DNA from: Halorussus limi
Lineage (GTDB): Archaea; Halobacteriota; Halobacteria; Halobacteriales; Haladaptataceae
Length of the DNA stretch: 64,000 bases
Direction of reading: 5' to 3'
Assembly: GCF_023238205.1 (NCBI RefSeq)
Contig: NZ_CP096659.1
Location: forward strand, 2,249,626 to 2,313,625
A model generated the notes under the pieces. It did not search any database, was not told where the DNA came from, and saw nothing but the letters and a program-made list of their open reading frames with translations. Of this stretch, positions 1 through 64,000 are shown one piece after another (the first letter of the stretch is position 1; each line of letters opens with the position of its first letter). A program made the position numbers and the translations under genes.

Positions 1-78
1 CTTGTCGGGCTGGACACCGAGGAGGACGAAGGGCCGGAGCCGCTCGGCGAGATAGTGGAGTGGGAGTTCGTCGACTGA
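1..78 (+). CDS. C-terminal end of an unidentified acidic protein (partial)
   Basis: The frame is open from the first base and ends in TGA at 76-78, giving 25 residues ending EWEFVD. The tail is rich in Glu and Asp, as usual for haloarchaeal proteins. Too little is present to identify it. It converges on the methyltransferase gene on the other strand, with 36 bases between the two stops. Confidence 0.55.
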   Translation, partial: LVGLDTEEDEGPEPLGEIVEWEFVD

Positions 79-114
79 CCCACCCGGATGCGGGTGGGGG
101 TTACGCCTCCGAGT

Positions 115-1380
115 CTATTCCCACGAGTCGAGGCTCTGCTGGACGGATCCGAGCGGGCTTTCGCTCAAGTCGTAGTCTTCGAAATTGAATCCGAATTCGT
201 CCTTGTACTCCTGCCGCTTCTCGAGGGCCTCTTCGGTGAACAGGACGTTCTGTTCGGCCTCGATTTCGTCGATGTACTCGCGGTCGTCGTCAAGCCCATC
301 CTCAAAGCGGTCGGTGATCGGCGAGCAGTCGTGAATCTCCGTACCGACCCACTCGCGTCCCATAATTTCGGCGGCGGCGTACGTCGTGCCGGCGCCGCCG
401 AACGGATCCAGAACGCGGTCGCCTTCCTCGGTCGTCATCCCGATGACGCGGTGGAGGAGCTTCAGCGAGAGCTGGTTGGCGTCGCGGTTGAGGTACTTCG
501 TGTGGCGGACAGGCGGGATGTCCTCCCAGACGTCGGTCAGGTTGACGCCCTTGGGGTTCATCTTCGACTTGTAGCCGCCGTAGTCGTTCTGCTCGCCGCC
601 GCAGTGCGGGCAGGTGTCGATCGGGAGCCGGTCGGGGGTGAACGTGTTGGGACTGTCGCCCTTGATGAAGTAGAGGAGGGAGTAGTGCGACGGGTAGAGG
701 CGGTTCGGGATGGGGAGTCCGAACTTGATGTCGACGGCGATCCAGTGCTTGAGGTTGAGGCGGCGGTTGATGTAGTGGGCGAAGTGGATGTTCCACTTCG
801 GGAGGTTGTAGAGGCAGAACGCGCCACCGGGTTTCAGCAGGTCAATGGCTTCGTCGATCCACTCGGTACTCCACCGGAGGTACTCGTCCTCGGCGAGGTC
901 GTCACCGTTCTTCTGGCCGTAGTCCTTGTCAAGGTTGAACGGCGGGTCGGCGAAGATCAGGTCGAACGACTCGTCTTCGAGATGTGGCAGAACGTCCCGA
1001 CAGTCGGCGTTGTAGAGCGTGCCCTGTTCGGTCGAGAAGCAGGGGTCGGGCAGTTCGCCGTCGGGTTTGGACTCGCCGTTGAGTTCGACGCCGAACGCGT
1101 CGGTGAGGGCGTCGAGTGCGAGGTCGGGATCCTCGACGAGTTCGTCGTGCAGTTCCTCGGGGAACTCGCCGGCGACGAAGCGGAGGGCTTCGGGGGCGAT
1201 GTCGAGGGAGTCGGCGAGGGCGTCGAGTTGTTCGTCGGTGGGCGGGACACCCGATTCGATGTCGCGGAGATCGCCGACACGGAGACCAGCGTCCTTCGCC
1301 AACTCGTTGTCCGAGAGGCCGCGTTTGCGTCGGATTCGGCTGACGACGTCACCAGCAGATCGGAAGAGAAGGCCGGTCAT
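115..1380 (-). CDS. Beta-class DNA amino-methyltransferase with N-terminal HTH
   Basis: 421 aa DNA methyltransferase, probably the protective half of a type II restriction-modification system with the divergent gene at 1502. Motif IV, DPPF (residues 145-148), precedes motif I, DPFGGAGT (325-332). This order is typical of the beta class, which makes N4-methylcytosine or N6-methyladenine. A CPHC pair (257-260) lies between them and may bind zinc with other residues. Residues 10-60 look like an XRE/Cro-type helix-turn-helix (GLSDNELAKDAGLRVGDL), so the enzyme may also control transcription of the system, as known for some methyltransferases with N-terminal HTH domains. The ATG at 1380 lies downstream of a TATA-like box at 1435-1443. 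Target sequence unknown. Confidence 0.9.
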   Translation of the reverse strand: MTGLLFRSAGDVVSRIRRKRGLSDNELAKDAGLRVGDLRDIESGVPPTDEQLDALADSLDIAPEALRFVAGEFPEELHDELVEDPDLALDALTDAFGVELNGESKPDGELPDPCFSTEQGTLYNADCRDVLPHLEDESFDLIFADPPFNLDKDYGQKNGDDLAEDEYLRWSTEWIDEAIDLLKPGGAFCLYNLPKWNIHFAHYINRRLNLKHWIAVDIKFGLPIPNRLYPSHYSLLYFIKGDSPNTFTPDRLPIDTCPHCGGEQNDYGGYKSKMNPKGVNLTDVWEDIPPVRHTKYLNRDANQLSLKLLHRVIGMTTEEGDRVLDPFGGAGTTYAAAEIMGREWVGTEIHDCSPITDRFEDGLDDDREYIDEIEAEQNVLFTEEALEKRQEYKDEFGFNFEDYDLSESPLGSVQQSLDSWE

Positions 1381-1434
1381 TTGAGATCAGCTCCGTTGTG
1401 ATTCATCTTCTGGTTAGTCTGATGTCGGTGTTCC

Positions 1435-1443
1435 GTTTTAAAC
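1435..1443. promoter_or_regulatory. Near-palindromic TATA-like box between methyltransferase and endonuclease genes
   Basis: GTTTTAAAC in the 121-base divergent intergenic region. Reading leftward, a start site about 26 bases away gives a methyltransferase leader of about 30 bases. Reading rightward, the same box or TTTATG at about 1462 could serve the endonuclease gene. A shared control region would suit regulation by the methyltransferase's HTH domain, but no operator repeat is obvious. Confidence 0.4.
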
Positions 1444-1501
1444 GTGTGTAACCCGCCTCGGTTTATGAGGGGGGTCTGTCTGGCCACCTATCAGTGCATT
1501 C

Positions 1502-2263
1502 ATGGGAGCCGAATTCCCAACAGGCGGTATGCAAATCGATCGCGAGGTCACGATTGTCGACCAAGGCGACTTCTCTCAAACTGATGAATGGCAAGCGGCG
1601 CGACGTCAGGCGATGGAGGCGGTTCGGGAGGTTGACTGGCCGCCCGGAACGGGCGAGTTCACCGTCTACCCCGAGTCCGAGGCCAACGGTGTCAAGCCCG
1701 CAACCAAAATCTTCGAGCACAACATCGACAACAAGCCGCTTTGGAAGGAAACTGGCCGAAAGCACTTCAAATCGCTTCTCCGGGAGATGGCGATGCTCGA
1801 CGATGCAGTCGAGATGCTCGGCGAGTATATGGACGATCCGGAGGCGTTCGTCAACAGCTCGTGGTTCGATGCGATGGCGGAGCTGGAGATCGACGGCGAG
1901 CGCCACATCGTCGTCTTCGAGTGGGAGACCGGTAACATCTCGTCATCTCACCGGTCGCTCAACCGGATAATGGTGGGGTTCCTCTCCGGGATCATCAGCG
2001 CCGGCATCGTCGGACTACCGACTCGCAAGCTGTATCAGTATTCTACCGACCGAATCGGGAACTTTCAGGAGCTCTATCCCTACTTTATGATATACGAGGC
2101 GTTGAACACACGCGTCGAGAACGGGGTGTTCGAAGTCGTCGCATTCGAGCAGGATGCGGAGTCGACGAACGTCCCAAAGATACCGAAGGGTTCGGATGGA
2201 ATGTCGGATCGGGACGTCCGGGAGGCGACGCCGGACTCCGTTGATCTAAGCGACTTTCAGTAG
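1502..2263 (+). CDS. Predicted type II restriction endonuclease, BamHI/BglII-like
   Basis: 253 aa. The core FEWETGN followed by ISSSHRSLNR (residues 139-155) is typical of BamHI/BglII-type PD-(D/E)XK nucleases. D123, E140 and E142 have the same 17- and 2-residue spacing as the BamHI active-site residues as I recall them (D94, E111, E113). A second block, LPTRKLYQY...DRIGNFQELYPYF, also fits this group. It is divergent from the beta-class methyltransferase, and BamHI's own partner is an N4-cytosine beta-class enzyme, so the pair is probably a complete system. The start could be ATG 1502 or ATG 1529 (M10). The gene appears intact. Confidence 0.82.
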   Translation: MGAEFPTGGMQIDREVTIVDQGDFSQTDEWQAARRQAMEAVREVDWPPGTGEFTVYPESEANGVKPATKIFEHNIDNKPLWKETGRKHFKSLLREMAMLDDAVEMLGEYMDDPEAFVNSSWFDAMAELEIDGERHIVVFEWETGNISSSHRSLNRIMVGFLSGIISAGIVGLPTRKLYQYSTDRIGNFQELYPYFMIYEALNTRVENGVFEVVAFEQDAESTNVPKIPKGSDGMSDRDVREATPDSVDLSDFQ

Positions 2264-2341
2264 GCCTGCTGCCGCGCGAGGGCGTGGATCCGTGCCCGGG
2301 CGGCTACTCGTTGTCGAGGCTGTCCAGCATCGCTCGTCGAA

Positions 2342-2875
2342 CTAGCGATCGAACACCTCCGTCAGTGGGACGCTCACCCAGCGGCCGATCTCGTGGTCGG
2401 GGTAGCGAATCGAGTTCTGATTGATGAAGTAGGTGACCTCGAAGGGGCGTGGCCCCGAGTAGACCCACGACGACACGCCACCCCGCCACACGGCCATTCC
2501 GATGTGAGCGACGGTCGCCAGTACGACCGCGGCGAAGGCTCCCACAGGGAGGAAGATGATGAGTCCGACTGTCATCGAGGAGTAGAGGTAGTAGGCTGTG
2601 ACGTAGTAGGGCTGGCCGATGGACTCCTCGCGGATGTATTGGATGAACCCGTATAGGCCGAGTACGATGCCGAACTCCACGTAGGCGGTGAAGAGCGCAG
2701 ATGGATCCGAGAGGGACGCGGTGTGAGTGGCGAGCGCCATCGAGTTGGTGAAGACGGTGATCCGGCTGACGTAGTGCCATTCGACGACGAATCCGATGGC
2801 GATTAGTGCGAGTTCGGGGAGGGCCCGGATCACCGAAGGAGGGAGGTATTGGAGTATCATTGGTTTTGTCACCAC
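2342..2875 (-). CDS. Unknown integral membrane protein
   Basis: 177 aa with about four hydrophobic segments (roughly residues 17-35, 64-83, 90-112 and 112-132) and a polar C-terminus ending in PLTEVFDR. A longer overlapping frame on the same strand is rich in Arg, Pro and His and is a shadow. I recognise no family. It lies between the restriction endonuclease and the integrase, so it is probably cargo of the integrated element. It converges on the endonuclease gene (stop 2263), leaving 78 bases. Confidence 0.6.
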   Translation of the reverse strand: MVTKPMILQYLPPSVIRALPELALIAIGFVVEWHYVSRITVFTNSMALATHTASLSDPSALFTAYVEFGIVLGLYGFIQYIREESIGQPYYVTAYYLYSSMTVGLIIFLPVGAFAAVVLATVAHIGMAVWRGGVSSWVYSGPRPFEVTYFINQNSIRYPDHEIGRWVSVPLTEVFDR

Positions 2876-2980
2876 ATTCTACCGACATTATTCCCCGGGT
2901 CAGTCTTGCTTACAGGAGGCGAGTGTCGAGGTTCTGGAGTGATATATTTTAAGTGATGACATTCCATCTCTCAACATAAT

Positions 2981-3619
2981 ATGGGAAGTGTTGAGGCGGA
3001 AGAGGGCACTCAAAGGGGTCTTATTCCACGACTCCAGCAGTATCATCTCCCGGCATTCGTCGCCGGTGTAGCTCTGATTCTGTTCCTCGTCGTGCTGAAC
3101 CGAGGAATGACGAGTTCGCTCGGACTGGCTGTTGTGGGGAAGGAAATCGTGACGCCAATCCGGATCGCGTTGATCGGACTGGGTACAGGGTACTATCTGG
3201 GCGATGCGCTGCGACAGAACAACTCGGGGATCGTGGCCTTCCACGTCGGAGCATTTCTGGCGCTACTCGTACTTGCGGTGTTGGCAATTCGTATCCAGCC
3301 GCTGGCTCTTGTGTTGGCGACCGCCGTTCTGTTTGCGCTCTCGATGAACGTGTCCTCGTTGGTGGAGTCGCACTCCGACATTCGAGAAGCGTTCGACGCG
3401 CTGGCCCGAGACATATCGCGCGCCGGGTTGATCTTCGTCGTGATTGTGCAGTACTCGGTTTCACTCTACATCTGGTCGGGGACACAACTCTCCTCCTTCT
3501 CGGAGCTTGAGAAGGGGATAATCTTCGTGTTTGGGCTTTTGCTCCTCTATCTTGCTGTCAAAGCATCACAGGCGATTACGGAATGGCAGAAGTCGTCTGA
3601 GAAGGCCGCAGTTGAGTAA
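2981..3619 (+). CDS. Unknown multi-pass membrane protein
   Basis: 212 aa. After a polar N-terminus of about 20 residues there are about six hydrophobic stretches (roughly 24-42, 50-75, 84-102, 104-122, 145-165, 178-195) and a charged tail. No family recognised. ATG 2981 follows an AT-rich stretch with TATA-like TATATTTTAAG at 2942-2952, a plausible promoter. The stop abuts the integrase stop on the opposite strand. Probably another cargo gene of the element. Confidence 0.65.
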   Translation: MGSVEAEEGTQRGLIPRLQQYHLPAFVAGVALILFLVVLNRGMTSSLGLAVVGKEIVTPIRIALIGLGTGYYLGDALRQNNSGIVAFHVGAFLALLVLAVLAIRIQPLALVLATAVLFALSMNVSSLVESHSDIREAFDALARDISRAGLIFVVIVQYSVSLYIWSGTQLSSFSELEKGIIFVFGLLLLYLAVKASQAITEWQKSSEKAAVE

Positions 3620-4678
3620 TTACTTGTCGCCGAGGTCGTCGGGGAGCTGGCTGGCACGTACGTCGGCCTTCTCACGTTCGGAGAGTTCGTTGTAGTTGGA
3701 GTCGATCACCTCGGGGGACACGTCTGCCCTGTCCGAGACGACGGGTTTCGGCGTCTCCGTGCGCAGATGCCACGTGATCGACCCGCGACGGACGGCGTGT
3801 GAGCTCTCCGACGATGGGCACTTCGACGCGTCGTTGCGTGATTGTGCGGCCTCGCACGACTCGGGGCGACGGTCGTGGGGGCAGTCGCCGCGCTCACAGG
3901 GGCGTGTGAGGGCGTAAATGCGGTTCCGCAGCGTGTTGACGTGCGGGCGGCCTTCCCCACGACCACCGACCGTGAACAGCGGTTCGCGTCCGTACTCGTC
4001 GGTGGCGTCGACACGGTTCTCCTCGATGTAGTCCCTGAGCAGTTCACACGTCTTCGGGCGGATGGAGATCGTGCGTTCGGAGTCGGGGCCGTTCTTCAAC
4101 GGCGTCTGCTCCGCCGGCGAGTGCGAGAGCGTGATGTACCCGTCCTCGAGATCCACGTCGGCGAGGTCGATGGAGCGAGCGGCCCCGATGCGGATGACGC
4201 CGTACCAGAGCGTGTGGAAGAGGGCGTGTTCCAGCGAGGCGTACCGGTAGCGGTCGAGGTGGGAGAGGATCTCCTTGGCGCGGTCGTCGTCGATCTCGTT
4301 GTCGCGCTGGCCGTCCGTCCGGTTCGGCGACTTGACCTTCTCGGCGAGACCGTCGGCGACGGCATCGACCTGTTCGGCCCACCTCACGAACACGCGGAGC
4401 GTGTCGAGGTGGGTCTTGACCGTGTTCTGGGAGAAGTCGTCGCCGTTGGCTTTCTCGTCGAACCGCCAGAGCTTCCACCGGCGGATGTCCATCCCGTTGA
4501 GTTCGGCAAGCGCGTTGTAGTCGGTTTCCTCGTCGAACCAGCGGACGAAGTGGCGGAGGCGTCGGCGATGACTGGCGACCGTGCTGGGGGCGGCGCCGTC
4601 TTGTTCTCGGTCTTGGAGGTAGAGTTCGAGTGCCTGTTCTGCGGTGATGCGTTCGAGGTTGTCGTTTTCGGTGGACAT
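3620..4678 (-). CDS. Tyrosine recombinase / phage-type integrase
   Basis: 352 aa from the preferred ATG at 4678 (MSTEND); an in-frame ATG at 4723 adds 15 non-conserved residues. An N-terminal SAM-like core-binding domain (about 10-110) is followed by a catalytic domain with R163 (GVIRIG), H294 and R297 (SSHAVRRG) and nucleophile Y329 (SNYNELS). A four-Cys insert (C261, C266, C275, C287) between the Arg and His boxes resembles the putative zinc insert common in haloarchaeal integrases. It lies 170 bases from a tRNA 3'-end fragment, the usual place for an integrase next to its att site. It probably integrates and excises the element that carries the restriction-modification genes. Confidence 0.9.
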   Translation of the reverse strand: MSTENDNLERITAEQALELYLQDREQDGAAPSTVASHRRRLRHFVRWFDEETDYNALAELNGMDIRRWKLWRFDEKANGDDFSQNTVKTHLDTLRVFVRWAEQVDAVADGLAEKVKSPNRTDGQRDNEIDDDRAKEILSHLDRYRYASLEHALFHTLWYGVIRIGAARSIDLADVDLEDGYITLSHSPAEQTPLKNGPDSERTISIRPKTCELLRDYIEENRVDATDEYGREPLFTVGGRGEGRPHVNTLRNRIYALTRPCERGDCPHDRRPESCEAAQSRNDASKCPSSESSHAVRRGSITWHLRTETPKPVVSDRADVSPEVIDSNYNELSEREKADVRASQLPDDLGDK

Positions 4679-4776
4679 TGGAATCCCAATCCACCGCGCG
4701 GCGTGCGGGGTCTTGCTCTGCACGCGACTTCGGTGTCGGACTCCCGAGACGAAGTGGTGTTACCGGCCCTGTCCGA

Positions 4777-4840
4777 ACCCGTGAAAACGACTGCCGGAAC
4801 GGCCCCTTGGGCCGCACGCCCGCAGGTTATTTTCACGGGT
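4777..4840. repeat. 11-bp perfect inverted repeat next to the integrase
   Basis: ACCCGTGAAAA (4777-4787) and TTTTCACGGGT (4830-4840) are exact inverted copies 42 bases apart. Between them is a small hairpin, CGGCC/GGCCG, near 4800-4815. The pair lies between the integrase start and the tRNA fragment, where integrase arm or core binding sites would be expected. That role is inferred from position only. Confidence 0.6.
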
Positions 4841-4847
4841 GAGGGAA

Positions 4848-4872
4848 GCGGGTTCAAATCCTGCAGCGCCCA
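4848..4872 (+). other. tRNA 3'-end fragment, probable att site
   Basis: GCGGG-TTCAAAT-CCTGC forms a five-pair T stem (one G-T pair) with the standard T loop, and AGCGCCC followed by A matches an acceptor 3' strand and discriminator. No matching 5' acceptor, D arm or anticodon arm is present upstream, so this is not a whole tRNA gene. Tyrosine integrases commonly recombine at tRNA 3' ends and leave such a fragment at the far end of the element. The intact tRNA should begin with GGGCGCT or similar and lies outside the window. Confidence 0.65.
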
Positions 4873-4995
4873 TCCCGAAACGAATCGTTCTGTGGCTAAT
4901 CCGTATTCCTCCGTAGAGACATCAGTTGTTGGTAAATATGGCGAATCACTTTTCCGCGAATTGGCTACTCGAAACGGGACACTGAGCGGACCACC

Positions 4996-5100
4996 TGCGA
5001 CTACTGCGAGGCGCACGTCACGCCGGACTCCCGCCGGACCAACGGAGGAGTTTTGCACACGCGGACGACGTGCAGCGTGTGCAATTCTCGGCGTCAATTC
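4996..5100 (+). pseudogene. Remnant of a small two-CxxC zinc-binding protein
   Basis: This frame reads CDYCEAHV...TCSVCNSRRQFL, with CxxC pairs at 4996-5007 and 5071-5082 spaced as in small haloarchaeal zinc-ribbon proteins. There is no in-frame ATG or GTG before the first CxxC; the frame is bounded upstream by a TAA near 4940. It lies just outside the predicted att site, so it may be a gene cut by integration or decay. Low confidence. Confidence 0.3.
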
Positions 5101-5149
5101 CTAAGTGCGTGTATCACTGGCCGGGCTACGACGGAAGCCGTCGCATCGC

Positions 5150-6067
5150 TCACCGTGTCGTCTCGTATCGCCGGAGGAGGTATGCGGGGCCAACGACGAG
5201 GTTGCACACCGGCAGCAGGCCACCGATTATCCAGCGACGCCGCTTCGGTATCCAAGTGCTGTCGGTGAACTTGCGGCTGTCCAGCGCGATGGCCACCGGG
5301 AGCGCCAGCCAGACGGCAAGGATGGCCACCGCGACAAGTGGACCAGTGCCGATAGCGATGTCCCTGACCAGCAGGATTGGGAGCCAGCCGACAGTGGCGA
5401 GCGCGACGACGTAGTGCCACCCGGGAGTGGCCCACGAGCGGTCGGTCCCGTCGGTCGGTCGAGTTGCGTCTCCATCGCCACCGCACGGTCCGGCCTCAGT
5501 CAGTCGCTGCCGGCGGAGCCGGACGTAGGCAACGGCGATAGCGAGGTTCACCGGAAAGACGGCGAAGCCCACGAGCCACCGCTGTGGCCACGGCCAGCGT
5601 GCACACTTGGCGACGTACTGTATATCGTAGTAGGCCGCCAGCACCGTCGCCAGCAGCGTCGTGTAACGCAGCACCTGTCCGGGGAACCCCTCGACGAGGC
5701 CCGCCAGCGTTAGTCCCGCCCAGACGACCTGTCCGGCCAGACCAACCCAGAGGACGCGGAACCACAGCGCCGTGGCGTTCGACTGGCGCGGTTCGACGGC
5801 CGCCGGGTTCCGACCGCTGAGCACCGAGAAGCGGGGTCCGAAGTAGTTCGATTCCTCAGTTCCGCCCGCAGTCCCGTAGTACCGGCCGAGTTCCATCAGC
5901 CCGTATCCCCCGACGACGAGGTTAGGGACCAGCAGTCCCAACCCTTCTATCGCCTGAAGCGGGAGTATATTCTCGAAGTACGTCAGATCGATCAGTAGCC
6001 CGACGCCGACGACGAACACCGCCAGACCGAGTAGACTGATAGCGAGTCCACGGGCGTCTCGTTCCAT
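5150..6067 (-). CDS. Unknown haloarchaeal membrane protein
   Basis: 305 aa with about eight hydrophobic segments in two blocks, separated near residues 190-215 by a polar linker rich in Gly, Asp and Thr. The C-terminus ends in a basic patch (KRRRWIIGG...LLRRYETTR). No family recognised. ATG at 6067. It lies downstream of and in the same direction as the chemoreceptor gene, with 79 bases between them, and could be read on the same transcript, but no functional link is visible. Confidence 0.65.
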   Translation of the reverse strand: MERDARGLAISLLGLAVFVVGVGLLIDLTYFENILPLQAIEGLGLLVPNLVVGGYGLMELGRYYGTAGGTEESNYFGPRFSVLSGRNPAAVEPRQSNATALWFRVLWVGLAGQVVWAGLTLAGLVEGFPGQVLRYTTLLATVLAAYYDIQYVAKCARWPWPQRWLVGFAVFPVNLAIAVAYVRLRRQRLTEAGPCGGDGDATRPTDGTDRSWATPGWHYVVALATVGWLPILLVRDIAIGTGPLVAVAILAVWLALPVAIALDSRKFTDSTWIPKRRRWIIGGLLPVCNLVVGPAYLLRRYETTR

Positions 6068-6146
6068 AGTGTGCCTCTCCGGATCACCTTATGTCAAGAT
6101 TCCCCCGTCGGGAAACGGAAGAACACGAAATGCGGCGGACGACGCG

Positions 6147-8603
6147 CTACGTCGAGTCCGACGGTTCGGTCGACCGGTTGTCCCCGTCGTCCAGTACCGC
6201 CTCGACGCCGCCGGCGGGGAGTGCAACGTCCTCGGTCGCGTCGGCGGACTCGGCGTCCCCGGTGAACCGGTCGCTGACCTCGGCGTCGGTCTCGAAGCGG
6301 TCGAGCGCCTCTCTGAGGCGTTCGGCCTGCGCGGTCAGGTCGCTGGCCGAGCGGGAAACCTCGGTCAGCGCGGTGGTCTGTTCCTCGGCGGCCGCGGCGA
6401 CGTTCTCGGCTTCCTCGGTCGTCGCCTCGCTGATGCGGGACACCTCGTCGAACATGGCGACCACTTCCTCGGTCGCGTCGGCCTGCGTCTCGGTCGCGTC
6501 GCTTATCTTCTGAACGCCGGTGTTGGTGTCTTGGGCGTAGTCGGCAATCTCCTCCAACGCGTCCACCGCGCGCTCGATGGAGTCGGCGTGTTCGGAGACC
6601 TGTTCGCTCGCCGACTGAACTCCTTCGCCGGTGCGCTCGGTCTGGGACTTGATGCGGTCGAGGCGCTGTTCGATGTCCTCCGAGGCGATTTTGGCCTCCT
6701 CGGCGAGGTCCTTGATCTTGTTCGCCACCGCCGCGAAGCCCTCGGGGTTCCCGCCGTCGGTGCTGGACCGGGACACCTCGATGGAGGCGTTGAGCGCGAG
6801 CATGTTGGTCTGGGTGGCGATGTCGCCGATGAACTCGATGAGTTCGTCCACCTCGGTCACTTCGGATTCGAGGCGCTCTATCTCCGCGACCGCTTCGTCG
6901 GAGGTCTGCTTGATCTTGTCGAGACCGCGGACCGCGTCTTCGGCCGCCTCGCGGCCTTCGCGGCCGGTCTCGGCGGTTTCCTCGGCCAAGTCCGCGACCT
7001 CGTTGGAGGAGGCCGCTATCTCCTCGGTGGTCGCCGACAGGCCGCTGAGTTCGTCCGCGACGGTACCCAACTGGTCGTGCTGGTCGTCCGCGCCGGCCGA
7101 AATCTCTCGAATCGACGCCGTGACCTGCTCGCTGGCCGAGTAGACCTCCTCGGAGGAGGCGGTCACGACCTCGCTCGACGCCGCGACGTCGTCGGCGAAC
7201 GCGGTCAGGTCGGCCATCGTCGCCTCGATGTCGGCCACCATCCCGTTGAACGCCTCGGCGATGGCGGTCATCGCCTCGCTGTCGCTCTCGGGGTCCATGC
7301 GGCGGGTGAGGTCGCCGTCGGCGCAGTCGGTCATCACCTCGCTGTAGTCGTCGGCCTTCCGTTCGAGGTGGCGGTTCAGGCGCTCGGTCTCCTCCATCTG
7401 CTCGCGGAGTTCGTCGCGCATGCTGGCGAACGCGGCGTAGAGTCGGCCGAACTCGTCGTCGCGGTGGGTCCGGAGGTCGACGTCGAGTTCGCCCCGCTCC
7501 ATGCGTCGACTCCGCTCGCGGAGGTCGGCCAGCGGTCGGACCGTCCGTCTGCCGAGGACCGCGCCGACCGCGAGCAGCGAGAGCAGACTCGCGGCCACGA
7601 GCAGACCGATGTTCTCCCCGACGGCGGTTCCGAGCGCGTAGGCCTCCCGCTTGGGAATCGCGGTCGCCGCGACCCAATCGGTGCCCTGAATCGCGGAGTA
7701 GGCCACCACGTAGTCGCCGCGATCCCGGACCGCGGTGGCCGTCGCGTTCCCGCCGTCTCCGGTGCTTCCGTCCGCCGTATCCGAGAGGGACGGGCCGCCG
7801 TCGGCGAGCAGACCCGCCGACGAGACGTTCGTCGCGTCGCTCTCCAGCACGGTCTCGCCGTCCCTGTCGACTATCCACGTCGTCTGGTTGGTCGACGGCT
7901 GGTGGAGGTTCGCCACGCGGTCGTCGATGCCGCCCGCGACGACCAGATACGTGTCGTCAGCGCCGGCCACGGGGCTGGCGACCGCCATGAACTTGTGGTC
8001 GTCGGTGTACCACGGCGAGTCCTTGTCGGTGAACGCCGTAGTCTTCGAGACGTAAGCGCGGGAGGTCCACACGTCGTCGCTGCTCTCGAAGGAGGCGGCG
8101 ACCGAAGCGTTCGACCACGGCATCTCGACGCGGTCGAGCGACCAGCCTTCGACGGTCCGCTTCGTGCTGGCGACGACCACGCCCTCCTCGGCGTCGACCA
8201 CGTACATCGCCCGCACGTTAATCGAAGAGCGGCTCTGGGCCGCGTCGAGTCTGTTTCGTATCTCGGTCCGATTACCGTCGGCCAGCGACTGTTGGGCCGA
8301 CAGCGTGCGGGTCTGGGTCCGCAGGCCCGCTATCCAGCGACTCAGCGAGTCGGCCTGTAGCGTCACGGTGGACGCGACCTGCGCCTCGGCCTCGTCGCGG
8401 GCCATCTCCCGCGCGTCGACGTAGGTTATCGCGCCCGCCGCGCCGACGACGAGGATAATCAGCGTAATCGAGAGCGTGAACTTCGCCGCGTACCGCCGGC
8501 GGACGGCCGCCGGTGTCACAGCGGCGAGGAGTCGGCTCCGAAGTGGCCGACTTCCGGGGGGAGAATCCACCGTGTCAGCGTTCGCATCGTCTGTGTCGTC
8601 CAT
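6147..8603 (-). CDS. Methyl-accepting chemotaxis transducer (Htr type)
   Basis: 818 aa membrane chemoreceptor that controls CheA. A short cytoplasmic N-terminus leads to TM1 (about 42-61), then an extracellular sensor of about 270 residues that looks Cache-like, TM2 (about 331-350), HAMP (about 350-405) and a long coiled-coil signalling domain. The tip IATQTNMLALNASIE is canonical. It is followed by SRSSTDGGNPEGFAAVANK, in which a few extra residues separate the usual EAAR-like and GFAVVA-like parts. The Glu/Gln/Ala-rich helices hold the probable methylation sites. No che genes are nearby, so it is an orphan transducer with unknown ligand. Confidence 0.95.
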   Translation of the reverse strand: MDDTDDANADTVDSPPGSRPLRSRLLAAVTPAAVRRRYAAKFTLSITLIILVVGAAGAITYVDAREMARDEAEAQVASTVTLQADSLSRWIAGLRTQTRTLSAQQSLADGNRTEIRNRLDAAQSRSSINVRAMYVVDAEEGVVVASTKRTVEGWSLDRVEMPWSNASVAASFESSDDVWTSRAYVSKTTAFTDKDSPWYTDDHKFMAVASPVAGADDTYLVVAGGIDDRVANLHQPSTNQTTWIVDRDGETVLESDATNVSSAGLLADGGPSLSDTADGSTGDGGNATATAVRDRGDYVVAYSAIQGTDWVAATAIPKREAYALGTAVGENIGLLVAASLLSLLAVGAVLGRRTVRPLADLRERSRRMERGELDVDLRTHRDDEFGRLYAAFASMRDELREQMEETERLNRHLERKADDYSEVMTDCADGDLTRRMDPESDSEAMTAIAEAFNGMVADIEATMADLTAFADDVAASSEVVTASSEEVYSASEQVTASIREISAGADDQHDQLGTVADELSGLSATTEEIAASSNEVADLAEETAETGREGREAAEDAVRGLDKIKQTSDEAVAEIERLESEVTEVDELIEFIGDIATQTNMLALNASIEVSRSSTDGGNPEGFAAVANKIKDLAEEAKIASEDIEQRLDRIKSQTERTGEGVQSASEQVSEHADSIERAVDALEEIADYAQDTNTGVQKISDATETQADATEEVVAMFDEVSRISEATTEEAENVAAAAEEQTTALTEVSRSASDLTAQAERLREALDRFETDAEVSDRFTGDAESADATEDVALPAGGVEAVLDDGDNRSTEPSDST

Positions 8604-8716
8604 CGTGAACTCGCGTTTCCGACAATTTCATATAAATCTACTCGCCGATTCGACTGATTTAAAATCAAATGGGTGACAGAACTGGCAGGAGTCGGCGATT
8701 TTCGCGTCGAAGCGGA

Positions 8717-9382
8717 TTATCGCTCTCCGTCGACGCCGATTTCGTCGTCGAACTGCGCGAAGAAGTCCTCCATGAAGCTCCGCCGAGTCTCTCCGAGGCG
8801 ACGGCCGGGCGAGGTGTGCAACGAACTCAGCCGTTCTTCCGCCCACTCTCGGAGGAGAGTGATGTCCGAGACGTCGGCCGTAGCCGTTCGGGACTCCGAC
8901 GCGTCGTCGATTGCCGCGTATCTTTCGCCCGCTCTCCCCGACCGCTCGCCGACGATACACGCCATCCGAACGATACCGCGTGCGCCGGCGGCTTCCAACT
9001 TGTCCGCGTCGAAGAGTAGCTTCGCCTCGGGGGTCTCTGGCTCCGGGGAACGGGACCGAATGCTGTGCGTTCGGATGCAGTGTTCGACGGCGTCGATTCG
9101 GTCGGCAGTCACCCCTTCGGCTTCGAGGAGTTGCTCCGCTTCGAGCGCGGCCCACCTGTCGTGGTCTTCGATTTCCCCGACCCGTTCGAGCGGCCGGCCG
9201 ATGTCGTGTAACCACGCTGCTGCGGAGAGAACGCCTCTGTCGACAGTCGCCTCCGACTCGTTCGCCAATCGAATCGCCAAATCGCGGACTCGTTCGGCGT
9301 GGAATCTATCGTGCGCCGGGAGGGCGTCTTCGTAATAGGGTAGCGACAGCTTTCGAGCGAGAGGGCCTAATTCCTGCGTCAC
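8717..9382 (-). CDS. HD-domain phosphohydrolase
   Basis: 221 aa. The HD superfamily signature is clear: an early His in AHDRFHAERV, the HD pair in AAWLHDIGRP (about residue 58), a later His in CIRTHSIRS, and Asp in LLFDADKLEAAG. This layout matches the small HD proteins (COG1418-like) that act on nucleotides or nucleic-acid phosphoesters with a divalent metal. Substrate unknown. The start is GTG at 9382; no better in-frame ATG is seen upstream. It is followed after a 113-base AT-richer gap by the chemoreceptor gene on the same strand. Confidence 0.85.
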   Translation of the reverse strand: MTQELGPLARKLSLPYYEDALPAHDRFHAERVRDLAIRLANESEATVDRGVLSAAAWLHDIGRPLERVGEIEDHDRWAALEAEQLLEAEGVTADRIDAVEHCIRTHSIRSRSPEPETPEAKLLFDADKLEAAGARGIVRMACIVGERSGRAGERYAAIDDASESRTATADVSDITLLREWAEERLSSLHTSPGRRLGETRRSFMEDFFAQFDDEIGVDGER

Positions 9383-9602
9383 GGGTGGTGCGAGAAGTCG
9401 CCTTCCAACGCCATAGTGGTTGTGAAACTGTCAGTCACTAGTGCGAACCGAACGTCCCGCTAATCGAGCATCACTTCGGGAGGAGGTTGGCGACCGAACG
9501 TCCGGCACGACTGCGAGACGGAGTTCGGACCGCGCCGGTGTCGGTTACGAGGCCTCGGAGACGGCAACCGTTGCGTGACCTTCTCGACGACATCGACCGG
9601 AC

Positions 9603-9932
9603 CTAATCGGTGAGGCGGTCGCGTCGCAGGTCTTGATACAGGTTAAGAAACGACTCCAATTCATCGAACCGCGGCCCCTTCGTAACCCGGTCAGTCTCGC
9701 GATTCCACTGGATGTACCTGCGTTCCTCCAGTACTGGCAGATGGAGGTGGTGCATCGTTACTAACGGGTCGTGTTCCCCCGCAGTGCGTTCCATGTCGCT
9801 GAAGTCGATACAAGGTTCGGTGTGTCGGTCTGCCGTCGCTAACCGGAGCAACAGGCGGCGTCGTTCGAGACGACCCATCGCCTTCAATTGGTCGTCGAAC
9901 GAAGACTCCGGTGACTGATTGCTCATACTCAT
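9603..9932 (-). CDS. Small winged-helix protein, haloarchaeal DUF7344-like
   Basis: 109 aa from ATG 9932 (ATG 9926 is equally possible). It shows the pattern of small haloarchaeal winged-helix regulators: LERRRLLLRL as the first helix, MHHLHLPVLEERRYIQW as the recognition helix and wing, then an amphipathic C-terminal helix. Such proteins probably bind DNA; targets unknown. It stands alone at the left edge of the lower-GC accessory stretch. The 220 bases between it and the HD gene hold no other feature that I can see. Confidence 0.7.
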   Translation of the reverse strand: MSMSNQSPESSFDDQLKAMGRLERRRLLLRLATADRHTEPCIDFSDMERTAGEHDPLVTMHHLHLPVLEERRYIQWNRETDRVTKGPRFDELESFLNLYQDLRRDRLTD

Positions 9933-10179
9933 GCCTCTACTACGGCCCCAAATCACGTGAAACCCTGTCAATTTCATCAGAGATTGTTGTTTTGAGAAAG
10001 TGAGTGACAGGATATGCGGACGTAATCAACGGGCATCTCGGGAGTGACGGGGACGTACGAATCCCTTCACAACACTGTTATCCGTACGACCCACCCACCT
10101 CACAATGAGAGAGTGAGACCACACAGTCGTGCCGACGGGTCCCGTTGGGACTCCCCCAAAATTTCTGCATCGATGGTCA

Positions 10180-10221
10180 ATACGCACCACGGTTTGCGCG
10201 ATTTAGAGGATGTATGCAGTA
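10180..10221 (+). repeat. Partial copy A of the palindromic repeat family
   Basis: TTAGAGGATGTATGCAGTA (10203-10221) matches the right end of copy C at 12649-12667 with few changes, and ATACGCACC (10180-10188) resembles the left end ATACGCGCC of the full copies. The roughly 45 central bases are missing, so it looks like an internally deleted copy in the same orientation as copy C. The rest of the 332-base gap between the HTH gene and the next ORF shows nothing else. Confidence 0.5.
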
Positions 10222-10264
10222 GACGGCAACAGTTTGTTTCAATCCCTCAGCGGCAAAATAGCCG

Positions 10265-10525
10265 TTAAGTTGGTCTGCGAGGGGGATCGTTTCTCTGATC
10301 CGAGATGATCCTCGTCTCCTCAAACTCACCAGTTCGAACAGCAGTAAGAATGCTCTCAGGGTCGACTCCATCGAGGGCAATCGTTTCACGTTGTGCCCGT
10401 TGAAGCATCTTCGCAGCGTGAAGGTCGATCGGTACACTGCTTCCAGCGGTCATGTCGATATCGAGAATGAGGGAGACCAGCTGCCACGTAGGATGGCGCA
10501 CCGACCATTCTCTCTTGCTTACCAT
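10265..10525 (-). CDS. Small hypothetical protein
   Basis: 86 aa, mixed hydrophobic start (WQLVSLILDIDM) then HAAKMLQRAQRETIALDG and an acidic-basic tail. I do not recognise it. It is divergent from the broken antiporter gene, with start codons only 46 bases apart. Its composition is less biased than that of neighbouring shadow frames, which is the main argument for a real or recently real gene. It could be a remnant. Confidence 0.35.
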   Translation of the reverse strand: MVSKREWSVRHPTWQLVSLILDIDMTAGSSVPIDLHAAKMLQRAQRETIALDGVDPESILTAVRTGEFEETRIISDQRNDPPRRPT

Positions 10526-10571
10526 TCAAGCAGACGGAAATGCTAGGGGTACAGTAGAGAGCAAACAACTC

Positions 10572-11814
10572 ATGGCCGAGACAACCGCTGTTGTATTGGG
10601 AGTGCTCGTCTCCTTCATCATTGCTATCGGTGTCCGGTTTCTGGCAGACCGAGTCACGTTCCCATACACCGTTTTACTTGTCACAGTCGGATTCACATTG
10701 ACGATTTTTCCTCTCCAGACGTATCTCGGCTTCAGCCTCACCCCTCTCTTTACGCACGACGTGATCCTCTTCGTGTTTCTACCCGCGATTCTGTTCTATG
10801 GCGCCGCGGAGATTGATCACGATCTGTTTCGACGCAACCTGCCAATCATTGCAATAACCGTTCTTGTTGGGCTCCCTGTCGCTATTTTAGCAATCGGCTG
10901 GGTCGGCGCGAAGCTCTTCGGAATCCCGCTGTTAATCATGCTACTATTTGGAGCGATGGCCTATCCGATAGATCCCGTTGCCGTCCTCTCGCTCTTTGAG
11001 GAATCAGGAGCTCCATCACGACTGGCGGTTCTTGTCGAGGGGGAGAGCCTTCTCGATGATGGACTTGCTATCGTTTTGTTCTCGGCGGTGTTAGCACTCG
11101 TACGTGATGCTGACCCACGGATCTTACTGGAACGGGGCTCTTCTCGTTTGACCGGTTGGGGGCATTCTTGACCAATTTTCTCATTGTAAGTCTCGGTGGC
11201 ATTCTTGTCGGTGTTGGAATTGGATACGCCACGTACCGAACACAACGGGTAGTGAACGACAAGACGAATCTCTTCATGATTTCGGTCGTTGGGGTCTACG
11301 GGGGCTTTTACCTCGCGGAACACGTGCTCCACGTAAGTGGAATTCTCGCCACGGTAGTCACAGGCATCGTCTTGGGAACATTCTCCAGACAGTATGCACT
11401 GAGTGAGGAGAACCTCGAGTATTTGGGGGAGATTTGGGAGAAAATCGTCTTCCTGTCCGAAACGATGCTGTTCGTTGCCATCGGCATCGAGGTATCGTCA
11501 ATCCAAGTACTCAGGACCCTTCCGGTCGTGCTAACTACGCTTCTTCTTCTGATCGGTGTCCGTGCTGGCGTGATCTACGGAATCGTGAATCTCCTGAATC
11601 AGGTGATCAAGGACCCCATCCCCGTAAGCTATCAGCACGTTATAATTCGGGGTGGAATGCACGGCGTAATACCAATCGCTCTCGCGCTCAGTCTCGGACC
11701 TTCCATTCCCTTCGGAGGTCAGCTCAGTCGGCGGTGTTTGGAGTTGTCATCGCAAGCATGATCATCCAGGGACTGTCGATGACAAGTATTCTCGAAGCGA
11801 CCGGTGTAACCTAA
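10572..11814 (+). pseudogene. Broken NhaP-type Na+/H+ antiporter with two frameshifts
   Basis: Three consecutive frames together encode one CPA1/NhaP-like antiporter. Frame one runs from ATG 10572 to about 11137 and includes GAMAYPIDPVAVLSLFEESG with the conserved Asp-Pro and VEGESLLDDG. Frame two continues as LFSFDRLGAFLTNFLIV to about 11715, covering the second half of the transmembrane core. Frame three reads VFGVVIASMIIQGLSM and stops at 11812-11814. The joined product would be about 410 aa with about 12 membrane segments, the usual size. Two independent shifts suggest a decayed gene, though assembly errors are possible. A full-length homologue lies at 54873. Confidence 0.8.
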
Positions 11815-11987
11815 TCCGGTGAAGAGGACGAATGGACAGGTCTTTCTCTAGCTTTAGCCTCACTCTTTGGGCCCTTTAGTGCCAAGACTGGCGCTGATTC
11901 GAAGGTCACCTCATTGTGGGAAACTAGTGCATATCTCCCCTTTGCGTGCCAATCTGTCTTGAGTTCAGTTGGGACATTTATCGTGTC

Positions 11988-12070
11988 GCATACGCGCCCT
12001 GTATCTCGCACGTCCTGTGATGACCTACCGAAAAGGTGTCAGGAATGGAGTGCGAGATGTTGCGAATCGA
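11988..12070 (-). repeat. Copy B of the palindromic repeat family (inverted orientation)
   Basis: Arms ATCTCGCAC (12003-12011) and GTGCGAGAT (12050-12058) are perfect inverted copies. The end ATACGCGCCCTGT (11990-12002) is the family terminus. On the minus strand the centre (CTGAC...GGTAGGTC) aligns with the plus-strand centres of copies C to F, so this copy is inverted. It lies just past the 3' end of the minus-strand UspA-like gene and fills most of a 305-base gap. Confidence 0.75.
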
Positions 12071-12119
12071 GCCACTAAGTTTTACGGGTCGAAACGTCAC
12101 CGGATCATATTTCAATCGC

Positions 12120-12530
12120 TCAAACGGGGACTAACATGACGGGGATGGCGTGTGTTTTGAGAACCGTTTCTATCATACTGGGATGCAGAAGCTCATCGAC
12201 GAAATTGTGTTCCCTATCACCCATAACGACGTATTCGTAATCGCGGTCGGATTCAAGAATCGCGTCGGTGAGGAGTTTCTCTTCCGCGATGTTCGTTCGA
12301 TCCGAGAATTCACCTCTCCCCTGTATCTTTACCTCGAAAGTGACGTCCGGAGCTGTTCGCTGGATTACCGTCTCGATCTCGTCGCGGATTTGCTCGACAG
12401 ATTCGTCTTCAGATTCCTGAACGTGGTACACGAACAGGTCGTGTCCACTCACTGCTGCCTGTTCAACGGCGAATTCCAAGACGGTGTTTCGGTGCTCAGA
12501 ACCCCCAAACGCTACGAAGATCGTCCCCAT
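12120..12530 (-). CDS. UspA-family universal stress protein with degenerate nucleotide motif
   Basis: 136 aa, one Usp domain: an N-terminal strand (MGTIFVAFGGSEHRNTVLEFA), a helix with AVEQAA, and a C-terminal strand IPVMLVPV. In ATP-binding members the loop before the last helix reads G-x2-G-x9-G-[ST]. Here it reads GDREHNFVDELLHPSMIETVLK, lacking the second Gly and the Gly-Ser, so ATP binding is doubtful. Repeat copies B and C flank the gene at 49 bases on each side. It is divergent from the hydrolase gene. Role in stress tolerance is inferred from the family. Confidence 0.8.
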   Translation of the reverse strand: MGTIFVAFGGSEHRNTVLEFAVEQAAVSGHDLFVYHVQESEDESVEQIRDEIETVIQRTAPDVTFEVKIQGRGEFSDRTNIAEEKLLTDAILESDRDYEYVVMGDREHNFVDELLHPSMIETVLKTHAIPVMLVPV

Positions 12531-12579
12531 ACATTTCCTTAGACGGCTTCTCCCTTTAGCGACGGGGCAACCGTGACCG

Positions 12580-12666
12580 ATATGCGCCCTGTATTCACCA
12601 TGCTAATTCTGACAGTATGTGGGTAAGTCAGTGGCGGTCGTGATGAATACAGAGGGTGTATGCAGT
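12580..12666 (+). repeat. Copy C of the palindromic repeat family
   Basis: GTATTCA (12591-12597) and TGAATAC (12644-12650) pair within longer imperfect arms: CGCCCTGTATTCACCAT on the left and GTGATGAATACAGAGGG on the right. Inner half-sites CTGAC and GTCAG pair as well. It ends in GTGTATGCAGT. It separates the start of the UspA-like gene from the start of the hydrolase gene, so any promoters of these two genes lie in or beside it. Confidence 0.75.
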
Positions 12667-12723
12667 GTGGCGCTTGCGTCTCCTCGGTACGACTATCGTT
12701 GAGCGTAACGTAGCGACACTGCT

Positions 12724-13524
12724 ATGCCAGTCAGCCAGTGTAACGGTGCGAACCTCTATTACGAGGAGGAAGGGGCGGGGCGACCGATCGTCTTCCTCCA
12801 CGGAGCGTGGGCCGGACTTCGATTTTTTGAGCCTCAACTGATGAACCTTTCAGACGAGTTCCAGACTGTGGCGCTTGATTTTCGAGGTCACGGTCGATCG
12901 GAAAAGTCGGAAGCGGGGCACACGGTTCCGCAGTACGCGCGTGACGTCAGAGCCTTCCTCGATCACCAAGACCTCGATGAGATTGTTCTCGTCGGATGGT
13001 CACTCGGGGCACTCGTCGCCTGGGAATACGTCGATCAGTTCGGTACCGATGGTATTCGAGGCCTCGTGAATGTCGATATGGAGGCCGCGCCTGGACCGGC
13101 CGGGAACGAGGAGGCTCCCACCTACGACCTCGATAGATTCCGTGATATCAACCGAAGTATACAGGCAGATCATCTGGCCTTCATCGAGCAAACAATCGAC
13201 GTATCTTTCAAACACCCGCCTACTGACGATCTGCGGACGACGATTCTCGATGAGGACTCGCGGTCACCGCCAACCGTCAAGAGCGCCATTATTATCGACG
13301 CGACGCTGTGCGATTACCGAGAAGTTCTTCCCGATATAGACGTTCCAATGTTGGTGTGTGCTGGCGCGGACGAAAAGTGGCGCTCGGTCCCGGTGGTCAA
13401 GCGGACCGCCGATCTTGTTCCCGAGGCTCGATTCGAACTGTTCGAGGAAAGTGGACACAGTCTCACTGTCGAAGAACCAGAGAAATTCAATCAGGTAGTG
13501 AGCGATTTCGTCAAAAGCCTCTGA
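12724..13524 (+). CDS. Alpha/beta hydrolase
   Basis: 266 aa alpha/beta-hydrolase-fold enzyme. The oxyanion region FLHGAWAG (about 24-31) precedes the nucleophile elbow GWSLGA with Ser93. The acid is probably Asp216 (CAGADEKW) and the base His245 (EESGHSLTVEEPEKF), so the triad is complete. The architecture matches small esterases, haloperoxidase-like hydrolases and related enzymes; the substrate cannot be told. ATG at 12724 lies 58 bases after repeat copy C, and copy D begins 1 base after the TGA. No partner gene for a pathway is visible. Confidence 0.88.
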   Translation: MPVSQCNGANLYYEEEGAGRPIVFLHGAWAGLRFFEPQLMNLSDEFQTVALDFRGHGRSEKSEAGHTVPQYARDVRAFLDHQDLDEIVLVGWSLGALVAWEYVDQFGTDGIRGLVNVDMEAAPGPAGNEEAPTYDLDRFRDINRSIQADHLAFIEQTIDVSFKHPPTDDLRTTILDEDSRSPPTVKSAIIIDATLCDYREVLPDIDVPMLVCAGADEKWRSVPVVKRTADLVPEARFELFEESGHSLTVEEPEKFNQVVSDFVKSL

Positions 13525-13525
13525 T

Positions 13526-13614
13526 GCGTACGCGCTATCTATTCAGCACGGCTTTCCTGACAACTTCTGAGCAGGTCGGTATTGGTGGTGCAAGATATAG
13601 TGGGTGGATTTAGC
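13526..13614 (+). repeat. Copy D of the palindromic repeat family
   Basis: Starts CGTACGCGC right after the hydrolase stop. The left arm TCTATTCAGCAC (13539-13549) and right arm GTGCAAGATATAG (13588-13600) pair imperfectly. The centre CCTGAC...CTGAGCAGGTC matches copy E. The remaining 214 bases before the methyltransferase gene hold TATA-like GTTATAG near 13764 and nothing else evident. Confidence 0.7.
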
Positions 13615-13828
13615 AGAGGTGCAGTTCCAAAGAAGTTCTCCTCGCACCCTCGTGATGGCACGGGAATACAATGGAAATTGATGGCTAACTATTTGCTCTC
13701 TCGTAGCGTATCTAGGACCTGTCTTGCTATGACAATACAGGCAAACCCGGTAGATGGTAATGCAGTTATAGACTTCCGAGGGAGACTTCACAGCCCCGTC
13801 CTCTGGCCTGACAAAGCGGGGAACACCC

Positions 13829-14659
13829 ATGACCGCTGAGGACCTCCGCGAAACGCAGGTCGCATGGGACGAGGTCGCAGCTGGCTTCGACGAGTACGCC
13901 ACACCATTGACTATCTCCTTCGCGGAGATGGCCCTCGACAGAGTCGATGTCGGCTCAGGGACGCGGTTTCTCGACGTGGCCGCCGGCAGCGGAGCACTCA
14001 GCATTCCGGCGGCACGACTCGGCGCGGAGGTAGTGGCGACCGACATCTCTCCCGCGATGGTCGAGTTGCTCACTGCACGCGCACGGGATGAGGAACTGAC
14101 CGATATCGAGGCCCGTGTCATGGATGGCCACGCCCTCGAGTTCGAGGACGACACCTTCGATGTCGCCGCATCCCAGAACGGTGTCTCGCTGTTTCCGGAC
14201 ATGCAGCGCGGGGTGCGCGAGATGGTACGTGTCACGAAACCGGGTGGACAAGTGTTGATTCTCGCGTTTGGTCCGCCGACGGAGGCAGAGTTTCTCACGT
14301 TCTTCATGGGGGCAATGCAAGCGGCCATTCCTGGGTTCGATGGCCTCCCGATGGACCCCCCGCCCTTACCGTTCCAGGCGGCGGATGCCGAGAAGCTGCG
14401 CGCACAACTTGCCGACGCTAGACTGAACGATATCCGCATTGACACCGAGACGTGGGACATGGAGATCCAGTCCGCCGAGCACCTCTGGGACATGGTGGTC
14501 AACAGCAACCCAATCGCCGCAACACTGGTCGCCGACCTGACCGAAGAGCAAATAGCCGAGGTTCAGAGAATCCTGGACACCAAACTCCGTGACCGTTCCG
14601 GAGGGAGCGGGCCCGCCGTCCTGACCAACCGGATGCATATCGCCGTCGGGACGAAGTGA
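13829..14659 (+). CDS. Class I SAM-dependent methyltransferase
   Basis: 276 aa. Motif I is FLDVAAGSGALSIPAA (about 47-62), followed by the acidic end of strand two (VVATDISPAMVELL), motif II DTFDVAASQNGVSLF and motif III VTKPGGQVLILAFG. This is the UbiE/Methyltransf_11 type acting on small molecules. The C-terminal half (EHLWDMVVNSNP) resembles the uncharacterised group often annotated only as methyltransferase domain protein. Substrate unknown. The gene stands alone between repeat copies D and E, facing rightward. Confidence 0.88.
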   Translation: MTAEDLRETQVAWDEVAAGFDEYATPLTISFAEMALDRVDVGSGTRFLDVAAGSGALSIPAARLGAEVVATDISPAMVELLTARARDEELTDIEARVMDGHALEFEDDTFDVAASQNGVSLFPDMQRGVREMVRVTKPGGQVLILAFGPPTEAEFLTFFMGAMQAAIPGFDGLPMDPPPLPFQAADAEKLRAQLADARLNDIRIDTETWDMEIQSAEHLWDMVVNSNPIAATLVADLTEEQIAEVQRILDTKLRDRSGGSGPAVLTNRMHIAVGTK

Positions 14660-14738
14660 AAACGTTGGTCTGTCCGACAGTATCGAGTACATCAACTCAT
14701 TTCACGTGGTCGAGGTCAGTACTGGACACGGCTGAAAG

Positions 14739-14822
14739 ATACGCGCCCTCTCTGTAGCGCATGGCTTCTGACCGTGACTGAGCAGGTCTTTGTGGTCCGT
14801 GCTGAATAGAGAGGGTAGATGG
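14739..14822 (+). repeat. Copy E of the palindromic repeat family
   Basis: GATACGCGCCCTCT begins the element exactly as in copy F. CCCTCTCT (14746-14753) and AGAGAGGG (14808-14815) are perfect inverted copies, and the right arm continues CCGTGCTGAAT. The centre reads TTCTGAC...CTGAGCAGGTC. It lies 79 bases after the methyltransferase stop and 62 bases before the DUF389 frame. Confidence 0.78.
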
Positions 14823-14884
14823 GCGAATAAGAGCATAATATTACGGAAGGAGGTCCATTATTAGACACTCTCGCATAGCCGCAA

Positions 14885-15562
14885 TTGTTTCACCCGACAC
14901 GCCTGTATTTCTTCGAGATGTGTGCCGGAGTCTCACTCAGCGAAAAGTGCGAGAACCTCTACGAACAGGTCGGGCTTGATACGTCGTATCTTGTTTTGAT
15001 GACGATGTCCGGTGTGCTTGCTGGCGTGGCTCTCCTCACCAACTCGATTCCAATCCTCATCGGCGCGATGGTCATTGCCCCAGCATTGACGCCTTTGGAA
15101 CTCGTTTCCGCTGGCCTTGCTGCCAACCGGTTGAAGCGAGCCGGATTCGGGGCCTTGGTCGCGTTCGGCGGTCTTTTGGCTGCGACTGCTGGGGCGATGG
15201 TAACGACGGTGATACTGAACATGACAGGAGTTCTCCCACCTGCGGAGAACCTCATTGAGAAACCACTACTTGAGGAACGCGTTACGGCCGGCTGGTACAG
15301 CGTCCTTGCCGCTGCCGCGGCGGGTATCGCGGCGGGGATAGCGACCGACGAAGAACGGACAGACACGCTAGTCGGCGTCGTCGCTGCCCTCGCACTCGTC
15401 CCGGCCGCAGCTGCTGGGGGAATAACATTGCTGTCACGAGCGCCTGCCAAGGCCAGTGGCGGCCTCCTCTTACTCGTCGTAAATGCAGGCATGGTCGTGA
15501 TAACTGGGACGCTAACACTCTGGCTCCACACTCGTGGCGATAGTAAAGCGCACACAGGCTAA
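14885..15562 (+). CDS. DUF389-family membrane protein
   Basis: 225 aa, or 214 aa if ATG 14918 is used. The hydrophobic core carries the DUF389 signatures NSIPILIGAMVIAPALTPLE (about residues 54-73) and GVVAALALVPAAAA near residue 172, with about six membrane segments. DUF389 proteins are widespread in haloarchaea, sometimes fused to or beside small-molecule binding domains; their function is unknown. It lies between repeat copies E and F and reads rightward like the two genes before it. No other gene is linked to it. Confidence 0.85.
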   Translation: MFHPTRLYFFEMCAGVSLSEKCENLYEQVGLDTSYLVLMTMSGVLAGVALLTNSIPILIGAMVIAPALTPLELVSAGLAANRLKRAGFGALVAFGGLLAATAGAMVTTVILNMTGVLPPAENLIEKPLLEERVTAGWYSVLAAAAAGIAAGIATDEERTDTLVGVVAALALVPAAAAGGITLLSRAPAKASGGLLLLVVNAGMVVITGTLTLWLHTRGDSKAHTG

Positions 15563-15685
15563 TAGGCATGCAACGTACCTATCGCCTGTTTCGATCGTCC
15601 ATGCCGAAACGAACATACTCCTATGCTAAACTCATCTTCTGTATTGAACGATTCCAGTAGCAAGCTTTGGACCATATCTTGCGAG

Positions 15686-15768
15686 ATACGCGCCCTCTAT
15701 TCAGCACGACGCTTTTGGCAGTTGTTCGGTAGGTCAAGTCGATGCGTGCTGAAGACAGAGAATCAAAT
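15686..15768 (+). repeat. Copy F of the palindromic repeat family
   Basis: Starts GATACGCGCCCTCT as in copy E. TTCAGCAC (15700-15707) and GTGCTGAA (15746-15753) are perfect inverted copies. The centre TTTTGGC...GGTAGGTC is the closest relative of inverted copy B. It lies 123 bases after the DUF389 stop. The right end (GACAGAGAATC) is more diverged than in copies C and E. Confidence 0.75.
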
Positions 15769-16173
15769 ATTCGTGGTGCGTATTGACTATCGATTCGGAG
15801 GTGTCGAGGGAGTCCCAACGAGCCCGATTGCTTCCGCATTGATCGGTCTCCCTCCCTCTACGGTAAACTGGGACAGACCGACAGATAACTCTGTTGTGAA
15901 AGAATTCAAGCCAATTCGGCTTTCCGCAGTATTATCCGGAATAAGTGGCGATAATCCGATGTCGGAATACGAGTACCCTCGAAGTTCACCCTATTATCTG
16001 TTGAAAACCGGGTTCCTTTCTAGAAATGGCTATTTCAGTTATTCCTCATCTTTAGCCTCTTCGCAGACCTCGTCGTCGCATTCTCGGCGATACTTACCCA
16101 GTATAATGTTGCGGTCTATCGCCGAACAAAAGCCACCCCATGGTAGCACAACTCGAAACTCGGCGCCACCGCG
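15769..16173. other. Gene-poor spacer after repeat F
   Basis: I see no convincing gene in these 405 bases. A 36-codon minus-strand frame (GTG at 16149, stop 16039) ends RRECDDEVCEEAKDEE, which looks protein-like but is too short and has no start context to call. Base composition is AT-richer than the flanking core genes, as across the whole 10-17.5 kb stretch. Confidence 0.4.
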
Positions 16174-16641
16174 TTAGGTTTCGCGTCCGAGTTGCCGCGC
16201 CTTCCGCTTCTGGTCGCGGGCCGCGTACGCGCTGAAGGCACCGATACCGAGTGTGATCAGGCCGACGACGATGTCGTTCCAGAACACGAGCGGATTCACC
16301 GCCTCCGTAGCTCCGGCGTCCCAGCCGAACATGAACGGGGCGGCGATAAGCCAGAGGCCGAGGAGTGCGGCGATCGCGGCGGCACCGACGCTACCCACCT
16401 GATCCTTGCCCTGCCGCGAGTAGTTGTAGCCGCCAATACCAAGCAGGAGGGCCCCGACGATGAGGTCGTTCCAGAACTGCGAGGCGACCATGTCGAACAG
16501 GAACGTCTGCAGGATCAGCCACGCTCCCAGGAGCGCGATGATTCCCGAGAGCCACTTCCCCCGTTCGTACGGGTTCGGGTCCATGTTCCTGTCTACGTCG
16601 CGATCCACGTCGTATTCGTCGTCTGTAGTGCGATTACTCAT
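16174..16641 (-). CDS. SPW-repeat membrane protein
   Basis: 155 aa. A polar acidic N-terminus (about 1-28) is followed by four hydrophobic helices in two pairs. Each pair contains the repeat-like element FWNDLIVGALLLGIGGYNY or VFWNDIVVGLITLGIGAFSAY, typical of the SPW family. Function unknown; SPW proteins are predicted inner-membrane proteins often found in accessory regions of haloarchaea. The ATG at 16641 is preceded on the minus strand by TATA-like TTGAGATTAT about 8-17 bases away, too close for a promoter with a leaderless start. Confidence 0.82.
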   Translation of the reverse strand: MSNRTTDDEYDVDRDVDRNMDPNPYERGKWLSGIIALLGAWLILQTFLFDMVASQFWNDLIVGALLLGIGGYNYSRQGKDQVGSVGAAAIAALLGLWLIAAPFMFGWDAGATEAVNPLVFWNDIVVGLITLGIGAFSAYAARDQKRKARQLGRET

Positions 16642-16836
16642 CTATAATCTCAAACGTCCTAGGGGTCGCGACCCAAAGAGTCTGCTGGCTTTCCCTTCGG
16701 AGGGAGATAGAACAGCGTTCGACCACATCCATGAATGAGTCACGGACCGAAATTTCCGTCTCGTTAATTTATCCGGGGTCGTTTTTCGGGCGAACACCGT
16801 ACTCAGTTTGCACACGGATTGCGCGATTCAGGGCGT

Positions 16837-17007
16837 CTACTTTTCGTGGCTATCCTTGTTATCTGTCTGGGGATGGGTGTACGTTGCCGAACCGCATATC
16901 TGGCACTCATCACGGAGAGGTTCTACGGTTCCATCCCGCTTTCGTCCGATGTGGGGAGCACCGCACTCTTCGCAATCCAACCGATAGAATAGGTGAGAGT
17001 TTCCCAT
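16837..17007 (-). CDS. 56-aa zinc-ribbon protein
   Basis: A short minus-strand gene from ATG 17007 to TAG 16837. It encodes RLDCEECGAPHIG, then DECQICGSATY, so two CxxCG knuckles (C12, C15 and C35, C38) are 20 residues apart, the layout of a single zinc ribbon. The tail is polar and His/Lys-containing. Small one- or two-zinc-ribbon proteins are abundant in haloarchaea and some affect stress or biofilm behaviour; this one is not recognised individually. It stands alone, divergent from nothing close, with 195 bases to the SPW gene start. Confidence 0.7.
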   Translation of the reverse strand: MGNSHLFYRLDCEECGAPHIGRKRDGTVEPLRDECQICGSATYTHPQTDNKDSHEK

Positions 17008-17507
17008 GCTGTCTCAATCAGGGTGTGCCACGTGATCGATTGATATCTGAATTATCGTACGCGACGTGAAGTTTCTCGGTCCGCCGCAGACAGATGCTGT
17101 TGCTGTCGATGAGTCACATCACGGACTTCAGCTATAAGTATTATTTAGTATTTCACTCAAGATGTGTTTTTGATTATTAGGGTGAATTATTTAGGCCGGA
17201 CGAGTTACAAATCGTAACAACGGTTACGCAATTCTGCACTACGAACTGTTCGATGAAGTGGGGTCAGAATCCGAAATAGCGGGGAAGCGCCATGGGCATC
17301 GAGTAGTCACCCATGGATGCGGCAGTAGATTGCTGTCAGAGGCACTCTTACTTGGAGGGGACTGCCGCTACTCCTATTTCCACAGGGGTTGATAATAGAA
17401 GCACTACCTAATAGATTAGGCCGAAAATCACGTGTGTGGCTCTCTCACGTCCGGTTCGCCCCGGATGAATACCGGTTACAAAATCTACGTGGAATAACCC
17501 GCGTCTC
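17008..17507. other. AT-richer intergenic region with a palindrome
   Basis: 500 bases without a supportable gene. It contains a perfect inverted repeat, CCATGGG (17290-17296) and CCCATGG (17310-17316), and a second pair CGGCAGT/ACTGCCG spanning about 17320-17370. AT-rich stretches near 17135-17200 (TATAAGTATTATTTAG) could hold the promoter of the zinc-ribbon gene. The composition suggests decayed accessory DNA. Confidence 0.4.
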
Positions 17508-18062
17508 CTACTTCATGCTCGTTTCTTGCTTTACCTTATCCTTGAACTTCTCGCGGACCTTCTGGACCTTGGGTTCGGCCTGAATCGAGCAGTACTGGTC
17601 GTTGGGGTTCTTCTCGTAGTAGTCCTGGTGGTGTTCCTCCGCCTCGTAGAAGGTTTCGAGGGGTTCGACTTCGGTCACGATGTCGTCTTCGTCGTAAGCC
17701 CCTTCGGACTCCAACTCCTCGATGAATCGCTCGACGGTCGCGCGCTGGTCGTCGTCGTGGTAGAAGACGGCCGAGCGGTACTGGGTCCCCACGTCGGGCC
17801 CCTGCCGGTTGAGTTGCGTCGGGTCGTGGACCGTGAAGAACACCTTCAAGATGCCCTCGTAGCTCAGAACGTCGGTGTCGTACTCGACCTGCACGACCTC
17901 CGCGTGGCCGGTGTCGCCCGAGCAGACCGCTTCGTAGGTCGGGTCCTCGACGTGGCCGCCCGCGTACCCGGAGGTGACTGCCTCGACGCCGTCGAGTTCC
18001 TTGAACGCCGCTTCGGTACACCAGAAGCATCCACCGGCGAGAGTGGCACTGTTCGTCGTCAT
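17508..18062 (-). CDS. msrA: Peptide methionine-S-sulfoxide reductase MsrA
   Basis: 184 aa cytoplasmic repair enzyme that reduces methionine-S-sulfoxide in proteins. The catalytic motif GCFWCTEAAF holds nucleophile Cys12, with Cys15 in the same motif. Other family blocks are SGYAGGHVEDPTYEAVCSG, HDPTQLNRQGPDVGTQYRS and EEHHQDYYEKNP. Length is typical. The C-terminal Cys (NDQYCSIQAEPK) is a candidate recycling Cys. It begins a run of minus-strand core genes and, with the peroxiredoxin at 33225, belongs to the oxidative-damage set. Confidence 0.96.
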   Translation of the reverse strand: MTTNSATLAGGCFWCTEAAFKELDGVEAVTSGYAGGHVEDPTYEAVCSGDTGHAEVVQVEYDTDVLSYEGILKVFFTVHDPTQLNRQGPDVGTQYRSAVFYHDDDQRATVERFIEELESEGAYDEDDIVTEVEPLETFYEAEEHHQDYYEKNPNDQYCSIQAEPKVQKVREKFKDKVKQETSMK

Positions 18063-18204
18063 TGGCGATAGGTAGGGGACGAAGACGGTTAGGTCTGCGG
18101 GAAGCGGCTAAGTCACGCGGTTGGCGGTAGACTGCCCGCCCGCGCTGTCGCGGGGTCTCACTGCGGACACCGAGGCCGAGAGAACCGCCGAAACCCGCGG
18201 AGAG

Positions 18205-18843
18205 TCAGCAAATCGGCTTCGGGTCGAGTCCCATCCCCTGCAGCGTCTCGGCGTACTCGTCGTAGGCGATTTGGACGGTCCGCTCGGCGGTTTCCCGGGC
18301 GCGCTCCCACTCGTCGCCGTCGCAGTGAGCGGCCAGCAGGTCGGTTCCGGTCGACACTCCCGCCTGCGTGTCCGAGCGCAGGTCTCGGAAGAGGTCGGCC
18401 CGGCGCTCGTCGGCCTCGTTGACGAAGAAGTTCACGACCTGCAACTGGGTCCGGTCGCTCGCCAGCGACCGGCCGACCAGTCCCGCCGCGCGCTCGACCG
18501 TGGTGTCGAGGCCGCGCAGGTAGTCGTGCATCGGGTCGGTTTCGTCGGCGGGGTCGAACTCGGCGTCGAGTTCGGCCGCTACCCGGTCGTAGTGGTCGCG
18601 CTCCTCGTCGGCCAGCGCGGCGAACGCGTCGGCGGCGTCGCCCTCGCCGTCCGTCTCTGCCGACTCGGCCCACGCGGCGAACGTCTCGCGGGCGGCGCGT
18701 TCGCTCCGGGCCGCCGCCCGGAGGACCCGTTCGGCGTCGAGGTCCGCGTCGGTCAGCGCGACGAGCGCCTGCTGAGAGCCGAGGCGGTCGAGTTCGGTCG
18801 CCTTGGCGTCTCGAATCGCGTCCGGGAAGGCGTCGGCGTCCAT
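18205..18843 (-). CDS. Rubrerythrin / ferritin-like family protein
   Basis: 212 aa from ATG 18843; a longer in-frame extension upstream is a GC-rich shadow. The all-helical, acidic sequence has ferritin-like segments with ETFAAWAESAE, EERDHYDRVAAEL and NFFVNEADERRADLF, whose Glu and His residues could form a di-iron site, as in the rubrerythrin-like proteins of haloarchaea. The second half repeats the helical pattern. Exact activity is uncertain; oxidative-stress protection or iron handling is the family expectation. It lies between msrA and a cysteine synthase-like gene, all minus-strand. Confidence 0.65.
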   Translation of the reverse strand: MDADAFPDAIRDAKATELDRLGSQQALVALTDADLDAERVLRAAARSERAARETFAAWAESAETDGEGDAADAFAALADEERDHYDRVAAELDAEFDPADETDPMHDYLRGLDTTVERAAGLVGRSLASDRTQLQVVNFFVNEADERRADLFRDLRSDTQAGVSTGTDLLAAHCDGDEWERARETAERTVQIAYDEYAETLQGMGLDPKPIC

Positions 18844-18998
18844 GCCTCCGTCTTGGGTGTCGGCGCGCTTGAATGTTTGCGGGGGTCGTCGCCGGGGCGA
18901 GGGGAACCGACCGATGGCCTCGCACTCGGCCGGTAATCCACTGCTTAGGGAAACAAAAATGCGGTCGAGAGAAATACAGAGGATGTTCTCCCGTGTCG

Positions 18999-19979
18999 CT
19001 ACCCCTCCCACTCCTCGAACGAGCGGTAGATGCCCTTCGACAGGTAGCGCTCGCTGGAGTCGGCGAAGACGGTCACGACCGAGTCGTGGGGCGCGTCGAG
19101 TTCGCCGTCGCGGATGCGCTCGGCGACGTGGCGGGCCGCCGCGCTGGCCGCGCCGGAACTCGACGCGACGAGTTGGCCCTCCTCGGCGGCGAGACGCTTC
19201 AGTTCGTCGTGGGCGTGGCGGTCCGAGACCTGCAACACCTCGTCCACGAGTTTCGGGTCGAACAGTTCGTTCGTGTCGAGGTCGTGCGTGCCGATGCCCT
19301 CGATTTTGTAGTCGGCTTCCTCCACGTCCTCGCCCTGCGTCTCCGAGTAGAGCGACCCCTCGGGTTCGACCGCCGTGACGTGGATGTCGGGGTCCTGCTC
19401 CAGCGCGTACTCCGCGATGCCCATCAGCGTGCCCGCGGTGCCGCATCCGGCGACGACCGCGCCGACCTCGCCGTCGAGCGCATCGAAGATTTCCGGCCCG
19501 GTGGTCTCGTAGTGGGCCTCGACGTTGAGCGGGTTCGAGAACTGCTGTGGCACGACGGCGTTCTCCATCTCGCCGGCGAGTTGGTGGGCGCGGTCGATAG
19601 CGCCGCCCATCCCGTCCTCGGTCGGGGTGTTGATGACCTCCGCGCCGAGCGCGTCCATCAACTGCTGTTTCTCGACGCTGAACCGCTCGGGAACGACGAA
19701 GACCGCGTTCACGTCCAACTGGCCCGCCGCGACGGCGAACCCGATGCCGGTGTTCCCGGCGGTCGGTTCGATGACGGTCCCGCCGGGTTCGAGTTCGCCC
19801 CGCTCCAGCATCCGTTCGACCATGTACTTGCCGATGCGGTCCTTGACGCTCGCGCCGGGGTTGAACGACTCGACCTTGGCGTACACCGGCGCCTCGTCGG
19901 GCGACGCCTGCACCCGGACGAGCGGCGTCTCGCCGACCGTCTCCAGCACCGAATCGAGCGGCGTCTCGTGGTCCGTCAT
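18999..19979 (-). CDS. cysK: PLP-dependent cysteine synthase / cystathionine beta-synthase-type enzyme
   Basis: 326 aa, fold type II PLP enzyme. GETPLVRV (16-23) and NPGASVKDR with Schiff-base Lys46 start the catalytic core. PTAGNTGIG is the substrate-binding loop, GCGTAGTLMG the phosphate-binding glycine loop and SSSGAASAAA the PLP-ring region. YKIEGIG is more usual in cystathionine beta-synthase-like and O-phosphoserine-type branches than in bacterial CysK, so whether it uses O-acetylserine, O-phosphoserine or homocysteine is not settled. No regulatory CBS domains are attached. Symbol given by family only. Confidence 0.85.
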   Translation of the reverse strand: MTDHETPLDSVLETVGETPLVRVQASPDEAPVYAKVESFNPGASVKDRIGKYMVERMLERGELEPGGTVIEPTAGNTGIGFAVAAGQLDVNAVFVVPERFSVEKQQLMDALGAEVINTPTEDGMGGAIDRAHQLAGEMENAVVPQQFSNPLNVEAHYETTGPEIFDALDGEVGAVVAGCGTAGTLMGIAEYALEQDPDIHVTAVEPEGSLYSETQGEDVEEADYKIEGIGTHDLDTNELFDPKLVDEVLQVSDRHAHDELKRLAAEEGQLVASSSGAASAAARHVAERIRDGELDAPHDSVVTVFADSSERYLSKGIYRSFEEWEG

Positions 19980-20076
19980 TGGGTAGGCAAAAGTTGGGAA
20001 CGCGGTTAACCTTTTTTGTGTGGCGTTCGCGGCGCTCGCGAATCGCCGGCGGGGCGACGCCGAGCGTTCCGGGACG

Positions 20077-20343
20077 CTACGCCTCGGCCTCCGTGCCGTC
20101 GTCCGATTCGACGGGAGCGGCCTCGACGTCGTCCACGTCGATGCCTCGCTCCTCGGCCAGCGCCTCCAGCAGTGCGCGCTGTTCGGCGTTCTCGCGCTCC
20201 AGTCGCTCGACGCGCTCGCTGGTCGAGTCCAGTTTCTCGCGCATCTCGGCGACCTGCTCGCGGAGGTCGTTGAGCCTGCTGTACAGTTTCTCGGCGGTGT
20301 CGGCGAGTTTCTGGACCTTCTTGGCCGTGCTTCCGAATCCCAT
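20077..20343 (-). CDS. Small coiled-coil protein, haloarchaeal DUF5798-like
   Basis: 88 aa from ATG 20343. After MGFGSTAKKVQKLAD the protein is one long heptad-patterned helix (LREQVAEMREKLDSTSERVERLERENAEQ, about 28-60) and an acidic tail. This is the typical haloarchaeal DUF5798 layout as I recall it; function unknown, probably an oligomeric helical protein. A longer frame on the same strand is a shadow. Its start faces the membrane-protein gene at 20425, leaving 81 bases for divergent promoters. Confidence 0.75.
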   Translation of the reverse strand: MGFGSTAKKVQKLADTAEKLYSRLNDLREQVAEMREKLDSTSERVERLERENAEQRALLEALAEERGIDVDDVEAAPVESDDGTEAEA

Positions 20344-20424
20344 GCCTACTAGTCGCGCCGCGTGATACGTGACTTTTCCGACTCGACCGCTGGTCTTTTG
20401 CTCTCGCCCCGAAAAGCATCGCGC

Positions 20425-20844
20425 ATGTCGCAGGAACGGTTGTCCGAGACGCCAGCGCCGACGGTCGGCGTCGTCGCCGCGCTCGCGGTTCTGGCCGCCA
20501 TCGTCGCACCGTACTTCCTCATCGACGCCACCGCGGCCGGGGTCTACTACAGCGAACCGACGTTCGTGCCGGTTCACCTCGTCGTCGGCCTGTTCGCCAC
20601 CGTCGCCGTCGTGGTGTTCGCGGCCGGGCGCAACGGCCGGACCGACGCGCCGACCGCGGCGGGCGTGACCGTCGTCCTCGGCGGGTTCATGGCTCTGCTC
20701 GTCCTCTGGTGGGCCGTCTCGGTCGGCGACCTCGTCGGCAGTCTCACCGCCAACGCGACCTTCGACTACCACCGATGGCTCCTCCTCGCGACGTCGGTCG
20801 CGGTCGCGGCCAGCGCCGGATGGTTCGCTCGCGAAGTGCTGTAG
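20425..20844 (+). CDS. Small haloarchaeal membrane protein
   Basis: 139 aa from ATG 20425; the frame is open further upstream, but the extension overlaps the divergent gene's promoter space. Four hydrophobic segments are visible (about 14-34, 49-66, 78-98, 114-132), with short polar loops. No catalytic motif. It resembles conserved haloarchaeal four-TM proteins of unknown function (DUF7548-like, from memory). Confidence 0.65.
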   Translation: MSQERLSETPAPTVGVVAALAVLAAIVAPYFLIDATAAGVYYSEPTFVPVHLVVGLFATVAVVVFAAGRNGRTDAPTAAGVTVVLGGFMALLVLWWAVSVGDLVGSLTANATFDYHRWLLLATSVAVAASAGWFAREVL

Positions 20845-20950
20845 GACGACCCCCCGTCCACCGGTAGCGACTCGTTACTCCGCCGCAGGACGCCTGTGAA
20901 CGCCTGTCAGCCGACGCATAACAAAGCCCCGAGAGCGGTTACTCCGCGTC

Positions 20951-21454
20951 GTGTCCGAGAACGACGCCGGTACCGAGACACCTCGAACGCCCGCATCGTC
21001 CCCGCGACGCCGGACCGCCGCGCGAGACGACGGACTCGGCGACCTCGCCGACGAACCCGCCGCCCGCGAGCGGTGGATGCTCCGGGACGACGAGTTCCTG
21101 CTCGACGAGGACCGCGAGTACGTCCTCCGCGACGAGGGCCGGTCGTGGTGGAGTTACGTCTCGCCGGCCGTCTTCGGCGCGGTCCTCACGGTCATGGTCG
21201 GCGACGTGATTACGACCGGTATCGGTCTGGCGATGGGACTCGACGAGGCGAACCCGGTCGCCGCCGCGGTCATCGCGGAGGCGGGTCTGGGCGGTCTCGT
21301 CCTGCTGAAGACCATGGCGGCTATGGTCCTCCTGTTGTTGCCCGGCGTCACCAGCGACGCTCGCCAGACCTTCCGGGCCGGGAGTGCGGTCTACCTCCTC
21401 GTAGGCCTGCTGGTCGTCGCGGGCAACGCGTGGGCTATCCTCGCCGCCGCGTGA
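20951..21454 (+). CDS. Membrane protein, DUF5658-like
   Basis: 167 aa, starting at GTG 20951. The N-terminal 65 residues are charged and probably cytoplasmic (RERWMLRDDEFLLDEDREYVL). About three membrane helices follow. The sequence GDVITTGIGLAMGLDEANPVA, given here in parts as GDVITTGIGL and DEANP, resembles the D-x2-T-x-n-EANP pattern of DUF5658 membrane proteins. Function unknown. The stop lies 109 bases before the SRP RNA. Confidence 0.65.
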   Translation: MSENDAGTETPRTPASSPRRRTAARDDGLGDLADEPAARERWMLRDDEFLLDEDREYVLRDEGRSWWSYVSPAVFGAVLTVMVGDVITTGIGLAMGLDEANPVAAAVIAEAGLGGLVLLKTMAAMVLLLLPGVTSDARQTFRAGSAVYLLVGLLVVAGNAWAILAAA

Positions 21455-21530
21455 TTCCCCTCGTGTGATTCGGGCGGCCGTCTCCTCCTCGCGACGTCTC
21501 GGGAACACCGCTGTCGAGCGATTAGCGAAA

Positions 21531-21540
21531 AGTCCTTAAG
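21531..21540 (+). promoter_or_regulatory. Promoter of the SRP RNA gene
   Basis: CTTAAG-type TATA element (TTAAG at 21536-21540), preceded by a purine-rich BRE-like CGAAAAG. Its centre is 26 bases before the predicted RNA 5' end at 21564, the archaeal standard. Confidence 0.6.
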
Positions 21541-21563
21541 TCCGTACCTGCTTACGTAGAAAT

Positions 21564-21870
21564 GGACTAGGTCGGGCAGTTAGGCCCTGCTTCTCCACCC
21601 GCACTATGGCCTTTAGCGGGGACCGAACCCCGGAGGCGTCCGGTCAGACCGTGCCGGGCCCCGGAAGCCGACTTCGAAGCCTCGTCCTGCGGGGACAGCG
21701 GTCTCCGGCGGGCACTCGCAGGAGTGTCGCAGTCGGAGTTAGCCGATGGCAATCCGTCAGGCGCGGAAGCGAGCAGCGGACCATTGGACACCTGTCGCTC
21801 GTAGGGTTGCGGGGTGGAGGACGCGACCGGGATTCCCCGGCACGGAACGCCGGGCAAATTCGGGCGTCCA
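21564..21870 (+). ncRNA. ffs: 7S RNA of the signal recognition particle
   Basis: About 305 nt scaffold of the archaeal signal recognition particle, which binds SRP19 and SRP54 to target proteins to the membrane. The 5' end GGACTAGGTCGGGCAGTTAG and the segment CCGCACTATGGCCTTTAGCG match the haloarchaeal 7S RNA that I recognise. The helix 8 loop GGCGCGGAAGCGAGCAGC near 21765 carries the GGAA-type tetraloop and the SRP54-binding asymmetric loop. The 5' GGAC (21564-21567) pairs with 3' GTCC (21866-21869) to close helix 1. Protein-like frames across it are artefacts. Confidence 0.93.
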
Positions 21871-22013
21871 CACTCATACTGTCGTTCCGACGCTACGCTC
21901 ACCAGCGGTCGCTAGGTGGCCGACGCGTTCTAATCGAGAGACCGCACCGAGAGAAGCGAGAGTGGTTGCGTTCTGTTTCGATTCCGCGAAACGTACTCGG
22001 CGGTCGTCGAAGA

Positions 22014-23384
22014 CTACCCGACGAGCGACGGCGCCGCGCTCGCGTTCGGTGCCCGTTCGTCGAGCGCCGACGCGATGTGCGCCCAGTCGTCGAAGTCGCC
22101 GGACGCGTTCGACCCGTCCGAGTAGTCGTAGTGACAGTCACACCGGCCGAGTCGGTGGTAGTTCATCACGCTCGGATACCGCTCGGGCTTCACCGCGTAG
22201 GAGTCGATGCCGCGGTGCTCGCCCGGATGGAGGCCGAGGTTGTGACCGAGTTCGTGCATCACCGTCTTCGCGACCCGGACTCGACTCGGGCGATGTTCGA
22301 CTATCATCCCGTCGACCCCGGTCGAGGTGAGACCGACTCGGTTGCCAGCGCCGCGGTCGGGGACTTCCCGCACGAGAAGCGCGTGGTAGTAGCCGTAGCC
22401 TCGCGTGTCGTACTCCGACTGGTAGTAGGTGCGGGCGTACTCGGACAGCGACGTGTTCTTGGCCGGCGCGACCGGCGAGTCGCTGACGTCGACGTGGAGC
22501 GAGATTCCGCGCGACCCGTCGGGGTTCTCGACGGGCGCGTTCGCGAACGCGCGTTCGACCTTCTCCAGTTTCTCCTCCGGTACGGTGGTTCCCCGCATGT
22601 AGTCGAGTTCGAGGAACACGTCCTTGCGGAGGGGGTCGGCGGCCGACAGTACCGACCCGGCCCGGGCCTCGATGCCGTCGCGGAACCGGTCGCCGTCGGT
22701 GTCCGAATCGTCGGGGGCCGTCCCGTACTCGCTGACCTCGGGGCCGTCGTCGAGGTTGTCGCCGTCGGTGTCGGCGACCGTCGGGTCGGTCGCGCGGTCG
22801 TTCACTTCGGCACCGTCGGCCAGTCCGTCGCCGTCCGTGTCGCTCCGGGTGGGATTCGTCGGGCGCTGGTTCGCCTCGGCGGCGTCGCCGAGTCCGTCCG
22901 CGTCGGTGTCGGCCTGCGCGGGGTCCGTACTCCGCGCGGTGACTTCCTCGCGGTCGGGCAGGCCGTCGCCGTCGGTGTCCGAATCGTCGGGGGCCGTCCC
23001 GTACTCGTTGACCTCCGGACCGTCGTCGAGACCGTCCGCGTCGGTGTCCGCGCCGACCGGATTCGTCTCGGAGGAGAGTTCGACGCCATCGTCGAGTCCG
23101 TCCGTGTCAGTGTCGGCGACCGCCGGGTCAGTTCCCGCAGAGACCTCGCGGCCGTCGTTCAGGTCGTCTGCGTCGGCGTCGGCGACCGTCGGGTCGGTCG
23201 CGCGGTCGAGTTCGGTTCCGTCGGTGAGTCCGTCGCCGTCGGTGTCGGCGGCGGTGATGTCGGTCGGCCCCAGCAGTTCGTCGACCGTCGAGAGGTCGTC
23301 GCCGTCGCCGAGGTACGCCAGCGCGCCGGTGCTTACACCGGCGACTACGCATACCGCGGCGACCACCGCTACGGCGTACTTCAT
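22014..23384 (-). CDS. Secreted zinc metalloprotease with thrombospondin type 3 calcium repeats
   Basis: 456 aa. A signal-like hydrophobic N-terminus (about 3-24) is followed by about nine thrombospondin type 3-like repeats (about 46-245) of the form DTDGDGLxDG, which bind calcium. The catalytic domain (about 255-456) has HELGHNLGLH (His377, Glu378, His381; third ligand probably His386) and a Met turn SVMNY (about 405-409), so it is a metzincin-like zincin. The catalytic domain also contains a Cys pair, CDC. Probably exported and calcium-stabilised, with proteolytic targets unknown. It lies next to the SRP RNA, which may be coincidence. Confidence 0.88.
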   Translation of the reverse strand: MKYAVAVVAAVCVVAGVSTGALAYLGDGDDLSTVDELLGPTDITAADTDGDGLTDGTELDRATDPTVADADADDLNDGREVSAGTDPAVADTDTDGLDDGVELSSETNPVGADTDADGLDDGPEVNEYGTAPDDSDTDGDGLPDREEVTARSTDPAQADTDADGLGDAAEANQRPTNPTRSDTDGDGLADGAEVNDRATDPTVADTDGDNLDDGPEVSEYGTAPDDSDTDGDRFRDGIEARAGSVLSAADPLRKDVFLELDYMRGTTVPEEKLEKVERAFANAPVENPDGSRGISLHVDVSDSPVAPAKNTSLSEYARTYYQSEYDTRGYGYYHALLVREVPDRGAGNRVGLTSTGVDGMIVEHRPSRVRVAKTVMHELGHNLGLHPGEHRGIDSYAVKPERYPSVMNYHRLGRCDCHYDYSDGSNASGDFDDWAHIASALDERAPNASAAPSLVG

Positions 23385-23510
23385 CGCGGCGGACCACCGT
23401 GGGTCGGCGGGGAGGGCGCTTCGTTATCGGGAGTGTTGCTACTAACCGTTACTCTGGGAGGGGGATTCTCCAACCGCTCGCGTGCCATGCAAGTGGCAGC
23501 ATCTCGAATC

Positions 23511-23526
23511 CAACTTTTATAAGTTG
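23511..23526 (-). promoter_or_regulatory. Palindromic TATA region upstream of the metalloprotease gene
   Basis: CAACTTTTATAAGTTG is a 16-base near-perfect palindrome containing the TATA element. Read leftward, it predicts a start near 23490 and a leader of about 105 bases, with a hairpin TGCCA-TGCAAG-TGGCA near 23483-23498. A palindrome over the TATA box could be an operator. The 23385-23696 gap otherwise holds low-complexity CCGTCGCC-like sequence. Confidence 0.45.
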
Positions 23527-23696
23527 CCCTTCTACCTTGAATCGGTGCGGCGTCGGCCGCTGTCGTTTTCGGTGCGTGACCGCCGTCGCCATGTCGTCAC
23601 CCTCGCCATGCCGCCACTATCGCCGTCACCGCCGCCGTCGCCGACGCTGGCGGTGCGCGGTCGCGGTCACGGAGAAACAGAACGGCGCGGGTCGCC

Positions 23697-24584
23697 TCAG
23701 TCGTCGCCGGTCGCTTCGACCGTCGTCTCGACGTTCGTCAGTTCGAGTCCGCCTTCCAGCGTCCGGTTCGGGTACGGGATGTCGATTCCCTCCGCGTCGA
23801 ATCGCTCTTTCACGCCGGTCACGTACTCGCCGCGGGTCTTCACGTAGTCGCCCCGGGAGGGGTCGGAAATCCAGATGCGCGACTGGAGGCCAACCGACGA
23901 GTCCCCGAGTTCCGTGAGTCGGACCGAGGGCGCGGGGTCGTCCATGATGTCGGGGTGGGCCTCGGCCTCCGACACGATAATCTCGGTCGCGCGGTCGATG
24001 TCGTCGTCGTAACCGATGCCGAACAGGAACTTCAGGCGGAGTCGGTCGCCCTCGACGGGGTTCTTGATGACGCCGTCGGTCAGTTGAGAGTTTGGCACCG
24101 TCAGCAGTTCGTTGTCGAAGGTGCGCACTCTGGTCACGCGCAGACCGATGTCCTCCACGACGCCGGAGTAGTTCCCGCCGTCCCACTCGACCCAGTCGCC
24201 GATTTTGAACGGCTTGTCGGTGTAGATGAACACGCCGGCGACGAAGTTGGCGATGACGTCCTGCATGGCGAACCCGATGGCGAGGGTCGCCGCGGCCGCG
24301 ATGGTCGCCAGCGCGGTCAGGAAGTTTCCGTAGTCGGCGAACCCGAACGCCACCGTGACCGCGACGAACACGACGGCGAACTTCGTGAGTTTGACCAGCG
24401 GTTTCTTGGCGTGGTTGTCGAGGTCGCGCCGGTCGAGGAACCGCCCGGCGAGCGGAATCACGGTCAGACGGCCGATGACGTAGATGGCGACGAACGAGAC
24501 GACGAAGTAGAGCGCCTGGGTGACGGCCAGCGCGTAGCCCGTGTCGCCGAGGAGACGCTCCAAGAACGGTAGCGCCTCGACCAT
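23697..24584 (-). CDS. mscS: Small-conductance mechanosensitive channel (MscS family)
   Basis: 295 aa. Three membrane helices (about 20-40, 67-85, 88-115) end in the pore-lining helix ALATIAAAATLAIGFAMQDVIANFVAG. The cytoplasmic beta domain follows with KIGDWVEW and RTFDNELLTVPNSQL, both canonical MscS blocks. It releases solutes on hypo-osmotic shock, directly relevant to a halophile. The ATG overlaps the stop of the upstream CRM-domain gene by one base, so the two are probably co-transcribed. Confidence 0.94.
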   Translation of the reverse strand: MVEALPFLERLLGDTGYALAVTQALYFVVSFVAIYVIGRLTVIPLAGRFLDRRDLDNHAKKPLVKLTKFAVVFVAVTVAFGFADYGNFLTALATIAAAATLAIGFAMQDVIANFVAGVFIYTDKPFKIGDWVEWDGGNYSGVVEDIGLRVTRVRTFDNELLTVPNSQLTDGVIKNPVEGDRLRLKFLFGIGYDDDIDRATEIIVSEAEAHPDIMDDPAPSVRLTELGDSSVGLQSRIWISDPSRGDYVKTRGEYVTGVKERFDAEGIDIPYPNRTLEGGLELTNVETTVEATGDD

Positions 24585-24829
24585 CAGTGCAGCACCGCGG
24601 TGTTCCCTCGCGTCTCGACGAGGTCGGCGTCGACTCGCTCGGCGAGTTCCTCGGCGAGTTCGTCGGTCGTGGTGCCGCCGCGGGCCGCCCGGAGGAACTT
24701 GACCTTCACGAGTTCGCGGTCGGCGAGTTGGTCGGCGAGTTCGTCGGTCACCGCGTCGATTCCGGACTTGCCGACCCAGACGGTCACGTCGAGGTCGTGG
24801 GCCTGCTTTCGGAGGTCTTCGTCGGTCAT
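24584..24829 (-). CDS. YhbY-type CRM-domain RNA-binding protein
   Basis: 81 aa single CRM domain. WVGKSGIDA (about 18-26) is the GxxG-type RNA-binding loop and RAARGGTTTDELAEELAERV holds the second conserved block. Archaeal YhbY-like proteins are thought to bind rRNA or pre-tRNA during ribosome biogenesis. ATG 24829 is preferred; the longer frame upstream is Arg/Pro-rich shadow. Its stop overlaps the mscS start by one base. Confidence 0.88.
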   Translation of the reverse strand: MTDEDLRKQAHDLDVTVWVGKSGIDAVTDELADQLADRELVKVKFLRAARGGTTTDELAEELAERVDADLVETRGNTAVLH

Positions 24830-24916
24830 GGTTCCGTTTGGGAAGCCAACCGCCTTAAAGGGCTTGCACCGGCACGGTCGGCGGCCTTTTGACGGGCGTG
24901 GCCCAATCGCCGCTCG

Positions 24917-25816
24917 ATGAGGGTGACGCGTCTCGTGGACGACTATCTGTTCGGGTGGGTGCTGCTGGCGGTCGCGCTCGGGGTGGCGGTTCCCGAACTC
25001 GCCGCCATCGTCCGATTCTCGACCCCGATTCTCGCGGTCATGGTCGGCAGCGTCTCGCTGACGCTCTCGGCGTCGAGGTTCCTGTCGGTGGACCGGTCGG
25101 CACTCGCCCGCATCCTCCTCGGCCACGCTGCCATGCCGGTGGTCGCGTTCGGCGTCGCCCGCGCCCTCGGTCTCTCGCCCGGTCTGACCGCGGGGTTCGT
25201 CCTGCTCGGCGCGGTCACGCCCGAACTGGTGACGCCGACGATGACCGCGCTGGCGGACGGCGACACCGCGCTCGCCTCGACCGCGCTGGTAATCATCGGC
25301 GTCGGAAGCACGCTGTTCACGCCGCTGGCGGTCGCGGCGCTGCTCGGCGCGGGCCTCGAAATCGACGGCTGGCGCATCGCCGAGAGTCTGGCGGTCGCGG
25401 TCGTCGCTCCCATGGCAGTCGCGGTCGGTGCGCGGACGCGATGGACCGACCGCGTCGGCCGGTACGACGAGTACTACACGACCGTCTCGGCGGTCATGGT
25501 GGTCGTCATCATCGGCGGCGTCACCGCGGCGAACGCCGACCTGATTCGGGGCGAGACGGGTCTACTCCTCTCGGTCGGGGTCGGCGCGCTCGCGGTCAAC
25601 CTCGCGGGCTACGCGCTCGGATGGGTCGGCACGCTGTCGGCGGACGGTCCGGTTCGCGTCGCCAGCACCCTCTCGGTCGGGATGCGGGACTTCGCGGTCG
25701 CGGCGGCGCTCGTGACCGCCGCGGGGTTCCCCGCGAGCGCGTCGCTCCCGGCCGTGCTGTTCGGTATCGTGGAGATGGCGACCAGCGCGTTTCTCGCCCG
25801 GCGGTTCGCCGAGTAG
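24917..25816 (+). CDS. Bile acid:sodium symporter (BASS) family transporter
   Basis: 299 aa with about nine to ten membrane segments. The first half has GAVTPELVTPTMTALADGDT, matching the conserved discontinuous-helix region of BASS transporters, and the second half has LSVGMRDFAVAAALV, the matching repeat. These are Na+-coupled carriers for organic anions; the substrate is unknown (pantoate, keto-acids and bile acids are used by relatives). ATG at 24917, divergent from the CRM gene with 87 bases between starts. Confidence 0.85.
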   Translation: MRVTRLVDDYLFGWVLLAVALGVAVPELAAIVRFSTPILAVMVGSVSLTLSASRFLSVDRSALARILLGHAAMPVVAFGVARALGLSPGLTAGFVLLGAVTPELVTPTMTALADGDTALASTALVIIGVGSTLFTPLAVAALLGAGLEIDGWRIAESLAVAVVAPMAVAVGARTRWTDRVGRYDEYYTTVSAVMVVVIIGGVTAANADLIRGETGLLLSVGVGALAVNLAGYALGWVGTLSADGPVRVASTLSVGMRDFAVAAALVTAAGFPASASLPAVLFGIVEMATSAFLARRFAE

Positions 25817-25891
25817 CTTCGGCGTCGTGGCTGGGCGGCGGTGGGGCGTCGCTGGGGCAGCACTCGGGCGGCCGCGAGAAACTGTTCGACG

Positions 25892-27490
25892 CTATCCGCC
25901 CGTCGAGAGTTGCGCGCGGACGACCGCCGTCACCTCGTCGCTCGACAGGTCGCCGAGACGCGAGTCCTCGCCGAGCGTCTCCATGATGGTCGCGGGTTGT
26001 TCGTTAAACGTGAACTCGATGAACATCCCTGAGGACGGCCCGTGGCTCTTGCGCTCGGACTCCACGATAGAGTAGGTCGTCAGCTCTTTCATCTTGTTGA
26101 CGTAGGTCTCTTGGTGGTACTGGTCGGCGTCGAGCGCGTCGGTGAGGAAGCAGTAGACCCGATACCCCGTCGTACTCCGGGCGGAACTGTTCCCGGCCTC
26201 GTTCGCCACGGCGGCGGTCGCGTAGAGACAGAGCTTCTTCTGGGTGCTGATGCCCCGCGTCACTTCGAGGACGCGGTTGCGCTCGACCTTGTCTTGGGCT
26301 TTCCGGACGTGCTGTTCGGCGACCCGGTCGGCGCCCTCGCGTTCCGCGAGGTCGCCCGCCACGCGCATCAGGTCGATGGCTTTGCGGGCGTCGCCGTGGT
26401 TCTGGGCGGCGAACGCGGCCGCGAGCGGAATCACGTCGTCCTGCAACACGTCGTCTCGGAAGGCGTCTTCGCGATGGCGGAGAATCGCGCGGAGTTGGTT
26501 GGCGTCGTAGTCGTCGAAGTGGACGTCCTCGGGCGTGAACGAACTCAGCGCCCGACTCCCGACCGATTCGAGCATCTTCGTGTCGTTCGTGATGGCCGCG
26601 ATGGAGACCTGCGCGGTGATGTCGTTGCTCGACCCGGCCCGCGAGAGCTGGTAGAGGAGTCGCGAGAACGCGGGTTGGTCCTTGTCGCGCCGCCCGACGA
26701 GCATGTCGAGTTCGTCGAGGACGAACACGACCGTGTCGTAGTTCTCGTTGACCAGTCGGTAGAGTTCCCGCCACTTCTCCTTGGTCGAGACGCCGTGCTG
26801 TGGCACTTCCAGCGGAACGCCCGCTTCGTCGGCGACCTTCATCGCGAGTTCGTAGACGGCCGACCCGAGCGTACCGATGTCTTGGCAGTTCATCTCGATG
26901 ACGCCGAACCGAATCCCCCGGCTATCGCAGAGGCGGCCGATGTTCTCGCACACCGCATTGATGATGAGCGACTTCCCCGTGCCCGACGGCCCGTAGAGAA
27001 AGAGGTTCGGCGGCCGGTTGTCGCCGATTGCGACCCGGAGCATCTTCGTCACCTGCGTCAACTGCTCGTCGCGGCCGACGATGCGTTCCTCCTCTACCAC
27101 CTCGTTCGGATTGAGCAGCGACCGATTCCGGATGAGCGACTGCTGTTCGTCGAAGTCCAGCAGCATCTCCTCGATGGACTTCGACTCGTCGCCGGGGGCG
27201 ACTGCGTCCTCCGGTTCGAGCGTTTCCCCCGGTTCGAGTGGTTCGCTCTGCTCGACGTTCTCTTCCGAATCAAGTGTCTCGTCTGAACGGCCCGTCCCGC
27301 CCGAACTGATCGCCTCGTCCGAACCGACCGTCGCTGCTCGCTCGGCAGTGTCACCCGACTTGACCGTTTTCTCCGGGTCGCCCGCGTCCACCGCCTTGTC
27401 CTTCGGGTCCGTGGAGAGCGAATCGGCCTCGTCGTCGCGGAGAGAAGGGTCCCCCTCTTCGGTATCTCCAACTGAGGCGTCGGAATCCAT
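25892..27490 (-). CDS. orc1: Orc1/Cdc6 replication initiator
   Basis: 532 aa AAA+ initiator. Walker A GPSGTGKS (167-174), Walker B VLDELD (257-262), sensor 2 HGDARKAIDLMR and a C-terminal winged helix that binds origin boxes. It is longer than the usual 400 or so residues because of an N-terminal extension of about 105 residues, very acidic and low-complexity (SDETLDSEE, EPLEPGETLEPED), of unknown role. The gene reads away from the origin-like repeat region at 27.6-28.25 kb, the usual initiator and origin arrangement in haloarchaea. ATG 27490. Confidence 0.95.
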   Translation of the reverse strand: MDSDASVGDTEEGDPSLRDDEADSLSTDPKDKAVDAGDPEKTVKSGDTAERAATVGSDEAISSGGTGRSDETLDSEENVEQSEPLEPGETLEPEDAVAPGDESKSIEEMLLDFDEQQSLIRNRSLLNPNEVVEEERIVGRDEQLTQVTKMLRVAIGDNRPPNLFLYGPSGTGKSLIINAVCENIGRLCDSRGIRFGVIEMNCQDIGTLGSAVYELAMKVADEAGVPLEVPQHGVSTKEKWRELYRLVNENYDTVVFVLDELDMLVGRRDKDQPAFSRLLYQLSRAGSSNDITAQVSIAAITNDTKMLESVGSRALSSFTPEDVHFDDYDANQLRAILRHREDAFRDDVLQDDVIPLAAAFAAQNHGDARKAIDLMRVAGDLAEREGADRVAEQHVRKAQDKVERNRVLEVTRGISTQKKLCLYATAAVANEAGNSSARSTTGYRVYCFLTDALDADQYHQETYVNKMKELTTYSIVESERKSHGPSSGMFIEFTFNEQPATIMETLGEDSRLGDLSSDEVTAVVRAQLSTGG

Positions 27491-27617
27491 GCTACGGGCG
27501 TCTCGGTCCTCCCATTAAACCTTGCCGTTATCGATGTGTATTCCGCCTCCAGGTTCACCGACGATAGCGTATTCTCGCGGTTCAGTGCTACGCGCTCGGC
27601 TTTTCGGGGGGTGTTGA

Positions 27618-28249
27618 CGAAGTGTTCGTGTCGAGTGGAACGTCACTTTCTCGCCACTGATTGTGGATTTACGTCCAATAGAGAGACACCTCTATCGAAG
27701 TGTTCGGGGAGGGACGGTGGGTGGGAGGCCGTCCGATTACGGTCGATTCGGAGTTCACGTTCGGAATCTCGGACTAGACGTGGTTTCGATGCGTTCCGGG
27801 GTTCTATCTACCTGTTCGTATCCCCTTCTAGAGAGACCTCCCACTCACCTCTATCGAAGTGTTCGATGTGTTCCGTAGTTCGGAGTGCCGTGAAGACGAA
27901 GGCGAATCGAGAAAGTGGTGATACGTGATGTAGGGTTGAATGACAGTGGAACGTAGTGTGATGGGGAGTACCAGTGGGACGTGGTGAAACGGTAGAATCG
28001 AGATAGCCGAGCGAAGACTAAGCGACCAGAACTCTCCGTCGGACGGTCGAATGCACCGAACGCCGGAACACTTCGATAGAGGTGTCTCTCCGTCCATCGC
28101 CGTCGTTCGCTACACTTCGATAGACGTGTCCCCGGCCGGGGAGGCGCGCCGAACGCTACACGACTGAAATCCGATAGAACACTTCGATAGAGGTGTGTGA
28201 CTGACTCTCTTCCTGTTTCGATTACAAATCGATAGAGGTGTCCCTCCCC
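27618..28249. other. Replication origin with origin-recognition-box-like repeats
   Basis: Six copies of a repeat with consensus GAACACTTCGATAGAGGTGTCTC lie in the 843-base gap beside orc1. Two near orc1 read on the minus strand (27683-27705, 27846-27864). Four on the far side read on the plus strand (28066-28088, 28111-28133 with one change, 28177-28199, 28224-28249 degenerate on the left). A half box CGAAGTGTTCG is at 27619-27629. Each box has near-symmetric ends, ACAC...GTGT. The two clusters face each other across about 200 bases of lower GC (27865-28065), the likely unwinding region. Position, inverted clusters and the adjacent initiator support an origin. Confidence 0.85.
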
Positions 28250-28333
28250 GTTGAGTCGCCGAACGCGGTCACACTCGGACGCGTTCGTCGCCGACCCACG
28301 TGCTACCCCGGCGTGCCGACTCCGCGAGCGCGC

Positions 28334-28609
28334 TCATTCGTAGGGATACCGGGCTTGCTCGCCGCAGTCGCAGGTGACGACGACGTGGCCGTCCTGTAGC
28401 CTGACGCGGGCGTTCTTTCCCGGTCGAAGGTAAACGTCGCAGGCGTCGCAGGTGAAGCGCTTGAACTCCGTGGGAAGCGAGAGTCGGTTGCGCTCGGCCA
28501 ACCGACGCGCGAGTCGAACGTAGTCTCTGGCGCGGTCGTCGTGACACTCCGCGGCGGCCTCGCGGGCGAGCGAAGCGAGTCGCTCGATGCGCTCTTGAGC
28601 TATCGTCAT
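28334..28609 (-). CDS. rnp4: RNase P protein component 4 (Rpp21 homologue)
   Basis: 91 aa from ATG 28609; a longer frame upstream is not conserved in character. The N-terminal two-helix part (IAQERIERLASLAREAA...ARDYVRLARRLAERNRL) and zinc ribbon (C54, C57, C80, C82; CDACDVYLRPG then VTCDCGEQARYPYE) match archaeal Rpp21/Rnp4. The second pair is CxC rather than CxxC. It works with Rnp1, 2 and 3 to help the RNase P RNA remove tRNA 5' leaders. It lies on the far side of the origin from orc1. Confidence 0.93.
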   Translation of the reverse strand: MTIAQERIERLASLAREAAAECHDDRARDYVRLARRLAERNRLSLPTEFKRFTCDACDVYLRPGKNARVRLQDGHVVVTCDCGEQARYPYE

Positions 28610-28940
28610 GAAGTATGGGAATGGGGGGTGGGGGTTTCCGGGGCGAGACAGGACAAGGATAGAAGGTTCCTGTGTTGCCCCATGGGGCCAATTCTCGGAG
28701 TGGATAATATAGTTTTTGGTTTTCACTCGATGGAACTGATTTCTCGGCAGAGGATATGAAATGATGCCATTATTTGAAACGAGGACCACCTTCGACCGGA
28801 CGTCGACTCGTTCGCGTCGCCGTTCGGCGTGGTCGCTCCGTTCCGGTAGGGTTTTGTCGGGGCCGACGCATCGCTCGGACAGTGACAGGGCTGTACGGCC
28901 GCCGAACCGACGTCTTCGAATCTGCACCCGAGAGACGACA
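28610..28940. other. Divergent intergenic region between rnp4 and a glycosyltransferase gene
   Basis: 331 bases with no gene. The stretch 28700-28790 is AT-rich, with GGATAATATAG near 28703 and GATATGAAATGATG near 28754, so promoters for both flanking genes are plausible here. CCCCATGGGGCC near 28679 is a short palindrome. No RNA-like structure is recognised. Confidence 0.4.
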
Positions 28941-29948
28941 ATGCGAGTGAGCCACTACTTCGAGTGGGAGGAGTACATCACGGGCGGCCACGCCCAGTCG
29001 GTGGACAACCAGCGCAAGATACTGGACCGCCACGGCATCGAGTACACCGCCGAACCGACCCTCGACGCCGACCTGCTCCACCTCAACAACATGGGCCCGA
29101 AGTCGCTCTACTACGCCAAGCGCGCCCGGCGCGCTGGCGTCCCGGTCCTCGTCCACACTCACCAGACCGCCGAGGACTTCGAGGAGAGCTTCGCGTTCTC
29201 GAACGCCCTCGCCAAACCGATGAAGCCCTACCTCCGGTACGCCTACTCGCTGGCCGACCACCTCGTCTGTCCCTCCGAACACAACCGGCGGGTCGTCGAG
29301 GCGTACGCCGACGCGCCCAAGACCGTCATCAGCAACGGGTTCGACCCCGCGAAGGTCGAGGGCCACGACGACGAGTCGCTCCGGCAGAAATACCTCGACC
29401 GCTACGACCTCGACCCGCCGGTGGTCTTCAACGTCGGCCACGTCATCAAGCGCAAGGGACTGGAGGCATTCGTCGAGACCGCCCGCGAGATGCCCGACCT
29501 CGACTTCGTCTGGTTCGGCTACCTCAACCCCGCGGGCGGCGAACTCGACCGGTTCCTCAAGAGCAGGGACACCAAGCGACTCGTCGAGAGCGCGCCCGAC
29601 AACTGCCAGTTCACGGGCTACGTCGAGGACATCGAAGGCGCGTTCGCGGCGGGCGACGTGTTCTTCTGGCCGAGCAAGAACGAGAACGAGGGCATCGCGC
29701 TGCTCGAAGCGATGTCCTGTGGTAAGCCGCTGGTCATCCGGGACATTCCGACCTACGAGTGGCTCGAAGATGGCACCCACTGCCTGAAAGCGAGCGGCGC
29801 GGTCACGGACTTCGCCGCGAACCTCGACCGCCTGCGCGACCCCGACCTGCGCGAGCAGTTGGGTGCCAACGCCGCCGCGAAGAGCCGCGAGTTCGAACTC
29901 GACGCCGTCGGCGACGACCTCGTGTCGCTGTACCGAAGATTGGCGTGA
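28941..29948 (+). CDS. GT4-family glycosyltransferase
   Basis: 335 aa GT-B glycosyltransferase. The N-terminal acceptor domain begins MRVSHYFEWEEYITGGHAQS, and the C-terminal donor domain has NVGHVIKRKGL and the nucleotide-sugar motif SKNENEGIALLEAMSCGKP with the E-x7-E pair. It transfers a sugar to lipid or glycan acceptors on the cytoplasmic face of the membrane; the acceptor is unknown. ATG 28941 is chosen because the upstream in-frame extension is Arg-rich and lies across promoter-like AT-rich DNA. A second GT4 gene follows 87 bases downstream. Confidence 0.9.
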   Translation: MRVSHYFEWEEYITGGHAQSVDNQRKILDRHGIEYTAEPTLDADLLHLNNMGPKSLYYAKRARRAGVPVLVHTHQTAEDFEESFAFSNALAKPMKPYLRYAYSLADHLVCPSEHNRRVVEAYADAPKTVISNGFDPAKVEGHDDESLRQKYLDRYDLDPPVVFNVGHVIKRKGLEAFVETAREMPDLDFVWFGYLNPAGGELDRFLKSRDTKRLVESAPDNCQFTGYVEDIEGAFAAGDVFFWPSKNENEGIALLEAMSCGKPLVIRDIPTYEWLEDGTHCLKASGAVTDFAANLDRLRDPDLREQLGANAAAKSREFELDAVGDDLVSLYRRLA

Positions 29949-30035
29949 CGGTCCGCTTTCGACGGTTCGACCCCGACGTGCGACCCTGAGCGGACTTCAA
30001 AAGGACTTAACTACCGGTTGCCAAAGAGGCCAACA

Positions 30036-31139
30036 ATGGAACGGGTCGCCGCGTTCACCGACACCTACCTGCCGACCGTCAACGGCGTGACCTACACCAT
30101 CGCGTCGTGGCGCGAGCGGTGGGAACGAGCGGGCGGCCGCATGGACGTGGTCTACCCCAACGCCGACGGTCACCGACCGAGCGACGGTGAGCATCCGGTC
30201 GGGAGCCTCCCGCTTCCCTTCTACGACGGCTTCCGACTCGGGACGCCGAAGGTGCCCGCGGCGGTCAGAGACGCCGAAGTCGTCCACGCTCACACGCCCT
30301 TCAACATCGGTCTCGGCGGTCTGCGACTCGCCCGGAAGACGGACGTGCCACTGGTGGCTTCGTACCACACTCCCACTCGCGAGTACGCCGCGTACGTCTC
30401 GCCGACCGACTCCGTCGCGTCGCTGGTCGGGCGGGTCTCCGAGGCCTACGAGCGGTGGTTCTACGGCCGGGCCGACGCGGTGCTGGCGCCCTCGTCGGCG
30501 ACCCGCGACCATCTCACTGAGGAGGTCGGCGTGGACACGGACGTCGAGGTCGTACCGAACGGTATCGACACCGAACGGTTCCAACCCGTCGAGACCGACG
30601 ACTTTCTCGCCCGCCACGACCTCCGGGACGACCGACCCCTCGTCGGCTACACCGGGCGACACGGCTACGAGAAGCGCCTCTCGGAACTGGTCGCGGCCGC
30701 CGCCGACATGGACGTGACGGTCGTCTTCGGCGGCGACGGCCCGGCCCGAGAGGACTTGGAGGCCCAAGCAAGCGACCTCGGCGCCGACGCCCGGTTCCTC
30801 GGCTTCCTCGAACGCGAGGAGATGCCCGCGTTCTACTCGGCGCTCGACGCCTTCGCGTTCCCGAGTCCGGTCGAGACGCAGGGACTGGTCGCGCTCGAAG
30901 CCAACGCCTGCGGGACGCCCGTCGTGGGCGCGAACGCGGGCGCGCTGGCCGACACCATCGACGACGGAGAGACCGGCTACCACTACGAGAGCGGAAACAT
31001 CGACGACTTCCGGGCCGCGATTCGCCGGACGCTGACCGACCGCGACGACCTGCGCGAGCGGTGTCTGGCGCGCCGCGACGAGGTCAGCGTCGAACACGCC
31101 GTCGAGAAGTTGCGGGACGTGTACGACCGCATCCGGTAA
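30036..31139 (+). CDS. GT4-family glycosyltransferase
   Basis: 367 aa from ATG 30036, the start that fits a TATA-like element (TTCAAAAGGACTTAA) at 29997-30011. The N-terminal domain shows FTDTYLPTVNGVTYTIASW and VVHAHTPFNIGLGGL; the C-terminal domain shows GYTGRHGYEKRL, FGGDGPAREDL and SPVETQGLVALEANACGTP with the E-x7-E pair. It resembles the group of diacylglycerol or mannosyl-type GT4 enzymes, probably making glycolipids or glycoprotein glycans. It may share a role with the neighbouring GT4 protein, but their sequences are not close. Confidence 0.9.
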   Translation: MERVAAFTDTYLPTVNGVTYTIASWRERWERAGGRMDVVYPNADGHRPSDGEHPVGSLPLPFYDGFRLGTPKVPAAVRDAEVVHAHTPFNIGLGGLRLARKTDVPLVASYHTPTREYAAYVSPTDSVASLVGRVSEAYERWFYGRADAVLAPSSATRDHLTEEVGVDTDVEVVPNGIDTERFQPVETDDFLARHDLRDDRPLVGYTGRHGYEKRLSELVAAAADMDVTVVFGGDGPAREDLEAQASDLGADARFLGFLEREEMPAFYSALDAFAFPSPVETQGLVALEANACGTPVVGANAGALADTIDDGETGYHYESGNIDDFRAAIRRTLTDRDDLRERCLARRDEVSVEHAVEKLRDVYDRIR

Positions 31140-31199
31140 TCGGCCGCCGACGCTGACATATTCCGTACTTTATAAGACGTAGCGGACCCAGCTAAAAGC

Positions 31200-32249
31200 A
31201 TGACTATCTCAGATGCCACCCTCGGCGCGGGTTTCGACGCGCTTCCGGGCCAAGCCGCGGTGCTGGACCGGTCGGGTCGCATCCTCGCGACGAACCGGGC
31301 GTGGCGCGAGTTCGGGGCGGCGAGCGGCGTGGACCGCGACCACGTCGGGCAGAACTACCTGACCGTCTGTGACGCGAGCAACGACGAGGAGGCGGTCCGG
31401 ACGGGCGAGGCGATTCGGTCGCTGGTCGAGGGCGAACGCGAAGCGGTCTCCGTCGAGTACCCCTGCCACTCGCCCGACCGGAGACGGTGGTTCACGATGC
31501 GGGCCGTCACGTTCGTCCACGACGCCGAGTCGTACGTGCTGGTCCACCACCACGAGGTCACCGAGCGCAAGCGCGCTGAATTGGAACTCGCGGCCCAGAA
31601 CGACCGACTCGAAACGGTGACGAGCGTGCTGAGTCACGACCTCCGCAACCCGCTGAACGTGGCGCTCGGCCGTGCCGAACTCCTCGACGGCGAAGACGCC
31701 GAGATTCTGGTCCGGTCGCTCGAACGAATGGAGGCCATCGTGGAGGACGCGCTGGTGTTGGCGGCCGACGACCCCGTGGGCGACGCGCGGACGGTCGAAC
31801 TGGACGCGTGCGCCGAGAGCGCGTGGCAGCAGGTCGAGACGGGAGACGCCGCGCTATCCGTCGCGGAGTCGGCCGCGTTCTCGGCCGATTCGAGTCTGCT
31901 GGCGCACGTCTTCGAGAACCTGTTCCGGAACGCGGTAGAACACGGTGCGACCACAGTGACGGTCGGTGCGTTCGAGGGCGGGTTCTACGTCGAGGACGAC
32001 GGCCCCGGCGTCCCGTCGGCCGACCGCGACGCGGTCTTCGAGGCCAACTACTCGACCACCGCCGACGGGACAGGTCTCGGTCTCGCCATCGTGAAACAGG
32101 TCGTCGACGCTCACGGCTGGTCGGTCCGCGTAACCGAGAGCGTCGGCGACGGCGACGAGGGGCGCCCCCGAAAAGTTCAGTCGGACGGCGGCCCGGAGAC
32201 GTCGGCGTCCGGGCCGAACCGCGGCGCGCGCTTCGAGGTGTCGTTTTAG
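31200..32249 (+). CDS. PAS-domain sensor histidine kinase
   Basis: 349 aa cytoplasmic kinase. PAS domain at about 15-125 (VLDRSGRILATNRAW...SYVLVHHHEVTERK). The dimerisation helix carries H-box SVLSHDLRNPLNVALGRAEL with His146. The ATPase domain has N-box FENLFRNAVEHG, G1 EDDGPGVPSADR and G2 TADGTGLGLAIVKQ. No membrane segments and no receiver domain or partner gene nearby. This orphan architecture is common in haloarchaea. The last codons overlap the convergent HD gene's stop by four bases. ATG 31200. Confidence 0.93.
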   Translation: MTISDATLGAGFDALPGQAAVLDRSGRILATNRAWREFGAASGVDRDHVGQNYLTVCDASNDEEAVRTGEAIRSLVEGEREAVSVEYPCHSPDRRRWFTMRAVTFVHDAESYVLVHHHEVTERKRAELELAAQNDRLETVTSVLSHDLRNPLNVALGRAELLDGEDAEILVRSLERMEAIVEDALVLAADDPVGDARTVELDACAESAWQQVETGDAALSVAESAAFSADSSLLAHVFENLFRNAVEHGATTVTVGAFEGGFYVEDDGPGVPSADRDAVFEANYSTTADGTGLGLAIVKQVVDAHGWSVRVTESVGDGDEGRPRKVQSDGGPETSASGPNRGARFEVSF

Positions 32250-33070
32250 AGTTCGACCCGCTCGACCAGATTGTTCTCGCCGTCGCGGATGTTGACCGCG
32301 ACGATGCGGATGTCGTTCTCCAGCCCCGAATCGCGGAGTTTCGCCTTCAACAGGTTGTCCACCTGATAGACGCCCGCGGCGTTCAGCATCTCGATTTCGA
32401 CGAGAACGGGCACGGCGTCGCCGGCCATCAGCGAGACGCGCTGGATGGCCTGACTGGAGACGGTGTCGATGCCTCGGCCGCCCTTCTCGTAGGGCATGCG
32501 CGAGCGACCCTTCTCCATGTCGAGGGCATCGGCGACTCGGACGACGCCCGCCTCGGTCGTGAGCGGGTCCTCCTCGGTGTGGTGACAGAGGATGGCGTGG
32601 AGGACCTCGCCCTTGACCCGGACGACCTCCTCGGTGCCGTAGAAGTCGAACTGGGGGAGGATGCGGTCGAGCAGATCGGCCGCGAGCGGAATCGACCAGT
32701 AGGCGTGTTCGTCGCGGTGGACGACGTGACCGATGTCGTGGATGGTCGCCGCCAGCGCGACGATGACGCTCTCGTCGGCCTCGTCGAGACCCTGTTCGGA
32801 CGCGCCGTTGAACTCGACGCCGCCCCGCTTGAGCAGGTCGTACAGGCCGAGCGCGCGGTTGCGGACGATGGAGATGTGCTTGCGCCCGTGGTCGTTGTAC
32901 CCCTTCCGGACGACCGGGTTGACGTTCTGGGCGTCGAGGTAGGTCTGTATCTCGGGGTCGTCCCGGACGAACGCCAGCACCTCGTTGAGGCGGTGGTCGG
33001 GGAAGGCGTGTTCGGCGTCGGGGTCGTAGGTGCGACTGTCGTCGGACTCCTCGGCGTCGGTGTCGCTCAT
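32246..33070 (-). CDS. HD-domain phosphohydrolase
   Basis: 274 aa. HD motifs are intact: NDHGRKHISIVRNRA, then ATIHDIGHVVHRDEH with the HD pair, VLHAILCHHTEEDP, and VVRVADALDMEKGRSR with the distal Asp. This matches an archaeal HD subfamily predicted to hydrolyse nucleotides or cyclic nucleotides. Substrate unknown. A C-terminal segment of about 60 residues (GVYQVDNLLKAKLRDSG...NIRDGENNLVERVEL) is beta-rich and unassigned. It converges on the histidine kinase gene, the stop codons overlapping by four bases. Confidence 0.85.
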   Translation of the reverse strand: MSDTDAEESDDSRTYDPDAEHAFPDHRLNEVLAFVRDDPEIQTYLDAQNVNPVVRKGYNDHGRKHISIVRNRALGLYDLLKRGGVEFNGASEQGLDEADESVIVALAATIHDIGHVVHRDEHAYWSIPLAADLLDRILPQFDFYGTEEVVRVKGEVLHAILCHHTEEDPLTTEAGVVRVADALDMEKGRSRMPYEKGGRGIDTVSSQAIQRVSLMAGDAVPVLVEIEMLNAAGVYQVDNLLKAKLRDSGLENDIRIVAVNIRDGENNLVERVEL

Positions 33071-33224
33071 ACCGGATAGTCGTGCCCGAGCAGAAAAAGC
33101 CCTCGGCCGCGGGTTTCGGTCCGCGGGCCACCGCGAATTCGCCCGAGACGAACGACTCTCTCACGAGCGAATTCGGTAAATTTCGGAGCGAGTCCGACGG
33201 AAGAGTCCGCGGACGGACTCTCGA

Positions 33225-33698
33225 TTACTCGGCCGCTTCGGTCGCGGCGTCCACGACTTCGTCGTAGTCGGGTTCGACGCCGGGGTCGTCGCTGACCCAC
33301 TCGTACGCGACTTCGCCGTCGTCGTCCACGACGAAGACCGCGCGCTTGGCGACGCCGTAGTAGCCCATGTCGTCGAAGTCCATCTCGACGTCGTAGTCGT
33401 CGATTATCTCCTTGTTCGAGTCGCTGACGAGACCGAAACTGAGGTCCTGCTGGTCGCGGAACTCGTTGAGCGAGAACGGCGCGTCCACGCTGACGCCGTA
33501 GACGGTCGCGTCCTCGAAGTCGTCGAGGTTCTCCTCGAACGTGGCCATCTCGGTGGTGCAGACCCCGGTGAACGCGCCGGGGAAGAACGCGAGGACGATG
33601 GGTGCCTCGTCGAGGTTCTCCGAGAGGGTGAACTCCTCGACGTCGCCGTTCGCGAGCGGTGCGGTGAAATCCGGTGCGGTGTCTCCGACTTCGACCAT
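33225..33698 (-). CDS. Peroxiredoxin (AhpC/TSA family, 1-Cys)
   Basis: 157 aa thiol peroxidase that reduces hydroperoxides. The active site is FFPGAFTGVCTTEM with peroxidatic Cys47, and Arg in VAKRAVFVVD is a conserved partner. No other Cys is present, so it works as a 1-Cys enzyme with an external thiol. ATG 33698 is supported by TATA-like TTTTC on the minus strand centred about 28 bases upstream; the longer in-frame extension lacks family similarity. The 322 bases to tatA hold only the two promoters. Confidence 0.92.
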   Translation of the reverse strand: MVEVGDTAPDFTAPLANGDVEEFTLSENLDEAPIVLAFFPGAFTGVCTTEMATFEENLDDFEDATVYGVSVDAPFSLNEFRDQQDLSFGLVSDSNKEIIDDYDVEMDFDDMGYYGVAKRAVFVVDDDGEVAYEWVSDDPGVEPDYDEVVDAATEAAE

Positions 33699-33992
33699 GT
33701 GTACCCGGACGTTCGTGCGTCGGCGAAAAGACAGTTCCGAATCCCGCAGGCGGTTCCTCGTTTCGTGGCCCATCTCGTTCTCTTCCGACATCTGCGGATG
33801 AGCGGGACGAAACCGACGACGGACAACGACGGCCAGCGACGGACCGAAACGGACGGCGACGAGTCCGGAGTCTCGACGCGGCGTCGGCTTGACCGCGGGA
33901 TTTCCGGCCACCGTCTCGGAAACCCCGCGCGTCGCTCGGTGCGGACGCGTTCGGCCGATTCCCGGCGTCGCACAACGAGCAAAAAGCCTATA

Positions 33993-33999
33993 GTTTAGA
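33993..33999 (+). promoter_or_regulatory. tatA promoter
   Basis: GTTTAGA centred 25 bases before ATG 34021, within AT-rich CCTATAGTTTAGAATC. It implies a leaderless transcript. Confidence 0.5.
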
Positions 34000-34020
34000 A
34001 TCAGTTATCCTCAGGTAGAG

Positions 34021-34296
34021 ATGGTACAGATGATTCCACTGTTCGGACCCGTGCCGGGCGGGATGGAGATGATGGTTATCCTCCTCATCGCCGTCCTGCT
34101 GTTCGGCGCGAACAAGATTCCGAAACTCGCCCGCTCGACCGGCGAGGCGATGGGCGAGTTCAAGAAGGGGCGTCAGGAAGTCGAAGAAGAACTCCAGGAG
34201 ATGCAGGAGGGCGGCACGGAGTCGCTCAACACCGACACCGAGCCGGTGACCGAGACGGAGACGGACACCGGCACCACCGACGCCAGTAACGAATAA
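34021..34296 (+). CDS. tatA: Twin-arginine translocase subunit TatA
   Basis: 91 aa. One N-terminal membrane helix (about 15-31, MEMMVILLIAVLLFGANKIP), the FG hinge, then the amphipathic helix KLARSTGEAMGEFKKG and an acidic tail, the standard TatA layout. It forms the protein-conducting oligomer of the Tat pathway, which haloarchaea use for much of their folded-protein export. The tail TDTEPVTETETDT is low-complexity and variable in the family. tatC is not in the window. The tRNA-Arg gene begins 15 bases after the stop. Confidence 0.95.
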   Translation: MVQMIPLFGPVPGGMEMMVILLIAVLLFGANKIPKLARSTGEAMGEFKKGRQEVEEELQEMQEGGTESLNTDTEPVTETETDTGTTDASNE

Positions 34297-34311
34297 TTCA
34301 CCTCTTTTGCG

Positions 34312-34384
34312 GGGCGTGTGGCCTAGTGGATAGGGCAGGAGGTTCCTAACCTTCTGACCGCGGGTTCGAATCCCGTCACGCCCG
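34312..34384 (+). tRNA. tRNA-Arg (CCU)
   Basis: 73 nt cloverleaf. Acceptor GGGCGTG pairs with CACGCCC and the discriminator is G. The anticodon arm GGAGG-TTCCTAA-CCTTC gives anticodon CCU, which reads AGG. The T arm is GCGGG-TTCGAAT-CCCGT. No intron and no encoded CCA. A T run follows directly (34385-34388). Its 3' 22 bases are repeated 111 bases downstream. Confidence 0.96.
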
Positions 34385-34531
34385 TTTTCCGCCGAGCGCC
34401 AGCGAGCGTGAAAACGGGCCGAGGGATTCGAAGCAGGGAGGTCGCGCGTAGCGGAGTGAGCGGGTCCGACCGTGGTTCGAATCCCGTCACGCCCGCTCGA
34501 CTTCGCTTCGCTCAGCTTCGCGGGCGTGACG
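34381..34531. repeat. Fold-back repeat cluster built from the tRNA-Arg 3' end
   Basis: Four linked repeats. CCCGTTTTC (34381-34389) is inverted at 34410-34418. GGGATTCGAA (34423-34432) is inverted at 34476-34485. The 22-base tRNA end 34363-34384 is repeated directly at 34474-34495. CGTCACGCCCG (34485-34495) is inverted again at 34521-34531. The region can fold into consecutive hairpins containing T-arm copies. From 34532 to 34811 I see no further gene or structure beyond GC-rich spacer and a TATA-like TATAGATAT near 34728. Confidence 0.8.
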
Positions 34532-34811
34532 ACCCTCGCAAACAAACCGCGTTTGCTCGGTCCCGTCACCGCTCTCGTGTCGAGCAACGCGAGACCGAGA
34601 GCGTTGCGTGTAGCGTCCGGAGAGAACGACGTCCGAGCGGAGGCGTAACGGTCGACGTCGGCGACCCGTGAACCGCGACACCGAACCGCAGCGCTAGCTA
34701 TCGAACCCCCGGTCGCCGACCGGACGTATAGATATACCGACCAGCGTTACACCCGTGACGCCTCTACAGAGTAGTGATGACTGTACCACTCTCGACGCAG
34801 GTGGTAGCGTA

Positions 34812-35099
34812 ATGTGGCAAGATTTGGTCTTCCTCGTGGGAAGCGTCTTCTCCATCGTCTTCCTCGCGCCGACCCTCAAGGACCACACCGCGCGGATTCC
34901 GCTCGGCACGAGTCTGCCGTCGGCCGCCATCGGGGTCGTCTACGGCGCGAGTTTCTACAGCATGGGGATGGGGTTCTCGGCGTCCGGGTCGTTCCTGACC
35001 GGGATGCTCTGGGCGGGCATCGCGCTGTTGCGCTCGCCGTCGCCGTCGAACGGCCTCCTCGTCCGCGTGGCGGCGTTCGGGACGCTGCGCTCGGACTGA
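34812..35099 (+). CDS. Small membrane protein
   Basis: 95 aa from ATG 34812 (MWQDLVFLVGSVFS); the frame is open from 34755 but those 19 residues are polar. Three hydrophobic segments at about 3-19, 35-52 and 55-72. It resembles short conserved haloarchaeal membrane proteins with no known role. Lone gene. Confidence 0.6.
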   Translation: MWQDLVFLVGSVFSIVFLAPTLKDHTARIPLGTSLPSAAIGVVYGASFYSMGMGFSASGSFLTGMLWAGIALLRSPSPSNGLLVRVAAFGTLRSD

Positions 35100-35564
35100 C
35101 CGCTCGGCGTCTCGCTTCTACTTCCGTACATCGTCCGAAAAAGCCGAGTTCTGCGCTTCGTTTCGTCGCTCGAAAGCGTCGAATCGGTGCCGACTATAGG
35201 AACGCGAACTGCGTCTTGCGTCGGTGGGTTCGGCCGTTCTTCACGTCGGAGGCTGTGCGTCCAGTCCGAGTCTGAGAGACTGTGTACATCGTAATTCTCC
35301 CTTGGAACCGGTCGAATATCAATGTACTCGGATAATCATACACATACACACGCGGCAGGGATTCTCATCCATCGAAGCCTGCCGAAATCCCCGGTTTCCG
35401 TCCTCTCGCCGCTCCGGCTAGTGGTTTCTCGAATATCCTGTTAGTACTCGGATAGTCGCGGCTCAGCGACTCGTGAGACCGCCTATCAGTAGACGGGAAG
35501 AAAATTGCAAGGAACCGGAACGGGGACGCGAACCGAAACGCGTCGAGACGCTCTCGTCGGAGAC
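35100..35564. other. Gene-free spacer before hpt
   Basis: 465 bases with no gene that I can support. GTACTCGGATAATC (near 35325) and GTACTCGGATAGTC (near 35444) are near-identical short repeats about 120 bases apart. CATACACATACACACGC near 35340 is a simple AC-rich run. Composition is AT-richer than coding DNA. Confidence 0.45.
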
Positions 35565-36131
35565 CTACCCGTCGCCGTGTTCGTCCGTGATGACGACTTC
35601 GCCGTCCTGTACGTCCACGTTGATGAGCGTCTTCACGTCGTAGTCGGTGTCGTCCAACTCGTTGGGTCCTTCCTTCTTGATGACCGCGACCACGTCGGCC
35701 ACGTCCGCGCCGATGTGTTCGAGCGCTTCCGTGATGGCCTTCATCGTGCCACCGGTGCTGAGAACGTCGTCGAGCAGGAGGACGCGGTCGCCCTCGTTGA
35801 CGTTGTTGACGTACATCTCGTTCTCGGAGTAGCCGGTCTGCTGGGAGAGCGCGACCTCGCCGTCGAGTCCGTACTCGCGCTTGCGGATGACGACCAGCGG
35901 GATGTCGGTCATCAGCGAGACGGCGGTCGAGATGTGGATGCCCATCGCCGCGGGCGTGACGATTTTGTCCACGTCCTCCAACTCCGCCTTCCGGATAATC
36001 TGGATGACGATCTCTCGGAGCAGTCCGGGTTCGAGAACCGGAATCCCGTCGCTGATGGGGTGGACGAAGTAGTGATAGCCGTCTTTCTCGATGATCGGCG
36101 CGTCGAGCAGAGACTGCTTCAGCTTATCCAT
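35565..36131 (-). CDS. hpt: Hypoxanthine/guanine phosphoribosyltransferase
   Basis: 188 aa purine-salvage enzyme that attaches PRPP to hypoxanthine or guanine. The PRPP loop [18 protein letters not shown] is clear, with [15 protein letters not shown] as the pyrophosphate loop region and [11 protein letters not shown] beside it, the pattern of archaeal Hpt/Apt-like enzymes. A GTG at 36149 would add six residues, but the TATA element at 36153-36159 is centred 25 bases before ATG 36131, favouring that start and a leaderless mRNA. Divergent from the mrp operon. Confidence 0.9.
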
Positions 36132-36152
36132 GTCGGGGGTACTCGACACGGG

Positions 36153-36159
36153 AATAAAA
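36153..36159 (-). promoter_or_regulatory. hpt promoter
   Basis: TTTTATT on the minus strand, centred about 25 bases before ATG 36131. It would lie inside the leader if GTG 36149 were the start, so it decides that start. Confidence 0.6.
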
Positions 36160-36257
36160 GGTGACGGTATCGCGCGGCGCTTTGCGGGTGGTTATCGATG
36201 TGGACGGGGCGGTTCCGAGCCGAGACCATTCTGCGTCCGACCCCGATTTGAGAACTG

Positions 36258-36262
36258 TTAAG
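36258..36262 (+). promoter_or_regulatory. mrp operon promoter
   Basis: TTAAG in AACTGTTAAGTCC, centred 27 bases before GTG 36287. It supports a leaderless start there instead of the distant upstream start at 36161. Confidence 0.55.
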
Positions 36263-36286
36263 TCCGGTCCGAAGTCACTCTCGGGT

Positions 36287-38662
36287 GTGCAACCGACACC
36301 GGACCCGGCAGCGTCGGCGGTCCTCGCCGTCGTGTTCCTGCCGTTCGTCGCCGCGGCACTGGTGCCGCTCGTCTACCGCGCGCTGGGCGAGCGCACCGCG
36401 TACTACGCGGCCGCGGTCGCGCTGGCCTGCTTCGGACTCGTGGCCAGCCAGTACGGCACCCACGGAACGGTGAGTTTCCCGTGGATTCCCTCGCTCGGAG
36501 TCTCGGTGAGCTTCTACGTCGATGGCCTCTCGCTGCTCGTTGGCTTCCTCGCCAGCGGCGTCGGCGTGCTCATCCTGACCTACTCGGGCGGGTACATGCA
36601 CGGCGAACCGGGCCAGCCGAAGTACTACGCGGCGCTGCTCGCGTTCATGGGGTCGATGCTCGGCGTGGCGTTCGCCGCCGACCTCATCGCACTGTTCGTG
36701 TTCTGGGAACTGACCAGTCTCTCGTCGTTCATCCTCATCGGTCACTACCAGCGCCAGAAGAGTTCGCAGTACGCCGCCCGCAAGTCGATGCTCATCACCG
36801 TCTCGGGCGGCCTGTTCATGCTCGTGGGGTTCCTGCTGCTCCACGCGGTCACGGGCGAGTTCAGCATCGTCTACATGCTTGAGAACCCCGAACTCGTGCA
36901 GGAGGAACTCCGACAGGCCGGACTGTTCCTGCCCGTCCTCGGTCTCATCGGGGTCGGTGCGGCCGCCAAGTCCGCGCAGGTCCCGCTCCACATCTGGCTG
37001 CCGAACGCGATGGAGGCGCCCACCCCGGTCTCGGCGTTCCTCCACTCGGCGACGATGGTCAAGGCGGGCGTCTACCTGCTCGGGCGCTTCCGGCCCGTGC
37101 TGGTCAGCCACGAGTGGGAACTCGCGTTCGCGATTCTCGGCCTCACGACGATGACCGTCGCCGCGATTTTGGCGGTCGGCGCGACCGACATCAAGGAACT
37201 GCTGGCGTACTCGACCGCCAGCCACCTCGGTCTCATCGTGGCCGGGTTCGGATTCGTCTCGGACCTCGGCGGCGAGACCGGCGCGTTCCACATCATCAAC
37301 CACGCGACGTTCAAGGCCGCGCTGTTCCTCGTCGCGGGCATCATCGCCCACGAGGCCGGGACGCGGAAGATAGAGAATCTCGGCGGTCTCAGCGAGGACC
37401 TGCCCATCACCGCGGGAATTACGGCGGTCGCGGCGCTCGGGATGGCCGGAGTGCCGCCGTTCAACGGCTTCTACTCGAAGGAACTCCTGTTCGAGGCCGC
37501 GTGGGAGGCCGCCGCTCACGCGGGCGGTCTCGCGTGGCTCTACCCCGCGGTCGCCGTCTTCGGGAGCGTCTTCACGTTCCTCTACTCGATTCGGTTCCTG
37601 ATGCTGTTCTTCGGCGAGAAGCCCACGGGCCTCCACAAGGTCCACTCGCCGCCGAAGGCGATGCTCGCGCCGCCGCTCCTGCTCGGGATTCTGGCGGCGC
37701 TGGTCAGCCTCGGCGGCGTCCTCGGCACGTTCGGCTTCCACTTCGAGCCGTTCGACCACTTCGTCACCGAGGTCTGGGCCAGCACGGTCGCGCCGGACGC
37801 CGACCTCCATGGCGGCTTCAGTTACCACGTCCCGACCCACCTCACACCCGCCGCGGCGATGAGCGCGGTGACTATCGTACTCGGCGCGGCGGCCTACCCC
37901 TTCTACGGGCGACTCCACCGGGGCGTGAACCGACTGACCGACGTGAACCTCCTGCGCGCGAACTGGTACTACGACTCGACGGTCTTCGGCGCGAACGACT
38001 TCAGCGACACCGTCGCCGAGACCGTCCAGAACGGTCTACTGCGGACCTACGCGACGTGGGCGCTCGCCACCGTCGCGGCGCTCACGCTCGCGGGCTACGC
38101 CGCGTCGGGCGTCACGCTCCCCGAGTTCGCCCTCGCGGAGGGGATGACGCTGCCCATCGTCCTCGTCCTGCTGATAGCCATCGTCGGCGCGGTCGCGGTG
38201 TCCATCGCGCCCTCGCACATCTCGGGCGTGCTGACGCTCTCGATTCTGGGGTTCATGGTCGCGGTGTTCTACGTCCTCGCCTCGGCCCCGGACCTCGCGC
38301 TGACCCAGTTGGTCGTCGAGACGCTCACGCTGGTCATCTTCCTGTTGGTCCTCGACAGACTCCCGGCGTTCTACGGGAACGCTGGCCGCGGGAAGATGAT
38401 TCGAGACGGCGCGCTCTCGGCGGTCGTCGGCGCGACCGTGTTCGTGACCGTGCTGGTCTCGACCGCGGCCACGCCCGCCGACGGCATCGCCGAGGAGTTC
38501 GTGAACCGGGCGGTCCCCGAGGGCGGCGGCGGCAACATCGTCAACGTCATCCTCGTGGACTTCCGGGCGTTCGACACCATGGGCGAGATTTCTGTGGTCG
38601 CCATGGCCGCCCTCTCGGTGCTGACGCTGGTCGCGATGCGCGAACGAGGTGAGACTCAATGA
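36287..38662 (+). CDS. mrpA: Mrp antiporter subunit A (NuoL-like core fused to MbhD/E-like domain)
   Basis: 791 aa from GTG 36287. The N-terminal two thirds is a complex-I L-type antiporter subunit of about 14 helices, with VFWELTSLSSFILIGHYQ, AAKSAQVPLHIWLPNAMEAP and ELLAYSTASHLGLI, including the conserved Glu and Lys of the proton path. The C-terminal part (about 610-791) matches the MbhD/MbhE extension of MrpA (SAPDLALTQLVVETLTLVIF). With the six genes after it, it forms the multi-subunit Na+/H+ antiporter that drives Na+ out using the proton gradient. Its stop overlaps mrpB by four bases. Confidence 0.95.
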   Translation: MQPTPDPAASAVLAVVFLPFVAAALVPLVYRALGERTAYYAAAVALACFGLVASQYGTHGTVSFPWIPSLGVSVSFYVDGLSLLVGFLASGVGVLILTYSGGYMHGEPGQPKYYAALLAFMGSMLGVAFAADLIALFVFWELTSLSSFILIGHYQRQKSSQYAARKSMLITVSGGLFMLVGFLLLHAVTGEFSIVYMLENPELVQEELRQAGLFLPVLGLIGVGAAAKSAQVPLHIWLPNAMEAPTPVSAFLHSATMVKAGVYLLGRFRPVLVSHEWELAFAILGLTTMTVAAILAVGATDIKELLAYSTASHLGLIVAGFGFVSDLGGETGAFHIINHATFKAALFLVAGIIAHEAGTRKIENLGGLSEDLPITAGITAVAALGMAGVPPFNGFYSKELLFEAAWEAAAHAGGLAWLYPAVAVFGSVFTFLYSIRFLMLFFGEKPTGLHKVHSPPKAMLAPPLLLGILAALVSLGGVLGTFGFHFEPFDHFVTEVWASTVAPDADLHGGFSYHVPTHLTPAAAMSAVTIVLGAAAYPFYGRLHRGVNRLTDVNLLRANWYYDSTVFGANDFSDTVAETVQNGLLRTYATWALATVAALTLAGYAASGVTLPEFALAEGMTLPIVLVLLIAIVGAVAVSIAPSHISGVLTLSILGFMVAVFYVLASAPDLALTQLVVETLTLVIFLLVLDRLPAFYGNAGRGKMIRDGALSAVVGATVFVTVLVSTAATPADGIAEEFVNRAVPEGGGGNIVNVILVDFRAFDTMGEISVVAMAALSVLTLVAMRERGETQ

Positions 38663-39123
38663 GTACGGTCATCGCACGAACGGTCACGCGCACAGTGGTA
38701 CCGATAATCCTCGTGACCGCCGTCGCCCTGCTCCTGCAGGGCCACAACCTCCCCGGTGGCGGCTTCATCGGCGGAGTCCTGACGGTGACGGCGTTCGCGC
38801 TGATATACATCATCTACGGGCTGAACTACCTCGAGGAGGAACTGCTCCACCAGAACCGCGAGGTCCTGATAGAGTCCATCCAGCACGGCATCGTCGGGAA
38901 CTATCAGCTCGCGTTCGGACTCGGACTGGCGGTCGCCGCGGTCGCGGGGCTGGTTCCGCTCCTGTTCGGCGGAAACTTCCTCCTCCAGGACTACTGGGTC
39001 CTGCACCACCTGCCCGTTTACGGCGAACTGCACGTCGCGAGCGCGCTGGCGTTCGACCTCGGCGTCTACTTCGTCGTGGTCGGAGCGCTCCTCACGATTC
39101 TCGCGGTGGTGGGAACCGAATGA
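38659..39123 (+). CDS. mrpB: Mrp antiporter subunit B
   Basis: 154 aa, about four membrane helices. MnhB signature LLLQGHNLPGGGFIGGVLTV at about 22-41, and LHVASALAFDLGVYFVVVGALLTIL near the C-terminus. It overlaps mrpA by four bases (ATGA) and mrpC likewise, indicating translational coupling. Part of the membrane arm of the Mrp complex. Confidence 0.95.
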   Translation: MSTVIARTVTRTVVPIILVTAVALLLQGHNLPGGGFIGGVLTVTAFALIYIIYGLNYLEEELLHQNREVLIESIQHGIVGNYQLAFGLGLAVAAVAGLVPLLFGGNFLLQDYWVLHHLPVYGELHVASALAFDLGVYFVVVGALLTILAVVGTE

Positions 39124-39464
39124 CCCAGTTCGTCCTCGCGGGGGTCCTCGGCGTCCTCTTCGCGCTGGGGACCTTCCTCGTCCTGCGCCGCGACATCGTG
39201 CGCGTCGTCTGGGGCGTCACCATCATCAGCCAGTCGGCGAACGTCTACCTCGTGACGATGGGCGGTCTCTCGGGGAGCGTCCCCGTCCTCGCCCACGGCG
39301 GGCACGGCGGTGGCGGCCACGTCACCGACCCGCTGGTGCAGGCGCTCGTGCTGACCGCCATCGTCATCGGCTTCGGCACGACCGCGTTCGCGCTCGTGCT
39401 GACCTACCGGGTATACGAGGAACACGGAACCATCGACCTGCTCGAACTGGGTGAGAAGGCATGA
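39120..39464 (+). CDS. mrpC: Mrp antiporter subunit C (NuoK-like)
   Basis: 114 aa with three helices, homologous to NuoK. The core has VWGVTIISQSANVYLVTMGG and DPLVQALVLTAIVIGFGTTAF, the latter the hallmark of MnhC. A His/Gly-rich loop (AHGGHGGGGHVTD) lies between helices two and three. ATGA overlaps join it to mrpB and mrpD. Confidence 0.95.
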   Translation: MTQFVLAGVLGVLFALGTFLVLRRDIVRVVWGVTIISQSANVYLVTMGGLSGSVPVLAHGGHGGGGHVTDPLVQALVLTAIVIGFGTTAFALVLTYRVYEEHGTIDLLELGEKA

Positions 39465-41077
39465 GCGGACAGTTCGTTATCGCACCGCTGTTGGTCGCGC
39501 TCGTCACGGCGATAGCCACCCTGCTGACCCGCAGGTTCGGCCGGGCGCAGGTGACGCTCAGCCTGCTCGGCGGCCTCGGCTACCTCGGGGCCGTCGCGTG
39601 GCTTGTCTCGGAGGTGGACCCGCTGGGCGCGACGAACGTCTACAGCTATCAAGTGTCGGGCTGGCAGGCACCGTTCGGAATCACGCTGGTCGCCGACTCG
39701 CTGTCGGCGTTCATGCTCGCGTTCTCGGCGGTCATCGCGCTCGCCGCGCTGGTGTTCTCGTCGGCGTACGTCGACACCTTCGGCCAGCGCGTCTCGTACC
39801 ACCCCCTCTACCACTTCATGCTGGTCGGGGTCACGGGGTCGTTCCTCACCGGCGACATCTTCAACCTGTTCGTCTGGTTCGAGGTGATGCTGATGTCGAG
39901 TTACGTCCTCGTGGTGTTCTACAGCGGTCCGGAACACACCCGCGCGGCGCTCCAGTACGTCGTCCTGAATCTGGTCGGGAGCGCGGTCATGCTGCTGGCC
40001 ATCGGCGGCCTCTACTCGACCACCGGGACGCTCAACATGGCCGACCTCTCCCGGCGCGTGGCCGACCCCGCCGCGTTCGGCGGTTTCTCGGTCGCCCCCG
40101 TCCTCGGTCTCTCGGCGCTCCTGTTCGCCGTCTTCGCGCTCAAGGCCGGACTCGCGCCGTTCCAGTTCTGGGTGCCCGCCGCGTACCGCGCCGCGCCCGC
40201 TCCGGTGTCGGCGATGCTCGCGGGCGTCGTCAAGAAGGTCGGCGTCTACGCCATCATCCGGGTCTACTTCACCGTGTTCGCTGGCGCGGCCTTCTCCGGC
40301 CTGTCGCTGCCCGGCCTCTCGGTCCCCGAGGGCGAGAGCGCCCTGCTGGCGTTCTACGGCCCGATTCTGTTCGTAATGGCCGGGGCGAGCATCGTCGTCG
40401 GCGGACTGGGCGCGGTCGGCCGCGACGACCTCGACGGTTTACTGGCGTACTCCTCCATCGGACAGGTCGGGTTCATCGTCCTGCCGCTGGCCATCGCGGC
40501 GACGGCGACCGACCCGGAGGTTCGGGTCCTCGGCGTCGCGGCCGCGCTGGTCTACGCCCTGAACCACGGCTTCGCGAAGAGTCTGCTGTTCATGGCGAGC
40601 GGCGCGGTGTACGACGCGGTCGGCACCGAGCAGTTCCCGGACCTCGGCGGTCTCTCGGAGACCGCGCCGTGGCTCTCGGGCGGGTTCTTCGTCGGCATCA
40701 TCGCGCTCGTCGGCATCCCGCCGCTCTCGGGCTTCTTCGGGAAGATGCTCGTCTTCGACGCGGCCGGTCGGACGGAGTCGGGCCTCGGGCTGCCGGTCGC
40801 GCTGTTCGGCGCGATACTCACCATCGCGTACTTCTCGCGGGCGTGGAACCGCGGCTTCTGGGGTGAACCCTCCATGCTCGTCCAGCACGGCGACACCCGG
40901 TTCACGCTGGTCGCGGTCGTGGTCGCGCTGGCCGTCGCCATCGCGGTGCTCGGCGTCGGCTTCGACGTGGTGATGCGCGCCGCGGAGGCGGGCGCACACG
41001 CCGCGCTGAACCGACAGGAGTACGTCGACACCGTCCTCGGCGGCGTCGAAAGCTCCGGGGGAGGTGGTCACGCGTGA
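39461..41077 (+). CDS. mrpD: Mrp antiporter subunit D (NuoN/M-like)
   Basis: 538 aa with about 14 helices, the second proton-pumping antiporter-like subunit. Conserved blocks are NLFVWFEVMLMSSYVLVVF (key Glu), FALKAGLAPFQFWVPAAYRAAPAP (key Lys), GLLAYSSIGQVGFIVL and KSLLFMASG. Full length for the family. It overlaps mrpC and mrpE by four bases each. Confidence 0.95.
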   Translation: MSGQFVIAPLLVALVTAIATLLTRRFGRAQVTLSLLGGLGYLGAVAWLVSEVDPLGATNVYSYQVSGWQAPFGITLVADSLSAFMLAFSAVIALAALVFSSAYVDTFGQRVSYHPLYHFMLVGVTGSFLTGDIFNLFVWFEVMLMSSYVLVVFYSGPEHTRAALQYVVLNLVGSAVMLLAIGGLYSTTGTLNMADLSRRVADPAAFGGFSVAPVLGLSALLFAVFALKAGLAPFQFWVPAAYRAAPAPVSAMLAGVVKKVGVYAIIRVYFTVFAGAAFSGLSLPGLSVPEGESALLAFYGPILFVMAGASIVVGGLGAVGRDDLDGLLAYSSIGQVGFIVLPLAIAATATDPEVRVLGVAAALVYALNHGFAKSLLFMASGAVYDAVGTEQFPDLGGLSETAPWLSGGFFVGIIALVGIPPLSGFFGKMLVFDAAGRTESGLGLPVALFGAILTIAYFSRAWNRGFWGEPSMLVQHGDTRFTLVAVVVALAVAIAVLGVGFDVVMRAAEAGAHAALNRQEYVDTVLGGVESSGGGGHA

Positions 41078-41766
41078 CGTCCCGGAAGTGGCCCGTCGTC
41101 GGCGTCCTGCTGGCGGTCCTCTGGTTGTTCGTCCGCGGTGTGGCGCTCGACCCGGCCACCGTCGTCGGCGAGTTCCTCATCGGTCTCGCGTTCGGACTGC
41201 CGGTCGCGTTCGCGTTCCGGCGGTTCTACACCGAGGAGACCGCGCTCGTGCGCAACCTCCGGGCGCTCCCCTACGCGGGCCTCTACGTCGCGCTGTTCCT
41301 CAAGGAACTGGCGACCGCGAACGTGGACGTGGCCTACCGCGTCCTCTCGCCGAGCATGCCCCTCGAACCCGACGTGGTGGTCGTACCGCTCCGGGTCGAG
41401 ACCGACGCCGCCATCACGACGATTGCCAACTCCATCACGCTGACTCCCGGCACTCTGACCATGGACTACGACGACGAGACCAACACGCTGTACGTCCACG
41501 GCATCACCGGTCGGAACCGCGAGGCGGTTCTCGAACCCATCCGCGCGTGGGAGGACTACGCGCTGGTCATCTTCGACGAGGACCGCAAGCCCGGCGACCC
41601 GGTGCCCGAGGTTCCGGGCGTGCCCCGCGCCGACGGTCGCACCGACGGCGGCGAGAGACGCGAGTCTCGAACGTCGGCAGACGAGCGAAGCGAGTCTGCC
41701 GGAAGTCCACAGGCCGAGCGCGACGACTCCGAGCGGGACGCGGGAGGTGAGTCCGATGGCGAGTGA
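41074..41766 (+). CDS. mrpE: Mrp antiporter subunit E
   Basis: 230 aa from GTG 41074, overlapping mrpD. Two to three helices, then the conserved cytoplasmic domain with VLSPSMPLEPDVVVVPL and TLTPGTLTMDYDDETNTLYVHGI, the MnhE signature. The last 60 or so residues (DGRTDGGERRESRTSADERS...) are a charged, low-complexity extension beyond the usual length of about 160-170. Required for complex assembly in characterised systems. Confidence 0.93.
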   Translation: MTSRKWPVVGVLLAVLWLFVRGVALDPATVVGEFLIGLAFGLPVAFAFRRFYTEETALVRNLRALPYAGLYVALFLKELATANVDVAYRVLSPSMPLEPDVVVVPLRVETDAAITTIANSITLTPGTLTMDYDDETNTLYVHGITGRNREAVLEPIRAWEDYALVIFDEDRKPGDPVPEVPGVPRADGRTDGGERRESRTSADERSESAGSPQAERDDSERDAGGESDGE

Positions 41767-42043
41767 AGCCGCGCTCCTGCAACCGGTCGTGAACGCCGGA
41801 CTGATACTCGCGGCCGCGGTCACGCTGCTCGCGGGCTACCGAGTCATCAAGGGGCCGACGGTCCCCGACCGCATGGTCGCGCTCGACACCATCGGCACGA
41901 ACGTCGTCGCCATCGCGGCGCTGTTCGCGCTCGCCACCGGTCGCGGCCTGTTCGTCACGGTGAGCCTCGTCCTCGCCATCATCGGGTTCATCAGCACCAT
42001 CGCGGTCAGTCAGTACGTCATCGAGGGAGACATCATCGAATAA
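41756..42043 (+). CDS. mrpF: Mrp antiporter subunit F
   Basis: 95 aa from ATG 41756 (GTG 41747 is possible and adds three residues). Three helices with YRVIKGPTVPDRMVALDTIG, the MnhF signature containing the conserved Asp. It overlaps the end of mrpE by 11 bases. Confidence 0.93.
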   Translation: MASEAALLQPVVNAGLILAAAVTLLAGYRVIKGPTVPDRMVALDTIGTNVVAIAALFALATGRGLFVTVSLVLAIIGFISTIAVSQYVIEGDIIE

Positions 42044-42045
42044 CC

Positions 42046-42390
42046 ATGAACGCGATTCACCAACTCGTCGTCGCCGCGCTCGTCGCCGTCGGGACCTTCT
42101 TCCTGCTGGTCGGCACCATCGGCCTGATTCGGTTCCCCGACGTGTACAACCGGATGCACGCCAGCAGTAAGGCGGCCACGCTGGGGGCCTCGTCGATGCT
42201 GTTCGCGGGGTTCGTCTACTACGGCCCGCAGGGCGCGGGCCTGACCTCGCTGGTCGGCATCGTCTTCCTGTTCGTGACCGCGCCGACCGGCGCGCACCTC
42301 ATCTCGCGGTCGGCCCACAAGATGGGCGTGCCGTTCTACGGGCAGGAGGCCGAGTGGCCCGAAGAACCGGACGAGTCTCGGTCGGACTGA
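42046..42390 (+). CDS. mrpG: Mrp antiporter subunit G
   Basis: 114 aa, three helices, with GLIRFPDVYNRMHASSKAAT and LVGIVFLFVTAPTGAHLISR, both diagnostic of MnhG. It begins two bases after the mrpF stop and ends the operon. The 247 bases to coaBC converge and contain no gene. Confidence 0.94.
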   Translation: MNAIHQLVVAALVAVGTFFLLVGTIGLIRFPDVYNRMHASSKAATLGASSMLFAGFVYYGPQGAGLTSLVGIVFLFVTAPTGAHLISRSAHKMGVPFYGQEAEWPEEPDESRSD

Positions 42391-42637
42391 CTCGGACGTA
42401 GATTTCTTTGACGCGGATATAGTGGTGTAAGAGACATCTCTATATTTGTCTAAGCTAGCTCTGATTGCTTGTCGCGTCGGACGAGTCGGGGTCCGGTTGT
42501 TGGTTTCGGCGGGTGAATCGGGACTCCGACGAGAAGCTAGCTACTGCCGACAACGACCGTATCGCACCGCGACCGCACGGCACCTCGCGAGCGCCGAAAA
42601 CAGTTCAGCGCGCGCCGAGGTCGAAAATCCGATTGCG

Positions 42638-43792
42638 CTACAACTCCTCGGCCAACTGCTCGGCGACCCGCCACCCCAACTCGTCCTTGCTCCCCTCGTA
42701 CTCGCGCGTGCTGTTCTCGCGGACGAACAGCGTCCGAGTCCGGTCGTCGCCCATCACGCTGGCGTCGTTGGCGACCACGAACGAGAGGTCCGCGCGCCGG
42801 AGCGTCTCCCGGGCCGCGGCGACCATCGCCTCGTCGTCGCCCGAGGTTTCGGCCTTGAACCCGACGATGGGGAGGTCGCCGGCGTCTCGCGCGGCGTCGA
42901 TGAGTTTCGGAGTCGGCGTCAGGTCGAGGGTCAGGTCTTGCCCGGAGCGAATCTTCTCGTCGGCGGTCTCGACGGTGTAGTCCGAGACGGCGGCCGCCGA
43001 GACGAGCGCGTCCGCGGCCCCGCCCTCCACGCGGTCGAGGACCGCCTCCGTCATCTCCGCGGCGGTTTCGACTTCGGCGACTTCGGCGTAGGGAACGTCC
43101 TCGCCCCGGTGGACCAACGTCACGTCCGCGCCGAGCGCGTAGCAGGCGCGCGCGACCGCCCGGCCGGTCTTGCCCGAAGCGCGGTTCGAGAGGACTCGCA
43201 CTGGGTCGACGGGTTCGCTCGTCGCACCGCTGGTGACGACGACGTTCGCGCCCGCGAACCGGTCGGGCGAGGTGGCGCGCGCGACGTCGAGCGCGATGGC
43301 GTCCTCGGTGGCTATCTTCGCCTTCCCCTCCTCGATTCGCGGGTCCACGAACTCGACGCCCCACGACTCCACGCGGTCGATGGCGTCGAGCACGCCCGGG
43401 TGGTCGTACATCGGTTCGTGCATCGCGGGCGCGACGACGACTGGCACGTCCGCCCCGAGCGCGGTGGTCGCGCAGGTGGTCACGGGCGAGTCGTCGATGG
43501 CCCCCGCCATCTTGCCGACGGTGTTGGCGGTCGCGGGCGCGACGAGCAGTACGTCGGCCCATCCCTCGCGGCCGCACAACTCGACGTGTTCGACCTGTCC
43601 GGTGATCTCGGTCACGACCGGACTGTCGGTGGCGAACTCGACCGCCCACGGATGGACGATGCTCCGAGCGCTTTCGGTCATCACCGCCCGGACCGACGCG
43701 CCCCGCCGGCGGAGTTCGTGGGCCAACTCGACTACCTTGACCGCCGCGATGCTACCGGTCACCCCGAGCGCGACGTTGACTCCCGCGAGCAT
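42638..43792 (-). CDS. coaBC: Bifunctional phosphopantothenoylcysteine decarboxylase / phosphopantothenate-cysteine ligase
   Basis: 384 aa, two successive steps of coenzyme A synthesis. The CoaC half (about 1-175) is a flavoprotein with GVTGSIAAVKVVEL, catalytic His in GQVEHVELCG, PATANTVGKMAGAIDDS and PAMHEPMYDHP. The CoaB half (about 180-384) has VVTSGATSEPVDPVRVLSNRASGKTG and SDYTVETADEKI with the conserved Lys region. Haloarchaeal ligases generally use phosphopantothenate and CTP or ATP. Typical length, ATG 43792. Confidence 0.94.
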   Translation of the reverse strand: MLAGVNVALGVTGSIAAVKVVELAHELRRRGASVRAVMTESARSIVHPWAVEFATDSPVVTEITGQVEHVELCGREGWADVLLVAPATANTVGKMAGAIDDSPVTTCATTALGADVPVVVAPAMHEPMYDHPGVLDAIDRVESWGVEFVDPRIEEGKAKIATEDAIALDVARATSPDRFAGANVVVTSGATSEPVDPVRVLSNRASGKTGRAVARACYALGADVTLVHRGEDVPYAEVAEVETAAEMTEAVLDRVEGGAADALVSAAAVSDYTVETADEKIRSGQDLTLDLTPTPKLIDAARDAGDLPIVGFKAETSGDDEAMVAAARETLRRADLSFVVANDASVMGDDRTRTLFVRENSTREYEGSKDELGWRVAEQLAEEL

Positions 43793-44000
43793 TGTTCGAC
43801 GTTCGGTTCCTGATAGGTTAAAGCAGTACGGGTTGCGGCCGACGAGTCGGCGCGACCCTCCGTCGCCCGACCGGGTGAGCAGGGTACATTAAAAAACAGT
43901 AAGCACACATTGAAACAGTTGCAACGGTCGGAACGCGACCGTCGAAACTGACGGGACCGTCGCCTCGGTTAATGTACCCCCGGACCCAGGAGATGCATGT

Positions 44001-44390
44001 ATGTCGGAGCAAACCGGAACCCAGAACATCAACGACGTAAGCGCGGCTTTCGACCTCCTCCGTGACGCCCGACGCCGGGGTGTCATCTACACGGTGAAGC
44101 GAAACGGCCGGACCTCGGTCTCCGAACTCGCCCGTCGTATCGCGGCGTGGCAAACCGCCGACGGCGACGAGTCGCCGGACCCCGCGACCGTCGAGACGTC
44201 GCTCGCCCACGCGCACCTCCCGAAACTGGTCGACGCTGGCGTCGTCGAGTACGACCGCGAGGCCGGGACCGTCGAACTCGCCGAAACCACCGACGGCCTC
44301 GACCCGTTCTTAGAGCGGACCAGCGAACGCGAACCGGGACTGGTTCGGGCCGCCCGAACCTCCAACCTCGAACGCGCCCTCGAAATCTGA
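44001..44390 (+). CDS. Winged-helix protein, haloarchaeal DUF7344-like
   Basis: 129 aa. VSAAFDLLRDARRRGVIYTVKRNGRTSVSELARRIAAW forms the first helices and HTH, then TSLAHAHLPKLVDAGVVEYDREAGTVEL the recognition helix and wing. Similar in plan to the gene at 9603. Probably a DNA-binding regulator with unknown targets. TATA-like GGTTAATG near 43967-43974 lies about 30 bases upstream of ATG 44001. Another A-rich segment (TTAAAAAACAG) at 43889-43899 is further away. Confidence 0.75.
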   Translation: MSEQTGTQNINDVSAAFDLLRDARRRGVIYTVKRNGRTSVSELARRIAAWQTADGDESPDPATVETSLAHAHLPKLVDAGVVEYDREAGTVELAETTDGLDPFLERTSEREPGLVRAARTSNLERALEI

Positions 44391-44643
44391 GCGTCCGAGC
44401 GTCGTCGGTCGGTGGCGTGACTGCCGGTGTTTCTCGTCTTCTTCCGTCCAGTCGGCAGTGAACACGCTCGTCACGACGGACGAATTGCCCCCATCTACGA
44501 CCGACGGACCCAACCGTCTGCGACCGACCCGTCGCTGTCGAAACGCGGGAAGCAGGAAGTGAAAAGAACCGCGGTCTACGTTCGGGTTTCTTCCGGAAGC
44601 ACGCCGGAAAACTCGCTCCGCTTGTTTTCCGAGTCTCGTCTCG

Positions 44644-45132
44644 TTACGCTTCCGCTTCGCCGAGCAGAACGTCGTCGTATTCGCCTGCGTCCACCTTCTC
44701 CTTGAACTCGCGGGCGTCGTCGCCCTCGATGGTGACGCCGAGCGAGGCGCAGGTGCCGACTATCTCCTTCGCGGCGTTCTTGGTGTCGTACGCGAGCAGG
44801 TCGGGAGACTTCTGCTCGGCGATGGTTCGGACCTGGTCGATGGAGAGGTCCGCGACGAAGTCCTTCTGGGGTTCGCCGCTTCCGGTGTCGAACCCGGCTT
44901 CGTCCTTGATGAGCGCCGCCGTCGGCGGGACGCCCACTTCGATGTCGAAGCTACCGTCGTCTTCGACTGTGATGGTCACGGGGACTTCGGTACCGTCGAA
45001 CGCCTCCGTCTGGTCGTTTATCTCGTTGACGACCTCCTGTACGTTGACCGGCGTCGGTCCGAGTTCGGGACCGAGAGGCGGACCGGGGTCCGCCTGCCCG
45101 CCGGGGACGAGTACTTCTATCGTCTCAGCCAT
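44644..45132 (-). CDS. rpl11: Large-subunit ribosomal protein uL11
   Basis: 162 aa. PGGQADPGPPLGPELGPTPVN is the proline-rich N-terminal hallmark, and IVGTCASLGVTIEGDDAREF is the C-terminal rRNA-binding domain that contacts the GTPase-associated centre. Archaeal length. In many archaea L11 is followed by L1, L10 and L12, but none is adjacent here. The 255 bases up to the DRG gene carry divergent promoters only. Confidence 0.96.
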   Translation of the reverse strand: MAETIEVLVPGGQADPGPPLGPELGPTPVNVQEVVNEINDQTEAFDGTEVPVTITVEDDGSFDIEVGVPPTAALIKDEAGFDTGSGEPQKDFVADLSIDQVRTIAEQKSPDLLAYDTKNAAKEIVGTCASLGVTIEGDDAREFKEKVDAGEYDDVLLGEAEA

Positions 45133-45387
45133 ACCTAAACGAACACTCCGGAGCGGTTTTAAGACTTGCTAAGTCAGTCGTCCGGAAGCGTCGAGTCGAG
45201 ACACTCGCTGACACGGAGTCGACCGCACCCGGCCGTTCGCTCTGGGTCGCCCAATCCCGTCGTCCTCTCTCGGCGGGCGTTCTCGGCGGCCGTTCCAGCC
45301 CGCCACCGTCGTACTCTCGCTCGCAGAGGGTCGGGGGACTGCCAAGAAAGAAAGGCTTTTTCGGCGCGCACGGCCCACTCTCTGCTA

Positions 45388-46497
45388 ATGGGACTGGAGG
45401 AAGAAATCGAGAACCTCCGCGAGGAAATCGCCGAGACGCCGTACAACAAGTCCACCGAGAGCCACATCGGGCGGCTGAAGGCCAAACTCGCGGAGAAGAA
45501 GGAGAAACTCGAGAACCAGTCCTCCGCCGGCGGCGGCGAAGGCTACCACGTCGAGAAGCACGGCGACGCGACCGTCGCGTTCGTCGGCTTCCCCAGCGTC
45601 GGCAAGTCGACGCTGCTCAACTCGCTGACCGCCGCAGAGAGCGAGGTCGGGGACTACGAGTTCACGACCCTCAACGTCAACCCCGGGATGTTGCAGTACA
45701 ACGGCGCGAACATCCAACTGCTCGACGTGCCGGGTCTCATCGAGGGCGCGGCCCACGGCCGGGGCGGCGGACAGGAGGTCCTGTCGGTCGTGCGCGCGGC
45801 CGACCTCGTGGTGTTCGTCCTCTCGGTCTTCGAGATAGACCAGTACGAGCGTCTGAGGAAGGAACTCTACGAGAACAAGATTCGGCTGGACCAAGAGCCG
45901 CCCAGCGTCAAAATCTCGAAGAAGGGCAAAGGCGGCATCCGCGTCACGTCGAGCGTCGACCTCGAACTCTCGGAGGACGTGGTCAAGGAAGTCCTCCGGG
46001 AGTACGGCTACGTCAACGCCGACGTGACCATCCGCGAGCAGTTGGACGTCGACCGCCTCGTCGACGGCGTGATGGACAACCGCGAGTACATCCCCTCCAT
46101 CGTCTCGGTCAACAAGGTCGACCTCATCGAACCCGACTACGTCGAGACCGTCAACGAGGAACTGCGCGACCACGGCATCGACCCCGAGGAGGCCATCTTC
46201 ATCTCCGCCCAGAAGGAGAAGGGACTCGACTCGCTCAAGCAGACCATCTGGGAGGAACTCGGCCTCATGCGAATCTACATGGACAAGCCCGGCCGCGGCG
46301 TCGACCGCGACGAACCGCTGGTGATGAAACAGGGGTCGACCGTCGGCGACGCCGCCCGGAAACTCGGCGGTGAACTCGAAGACCGCTTCCGGTTCGCCCG
46401 CGTCAGCGGGCCGAGCGCCAAGCACGACGAGCAGCAGGTCGGCACGGAACACGAACTCGCCGACGAGGACGTGCTTCGACTCGTCGTTCGCAAGTGA
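45388..46497 (+). CDS. DRG-family (Obg-like) GTP-binding protein
   Basis: 369 aa. An N-terminal coiled coil (about 1-45) is followed by G1 GFPSVGKST (about 66-74), G2 YEFTTLNV, G3 DVPGLIEGA, G4 NKVD and G5 SAQ, then a C-terminal TGS domain (RIYMDKPGRGVDRDEPLVMKQ, given in part). DRG GTPases are universal in archaea and eukaryotes and are linked to translation. ATG 45388; the longer upstream frame is Arg/Ser-rich shadow. The next gene starts directly after its stop. Confidence 0.94.
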   Translation: MGLEEEIENLREEIAETPYNKSTESHIGRLKAKLAEKKEKLENQSSAGGGEGYHVEKHGDATVAFVGFPSVGKSTLLNSLTAAESEVGDYEFTTLNVNPGMLQYNGANIQLLDVPGLIEGAAHGRGGGQEVLSVVRAADLVVFVLSVFEIDQYERLRKELYENKIRLDQEPPSVKISKKGKGGIRVTSSVDLELSEDVVKEVLREYGYVNADVTIREQLDVDRLVDGVMDNREYIPSIVSVNKVDLIEPDYVETVNEELRDHGIDPEEAIFISAQKEKGLDSLKQTIWEELGLMRIYMDKPGRGVDRDEPLVMKQGSTVGDAARKLGGELEDRFRFARVSGPSAKHDEQQVGTEHELADEDVLRLVVRK

Positions 46498-46926
46498 ATG
46501 GCCGACCTCGATTTTCGGCGACCGGTCGCGCTACTCGCGCTCGCCGCGCTCCCGTGGACCGTTCTCGCCTCCGGCGATTTAGTCTTCGCGTGGGGGTTGG
46601 CGTCGCTCGACCCGATTCACGTCACGATCCTCTGGGACTACCTGCTGGTGTACACGCGCGGACTCCCGAACCGACTGCTCGCGTGGCCCGTCGCGGTCCT
46701 GCTCTACCTCCTCGCTGTCGGGAACGCACTTCTGGGCACGCTCGAACCGAACTGGGAGGACCGGCGCGTGACCGGCGGTCTGCTCGCGCTGGCGGGTATC
46801 AGCGACCTCTGGTTCGCCCTCGGAATGGCACGACCGGGGTTGCTCGCGGTTCCGGTCGGGTCGGTCCTGCTCTGGACCGCGGCGTGGTGGTTCCACTGGT
46901 CGGACCTCCGGACCGCGCTTTGGTAA
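46498..46926 (+). CDS. Haloarchaeal membrane protein (TIGR04206-like)
   Basis: 142 aa with about four hydrophobic segments (8-35, 60-80, 92-108, 112-130) and conserved-looking Trp residues (SDLWFALGMA, LLWTAAWWFHWSDL). It resembles the small haloarchaeal family TIGR04206 as I remember it; function unknown. Its ATG directly follows the DRG stop codon (TGA at 46495-46497), so it is probably co-transcribed. Confidence 0.65.
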   Translation: MADLDFRRPVALLALAALPWTVLASGDLVFAWGLASLDPIHVTILWDYLLVYTRGLPNRLLAWPVAVLLYLLAVGNALLGTLEPNWEDRRVTGGLLALAGISDLWFALGMARPGLLAVPVGSVLLWTAAWWFHWSDLRTALW

Positions 46927-47017
46927 ATCTTTCACGCGTACGCGCGACCCCGTTTGTGCGGCACTCGGTTCCGGGAACCGTGCCCTTTTCGTGTCGGAAC
47001 CCAACGTTTCGAACGTC

Positions 47018-47779
47018 ATGAACGCCACGCTCGACCACGTGATGGTGCGCGTAGAGGACTTGGAGGAGACGCTCGACTGGTACGGCGACCACCTCGACTA
47101 CGAGGAGAAGGGTCGCTGGGAAGCCGACACCTTCACCAACGTCTACCTCGGGCCCGAGGACCTCCACGAGGAGGGCGCGGTCCTCGAAATCACGTACAAC
47201 CACGACGACCGAACGTACGAGATGGGAGACGCGTGGGGCCACATCGCCGTGCGCGTGGACGACGTGTACGACGCCTACGAGCAACTGATGGACGAGGGCG
47301 TCGAGGACTACCGCGACCCCGACTCCTGCGGCGGGTCGTACGCCTTCGTCAAGGACCCCGACGGCCACGAGGTCGAAATCGTCGAACGCGACTACGGTGC
47401 GCGCTGGAGCCTCGACCACACCATGATTCGCGTCGAGGACGTCGACGAAGCGCTCGGCTGGTACACCCGGAAACTGGAGTACGAACACACCGGCCGCTGG
47501 GAGTCCGACACCTTCGCAAACTACTTCATGAAGCCGGAGGGCGCGGCCGACGAAGCGATGGCCGTCGAACTGACGTACAACTACGACGGCCGGACGTACG
47601 ACTTGGGCGAGGCGTGGGGACACCTCGCCGTTCGCGCCGAGGACTTGCAGGACGACTGGGCGACACTGATGGAACGCGACGCCGAGGACTACCGCGACCC
47701 CGAGTCCTGCGACAACCGCTACGCCTTCACGAAGGACGCGGACGGTCACGAAATCGAGATTCTGGAACGCGACGAATAG
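47018..47779 (+). CDS. Tandem VOC (glyoxalase I-like) domain protein
   Basis: 253 aa from ATG 47018; a GTG at 46991 would add nine residues but leaves no room for the TATA-like CCCTTTTC at about 46983. Two VOC domains of about 125 residues are clearly duplicated: LDHVMVRVEDLEETLDWYGDHL and LDHTMIRVEDVDEALGWYTRKL, each ending with a metal-type Glu (DGHEVEIVE, DGHEIEILE). Each also has WGHIAVRV or WGHLAVRA. This looks like glyoxalase I made as one chain with two halves, detoxifying methylglyoxal; a dioxygenase is less likely. Confidence 0.85.
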   Translation: MNATLDHVMVRVEDLEETLDWYGDHLDYEEKGRWEADTFTNVYLGPEDLHEEGAVLEITYNHDDRTYEMGDAWGHIAVRVDDVYDAYEQLMDEGVEDYRDPDSCGGSYAFVKDPDGHEVEIVERDYGARWSLDHTMIRVEDVDEALGWYTRKLEYEHTGRWESDTFANYFMKPEGAADEAMAVELTYNYDGRTYDLGEAWGHLAVRAEDLQDDWATLMERDAEDYRDPESCDNRYAFTKDADGHEIEILERDE

Positions 47780-48042
47780 CGGCCTCCGCCGGCTCTTTTC
47801 TACCGACAGCGGTCCGTTCGGGATCCTGCCCGACTCGGCTTTCGGTCGCTCGTCGTCGGTACTGCGGCCGTCTCGCGACGTGTTTCGTCCCACGTGACGC
47901 CGCCGTTCTCTACTTACTTCGGGGGACTCTACGACTTCCGAACGCTCGTAGTTCCACCGGAGAAATATCCCGAGTGAAATCCTCGTAACCGGGCATTACG
48001 GGAGTTCTAACCGGTGATTTCTCGATAAGCGCGCCACAAGGC

Positions 48043-48103
48043 ACTTATAAATAGCGCCTAACTTTTGAATCGTACCCCTACCCATGGCGGCAGTAGCGAG
48101 TAC
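48043..48103 (+). promoter_or_regulatory. Promoter and conserved leader hairpin of first surface glycoprotein gene
   Basis: TATA element ACTTATAAAT (48043-48052). Twenty-five bases on is GTACCCCTACCCATGG (from 48072), the probable 5' end of a leader of about 110 bases. GTAC (48072-48075) with GTAC (48100-48103) and CTAC with GTAG form a two-part hairpin. The same TATA and 32-base segment recur before the next gene with a single base change. Confidence 0.7.
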
Positions 48104-48180
48104 GAGCGACTCGCGCTCCTGCGGTTGTGCGTCCTCTCGCCGGGAAAACTACCGTCGCCGACTCCAAACAGATTCAAACC

Positions 48181-50241
48181 ATGACAACGACAAATCACAA
48201 GATTCGTAGCGTTCTCTTGACGGCCACGTTGGTCGCGTCCGTGTTCGCGGGCACGGTCGCGTTCGGCGGGACGGCCCTTGCGGCAGACCTGAACGACGGC
48301 GAACGTTACTGGCAAGGGCAGACAGTACGGTCGCAGGACGTCCAGTACGACGAAAGCGTCCAAGCACAGAGCGGTTCTGTCGGAAACAACGTGAAACTCG
48401 AAGTTATGCAGGTCGATAGCGACGGAGACGCCACCGAGCTCGCCAAAGAGGTGTTCACCAACGGCACAGGTGGTCTTACGCTGCAAACTTCGGGACTTTC
48501 AGGTGACTACCGTCTGCAGACTGCGCAGAACAACTACCTGATCGCGAACTTCTCGGTGGCGTCGCAGAACCTGACCGCGTCCTTCGACGCCGCTTCGGTG
48601 GACAATCAGTTCGACACCTCGACTCAACTCACCCTCAACTCCCGACGTGCAGGGTATAACGCGACAGTCACCGCCGACGGTCTGTCGCCGAGTCAACTAG
48701 AGAACGTCTTCGACGAGGGAGCGCAGTCGCCGACTCAGACCCAAGACGGAATCGCTATCGACAGCATCCAGTCGGAGAATCTCGCCACTAACTTCAGCGG
48801 TATCGACGCCGGTAACTACACGTTCACCGTCGAAGTGAACGACACCGGCGCGACGGCCACGGCGGACATCAACGTCACCGAAGGCGGCAGCGCCCAGTCG
48901 TCGTTCGCGACGGACGGCGTCATTTCGGAGCAGCGCGGTGACAACGCTTCGTTCACCGTGAATCTCACCAATACCAGAAGTACCACTGTCACCATCGGCG
49001 GCGACGCGGTCAACTGGAAGGCCAACTTCACCGTCTACGACAACAACACCGACGGACAGGTCGCTCTCGACTTCAACACCTACGCGACCGCTGGCGCCAC
49101 CGACCCGACGACGTTCGTTACCGCCGAGGGCGAAGACGCTGTAAGAACGCACGGCGCCCAAGGCGTCTACTCCGGGAGCAACCTGAGTCCGGGCGCTATC
49201 AGTGACCCCATCGCGTCGGGCACCTACGAGACGACCGTCGGCGTCGGTAATTCGACGCAGGACGTGACCCAAATCGTCCTGCGAGACGGGTCCGTCACGG
49301 GCGCTCAGGTCTGGACCCATCCGCGGACGAGTACTGCGAACCTCCCGAACGAGGTCAGCGGACTCCTCGAGAACGTCGCCCAAGACGACTCCATCGCCAT
49401 GCAGGACCTCGCGGTCGTACAGGTCAGCGCCTCCGGTCTCTACGGCAACCTCACCAGTCAGGCGCAACTCGACAACGGCACGGGCGACCCCTACGCGCTG
49501 AACTTCACGCAGACGAACGCCGGCGCGAACGCGCGCGGCAACTTCTTCAACGGTTCTGCCGCCGAGAAGGTCTACTTCGACGAGCAGAACAACACGTTCT
49601 TCGCCGTCGTCGACACGCAGTCCAACAACATCGAGGTCGGTGACGACTACCGGGCCTCGTTCAAGATAGCCGAGAGTAGTCCGCTCGTAAGCCAGACTCA
49701 GACGGCCAACGCGTCCTTCAGCGTCGTGGAGCGCACCTTGGAGTTCACGAACCTGAACTCCAGCAACGTGCTCACCGTCCCGTCCGGCGAGACGAACATC
49801 ACCGGGGAGACCAGCATCGCTCCCGGTACCACGTTCAACGTGCAGGTCCAGTCCGACCAGTTCGTCCGGACCTCGCAGGCGACGGTCACCTCGAACGGAA
49901 CGTTCTCGGCCCCGTTCGACTTTAGCAACGTGCAACCGGGAACCGAACTCACGGTTTCCGCGACGGCCAACGGTGCGAGCGCCGAGGTCGACGGTATGGT
50001 CGTCGAGGGCGGTGCCGTGCAGACGACGACCACGGCGGCGGAAACGACGACCACGACTGAAACCACCACGACGACCACGACTGAGACTACCACGACGACC
50101 ACGACGACGGAGACCACCGAAACGACGACGGAGACGACCACCGAGGGCGGCGGTGGCGGTGGCATCCCCGGCTTCGGTATCGGTGTCGCGCTCGTCGCAC
50201 TCCTCGCGGCGGCGCTACTCGCGCTTCGGCGAAGTCGATAA
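48181..50241 (+). CDS. S-layer-type surface glycoprotein with PGF-CTERM anchor
   Basis: 686 aa from ATG 48181. The haloarchaeal surface-glycoprotein signal (KIRSVLLTATLVASVFAGTVA, cleavage after TALA) is followed by RYWQGQ and a beta-rich extracellular body with many NxS/T sites. A Thr-rich linker (about 630-665), the PGF-CTERM element GIPGFGIGVALVALLAAALL and the final RRSR follow. The linker is a likely O-glycosylation zone, and the tail is processed and lipid-anchored by archaeosortase A, encoded two genes downstream. It is about 60 percent similar by eye to the next protein. Probably a main or alternative S-layer subunit. Confidence 0.92.
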   Translation: MTTTNHKIRSVLLTATLVASVFAGTVAFGGTALAADLNDGERYWQGQTVRSQDVQYDESVQAQSGSVGNNVKLEVMQVDSDGDATELAKEVFTNGTGGLTLQTSGLSGDYRLQTAQNNYLIANFSVASQNLTASFDAASVDNQFDTSTQLTLNSRRAGYNATVTADGLSPSQLENVFDEGAQSPTQTQDGIAIDSIQSENLATNFSGIDAGNYTFTVEVNDTGATATADINVTEGGSAQSSFATDGVISEQRGDNASFTVNLTNTRSTTVTIGGDAVNWKANFTVYDNNTDGQVALDFNTYATAGATDPTTFVTAEGEDAVRTHGAQGVYSGSNLSPGAISDPIASGTYETTVGVGNSTQDVTQIVLRDGSVTGAQVWTHPRTSTANLPNEVSGLLENVAQDDSIAMQDLAVVQVSASGLYGNLTSQAQLDNGTGDPYALNFTQTNAGANARGNFFNGSAAEKVYFDEQNNTFFAVVDTQSNNIEVGDDYRASFKIAESSPLVSQTQTANASFSVVERTLEFTNLNSSNVLTVPSGETNITGETSIAPGTTFNVQVQSDQFVRTSQATVTSNGTFSAPFDFSNVQPGTELTVSATANGASAEVDGMVVEGGAVQTTTTAAETTTTTETTTTTTTETTTTTTTTETTETTTETTTEGGGGGGIPGFGIGVALVALLAAALLALRRSR

Positions 50242-50263
50242 GGTCGTTCACGATTCGCGTCTC

Positions 50264-50269
50264 TTTTTT
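50264..50269 (+). terminator. T-run terminator after first surface glycoprotein gene
   Basis: TTTTTT 22 bases after the stop codon, typical of archaeal intrinsic termination on U-rich RNA. Confidence 0.5.
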
Positions 50270-50646
50270 GCCAGCTACGGTCGAAGAACGCCTTTAGGTA
50301 GTAACTTCTCGGCCGGGTACCTGTCGTTGTAGAACCATTCGTTCGACTATCTTTCCCTGAACGCCCGAATCGTCACGTCACCGAGCGTACTCGTTCACTC
50401 ACTATTCTTTTATAAGCAAAAATCGACGTTCCGAAGTTCGACGTGACACCGTTCGGAACTTCCGTATTGGCCCGTTAATCCCGGCAATACAGCCTCTAAC
50501 CGGCGAATATCTGTGATTTCGATTCTCCCGAACTGCTACGTCAACGTCTCATGTGTTTTGGCCTTCTCGAAGCTTCAATCGTCCGTTTAACGCCTCGTCG
50601 AATTTGCGTGCGAAGCAGTAACGGGGGAATTCCGAGACCACAAAGC
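50270..50646. other. Spacer between the two surface glycoprotein genes
   Basis: No gene. A TATA-like CTTTTATAAGC at 50407-50416 is a strong promoter candidate far upstream (about 380 bases) of the next gene, so it may drive a small RNA, act as a second promoter, or be the relic of a duplication. The rest is unremarkable. Confidence 0.45.
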
Positions 50647-50706
50647 ACTTATAACCGGCGCGTAACCTTTCGTCTGTACCCCTACCCATGGTGGCAGTAG
50701 CGAGTA
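50647..50706 (+). promoter_or_regulatory. Promoter and conserved leader hairpin of second surface glycoprotein gene
   Basis: TATA ACTTATAAC (50647-50655), then GTACCCCTACCCATGG at 50676, 25 bases from the TATA centre as in the first gene. The hairpin arms GTAC/GTAC and CTAC/GTAG are kept. The leader is about 117 bases and ends at ATG 50793. The remaining leader sequence differs from that of the first gene. Confidence 0.7.
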
Positions 50707-50792
50707 CAGGTTGCCCACTCCCGGTGTGGTACCGGGTTCCCCCGACGGGCAGCGGAAAGGTGCTGTCGCCGACCGAATAACCAATCCAAACC

Positions 50793-52856
50793 ATGACAAC
50801 GACAAACGACAAATTCCGCAGTGTCTTCCTGACTGCGATGCTCGTCCTGTCGGTGTTCGCTGGCACCGTCGCCTTTGCAGGGTCGGCGGCCGCCGTAACG
50901 GACTACTCGACAGAGGGCACTTCGGAGTTGGACGACAACACGCGCTACTGGCAAGGACAGAATCTTTACAACGGCAGTCTCGAACCCGCCGTTGGTAACA
51001 ACGAAAAGCTCGAAATCGTCTCTCAGGACGATCAGAACGACCTCGCCAAAGAAGTCTTCACCGACAACCAAGGCGACATCCGGTTCGGTACGTCCAACCT
51101 TGACGGAAGTTACATCCTTCAGAAGACGGACGGTACGAACCTCGTCAACTTCACTGTGTCGAGCCAGGATCTGAGCGCGTCCTTCGAGGACGACAAGGTC
51201 GACAACACCTTCGACTCCACGACGACGCTCAACCTCAACTCCAAGCGCGCTGGTTTCAACGCGACCTTCACCGCTGAGGGTCTGTCGGACAGCACGCTGA
51301 ACGACACGCTGAACGACGACTTCCAGACTATCGTGCTGGAGGACGGCGGTGTCGCGATCAACAACATCCAGACGGACAGTCTCAACGTCAACTTCAGCGG
51401 TGTCGACGCCGGTAACTACACGTACACCGTCGAAGTGAACGACACTGGCGCGACGGCAGACGCCAGCATCAACGTCACCGAGGGTGGCAACGCCGAGTCG
51501 TCGTTCGCGACGGACGGCGTCGTCTCCCAGCAGCGCGGTGACAACGCGACGTTCACCGTCAACCTCACTAACACCAAGACTACCACCGCCACCATCGGCG
51601 GCTCCGACGTCAACTGGAAGGCCAACTTCACGCTTCACGACAACAACGAAGACGGCCAGGTTACCGTTGACTTCAACACCTACGCGACCGCTAACACTGA
51701 CGACCCGACCGACTTCCTCACTGCCCAGGGCGACGACACGATCACGGCTCCCGGTAACCACAGTGTTTACTCGGGCAACCCCCTCACCCAGGGCGGTATT
51801 TCGGCCCCGATCGCCGCGGGCGCATCCGGCTCGGGCACCTACGAGATGACGACTGGCGTCGCTAACTCGACCCAGGACGTCACCCAGCTCGTCCTTAGCA
51901 CGGGCTCCGTCGACAGCGCGAAGGCGTGGACCCACCCCCAGGCTAGCAGCGTTCCTGACGAAGTGAGCAGTCTCCTCGACAGCGTTGCCGAGGACGACTC
52001 CACGGCCATGAAGGACTTCGCTGTTGTCCAGGTCGAGGCATCGGGCCTCTACGGCAACCTCACCAACCAGGATCAGCTCGACAACAGCACCGACGACTAC
52101 TACGCGCTGAACTTCACGCAGACGAACGCCGGCGCGAACGCCGACGGTAACAGCTTCAACGGCTCGGACGTCCAGAAGGTCTACTTCGACGGTCAGAACA
52201 ACACGTTCTACGCCGTTGTCAACACCCAGAAGAGCAGTCTCGGTATCGAGGCGGGCGACGAGTACATGGCGCAGTTCAAGCTCCACAAGAGCAGCCCCCT
52301 CACGAAGAACACCCAGACGGTCAGCACGAACTTCAGCGTCACCGAGCGCACGCTCGAGTTCAACAACCTGAACTCCAGCGACGTGCTGGAAGTCGAGGCT
52401 GGCCAGACGAACATCACCGGTGAGACCAGCATCGCCGCTGGCAGCGAGTTCACCGTGCAGGTTCAGTCTGACCAGTTCGTCCGGACCGCGACGGCCACCG
52501 TTGACTCCAACGGTACCTTCTCGGCTCCGTTCGACTTCAGTGGCGTCGAGACCGGTACGCAGCTGACGGTCTCCGCCAAGTCCAGCGGTGCGAGCGACAA
52601 AGTCGACGGTCAGATCGTCGAGAACGTCGTCGAGGAGACGACGACCGACAACGGTACGTCGACCACGACGACCACGACGACTACGACCACGACGACCACG
52701 ACCGAGTCGACCACCACCACCGAGACGACGACCAAGGCTACTACCACCGAGACCACCACCAACGGTGGCAGCGGTAGTATCCCCGGCTTCGGTGTCAGCA
52801 TGGCGCTCGTCGCGCTCGTCGCTGCCGCGCTGCTGGCTCTCCGCCGCAGCAACTAA
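50793..52856 (+). CDS. S-layer-type surface glycoprotein with PGF-CTERM anchor (paralogue)
   Basis: 687 aa from ATG 50793. Signal FRSVFLTAMLVLSVFAGTVA, then RYWQGQ, a body closely parallel to the preceding protein (for example VDAGNYTYTVEVNDTGATA and SSFATDGVVSQQRGDNATF), a Thr-rich linker of about 45 residues, the PGF-CTERM segment SIPGFGVSMALVALVAAAL and RRSN. The gene uses visibly more T-ending Ala, Val and Thr codons than its paralogue, so it may differ in expression or origin. Expected to be exported by Sec, glycosylated, cut by ArtA and lipid-anchored as part of the cell wall. Confidence 0.93.
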   Translation: MTTTNDKFRSVFLTAMLVLSVFAGTVAFAGSAAAVTDYSTEGTSELDDNTRYWQGQNLYNGSLEPAVGNNEKLEIVSQDDQNDLAKEVFTDNQGDIRFGTSNLDGSYILQKTDGTNLVNFTVSSQDLSASFEDDKVDNTFDSTTTLNLNSKRAGFNATFTAEGLSDSTLNDTLNDDFQTIVLEDGGVAINNIQTDSLNVNFSGVDAGNYTYTVEVNDTGATADASINVTEGGNAESSFATDGVVSQQRGDNATFTVNLTNTKTTTATIGGSDVNWKANFTLHDNNEDGQVTVDFNTYATANTDDPTDFLTAQGDDTITAPGNHSVYSGNPLTQGGISAPIAAGASGSGTYEMTTGVANSTQDVTQLVLSTGSVDSAKAWTHPQASSVPDEVSSLLDSVAEDDSTAMKDFAVVQVEASGLYGNLTNQDQLDNSTDDYYALNFTQTNAGANADGNSFNGSDVQKVYFDGQNNTFYAVVNTQKSSLGIEAGDEYMAQFKLHKSSPLTKNTQTVSTNFSVTERTLEFNNLNSSDVLEVEAGQTNITGETSIAAGSEFTVQVQSDQFVRTATATVDSNGTFSAPFDFSGVETGTQLTVSAKSSGASDKVDGQIVENVVEETTTDNGTSTTTTTTTTTTTTTTESTTTTETTTKATTTETTTNGGSGSIPGFGVSMALVALVAAALLALRRSN

Positions 52857-52872
52857 GCGTAGCTAACTAACC

Positions 52873-52906
52873 ACCGGGTTTCCCGGTTTCCGCGATTCCC
52901 ATTTTT
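52873..52906 (+). terminator. Hairpin and T-run after second surface glycoprotein gene
   Basis: ACCGGG (52873-52878) and CCCGGT (52882-52887) form a hairpin with a three-base loop, followed by TTTTT at 52902-52906, just after the stop. Confidence 0.5.
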
Positions 52907-53007
52907 CGTGCACTCGACCCGATAGCGACGGCACCCTCGCTCGAAGAAACGAGCTGTTTCCGTACCGCTAAGCCGACCTTACCCGACGCGGCCGGAGCCG
53001 TCAACTC

Positions 53008-53013
53008 TTTATC
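53008..53013 (+). promoter_or_regulatory. artA promoter
   Basis: TTTATC in CAACTCTTTATCCGGG, centred about 30 bases before GTG 53040, allowing a leaderless transcript separate from the glycoprotein mRNA. Confidence 0.5.
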
Positions 53014-53039
53014 CGGGGGTCGCTTTCACACGTCTAACA

Positions 53040-53966
53040 GTGACTTCCGCGTTGATAGACGGACTCGCGTGGCTCGCAGTCGGCCTATTCGCCGCGGCGG
53101 CGTCGCTCGACTGGTACGACGACGGCCGCGGACGCGGCCGGGCGCGCTACCTCGCGTCGGGCGCGTGGCTCGTCTTCGGCGTCTTCTGGCTCGCGCTGTT
53201 CCCGCACTTCGCGTTCGAGCAGAAGAGCTTCGTCGAGGGCGCGCTGAGTCTCGCCGCGCTCCCCGCCTGCCTCTACGCGGCGTACCTCCTCTTGCAGGGC
53301 CGAGAGACGCTCTTCCTGCTCTCGCGAGCCATCGCCTTCATGGGCCTCATCTACATGCCGTTCACCATGATTCCGCCCGCGAAGGAGTGGCTCATCGAGA
53401 CCGTCGCGTGGCAGGGCGAGTTCGTGATGACTCAGTTGGGATACGAGTTTGAGGTCGTACAGCGGGCGAATGGCATCGACGGAACCTACCGTTTCGACAA
53501 CCCCACCCACGGGGTGTTCACGGTGAACGTCTTGCTGGCGTGTACAGGCATCGGAAGCATGGCCATCTTCGGCGGTCTCATCGCCGCGGTGCGGGCGCCC
53601 CTCCGCCGGAAGCTGAGGGGTATCGCTATCGCCATCCCAATCATCTGGTTCCTCAATCTCGTGCGGGTCGTGTTCATCACGCTGGCGTTCAGCCAGCAGT
53701 GGCTTCAGGTGTTCGTGGACCCGACCGTCGCGCTTCTCGGCTACGAGAACCCCAACATGGTGTCGTACTTCATCTCCGACCGCGTGCTGGCCCAGAGCTT
53801 CTCGGTGGTCGCGCTGGTCGGCATCGCTTGGGCGGTCGCCCGCGAGGTGCCGGAGCTGCTGACCGTCGGCGAGGACGTTCTCTACATCGTGACCGGCGAC
53901 GAGTACGACCTCCACGAGGCAGTCGGCGCCGAGCGCTCCGTCGCCACCGACGGCAAGGGCCGCTGA
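53040..53966 (+). CDS. artA: Archaeosortase A
   Basis: 308 aa from GTG 53040, about eight membrane helices. The exosortase/archaeosortase catalytic set is present: Cys168 in LLACTGIGSM, Arg209 in NLVRVVFI and Arg248 in FISDRVLAQSF. Each lies five residues before the residue I recall for Haloferax ArtA (C173, R214, R253). It recognises the PGF-CTERM tripartite tail, removes it and allows covalent lipid attachment of surface glycoproteins. Its place directly after two PGF-CTERM proteins is a clear enzyme-substrate cluster. Confidence 0.95.
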   Translation: MTSALIDGLAWLAVGLFAAAASLDWYDDGRGRGRARYLASGAWLVFGVFWLALFPHFAFEQKSFVEGALSLAALPACLYAAYLLLQGRETLFLLSRAIAFMGLIYMPFTMIPPAKEWLIETVAWQGEFVMTQLGYEFEVVQRANGIDGTYRFDNPTHGVFTVNVLLACTGIGSMAIFGGLIAAVRAPLRRKLRGIAIAIPIIWFLNLVRVVFITLAFSQQWLQVFVDPTVALLGYENPNMVSYFISDRVLAQSFSVVALVGIAWAVAREVPELLTVGEDVLYIVTGDEYDLHEAVGAERSVATDGKGR

Positions 53967-53978
53967 GAAGAGAGACCG

Positions 53979-54752
53979 TTACTCGACTGCGACTAGTTCC
54001 GACGGAGCGCCCGCGAGTTCGCGGAGCGCGTCGGCCTCGACGTGGTGGAGGTCGCCCGGAATCACGAGCAGGTGGAGCGGGTCGCCGAAGTCACGCTTGG
54101 CCAGTTCCGAGAGTCGGTCGGCGGTCACGAGCGGGTCGGGACTGCCGGCGCGCGCGACCACGACCGCCAGTAGGTCGCCGTAGTCGTCGGCGAGCAGGTC
54201 GGCGGCGTGGTCGGCGGTCATGTACTCGTCGTTCCGGGCTTTGATGTCGAGGTAGACCAGCGTGTGGAGGCCTCGCCCGCGGTTCCCGTCGACGGCGTCG
54301 GTGACGCTGGCCGGGACGCCGTCCGCGCCGTGGGCGTACTCGAACGGGAGGGTGGTCGCCTTGCCGAACCGGTAGTTCTGGAGGCCGGTGAGACCGCTGG
54401 CGGCGGACTCGGCGGTCGGCGCGTGGACGACGCGAGTGGCGACGCCGCGCTCCTCGGCCCGGAGTCGGAGGTCGACGTGCGTGGTCGAAATCATGGTGTC
54501 GCCCGCGGTGAGGAACACCGCGTCGCCCTCCTCGCCCGCCCGGAGGACGGCTTCGGGGTCCTGTTCGACGCCCGCGCGGTCCCGGACCTCGATGTCGGCG
54601 TCGTGGTACGCTTCGAGGTCCTCGACGGTCGCTCCGAGGAGTTTACTGGTGTAGAACTCGGCGAAGACGCGGTCGGCGTCGCGGACGGCGTCGCGGCCCT
54701 CGACGGTAATCGAACGCTCGTCGTAGAGACCCAGACCGACGAATGTGAGCAT
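53979..54752 (-). CDS. dphB: Diphthine synthase
   Basis: 257 aa SAM-dependent methyltransferase of the tetrapyrrole-methylase fold, which makes diphthine from the modified histidine of elongation factor 2. Signatures are MLTFVGLGLYDERSITVEG, AEFYTSKLLGATVEDLE, GDTMISTTHVDLRLRA and NYRFGKATTLPF. Typical length. It converges with artA, leaving 12 bases between stops. Confidence 0.95.
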   Translation of the reverse strand: MLTFVGLGLYDERSITVEGRDAVRDADRVFAEFYTSKLLGATVEDLEAYHDADIEVRDRAGVEQDPEAVLRAGEEGDAVFLTAGDTMISTTHVDLRLRAEERGVATRVVHAPTAESAASGLTGLQNYRFGKATTLPFEYAHGADGVPASVTDAVDGNRGRGLHTLVYLDIKARNDEYMTADHAADLLADDYGDLLAVVVARAGSPDPLVTADRLSELAKRDFGDPLHLLVIPGDLHHVEADALRELAGAPSELVAVE

Positions 54753-54872
54753 AGCGGTGGTAGGGGTCGAGGGATGCTATAGCCTTTCGAGTCTGACTGC
54801 GAGCGAGCAACCGGCCCGCCTTCCGGTTCCGGCCCCCGGACATTTACGCGAAAACTCGGTATAGTGTGACGA

Positions 54873-56198
54873 ATGGCCGCTTACGAAGCCGCGTTACTGG
54901 TCGCCGGTATCGCAATTTTCGGGGCCGTCGTCCTGCCGCGCGTTCTCTCCGACAAGCCGCTGTCGTTCCCGCTGATATACGTCGCCGCCGGAGTGGTGCT
55001 GTTCTCACTCCCGTTGGGCGTCGAAATCCCCGACCCGGTCAGACACGGGGACCTCGCCGAACGGCTCACGGAGTTCGTCGTGATAATCGCGCTGATGGGC
55101 GCGGGGTTGAAGCTCGACCGGCCGTTCGACTGGCGTGCGTGGTCGAGTACGTGGCGTCTCCTCGGCATCACGATGCCGCTGTCGATGGTCGCCGCCGCTC
55201 TCCTCGGGTGGGGCGTGTTGGGAACCCTCCTGCCGACCGCCGTCCTGCTCGGGGCCGTCGTCGCGCCCACCGACCCGGTGTTGGCGTCGGACGTGCAGGC
55301 CACGGCCCCGACGGAAGCGGTAGACGAGGAGATCGAACCCGAGGAGCAGGAGGGCGAAGTCAGGTTCGCGCTCACCTCGGAGGCGGGTCTCAACGACGGA
55401 CTGGCTTTCCCGTTCACTCACCTCGCCATCGCCACGGCGGCGGCCGCCGGAACGACGTCGCTCGATTGGCTCGGCGAGTGGTTCCTCGTCCACTTCCTCT
55501 ACGAAATCGTGGTCGGCGTCGTGATGGGCTATCTCGCCGGACAGCTACTCGCGCGCGTCATCTTCAGCGAGAGCGTCACGACCCAGTTAGGCAAGGTCAT
55601 GGAGGGCGCGGAGGCGCTGGCGGTCACGCTCGTCACGTACGGCGCGACGGAACTCGTCCACGGCTACGGCTTCATCGCGGTGTTCGTCGCCGCGCTCGAA
55701 CTCCGTCACTACGAGTGGGAACACGAGTACTACGTCGCGCTCCACGACTACGCCGTGATGGTCGAGCGAATCGTGATGGCGACGGTTCTGGTACTGTTCG
55801 GCGGAGCCATCGCGGGCGGGTTGCTGGCTCGGCTGACTCTGCTCGACGTCGCGGTGGGTCTCGCGCTCGTCCTCGTAGTCCGTCCGGTCGCCGGCGTCGT
55901 GGGGCTGCTCGGCACGTCGATGCCGTGGAGCGAGCGGCTAGTCGTCGCGTCGTTCGGCATCCGTGGCATCGGTTCGTTCTACTATCTGGCGTTCGCGCTC
56001 AACGAGGCGTCGTTCGGAGAGATGGAGCTACTCGTCGCGGCCGACAAGCTCTGGGCGCTGGTCGGCTTCGTCGTGCTCGCGTCCATCGTCGTTCACGGTA
56101 TCTCGGCCAATTGGGTGATGGACGCGCTAGACCGGACGCGACGAGACGACCCCGCGTCCGGCGAGGTCGCCGAGACCGTCGACCCCGAATCCTCGTAA
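54873..56198 (+). CDS. CPA1-family Na+/H+ antiporter (NhaP type)
   Basis: 441 aa with about 12-13 membrane segments. The core has GAVVAPTDPVLASDVQA with the conserved Asp of the ion site, and EAGLNDGLAFPFTHLAIA with the second conserved Asn-Asp pair. A cytoplasmic loop (DEEIEPEEQEGEVRFALTSE) is acidic. It moves Na+ or K+ against protons across the membrane. It is intact, unlike the NhaP-like relic at 10572. ATG 54873. A longer in-frame reading on the same strand is a shadow. Confidence 0.9.
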   Translation: MAAYEAALLVAGIAIFGAVVLPRVLSDKPLSFPLIYVAAGVVLFSLPLGVEIPDPVRHGDLAERLTEFVVIIALMGAGLKLDRPFDWRAWSSTWRLLGITMPLSMVAAALLGWGVLGTLLPTAVLLGAVVAPTDPVLASDVQATAPTEAVDEEIEPEEQEGEVRFALTSEAGLNDGLAFPFTHLAIATAAAAGTTSLDWLGEWFLVHFLYEIVVGVVMGYLAGQLLARVIFSESVTTQLGKVMEGAEALAVTLVTYGATELVHGYGFIAVFVAALELRHYEWEHEYYVALHDYAVMVERIVMATVLVLFGGAIAGGLLARLTLLDVAVGLALVLVVRPVAGVVGLLGTSMPWSERLVVASFGIRGIGSFYYLAFALNEASFGEMELLVAADKLWALVGFVVLASIVVHGISANWVMDALDRTRRDDPASGEVAETVDPESS

Positions 56199-56260
56199 CC
56201 GACGCCGGTCCCGCCGGTTCGCTCCGAAGGCGTATATCCCTCGCCGTCGTCGTCCCGTCG

Positions 56261-57028
56261 ATGGTCGTCCCCCGGCGCGCTTCGTCGCCTCGTGCCCTCG
56301 TCGCGTTGTTCGCCGCCAACCTCCTGCCGCTCGCGGGCGTCGTCTGGTGGGAGTGGAGCGGCTTCGAGGTTCTCCTGCTCTACTGGCTGGAGAGCGGCGT
56401 CGTCGGTGCGCTCAACGTCCCGAAAATCCTGCTCGCCGCCGGAGGAGACGCGAGCGAGGGGTCCGGCGACGGCTCGGAGGGGACCGACGCCGAGTCGACG
56501 TGGGAGTGGCGAATCGAGGGCCTGCCGACCGGGCGAATCGACCCGCGGTCGGACCGGGCCGACAACGCGGCCGTGGCGGGTTTCTTCGTGGTCCACTACG
56601 GAATCTTCTGGGTCGTTCACGGCGCGTTCGTGTTCGCGCTCCCGCTGTTCGCGCTCGCCGGACCCGGCGGCGGAGTCGGCACGAGTCCTCTCGGCGGTCC
56701 CGTCGGGTCCCTCGGGTGGGGTTGGGCCTCGCCGACGACCTTCCTGCTCGCGGTCGGGTCGTTCGTGGTCAGCCACGGCGTCTCGTTCGTCACGAACTAC
56801 CTCCGGGGCGGCGAGTACCTGACGGTCTCACCCGACGAACAGATGATGCGACCCTACGGCCGGGTGATGGTCCTCCACCTCACCATCGTCTTCGGCGCGT
56901 TTCTGGTCGCCTCGCTCGGGTCGCCGCTCCCCGCGCTGGTCCTGCTGGTCGCGCTCAAGACCGCGCTCGACCTCGGTGCGCACCTGCGCGACCACCGCCG
57001 AATCGGGAGGCCGACCCGCGTCGGGTGA
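56261..57028 (+). CDS. Membrane protein, DUF6498-like
   Basis: 255 aa from ATG 56261. The TATA element TATAT at 56233-56237 is centred 26 bases before it, deciding the start over the much longer open frame upstream. Hydrophobic segments lie at about 10-25, 33-50, 98-122, 140-165 and 195-235, with a charged loop EGSGDGSEGTDAEST at about 64-78. The N-terminal WWEWSGFEVLLLYWLESGVVG is characteristic of DUF6498 proteins as I recall; function unknown. Confidence 0.7.
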   Translation: MVVPRRASSPRALVALFAANLLPLAGVVWWEWSGFEVLLLYWLESGVVGALNVPKILLAAGGDASEGSGDGSEGTDAESTWEWRIEGLPTGRIDPRSDRADNAAVAGFFVVHYGIFWVVHGAFVFALPLFALAGPGGGVGTSPLGGPVGSLGWGWASPTTFLLAVGSFVVSHGVSFVTNYLRGGEYLTVSPDEQMMRPYGRVMVLHLTIVFGAFLVASLGSPLPALVLLVALKTALDLGAHLRDHRRIGRPTRVG

Positions 57029-57076
57029 CGGTCCCGAAGCGTCACGCTTACCGCGACGCTCCGAAAAGCGAGAGGC

Positions 57077-58105
57077 ATGGAAGTGCCGTGCGTCCGCGTC
57101 GAGCGCGAGCGTGGCGAGGAGACCCGCCGGCGGTTGGCCGACCGTGGACTGCTCGCCGCCGAGTTCGAAATCGAGGTCGAAGACGGCTTCCTCTACCTGC
57201 CGGTGACCGACGCCGAGGCGGTGCCCGAGGAACTGGAGGTGGTCTCCCGGTCGGTCGGTGAGCGCGAGACGCCCGACGCGCCGGCGGACCTGCTCGGCTT
57301 CGAACCCACCTACGAGCGACTCGGCGACATCGTCATCGTCGACGAGGACGACCCCGCTACCGCCCGCGAAATCGCCGACGCCGTGATGGCCTCGGACGTC
57401 CCGGCGAAGACGGTGGTCAACCGCGCCTCGAAGGTGAAAGGCGAGTTGCGGGTCCGCGACTGGGAGGTGCTGGTCGGAGACGGAACGGAGACGGTCCACC
57501 GCGAGTACGGCTGTGAGTACCTGCTCGACGTGGCCGAGGTGTACTTCTCGCCGCGACTCGCCACCGAGCGTCACCGGGTCGCCGAGCAGGTCTCGGCCGA
57601 CGAGCGCGCCTTCGACATGTTCGCCGGGGTCGGCCCCTTCGTCGTTCCGTTCGCCAAGCGCGGCGCGGAGGTCGTCGGCGTGGACCTCAACGAGCGCGCG
57701 GTCGAGTACCTCCGGGAGAACGCCCGCCGCAACGACGTGGCCGACCGCGTGACCGCGATTCAAGGGGACGTTCGAGACGTAGTCTCGGGTTCGTCACGAC
57801 CGCAGGGAAGTGATGGTATTCGAGAAATCGCGCCCGACTACGCCGACTGGGCCGACCGCGTGGTGATGAACCTGCCCCACAGCGCCGACGAGTTCCTCGA
57901 CTCGGCGGTCGAACTCGCTGGCGACGACTGCGTGATTCACTACTACGACATCCAGCACGAGGACGACCCCTTCGGTCCGGGCGAGGCCGCGATTCGCGCC
58001 GCGGCCGACCCCGAGTACGAGGTCGACGTCGAGACCCGCCACGTCGTCCGGTCGTACGCGCCCCACGAACTCAACGTCTGTCTCGACGTGCGACTGTCTC
58101 GCTAA
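57077..58105 (+). CDS. trm5: tRNA (guanine37-N1)-methyltransferase Trm5
   Basis: 342 aa. It methylates guanosine 37 next to the anticodon and so prevents frameshifting. The N-terminal D1/D2 region is followed by the catalytic domain with AFDMFAGVGPFVVPFAKRGAEVVGVDLNERAVEY (motifs I and post-I, given in parts: DMFAGVGPF, VVGVDLNERAV) and VVMNLPHSADEFLDSAV containing the NLP signature of Trm5. Residue stretch ELRVRDWEVLVG also fits. ATG 57077, 48 bases after the previous stop; the two may share a transcript. Confidence 0.93.
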   Translation: MEVPCVRVERERGEETRRRLADRGLLAAEFEIEVEDGFLYLPVTDAEAVPEELEVVSRSVGERETPDAPADLLGFEPTYERLGDIVIVDEDDPATAREIADAVMASDVPAKTVVNRASKVKGELRVRDWEVLVGDGTETVHREYGCEYLLDVAEVYFSPRLATERHRVAEQVSADERAFDMFAGVGPFVVPFAKRGAEVVGVDLNERAVEYLRENARRNDVADRVTAIQGDVRDVVSGSSRPQGSDGIREIAPDYADWADRVVMNLPHSADEFLDSAVELAGDDCVIHYYDIQHEDDPFGPGEAAIRAAADPEYEVDVETRHVVRSYAPHELNVCLDVRLSR

Positions 58106-58231
58106 CGTCGGGCGATTTCGGAACGCTTAAGCCGTTTCTGGTGACTATATTTGGGTGCGGAGAACGGTGCCGTGCCGGTGTCTGACTGAGTACAGCGAGG
58201 TCAGGCTCGGGACGCGAACGAATGTGAGCGT

Positions 58232-58306
58232 GCCGGTGTAGCTCAGACTGGCTAGAGCGATTCCTTCGTAAGGAATAGGCCGAGGGTTCAAATCCCTCCA
58301 CCGGCT
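58232..58306 (+). tRNA. tRNA-Thr (CGU)
   Basis: 75 nt. Acceptor GCCGGTG pairs with CACCGGC, discriminator T. The anticodon arm ATTCC-TTCGTAA-GGAAT gives CGU, reading ACG. T arm GAGGG-TTCAAAT-CCCTC. A T run (58306-58310) follows and may terminate transcription. No intron. Confidence 0.96.
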
Positions 58307-58329
58307 TTTTCTGACGAGAACTATAGGTT

Positions 58330-58440
58330 GAGCACCTCGTGTGCTCGCTACTCGTGAGCGTCGAAAGACCAACGTGGATGGATTTGAATCAGGGAGGAGC
58401 TTTCGCTCCGACCGTGGTTCACAATCCCCTCCACCGGCTT
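58330..58440. repeat. Repeat downstream of tRNA-Thr with a copy of its 3' end
   Basis: GAGCAC (58330-58335) and GTGCTC (58341-58346) form one hairpin. GGATTTGAATC (from 58380) and GTTCACAATCC (from 58417) are imperfect inverted copies around GGAGC-TTTC-GCTCC. CCTCCACCGGCTTTT, the tRNA 3' end plus T run, is repeated from 58428. The order (inverted T arm, CAGGGAGG, hairpin, CCGACCGTGGTTC, tRNA 3' end) is the same as downstream of tRNA-Arg at 34423-34495. Confidence 0.75.
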
Positions 58441-58535
58441 TTCTACTCCGAATTACCCGAAGAGCGACTGGTTTTCGCTTCGTCGCACACGCTCCCCGCC
58501 GAACGCTTTTATCCTCGCTCTCGGTGAGTACGACC

Positions 58536-59381
58536 ATGCGAGTCTTCATCTCCGCAGACATGGAAGGCATCACCGGCGTCGCGGCCGCCGAGGACGTGGT
58601 CCGGGGCGAACCCGAGTACGACCGCGGGAAGGAACTGCTCCACGGCGACGTGAACGCCGCCATCGAGGGCGCCCGCGCCGGGGGCGCGACCGAGGTACTG
58701 GTCAACGACTCCCACTCGTCGATGCGGAACCTCGACCGGGCGGCGGTCGACGACCGGGCGACGCTCGTCCGCGGGAACACCAAGCCCCGGTCGATGATGC
58801 AGGGACTCGACGCCGACCACGACTGCGCGCTCTTGGTCGGCTACCACGCCAAGGCCGGGACTCCCGGCGCGGTGCTGAACCACACCTTCTTCGGCCACGA
58901 ACTGCTCCGCCTCCGCGTCGGCGGCGAGGAAATCGGCGAACTCGGCTGGAACGCTCGACTCGCGGCCGCGCTGGGCGTCCCGGTCGGACTCGTCACCGGC
59001 GACGACGCGACGGTCGCCGAAGCGCGCGGCGAACTCGGCGACGCGCCCGAAACCGTGGCCGTCAAGGAGGGAATCGACCGCTTCACGGCGGCGTGTCGCC
59101 CGGCCGACGAGACGACCGAGGAGATTCGCGCGGCGGCCCGGCGCGCGGTCGAACGGGCCGAGCGCGGCGAGGTCGAGACCCGCGGCGCGGAGTCGCCGAC
59201 CCGAATCGAGGCTGACTGGGCGACGACGAACCTCGCGGTGCGTGCCGCGGCATCGCCGGGAGTCGAGCGTGCGGGCGGCCGGACGACCGCCGTCGAGGCC
59301 GACTCCTATCCCGAGACCTACGAGGCGGCGGTCGCCATGCTCCGGGCGGGCGGCGCGGGCGGCGACGAGTTCTACGGCTGA
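58536..59381 (+). CDS. M55-family D-aminopeptidase (DppA-like)
   Basis: 281 aa zinc peptidase. MRVFISADMEGITGVAA carries the zinc-binding Asp/Glu, VLVNDSHSSMRNL a zinc Asp/His region, and LLVGYHAKAGTPGAVLNHTF the conserved His block of family M55. The last 40 residues are Gly/Ala-rich. It probably hydrolyses D-amino-acid or small peptides; physiological substrate unknown. TATA-like TTTTAT at 58507-58512 is centred 26 bases before ATG 58536, fixing the start. Confidence 0.9.
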   Translation: MRVFISADMEGITGVAAAEDVVRGEPEYDRGKELLHGDVNAAIEGARAGGATEVLVNDSHSSMRNLDRAAVDDRATLVRGNTKPRSMMQGLDADHDCALLVGYHAKAGTPGAVLNHTFFGHELLRLRVGGEEIGELGWNARLAAALGVPVGLVTGDDATVAEARGELGDAPETVAVKEGIDRFTAACRPADETTEEIRAAARRAVERAERGEVETRGAESPTRIEADWATTNLAVRAAASPGVERAGGRTTAVEADSYPETYEAAVAMLRAGGAGGDEFYG

Positions 59382-59452
59382 CAGACGGGTTCCGTTCGCC
59401 TCTCCCGCTCGGTGCTACGGTTCGCCTTTCCGTTCGTTTCTCTCGGGCGTCC

Positions 59453-60541
59453 CTACCGCTCGATACCGACCCCCACGTCCGATGACTCGCGCACGTCTTG
59501 GCGCTCCACGCCGTCGAACGCCAGCGCGAACTCCGGTCCGAACGCCGACGCCGGCGTGTGGAACCCCGCCTCGACCTCGCCCGCGACGACGCGTCGGGCG
59601 GCCTCGACCGCGGTCTGGGCAGTCAGGTCGTACGTGTCGGGCGTCCGCATTCTGGCCGCGAACCGGTTCCCGTCGTCGTCCTCGACCTCGCCCCAGACGC
59701 GAGCGGAACTCCGGGCGCGCTCCTCGGCGGTCGGTCCCGAGACGACCGCGTCGATTACGGCGTTCAGCGCGCGCTGGACCGGGGACGACCCGAACACCGG
59801 CGCGAGCGGCCGGGTCTTGGTCATCACTTTCGCGGCGTACTCCGGAACCGTGGCGTAGGTCTCGATGTTCGGGATTCCGGTGGTGTAGTGGGCCGAGGAG
59901 ACGTCGCCCCACGGAATCGTCACGGCGGGCTTGGGACCCCGACCGAAGTCGAGGCGGCGGGTCTTCCACGCCGCCGGGACCGTCCGAATCCTGCCGTCCT
60001 GACGGACCGCGCCCGGCCGACTCAGCCCTTTCACGATGGACTTGGCGGTGCCCGGCGAGAACGTCCCCAACCCGTCGATACCGAGCGTGAGTCGCGTCGC
60101 CGACGGGAGTTCGGTGGCGAGGTAGGCCGCGAGGCAGTCGGTCGGCACCACGTCGAACCCCACCGCCGGGAGCAGGGTCACGTCGCTCGCCTCGGCCTCG
60201 TTGGCGCGTCCCGCGACGGCTTCCAACACGTCTATCTCGCCGGTGATGTCGAGGTAGTCGGTCCCGGCGTCCAGACACGCCGAGTAGAGCGGTCTGGCGG
60301 TCTCCGAGAACGGTCCCGCGCAGTTCAGCACCGCCGAGAACTCCTCGACCTGTCGCTCGATTACCTCGGGGTGTTCGAGGCTGAACACCCGGTGGTCGAG
60401 ACCGAGGTCGGTCGCCTGTCGCTCGACCGTCTCGGCGGTCCGGCCCCCGAGGACGGGCGTCATCCCCCGGTCCACCGCAGTTTGGGCGACGAGCGCACCC
60501 GTGTACCCGTACGACCCGTAGATGAGCAGTTCGTCGGTCAT
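59453..60541 (-). CDS. Saccharopine dehydrogenase-like / trans-acting enoyl reductase family protein
   Basis: 362 aa Rossmann-fold oxidoreductase. YGSYGYTGALVAQTAVDRG (about 8-26) is the NAD(P)-binding loop, VLNCAGPFSETARPLYSACLDAGTDYLDITGE (quoted in part: LNCAGPFSET and DYLDITGE) is the saccharopine-dehydrogenase-like block. These proteins rarely act on saccharopine; relatives reduce lipid or polyketide intermediates. Substrate unknown. ATG 60541; convergent with the M55 gene. Confidence 0.85.
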   Translation of the reverse strand: MTDELLIYGSYGYTGALVAQTAVDRGMTPVLGGRTAETVERQATDLGLDHRVFSLEHPEVIERQVEEFSAVLNCAGPFSETARPLYSACLDAGTDYLDITGEIDVLEAVAGRANEAEASDVTLLPAVGFDVVPTDCLAAYLATELPSATRLTLGIDGLGTFSPGTAKSIVKGLSRPGAVRQDGRIRTVPAAWKTRRLDFGRGPKPAVTIPWGDVSSAHYTTGIPNIETYATVPEYAAKVMTKTRPLAPVFGSSPVQRALNAVIDAVVSGPTAEERARSSARVWGEVEDDDGNRFAARMRTPDTYDLTAQTAVEAARRVVAGEVEAGFHTPASAFGPEFALAFDGVERQDVRESSDVGVGIER

Positions 60542-60628
60542 ATCCCCGAATTGGGTAGTGAGGCGTAAAACTCGCGGGGCCGACGCGCGTCCGCAGAAAC
60601 GTCCCAAACCGCTCGGTCGATGCGGTCC

Positions 60629-61273
60629 TCAGTCGTCGCCCTCGGTCGCCGTCGCCTCGTCGGTCTCCGGGGAGTCGTCCGTCTCCGCCGACTCGTCGAG
60701 TTCCGTCGCGTCCTCGCTCTCGGTCGCGGGTCGGTCGGTCTCGGTCTCCGTCTCGCCCTCGACGGCGTCCTCCACGTCGGTCGCCCCCGTCACGTCGCGC
60801 TGGTCCACGTCGTCGGCGTCGGTCTCGACCTCCGGTGCGGTGTCGGACTCCTCGATGTCGGCGTCGGTCGTGTCGACGACGCTCTCGCCCGTGGCGTGGT
60901 CCGCGTCCCGGCCGCCCGGTTCGACGGCGTCCTCCACGTCCGGGGAGGTGTCGGCGACTTCGGTCAGGTCCGACTCGCGACGCTCGTCGGACGCGCCGGG
61001 TCCGCCGGACCCGCCCGACCGCCGTTGCGCGAGGGCAACGCCTACCCAGAACAGACCGCCGAGCGCCTGCAGGACGCCGCGCTTACGGTCGCCCTTCAGG
61101 AAGGACTGCCCGGCGCGGACCAGCGAGACGACGCCGGAGGCGGCCGCGAGGTTGCCCGACTCGGCGTGGCGCGCCAGTTGCGGCCCGACCGTCTCCGCCA
61201 GCGACCCGAGTCTCCCCGCGAGTCCGTTGGTTCCTTCGTCTAACGTCTCGGTGACGGCGTCGGAAGAACTCAT
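60629..61273 (-). CDS. Hypothetical protein with long acidic tail
   Basis: 214 aa. The first 90 residues have a weakly hydrophobic stretch (GVLQALGGLFWVGVALAQRR) and resemble small haloarchaeal proteins of unknown function. Residues 95-214 are low-complexity, rich in Asp, Glu, Thr and Ser (ESEDATELDESAETDDSPET). No catalytic motif. ATG 61273. Confidence 0.6.
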   Translation of the reverse strand: MSSSDAVTETLDEGTNGLAGRLGSLAETVGPQLARHAESGNLAAASGVVSLVRAGQSFLKGDRKRGVLQALGGLFWVGVALAQRRSGGSGGPGASDERRESDLTEVADTSPDVEDAVEPGGRDADHATGESVVDTTDADIEESDTAPEVETDADDVDQRDVTGATDVEDAVEGETETETDRPATESEDATELDESAETDDSPETDEATATEGDD

Positions 61274-61453
61274 GTCCGAGTCGAGGGGAGCGACGCAAAA
61301 AGGCGTGGTGGCGGTCGGCCGTCAGTCGGCGCTCGCGTCGAGGTCCGCGAGCCGCTCTACGAGGAAGCCGTGTCGAACGTTCATAGACCGGACGACTCAC
61401 CGGCGACTAATCAAAACGGGGGACAGCGCCGCTCGTCCGCGGCGGTCGTCCCG

Positions 61454-61792
61454 TCAATTTATCTTCTCGCCGCAGTTCTTGCACTTCACCTGCTTCTTGC
61501 CGGTCGGCGAGCGCGACACCCGGAGCGCCCCGCCGGTGTTGCACTCGGGGCAGACGCTGTTGCCCGTCTCGGCGGCCTGCTGGCGGGCCATCCACGTCAC
61601 CGCTCGTTCGAGTTGCGCGACTCGGTCGGTCAGCGCCGCGACCGTGGCCTGTAACTCCTCGGCGCGGTCGGTGTCGTCTGTCTCGGGGGGACTCTCTGCC
61701 GAGGAAACGTCGGTCGCGGACGGTTCGTTGGCCGCGGACGGTGCGTCGGTCGAGGCGGCGTCGTCGGTCGTGGGGGAGTCTGAGTTCGTCAT
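61454..61792 (-). CDS. Coiled-coil protein with C-terminal zinc ribbon
   Basis: 112 aa. A disordered Ser/Thr/Asp-rich N-terminus (about 1-40), a short coiled coil (EELQATVAALTDRVAQLERAV, quoted in part as LQATVAALTDRVAQLERA) and a zinc ribbon CPECNTGGALRV...VKCKNCGEKIN with four Cys. It may bind nucleic acid or protein. Small haloarchaeal zinc proteins like this are common and mostly unstudied. Confidence 0.7.
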   Translation of the reverse strand: MTNSDSPTTDDAASTDAPSAANEPSATDVSSAESPPETDDTDRAEELQATVAALTDRVAQLERAVTWMARQQAAETGNSVCPECNTGGALRVSRSPTGKKQVKCKNCGEKIN

Positions 61793-61978
61793 GGGAATCG
61801 TCTTCGGCCAGTGAGGTGCTTGGTAACACGAATCACGTCCCAGCGACAAAAAAGGCCCGCCGAGTTCCCTCGGTCGCGCGGAGTTTCCCAACGCCAAGAA
61901 TTAACCCACACGATTCCCTAGACAGTATGCTGCGAGGCGCTGCTGTTCGGCCGGACTCTGCACAACACAGGAGACATA

Positions 61979-62932
61979 ATGGTCACCGACCGACAACTCC
62001 GACGAAGCAAGGCGATTCAGCAGCGAACCGGCAGAACGTTCCACTTCGCAACGCGGTTGCTCCCGAAGCGGATTCGCCAGCCGACCTACGTCCTCTACGC
62101 GTTCTTCCGCGTCGCCGACGAGGTCGTGGACGGCGCGACGGACGCACCGCCCGAGGAGCAACGCGAGCGACTCGAACGACTCCGAGCGGAGGCATTGGGT
62201 CGAAAGGAGACCGACGACGAAGTCCTCGCGGCCTTCCAAGAGGTCAGCGAGGAGCGCGGGATTCCCGACGAGGAGATAGAGATCTTCATCGACGCGATGC
62301 TCTCGGACATCGAGAAGAGTCGCTGGGAGTCCTACGACGAACTGGAGGAGTACATGCGCGGTTCGGCCGCCGCGGTCGGTGTGATGATGCAGGCCGTGAT
62401 GAGCGTCGAGGACCCCGAGCGCGCGAAACCCCACGCGGTCGCGCTCGGCGAGGCGTTCCAGTTGACGAACTTCCTGCGCGACGTGCGCGAAGACATCGAG
62501 GACCACGACCGCATCTACCTGCCCGGCGACACCCGCGACCGCCACGGCGTCACGGAGGCCGACGTTCGGCGTTGCAACCCGACCGACGGCTTCCGGGCCG
62601 CGATGGCCGACGAGTTGCGGCGCGCCGAACGGAAGTACCGCGAGGGCGTCGCGGGAATCGAGTATTTACCCGAAGACTGCCAGTTCGCGGTGCTGTACGC
62701 CGCGGTACTCTACGCCGAGCATCACCGCCTCGTCCGGGCGCTCGACTACGACGTGTTCTCGTCGCCGCCCGAGGTCGGGGCGTTCCGCGCGGCGTGGCTC
62801 TGGGCGAAGACGCGCTGGTACTGGCGGAAGTCTCGGGACCCCGTCACGGTGTTCCGGGCGGTCAGCGCCATCCCGTACGCCGAGAGTGGCCGCGCAAACC
62901 ACCGCCCAGAGGGGACGCCGCAGGCCGACTGA
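61979..62932 (+). CDS. crtB: Phytoene/squalene synthase family enzyme
   Basis: 317 aa. It condenses two C20 (phytoene) or C15 (squalene) prenyl diphosphates, in haloarchaea feeding bacterioruberin or squalene. The first Asp-rich motif is DEVVD (47-51), the second is LTNFLRDVREDIEDHDRIYLP, given in part as FLRDVREDIEDHD. Length fits CrtB, slightly more likely than squalene synthase. ATG 61979 follows AT-poor sequence. Neighbouring genes do not add pathway context. Confidence 0.88.
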   Translation: MVTDRQLRRSKAIQQRTGRTFHFATRLLPKRIRQPTYVLYAFFRVADEVVDGATDAPPEEQRERLERLRAEALGRKETDDEVLAAFQEVSEERGIPDEEIEIFIDAMLSDIEKSRWESYDELEEYMRGSAAAVGVMMQAVMSVEDPERAKPHAVALGEAFQLTNFLRDVREDIEDHDRIYLPGDTRDRHGVTEADVRRCNPTDGFRAAMADELRRAERKYREGVAGIEYLPEDCQFAVLYAAVLYAEHHRLVRALDYDVFSSPPEVGAFRAAWLWAKTRWYWRKSRDPVTVFRAVSAIPYAESGRANHRPEGTPQAD

Positions 62933-62984
62933 GTCGGCCGAGGCGTCCGGCTTTTGCCGCGGAGAAGAGACCTTTAGCGCTCGC

Positions 62985-64000
62985 TCAGTCGTGTCGGAAA
63001 CACCGACTGCCGGTGAACACCATCGCCATGTCGTGTTCGTCGGCGGCCTCGATTACGTCGTCGTCGTTGACCGACCCGCCGGGTTGAATCACGGCCTCGA
63101 TGCCCGCCTCGGCGGCCGCCTCGACGGCGTCCGGGAAGGGGAAGAAGGCGTCGCTGGCCATGACCGCGCCCTCCGCGGACTTGCCCTCGGCGTCCTTCTC
63201 GGCCTTCATCTTCGCGATTTCGACGGCGTCCACCCGCGAGACCTGTCCCGCGCCGACGCCGACCGTCTCCGTCCCGTCGGCGAACAGGATGGCGTTGGAC
63301 TTGACGTGTTTGATGGTCTGCCACGCGAACAGCAGGCTCTCGTACTGGTCGTCGGTCGGCTCTCTCTCGGTGACGACCTCCAACTCGTCGCGGGTCGGAG
63401 CCTGCAGGTCGCGCTCCTGCACGAGTCGGCCGCCCACGAGGTCCTTCTCCGTGGTCGTCTCCGAGATGTCCGCGAACGTCTCTTCGTCCCCGACGTCCAG
63501 CACGCGAAGGTTGTCCTTCTCTCGGAGGGTCGCCAGCGCGTCGTCGGTGTACCCCGGCGCGACCACGACCTCTTTGAACGAGTCGATAATCTGCTCGGCG
63601 GTGGCCTCGTCACATTCCCGGTTGAGCGCGACGATGCCGCCGAAGGCGCTCTTGGCGTCGGTGGCGAGCGCTCGGTCGTAGGCGTCCGCGAGCGAGTCCG
63701 CAGTGGCGCACCCCGCCGGGTTGGTGTGCTTGATGACCGCGGCGGCCGGCCGGTCGAACTCCTTGACCAGATTCAGCGCGGCGTCGGCGTCGTTGTAGTT
63801 GTTGTATCCCATCCCCTTCGCGCCCTCGTTCAACTGGGGCGCGTCCACGACGTTGGCCTCCTCGCAGGTGGCGTCGCCGTAGAGCGCGGCGTCCTGATGG
63901 GGGTTCTCGCCGTACCGGAGGTCGGCCGCGCGGTCCGCGGTTTCGAGTCGCCGGGCCGGGAACTGTCCGTCTCCGTCGCCCTCGACGCGGACCTCGCCCG
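62985..64000 (-). CDS. purH: PurH, AICAR formyltransferase/IMP cyclohydrolase (5' end beyond window)
   Basis: Partial, about 338 residues visible. It catalyses the last steps of IMP synthesis; the visible part is the AICAR transformylase domain. YGENPHQ (near 63885), NEGAKGMGYNNYNDADAALN, KHTNPAGCATADSLADAY and SAFGGIVALNRECDEATAEQI are diagnostic, and SRVDAVEIA and GAVMASDAFFPFPDAVE complete the C-terminal site. The end FRHD is the usual C-terminus. Whether an IMP cyclohydrolase domain precedes it cannot be seen. Confidence 0.93.
   Translation of the reverse strand, partial: GEVRVEGDGDGQFPARRLETADRAADLRYGENPHQDAALYGDATCEEANVVDAPQLNEGAKGMGYNNYNDADAALNLVKEFDRPAAAVIKHTNPAGCATADSLADAYDRALATDAKSAFGGIVALNRECDEATAEQIIDSFKEVVVAPGYTDDALATLREKDNLRVLDVGDEETFADISETTTEKDLVGGRLVQERDLQAPTRDELEVVTEREPTDDQYESLLFAWQTIKHVKSNAILFADGTETVGVGAGQVSRVDAVEIAKMKAEKDAEGKSAEGAVMASDAFFPFPDAVEAAAEAGIEAVIQPGGSVNDDDVIEAADEHDMAMVFTGSRCFRHD

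Follow-up and report, generated by a model that had tools for sequence, protein, structure and literature searches.

Integrons are known to capture cassettes by site-specific recombination. In integrons and CALINs, described from bacteria and from archaeal MAGs (PMC9668308), mostly single-gene cassettes stand in tandem with uniform site polarity, each cassette carries one imperfect palindromic site built of two simple sites, the enzyme is a tyrosine recombinase, and many arrays are without one. In Haloquadratum, SMR-A/B, PATEs and MITEs of about 80-110 bp have inverted ends and no known mobilising enzyme; for the SMRs, no target duplication is reported, similarity between copies is commonly >95%, and IS605/PATE elements are the targets (PMC3119063). 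Two further points of comparison are the Int1 invertases of PhiCh1 and phiH, small haloarchaeal tyrosine recombinases of ~225-235 aa that lie inside a phage tail-fibre invertible segment, and mobile insertion cassettes, in which IS ends surround a passenger gene. Among open-access papers, we found no description of a haloarchaeal integron or cassette system.

Here we describe repeats that were noticed in a 64,000-nt stretch of the Halorussus limi genome (hereafter the window) and that form arrays with all of the integron and CALIN features listed above. An earlier note on this DNA had compared the window array to an integron. That comparison holds for the architecture (single-gene units, polarity, breaks at sites, and a linked tyrosine recombinase elsewhere), but not for membership: no IntI-type integrase (TIGR02249) exceeded the cut-off in any of the 28 genomes of the taxonomic family, and the attC core (RYYYAAC ... 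GTTRRRY) was present in none of 136 elements. Furthermore, unlike in integrons, the recombinase belongs to a different, haloarchaeal clade and lies inside a site pair rather than beside attI, the cassette genes lie in either orientation, and the sites lack covariation support for a fold. On the best reading, the cassette arrays are integron-like in their working without being members of the integrons. The recombinase is about 43% identical to the Int1 invertases, which have different sites and no cassette arrays, whereas the elements differ from the Haloquadratum SMRs in being diverged, intergenic, polar and array-forming.

Comparison of the sequences makes it likely that these repeats serve a haloarchaeal gene-cassette system as paired sites of site-specific recombination, with arrays shuffled by this recombinase. 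With moderate confidence, we extend this to active, integron-like gene capture and shuffling in haloarchaea, of independent origin from bacterial integrons, in which a dedicated tyrosine recombinase within its own site pair reorders single genes across families of Halobacteria. If true, this would be a second, unrelated cassette solution that is widespread in haloarchaea and bears on their extensive gene exchange, and a case of convergent evolution of gene cassettes.

Paired sites in the window array and across the order

Sequence and alignments bear out the five full repeat copies (B-F) and one deleted copy (A) reported in the earlier note at the same places (Table 1), with the element extending roughly 5-8 bp beyond the described ends on both sides, as far as the outer boxes TGNTNGATA and TATTCAGCA. 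When 33 Halorussus copies were aligned, a four-box structure emerged. Specifically, a copy comprises two ~27-bp sites, L (TGNTNGATA-CGCGCCCTC-TATTCAGCA) and R (TGCTGAATA-CAGAGGGTG-TATTCAGCA), which are inverted relative to each other and flank a conserved centre of about 40 nt containing CTTCTGACAG...GGTAGGTCG. Within each site, 9-bp inverted boxes surround a 9-bp spacer with a CCCTC/GAGGG core, and the inverted-repeat matches of the boxes in the consensus are 7/9 and 9/9. Judged by its sequence, this layout is the plan of a tyrosine-recombinase core site. The common form of the element is 85-95 bp long, with the recombinase absent and the ~40-nt centre left, and most elements score as L-type at one end and as R-type at the opposite end. 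The left outer site is L-type in all five full window copies; copy B, which had been described as facing left, does so in its reversed centre but not in its site polarity, which is that of C-F. Centres are likewise reversed relative to L and R in most copies outside Halorussus, including those of Haloarculaceae, where the flanking halves are kept.

Table 1. Elements, cassettes and bounding repeats of the window array (window coordinates)
Feature	Position	Strand	Description	Basis
Inverted repeat, left arm	10059..10191	+	~137 bp, bounds array, ends in T-type half of A	
Element A	10176..10222 (about)	+	outer halves only, interior deleted; left half T-type GGTCAATACGCACCACG, right half R-type AGAGGATGTATGCAG	sequence, alignments
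Cassette 1	10268..11980	+	Na+/H+ exchanger gene, PF00999, several broken frames	ORFs, Pfam
Element B	11981..12079	+	left outer site L-type, centre inverted, right end aberrant	
Cassette 2	12120..12530	-	universal stress protein, PF00582	ORFs, Pfam
Element C	12572..12670	+	L site 12574-12600, R site 12641-12667	
Cassette 3	12724..13524	+	alpha/beta hydrolase, PF00561	Pfam
Element D	13520..13618	+	L site 13522-13548, R site 13589-13615	
Cassette 4	13829..14659	+	SAM methyltransferase, PF08241	Pfam
Element E	14731..14829	+	L site 14733-14759, R site 14800-14826	
Cassette 5	14918..15562	+	DUF389 protein, PF04087, found in six genomic contexts	Pfam
Element F	15678..15776	+	L site 15680-15706, R site 15747-15773	
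Inverted repeat, right arm	15772..15907	-	71% identical to left arm	

The exchanger gene in cassette 1, which is split into several reading frames (window 10452-11814), is probably a pseudogene. DNA 67% identical to the hydrolase of cassette 3 adjoins an element in a sister-genus genome (L104).

The earlier note had proposed a covariance-model search. A model of the five window copies recovered independent copies on contig C3 of the same genome (E 1.6e-8 and 5.9e-6), and further copies were found in relatives and order-wide; the arm pattern gave four matches in the window genome and none in the reversed control. With the first model, the family was present in 8 of 18 Halorussus genomes, and with the second in 15 of the 28 genomes of the taxonomic family to which Halorussus belongs. 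Across the order, at least 80 of 243 genomes and at least 41 of 77 genera carry it, both counts being lower bounds with up to 16 candidates scored per genome. A strict pattern applied to 84,980 species genomes returned 61 stretches, of which the 26 counted as haloarchaeal from their record titles share the same total length (59-61 nt). The remainder look like chance or unrelated matches, and three pattern matches in viral contigs, which had only weak model scores, were taken as chance.

Array polarity and the movement of single genes

Clusters of elements are arrays of mostly single genes. The median element spacing is 909 bp, and the largest array, that of G158, packs 28 elements into 35 kb. 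By mechanical ORF calls, 37 of 58 intervals hold one ORF, 12 hold none and 9 hold two or three. With scoring matrices for L and R that were derived from Halorussus copies, L-to-R polarity agreed in 110 of the 111 scored pairs of adjacent elements (41/42 in runs with elements <3 kb apart; 69/69 in further large arrays, where 10 more pairs gave no call). The binomial probability of this outcome is 9e-32 on the assumption of independent pairs, which does not hold for pairs within one array. The genes themselves are less constrained. In large arrays, 37 share the strand of the site polarity and 20 are opposite, as is the universal stress protein gene of cassette 2, while the sites keep one polarity; the earlier claim that each gene is followed by an element in the same relative orientation is thus no general rule.

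The chief rival is a MITE-type element, in which L-recombinase-R would be an autonomous tyrosine-recombinase transposon and the 85-bp copies deleted derivatives that insert beside genes without mobilising them as cassettes. Haloquadratum does have short mobile repeats whose ends are inverted and which lack target duplications (PMC3119063). Copies of the present element are abundant and intergenic, and the inverted L/R-type sites frame the recombinase gene as terminal repeats would, so that the short copies and an enzyme-coding element have terminal inverted repeats in common. Yet independent insertions should face either way, whereas polarity was uniform rather than random. The plain form of a MITE family, one of the options in the earlier note, is disfavoured by this 110:1 polarity and by where homology breaks fall, and we regard a MITE-like origin as unlikely.

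Those breaks are concentrated in the elements. Across all loci, 44 of 463 distinct homology endpoints fell inside elements compared to 7.7 expected, the endpoints being partly dependent because related loci were included. In addition, one gene with half-sites on both sides can be found in different neighbourhoods, which is also at odds with MITE-like insertion. For example, the DUF389 gene occurs in the window, H. salinisoli (G013), H. vallis (G017), Halomicrobium urmianum, Haloarcula JP-L23 and Haloarcula GH36. In all six contexts, homology sets in at the AGAGGG core of the R site before the gene. In four it extends to the following L site (...GATACGCGCCCTC), after which the interiors diverge; in the two Haloarcula genomes, the shared sequence stops earlier. 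A zinc-ribbon gene and the gene for a 119-aa membrane protein show similar movement. Units shared from L to L link the window and G013, and units shared from R to R link G013 and G010; since both kinds of junction occur, exchange may be at L, at R or at both. Searches found no excised circle or clean empty site, and none was identified for the window array in relatives, where the near flanks are accessory and too variable.

Alternatively, ordinary homologous recombination between dispersed repeats could shuffle genes with no site-specific enzyme. At ~70% similarity within arrays, the repeats could offer short homologies, and the window array stands in a genome without the clade recombinase. 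However, palindromic repeats should then recombine either way round, producing mixed polarities and frequent L-L and R-R hybrids, and such hybrids are rare. Furthermore, the elements have diverged, yet genes are common to several families, and a dedicated recombinase sits between the sites. We judge this explanation very improbable.

A recombinase clade framed by the sites

A Pfam search for tyrosine recombinases identified a gene for a 234-aa enzyme inside the G013 cluster. Orthologues in four further genomes of other families are 74-82% identical, and members of the clade (~71-89% identical) occur on plasmids of Natrinema, Haloarcula, Salinirubellus, Halorubrum, Halorientalis, Natronococcus and others; outside the clade, the next group is <48% identical. 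The protein contains the expected catalytic motifs (R, K, HxxR and Y). Its gene typically starts about 45-75 nt past an L-type site, and in nearly all copies an R-type site lies 26-34 nt past the stop. The gene occurs in both orientations relative to L and R, and in inverted cases the types are swapped. Sites of L/R type scoring above 8.3, a cut-off set at 95% of background, were present upstream of 11 of 13 recombinase copies, downstream of all 13 and on both sides of 11, with the L versus R call ambiguous for some; among 14 related integrases, none had such a site on either side. This frame was first seen by eye and then scored, so the score is a confirmation on the same loci, although the matrices were trained on elements alone and the controls had already been picked, on their identity to the recombinase, when the frame came to notice. 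Most recombinase loci have other elements within 8 kb, and wherever polarity was readable, the recombinase unit agreed in it with its neighbours (L047, L211, L215, L216, L230, L233 and L236). The recombinase may be one more passenger, framed by sites by chance, but the simplest account is a cassette system whose enzyme gene occupies the place of the short elements' centre.

In a first association test (E<=1e-15), in which plasmid integrases of ~40% identity were mixed in, the recombinase showed no association with elements; the association emerged once the >70% clade was separated from them. Many element-bearing genomes are without the recombinase. In the Halorussus family set, the full gene was found only in G013, along with a fragment in G020. 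The earlier note was right that the window has no integron-type integrase, and the clade itself has no member anywhere in the window genome, where the closest relative is 42% identical and lies on another contig without flanking sites. The window array is thus an orphan, and its six elements are probably static unless the enzyme arrives from elsewhere. A gene for another tyrosine recombinase (L131; G000 C1:2243751-2244302) lies upstream of the window array at a distance of about 16 kb.

It is also conceivable that the system is a DNA inversion switch, in which the recombinase flips its own gene between L and R and alters the expression of neighbouring genes, with the arrays as a side effect. 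The nearest other homologues (<48% identical) include the PhiCh1 and phiH Int1 proteins, annotated in the tail-fibre invertible segment, and both centres and recombinase are found either way round relative to L and R. Nevertheless, most elements have a fixed ~40-nt centre and no recombinase, PhiCh1 has no L/R-like site (best score 2.4), and a switch leaves the recurrent movement of single genes unexplained. This explanation seems highly unlikely.

If the repeats are instead recombination sites of a cassette system, the recombinase would bind the boxes and exchange strands at the core. Recombination between direct-repeat sites of neighbouring elements would excise or insert one gene as a circle, whereas recombination of L with R would invert the interior. 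The enzyme presumably acts on the arrays in this manner, and a small recombinase with defined ~27-bp sites is open to direct testing in Haloferax. Since substitutions fail to keep a hairpin, the symmetry of the elements resembles that of sites where proteins bind double-stranded DNA: 74.4% of pair cells were standard versus 74.2% in shuffles, which offers no support for the folding implied by the palindromes in the earlier note, although some matched arm changes among the five window copies alone mean that a fold is still possible. A structured terminator or RNA, also raised there, is disfavoured by the same lack of covariation above shuffles, which together with the lack of a relevant Rfam match over the window array led us to reject an RNA family.

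Outer ends of arrays and units

At both ends of the window array, T-type halves lie within the 137-bp inverted repeat, for which inspection revealed no matching target duplication. In the plasmid collection, this repeat has one other match, on an H. aquaticus plasmid beside a small HTH-like gene; a larger tyrosine recombinase gene lies about 0.9 kb from that copy. Elsewhere, some single-gene units are located inside inverted repeats, TIR1 (CAGTAGTTGRTAGTACGGTTTC), that adjoin variant sites T and X, and two of them (L060 and L110) have possible 4-bp duplications. Several single-gene units within TIR1, with possible target duplications, may be akin to mobile insertion cassettes. Unlike in those, however, there are internal L/R junctions in the arrays and the recombinase is linked to the sites, and only some units have terminal inverted repeats at their outer ends. 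The TIR1 units and the 137-bp repeat of the window may be larger carriers. A unit with the right end GTGATAGATACACGCTCTG was considered as an insertion sequence and rejected, its ends enclosing different single genes and not a transposase.

At L060 (6048-7835), L110 (4212-5355), L127 (2327-3223) and L130 (2060-2956), TIR1 (CAGTAGTTGRTAGTACGGTTTCTTTATTCAG) bounds units that differ in their single gene, and the TIR1 tip is also found on many Natrinema plasmids. A second conserved end, GAGGGTTTCAACAAGGCC, follows variant elements at L058, L113, L116, L120, L127, L092 and L093. At L020 (4811-5788; G000 C3), a transposase-like gene adjoins an element with a TIR1 end.
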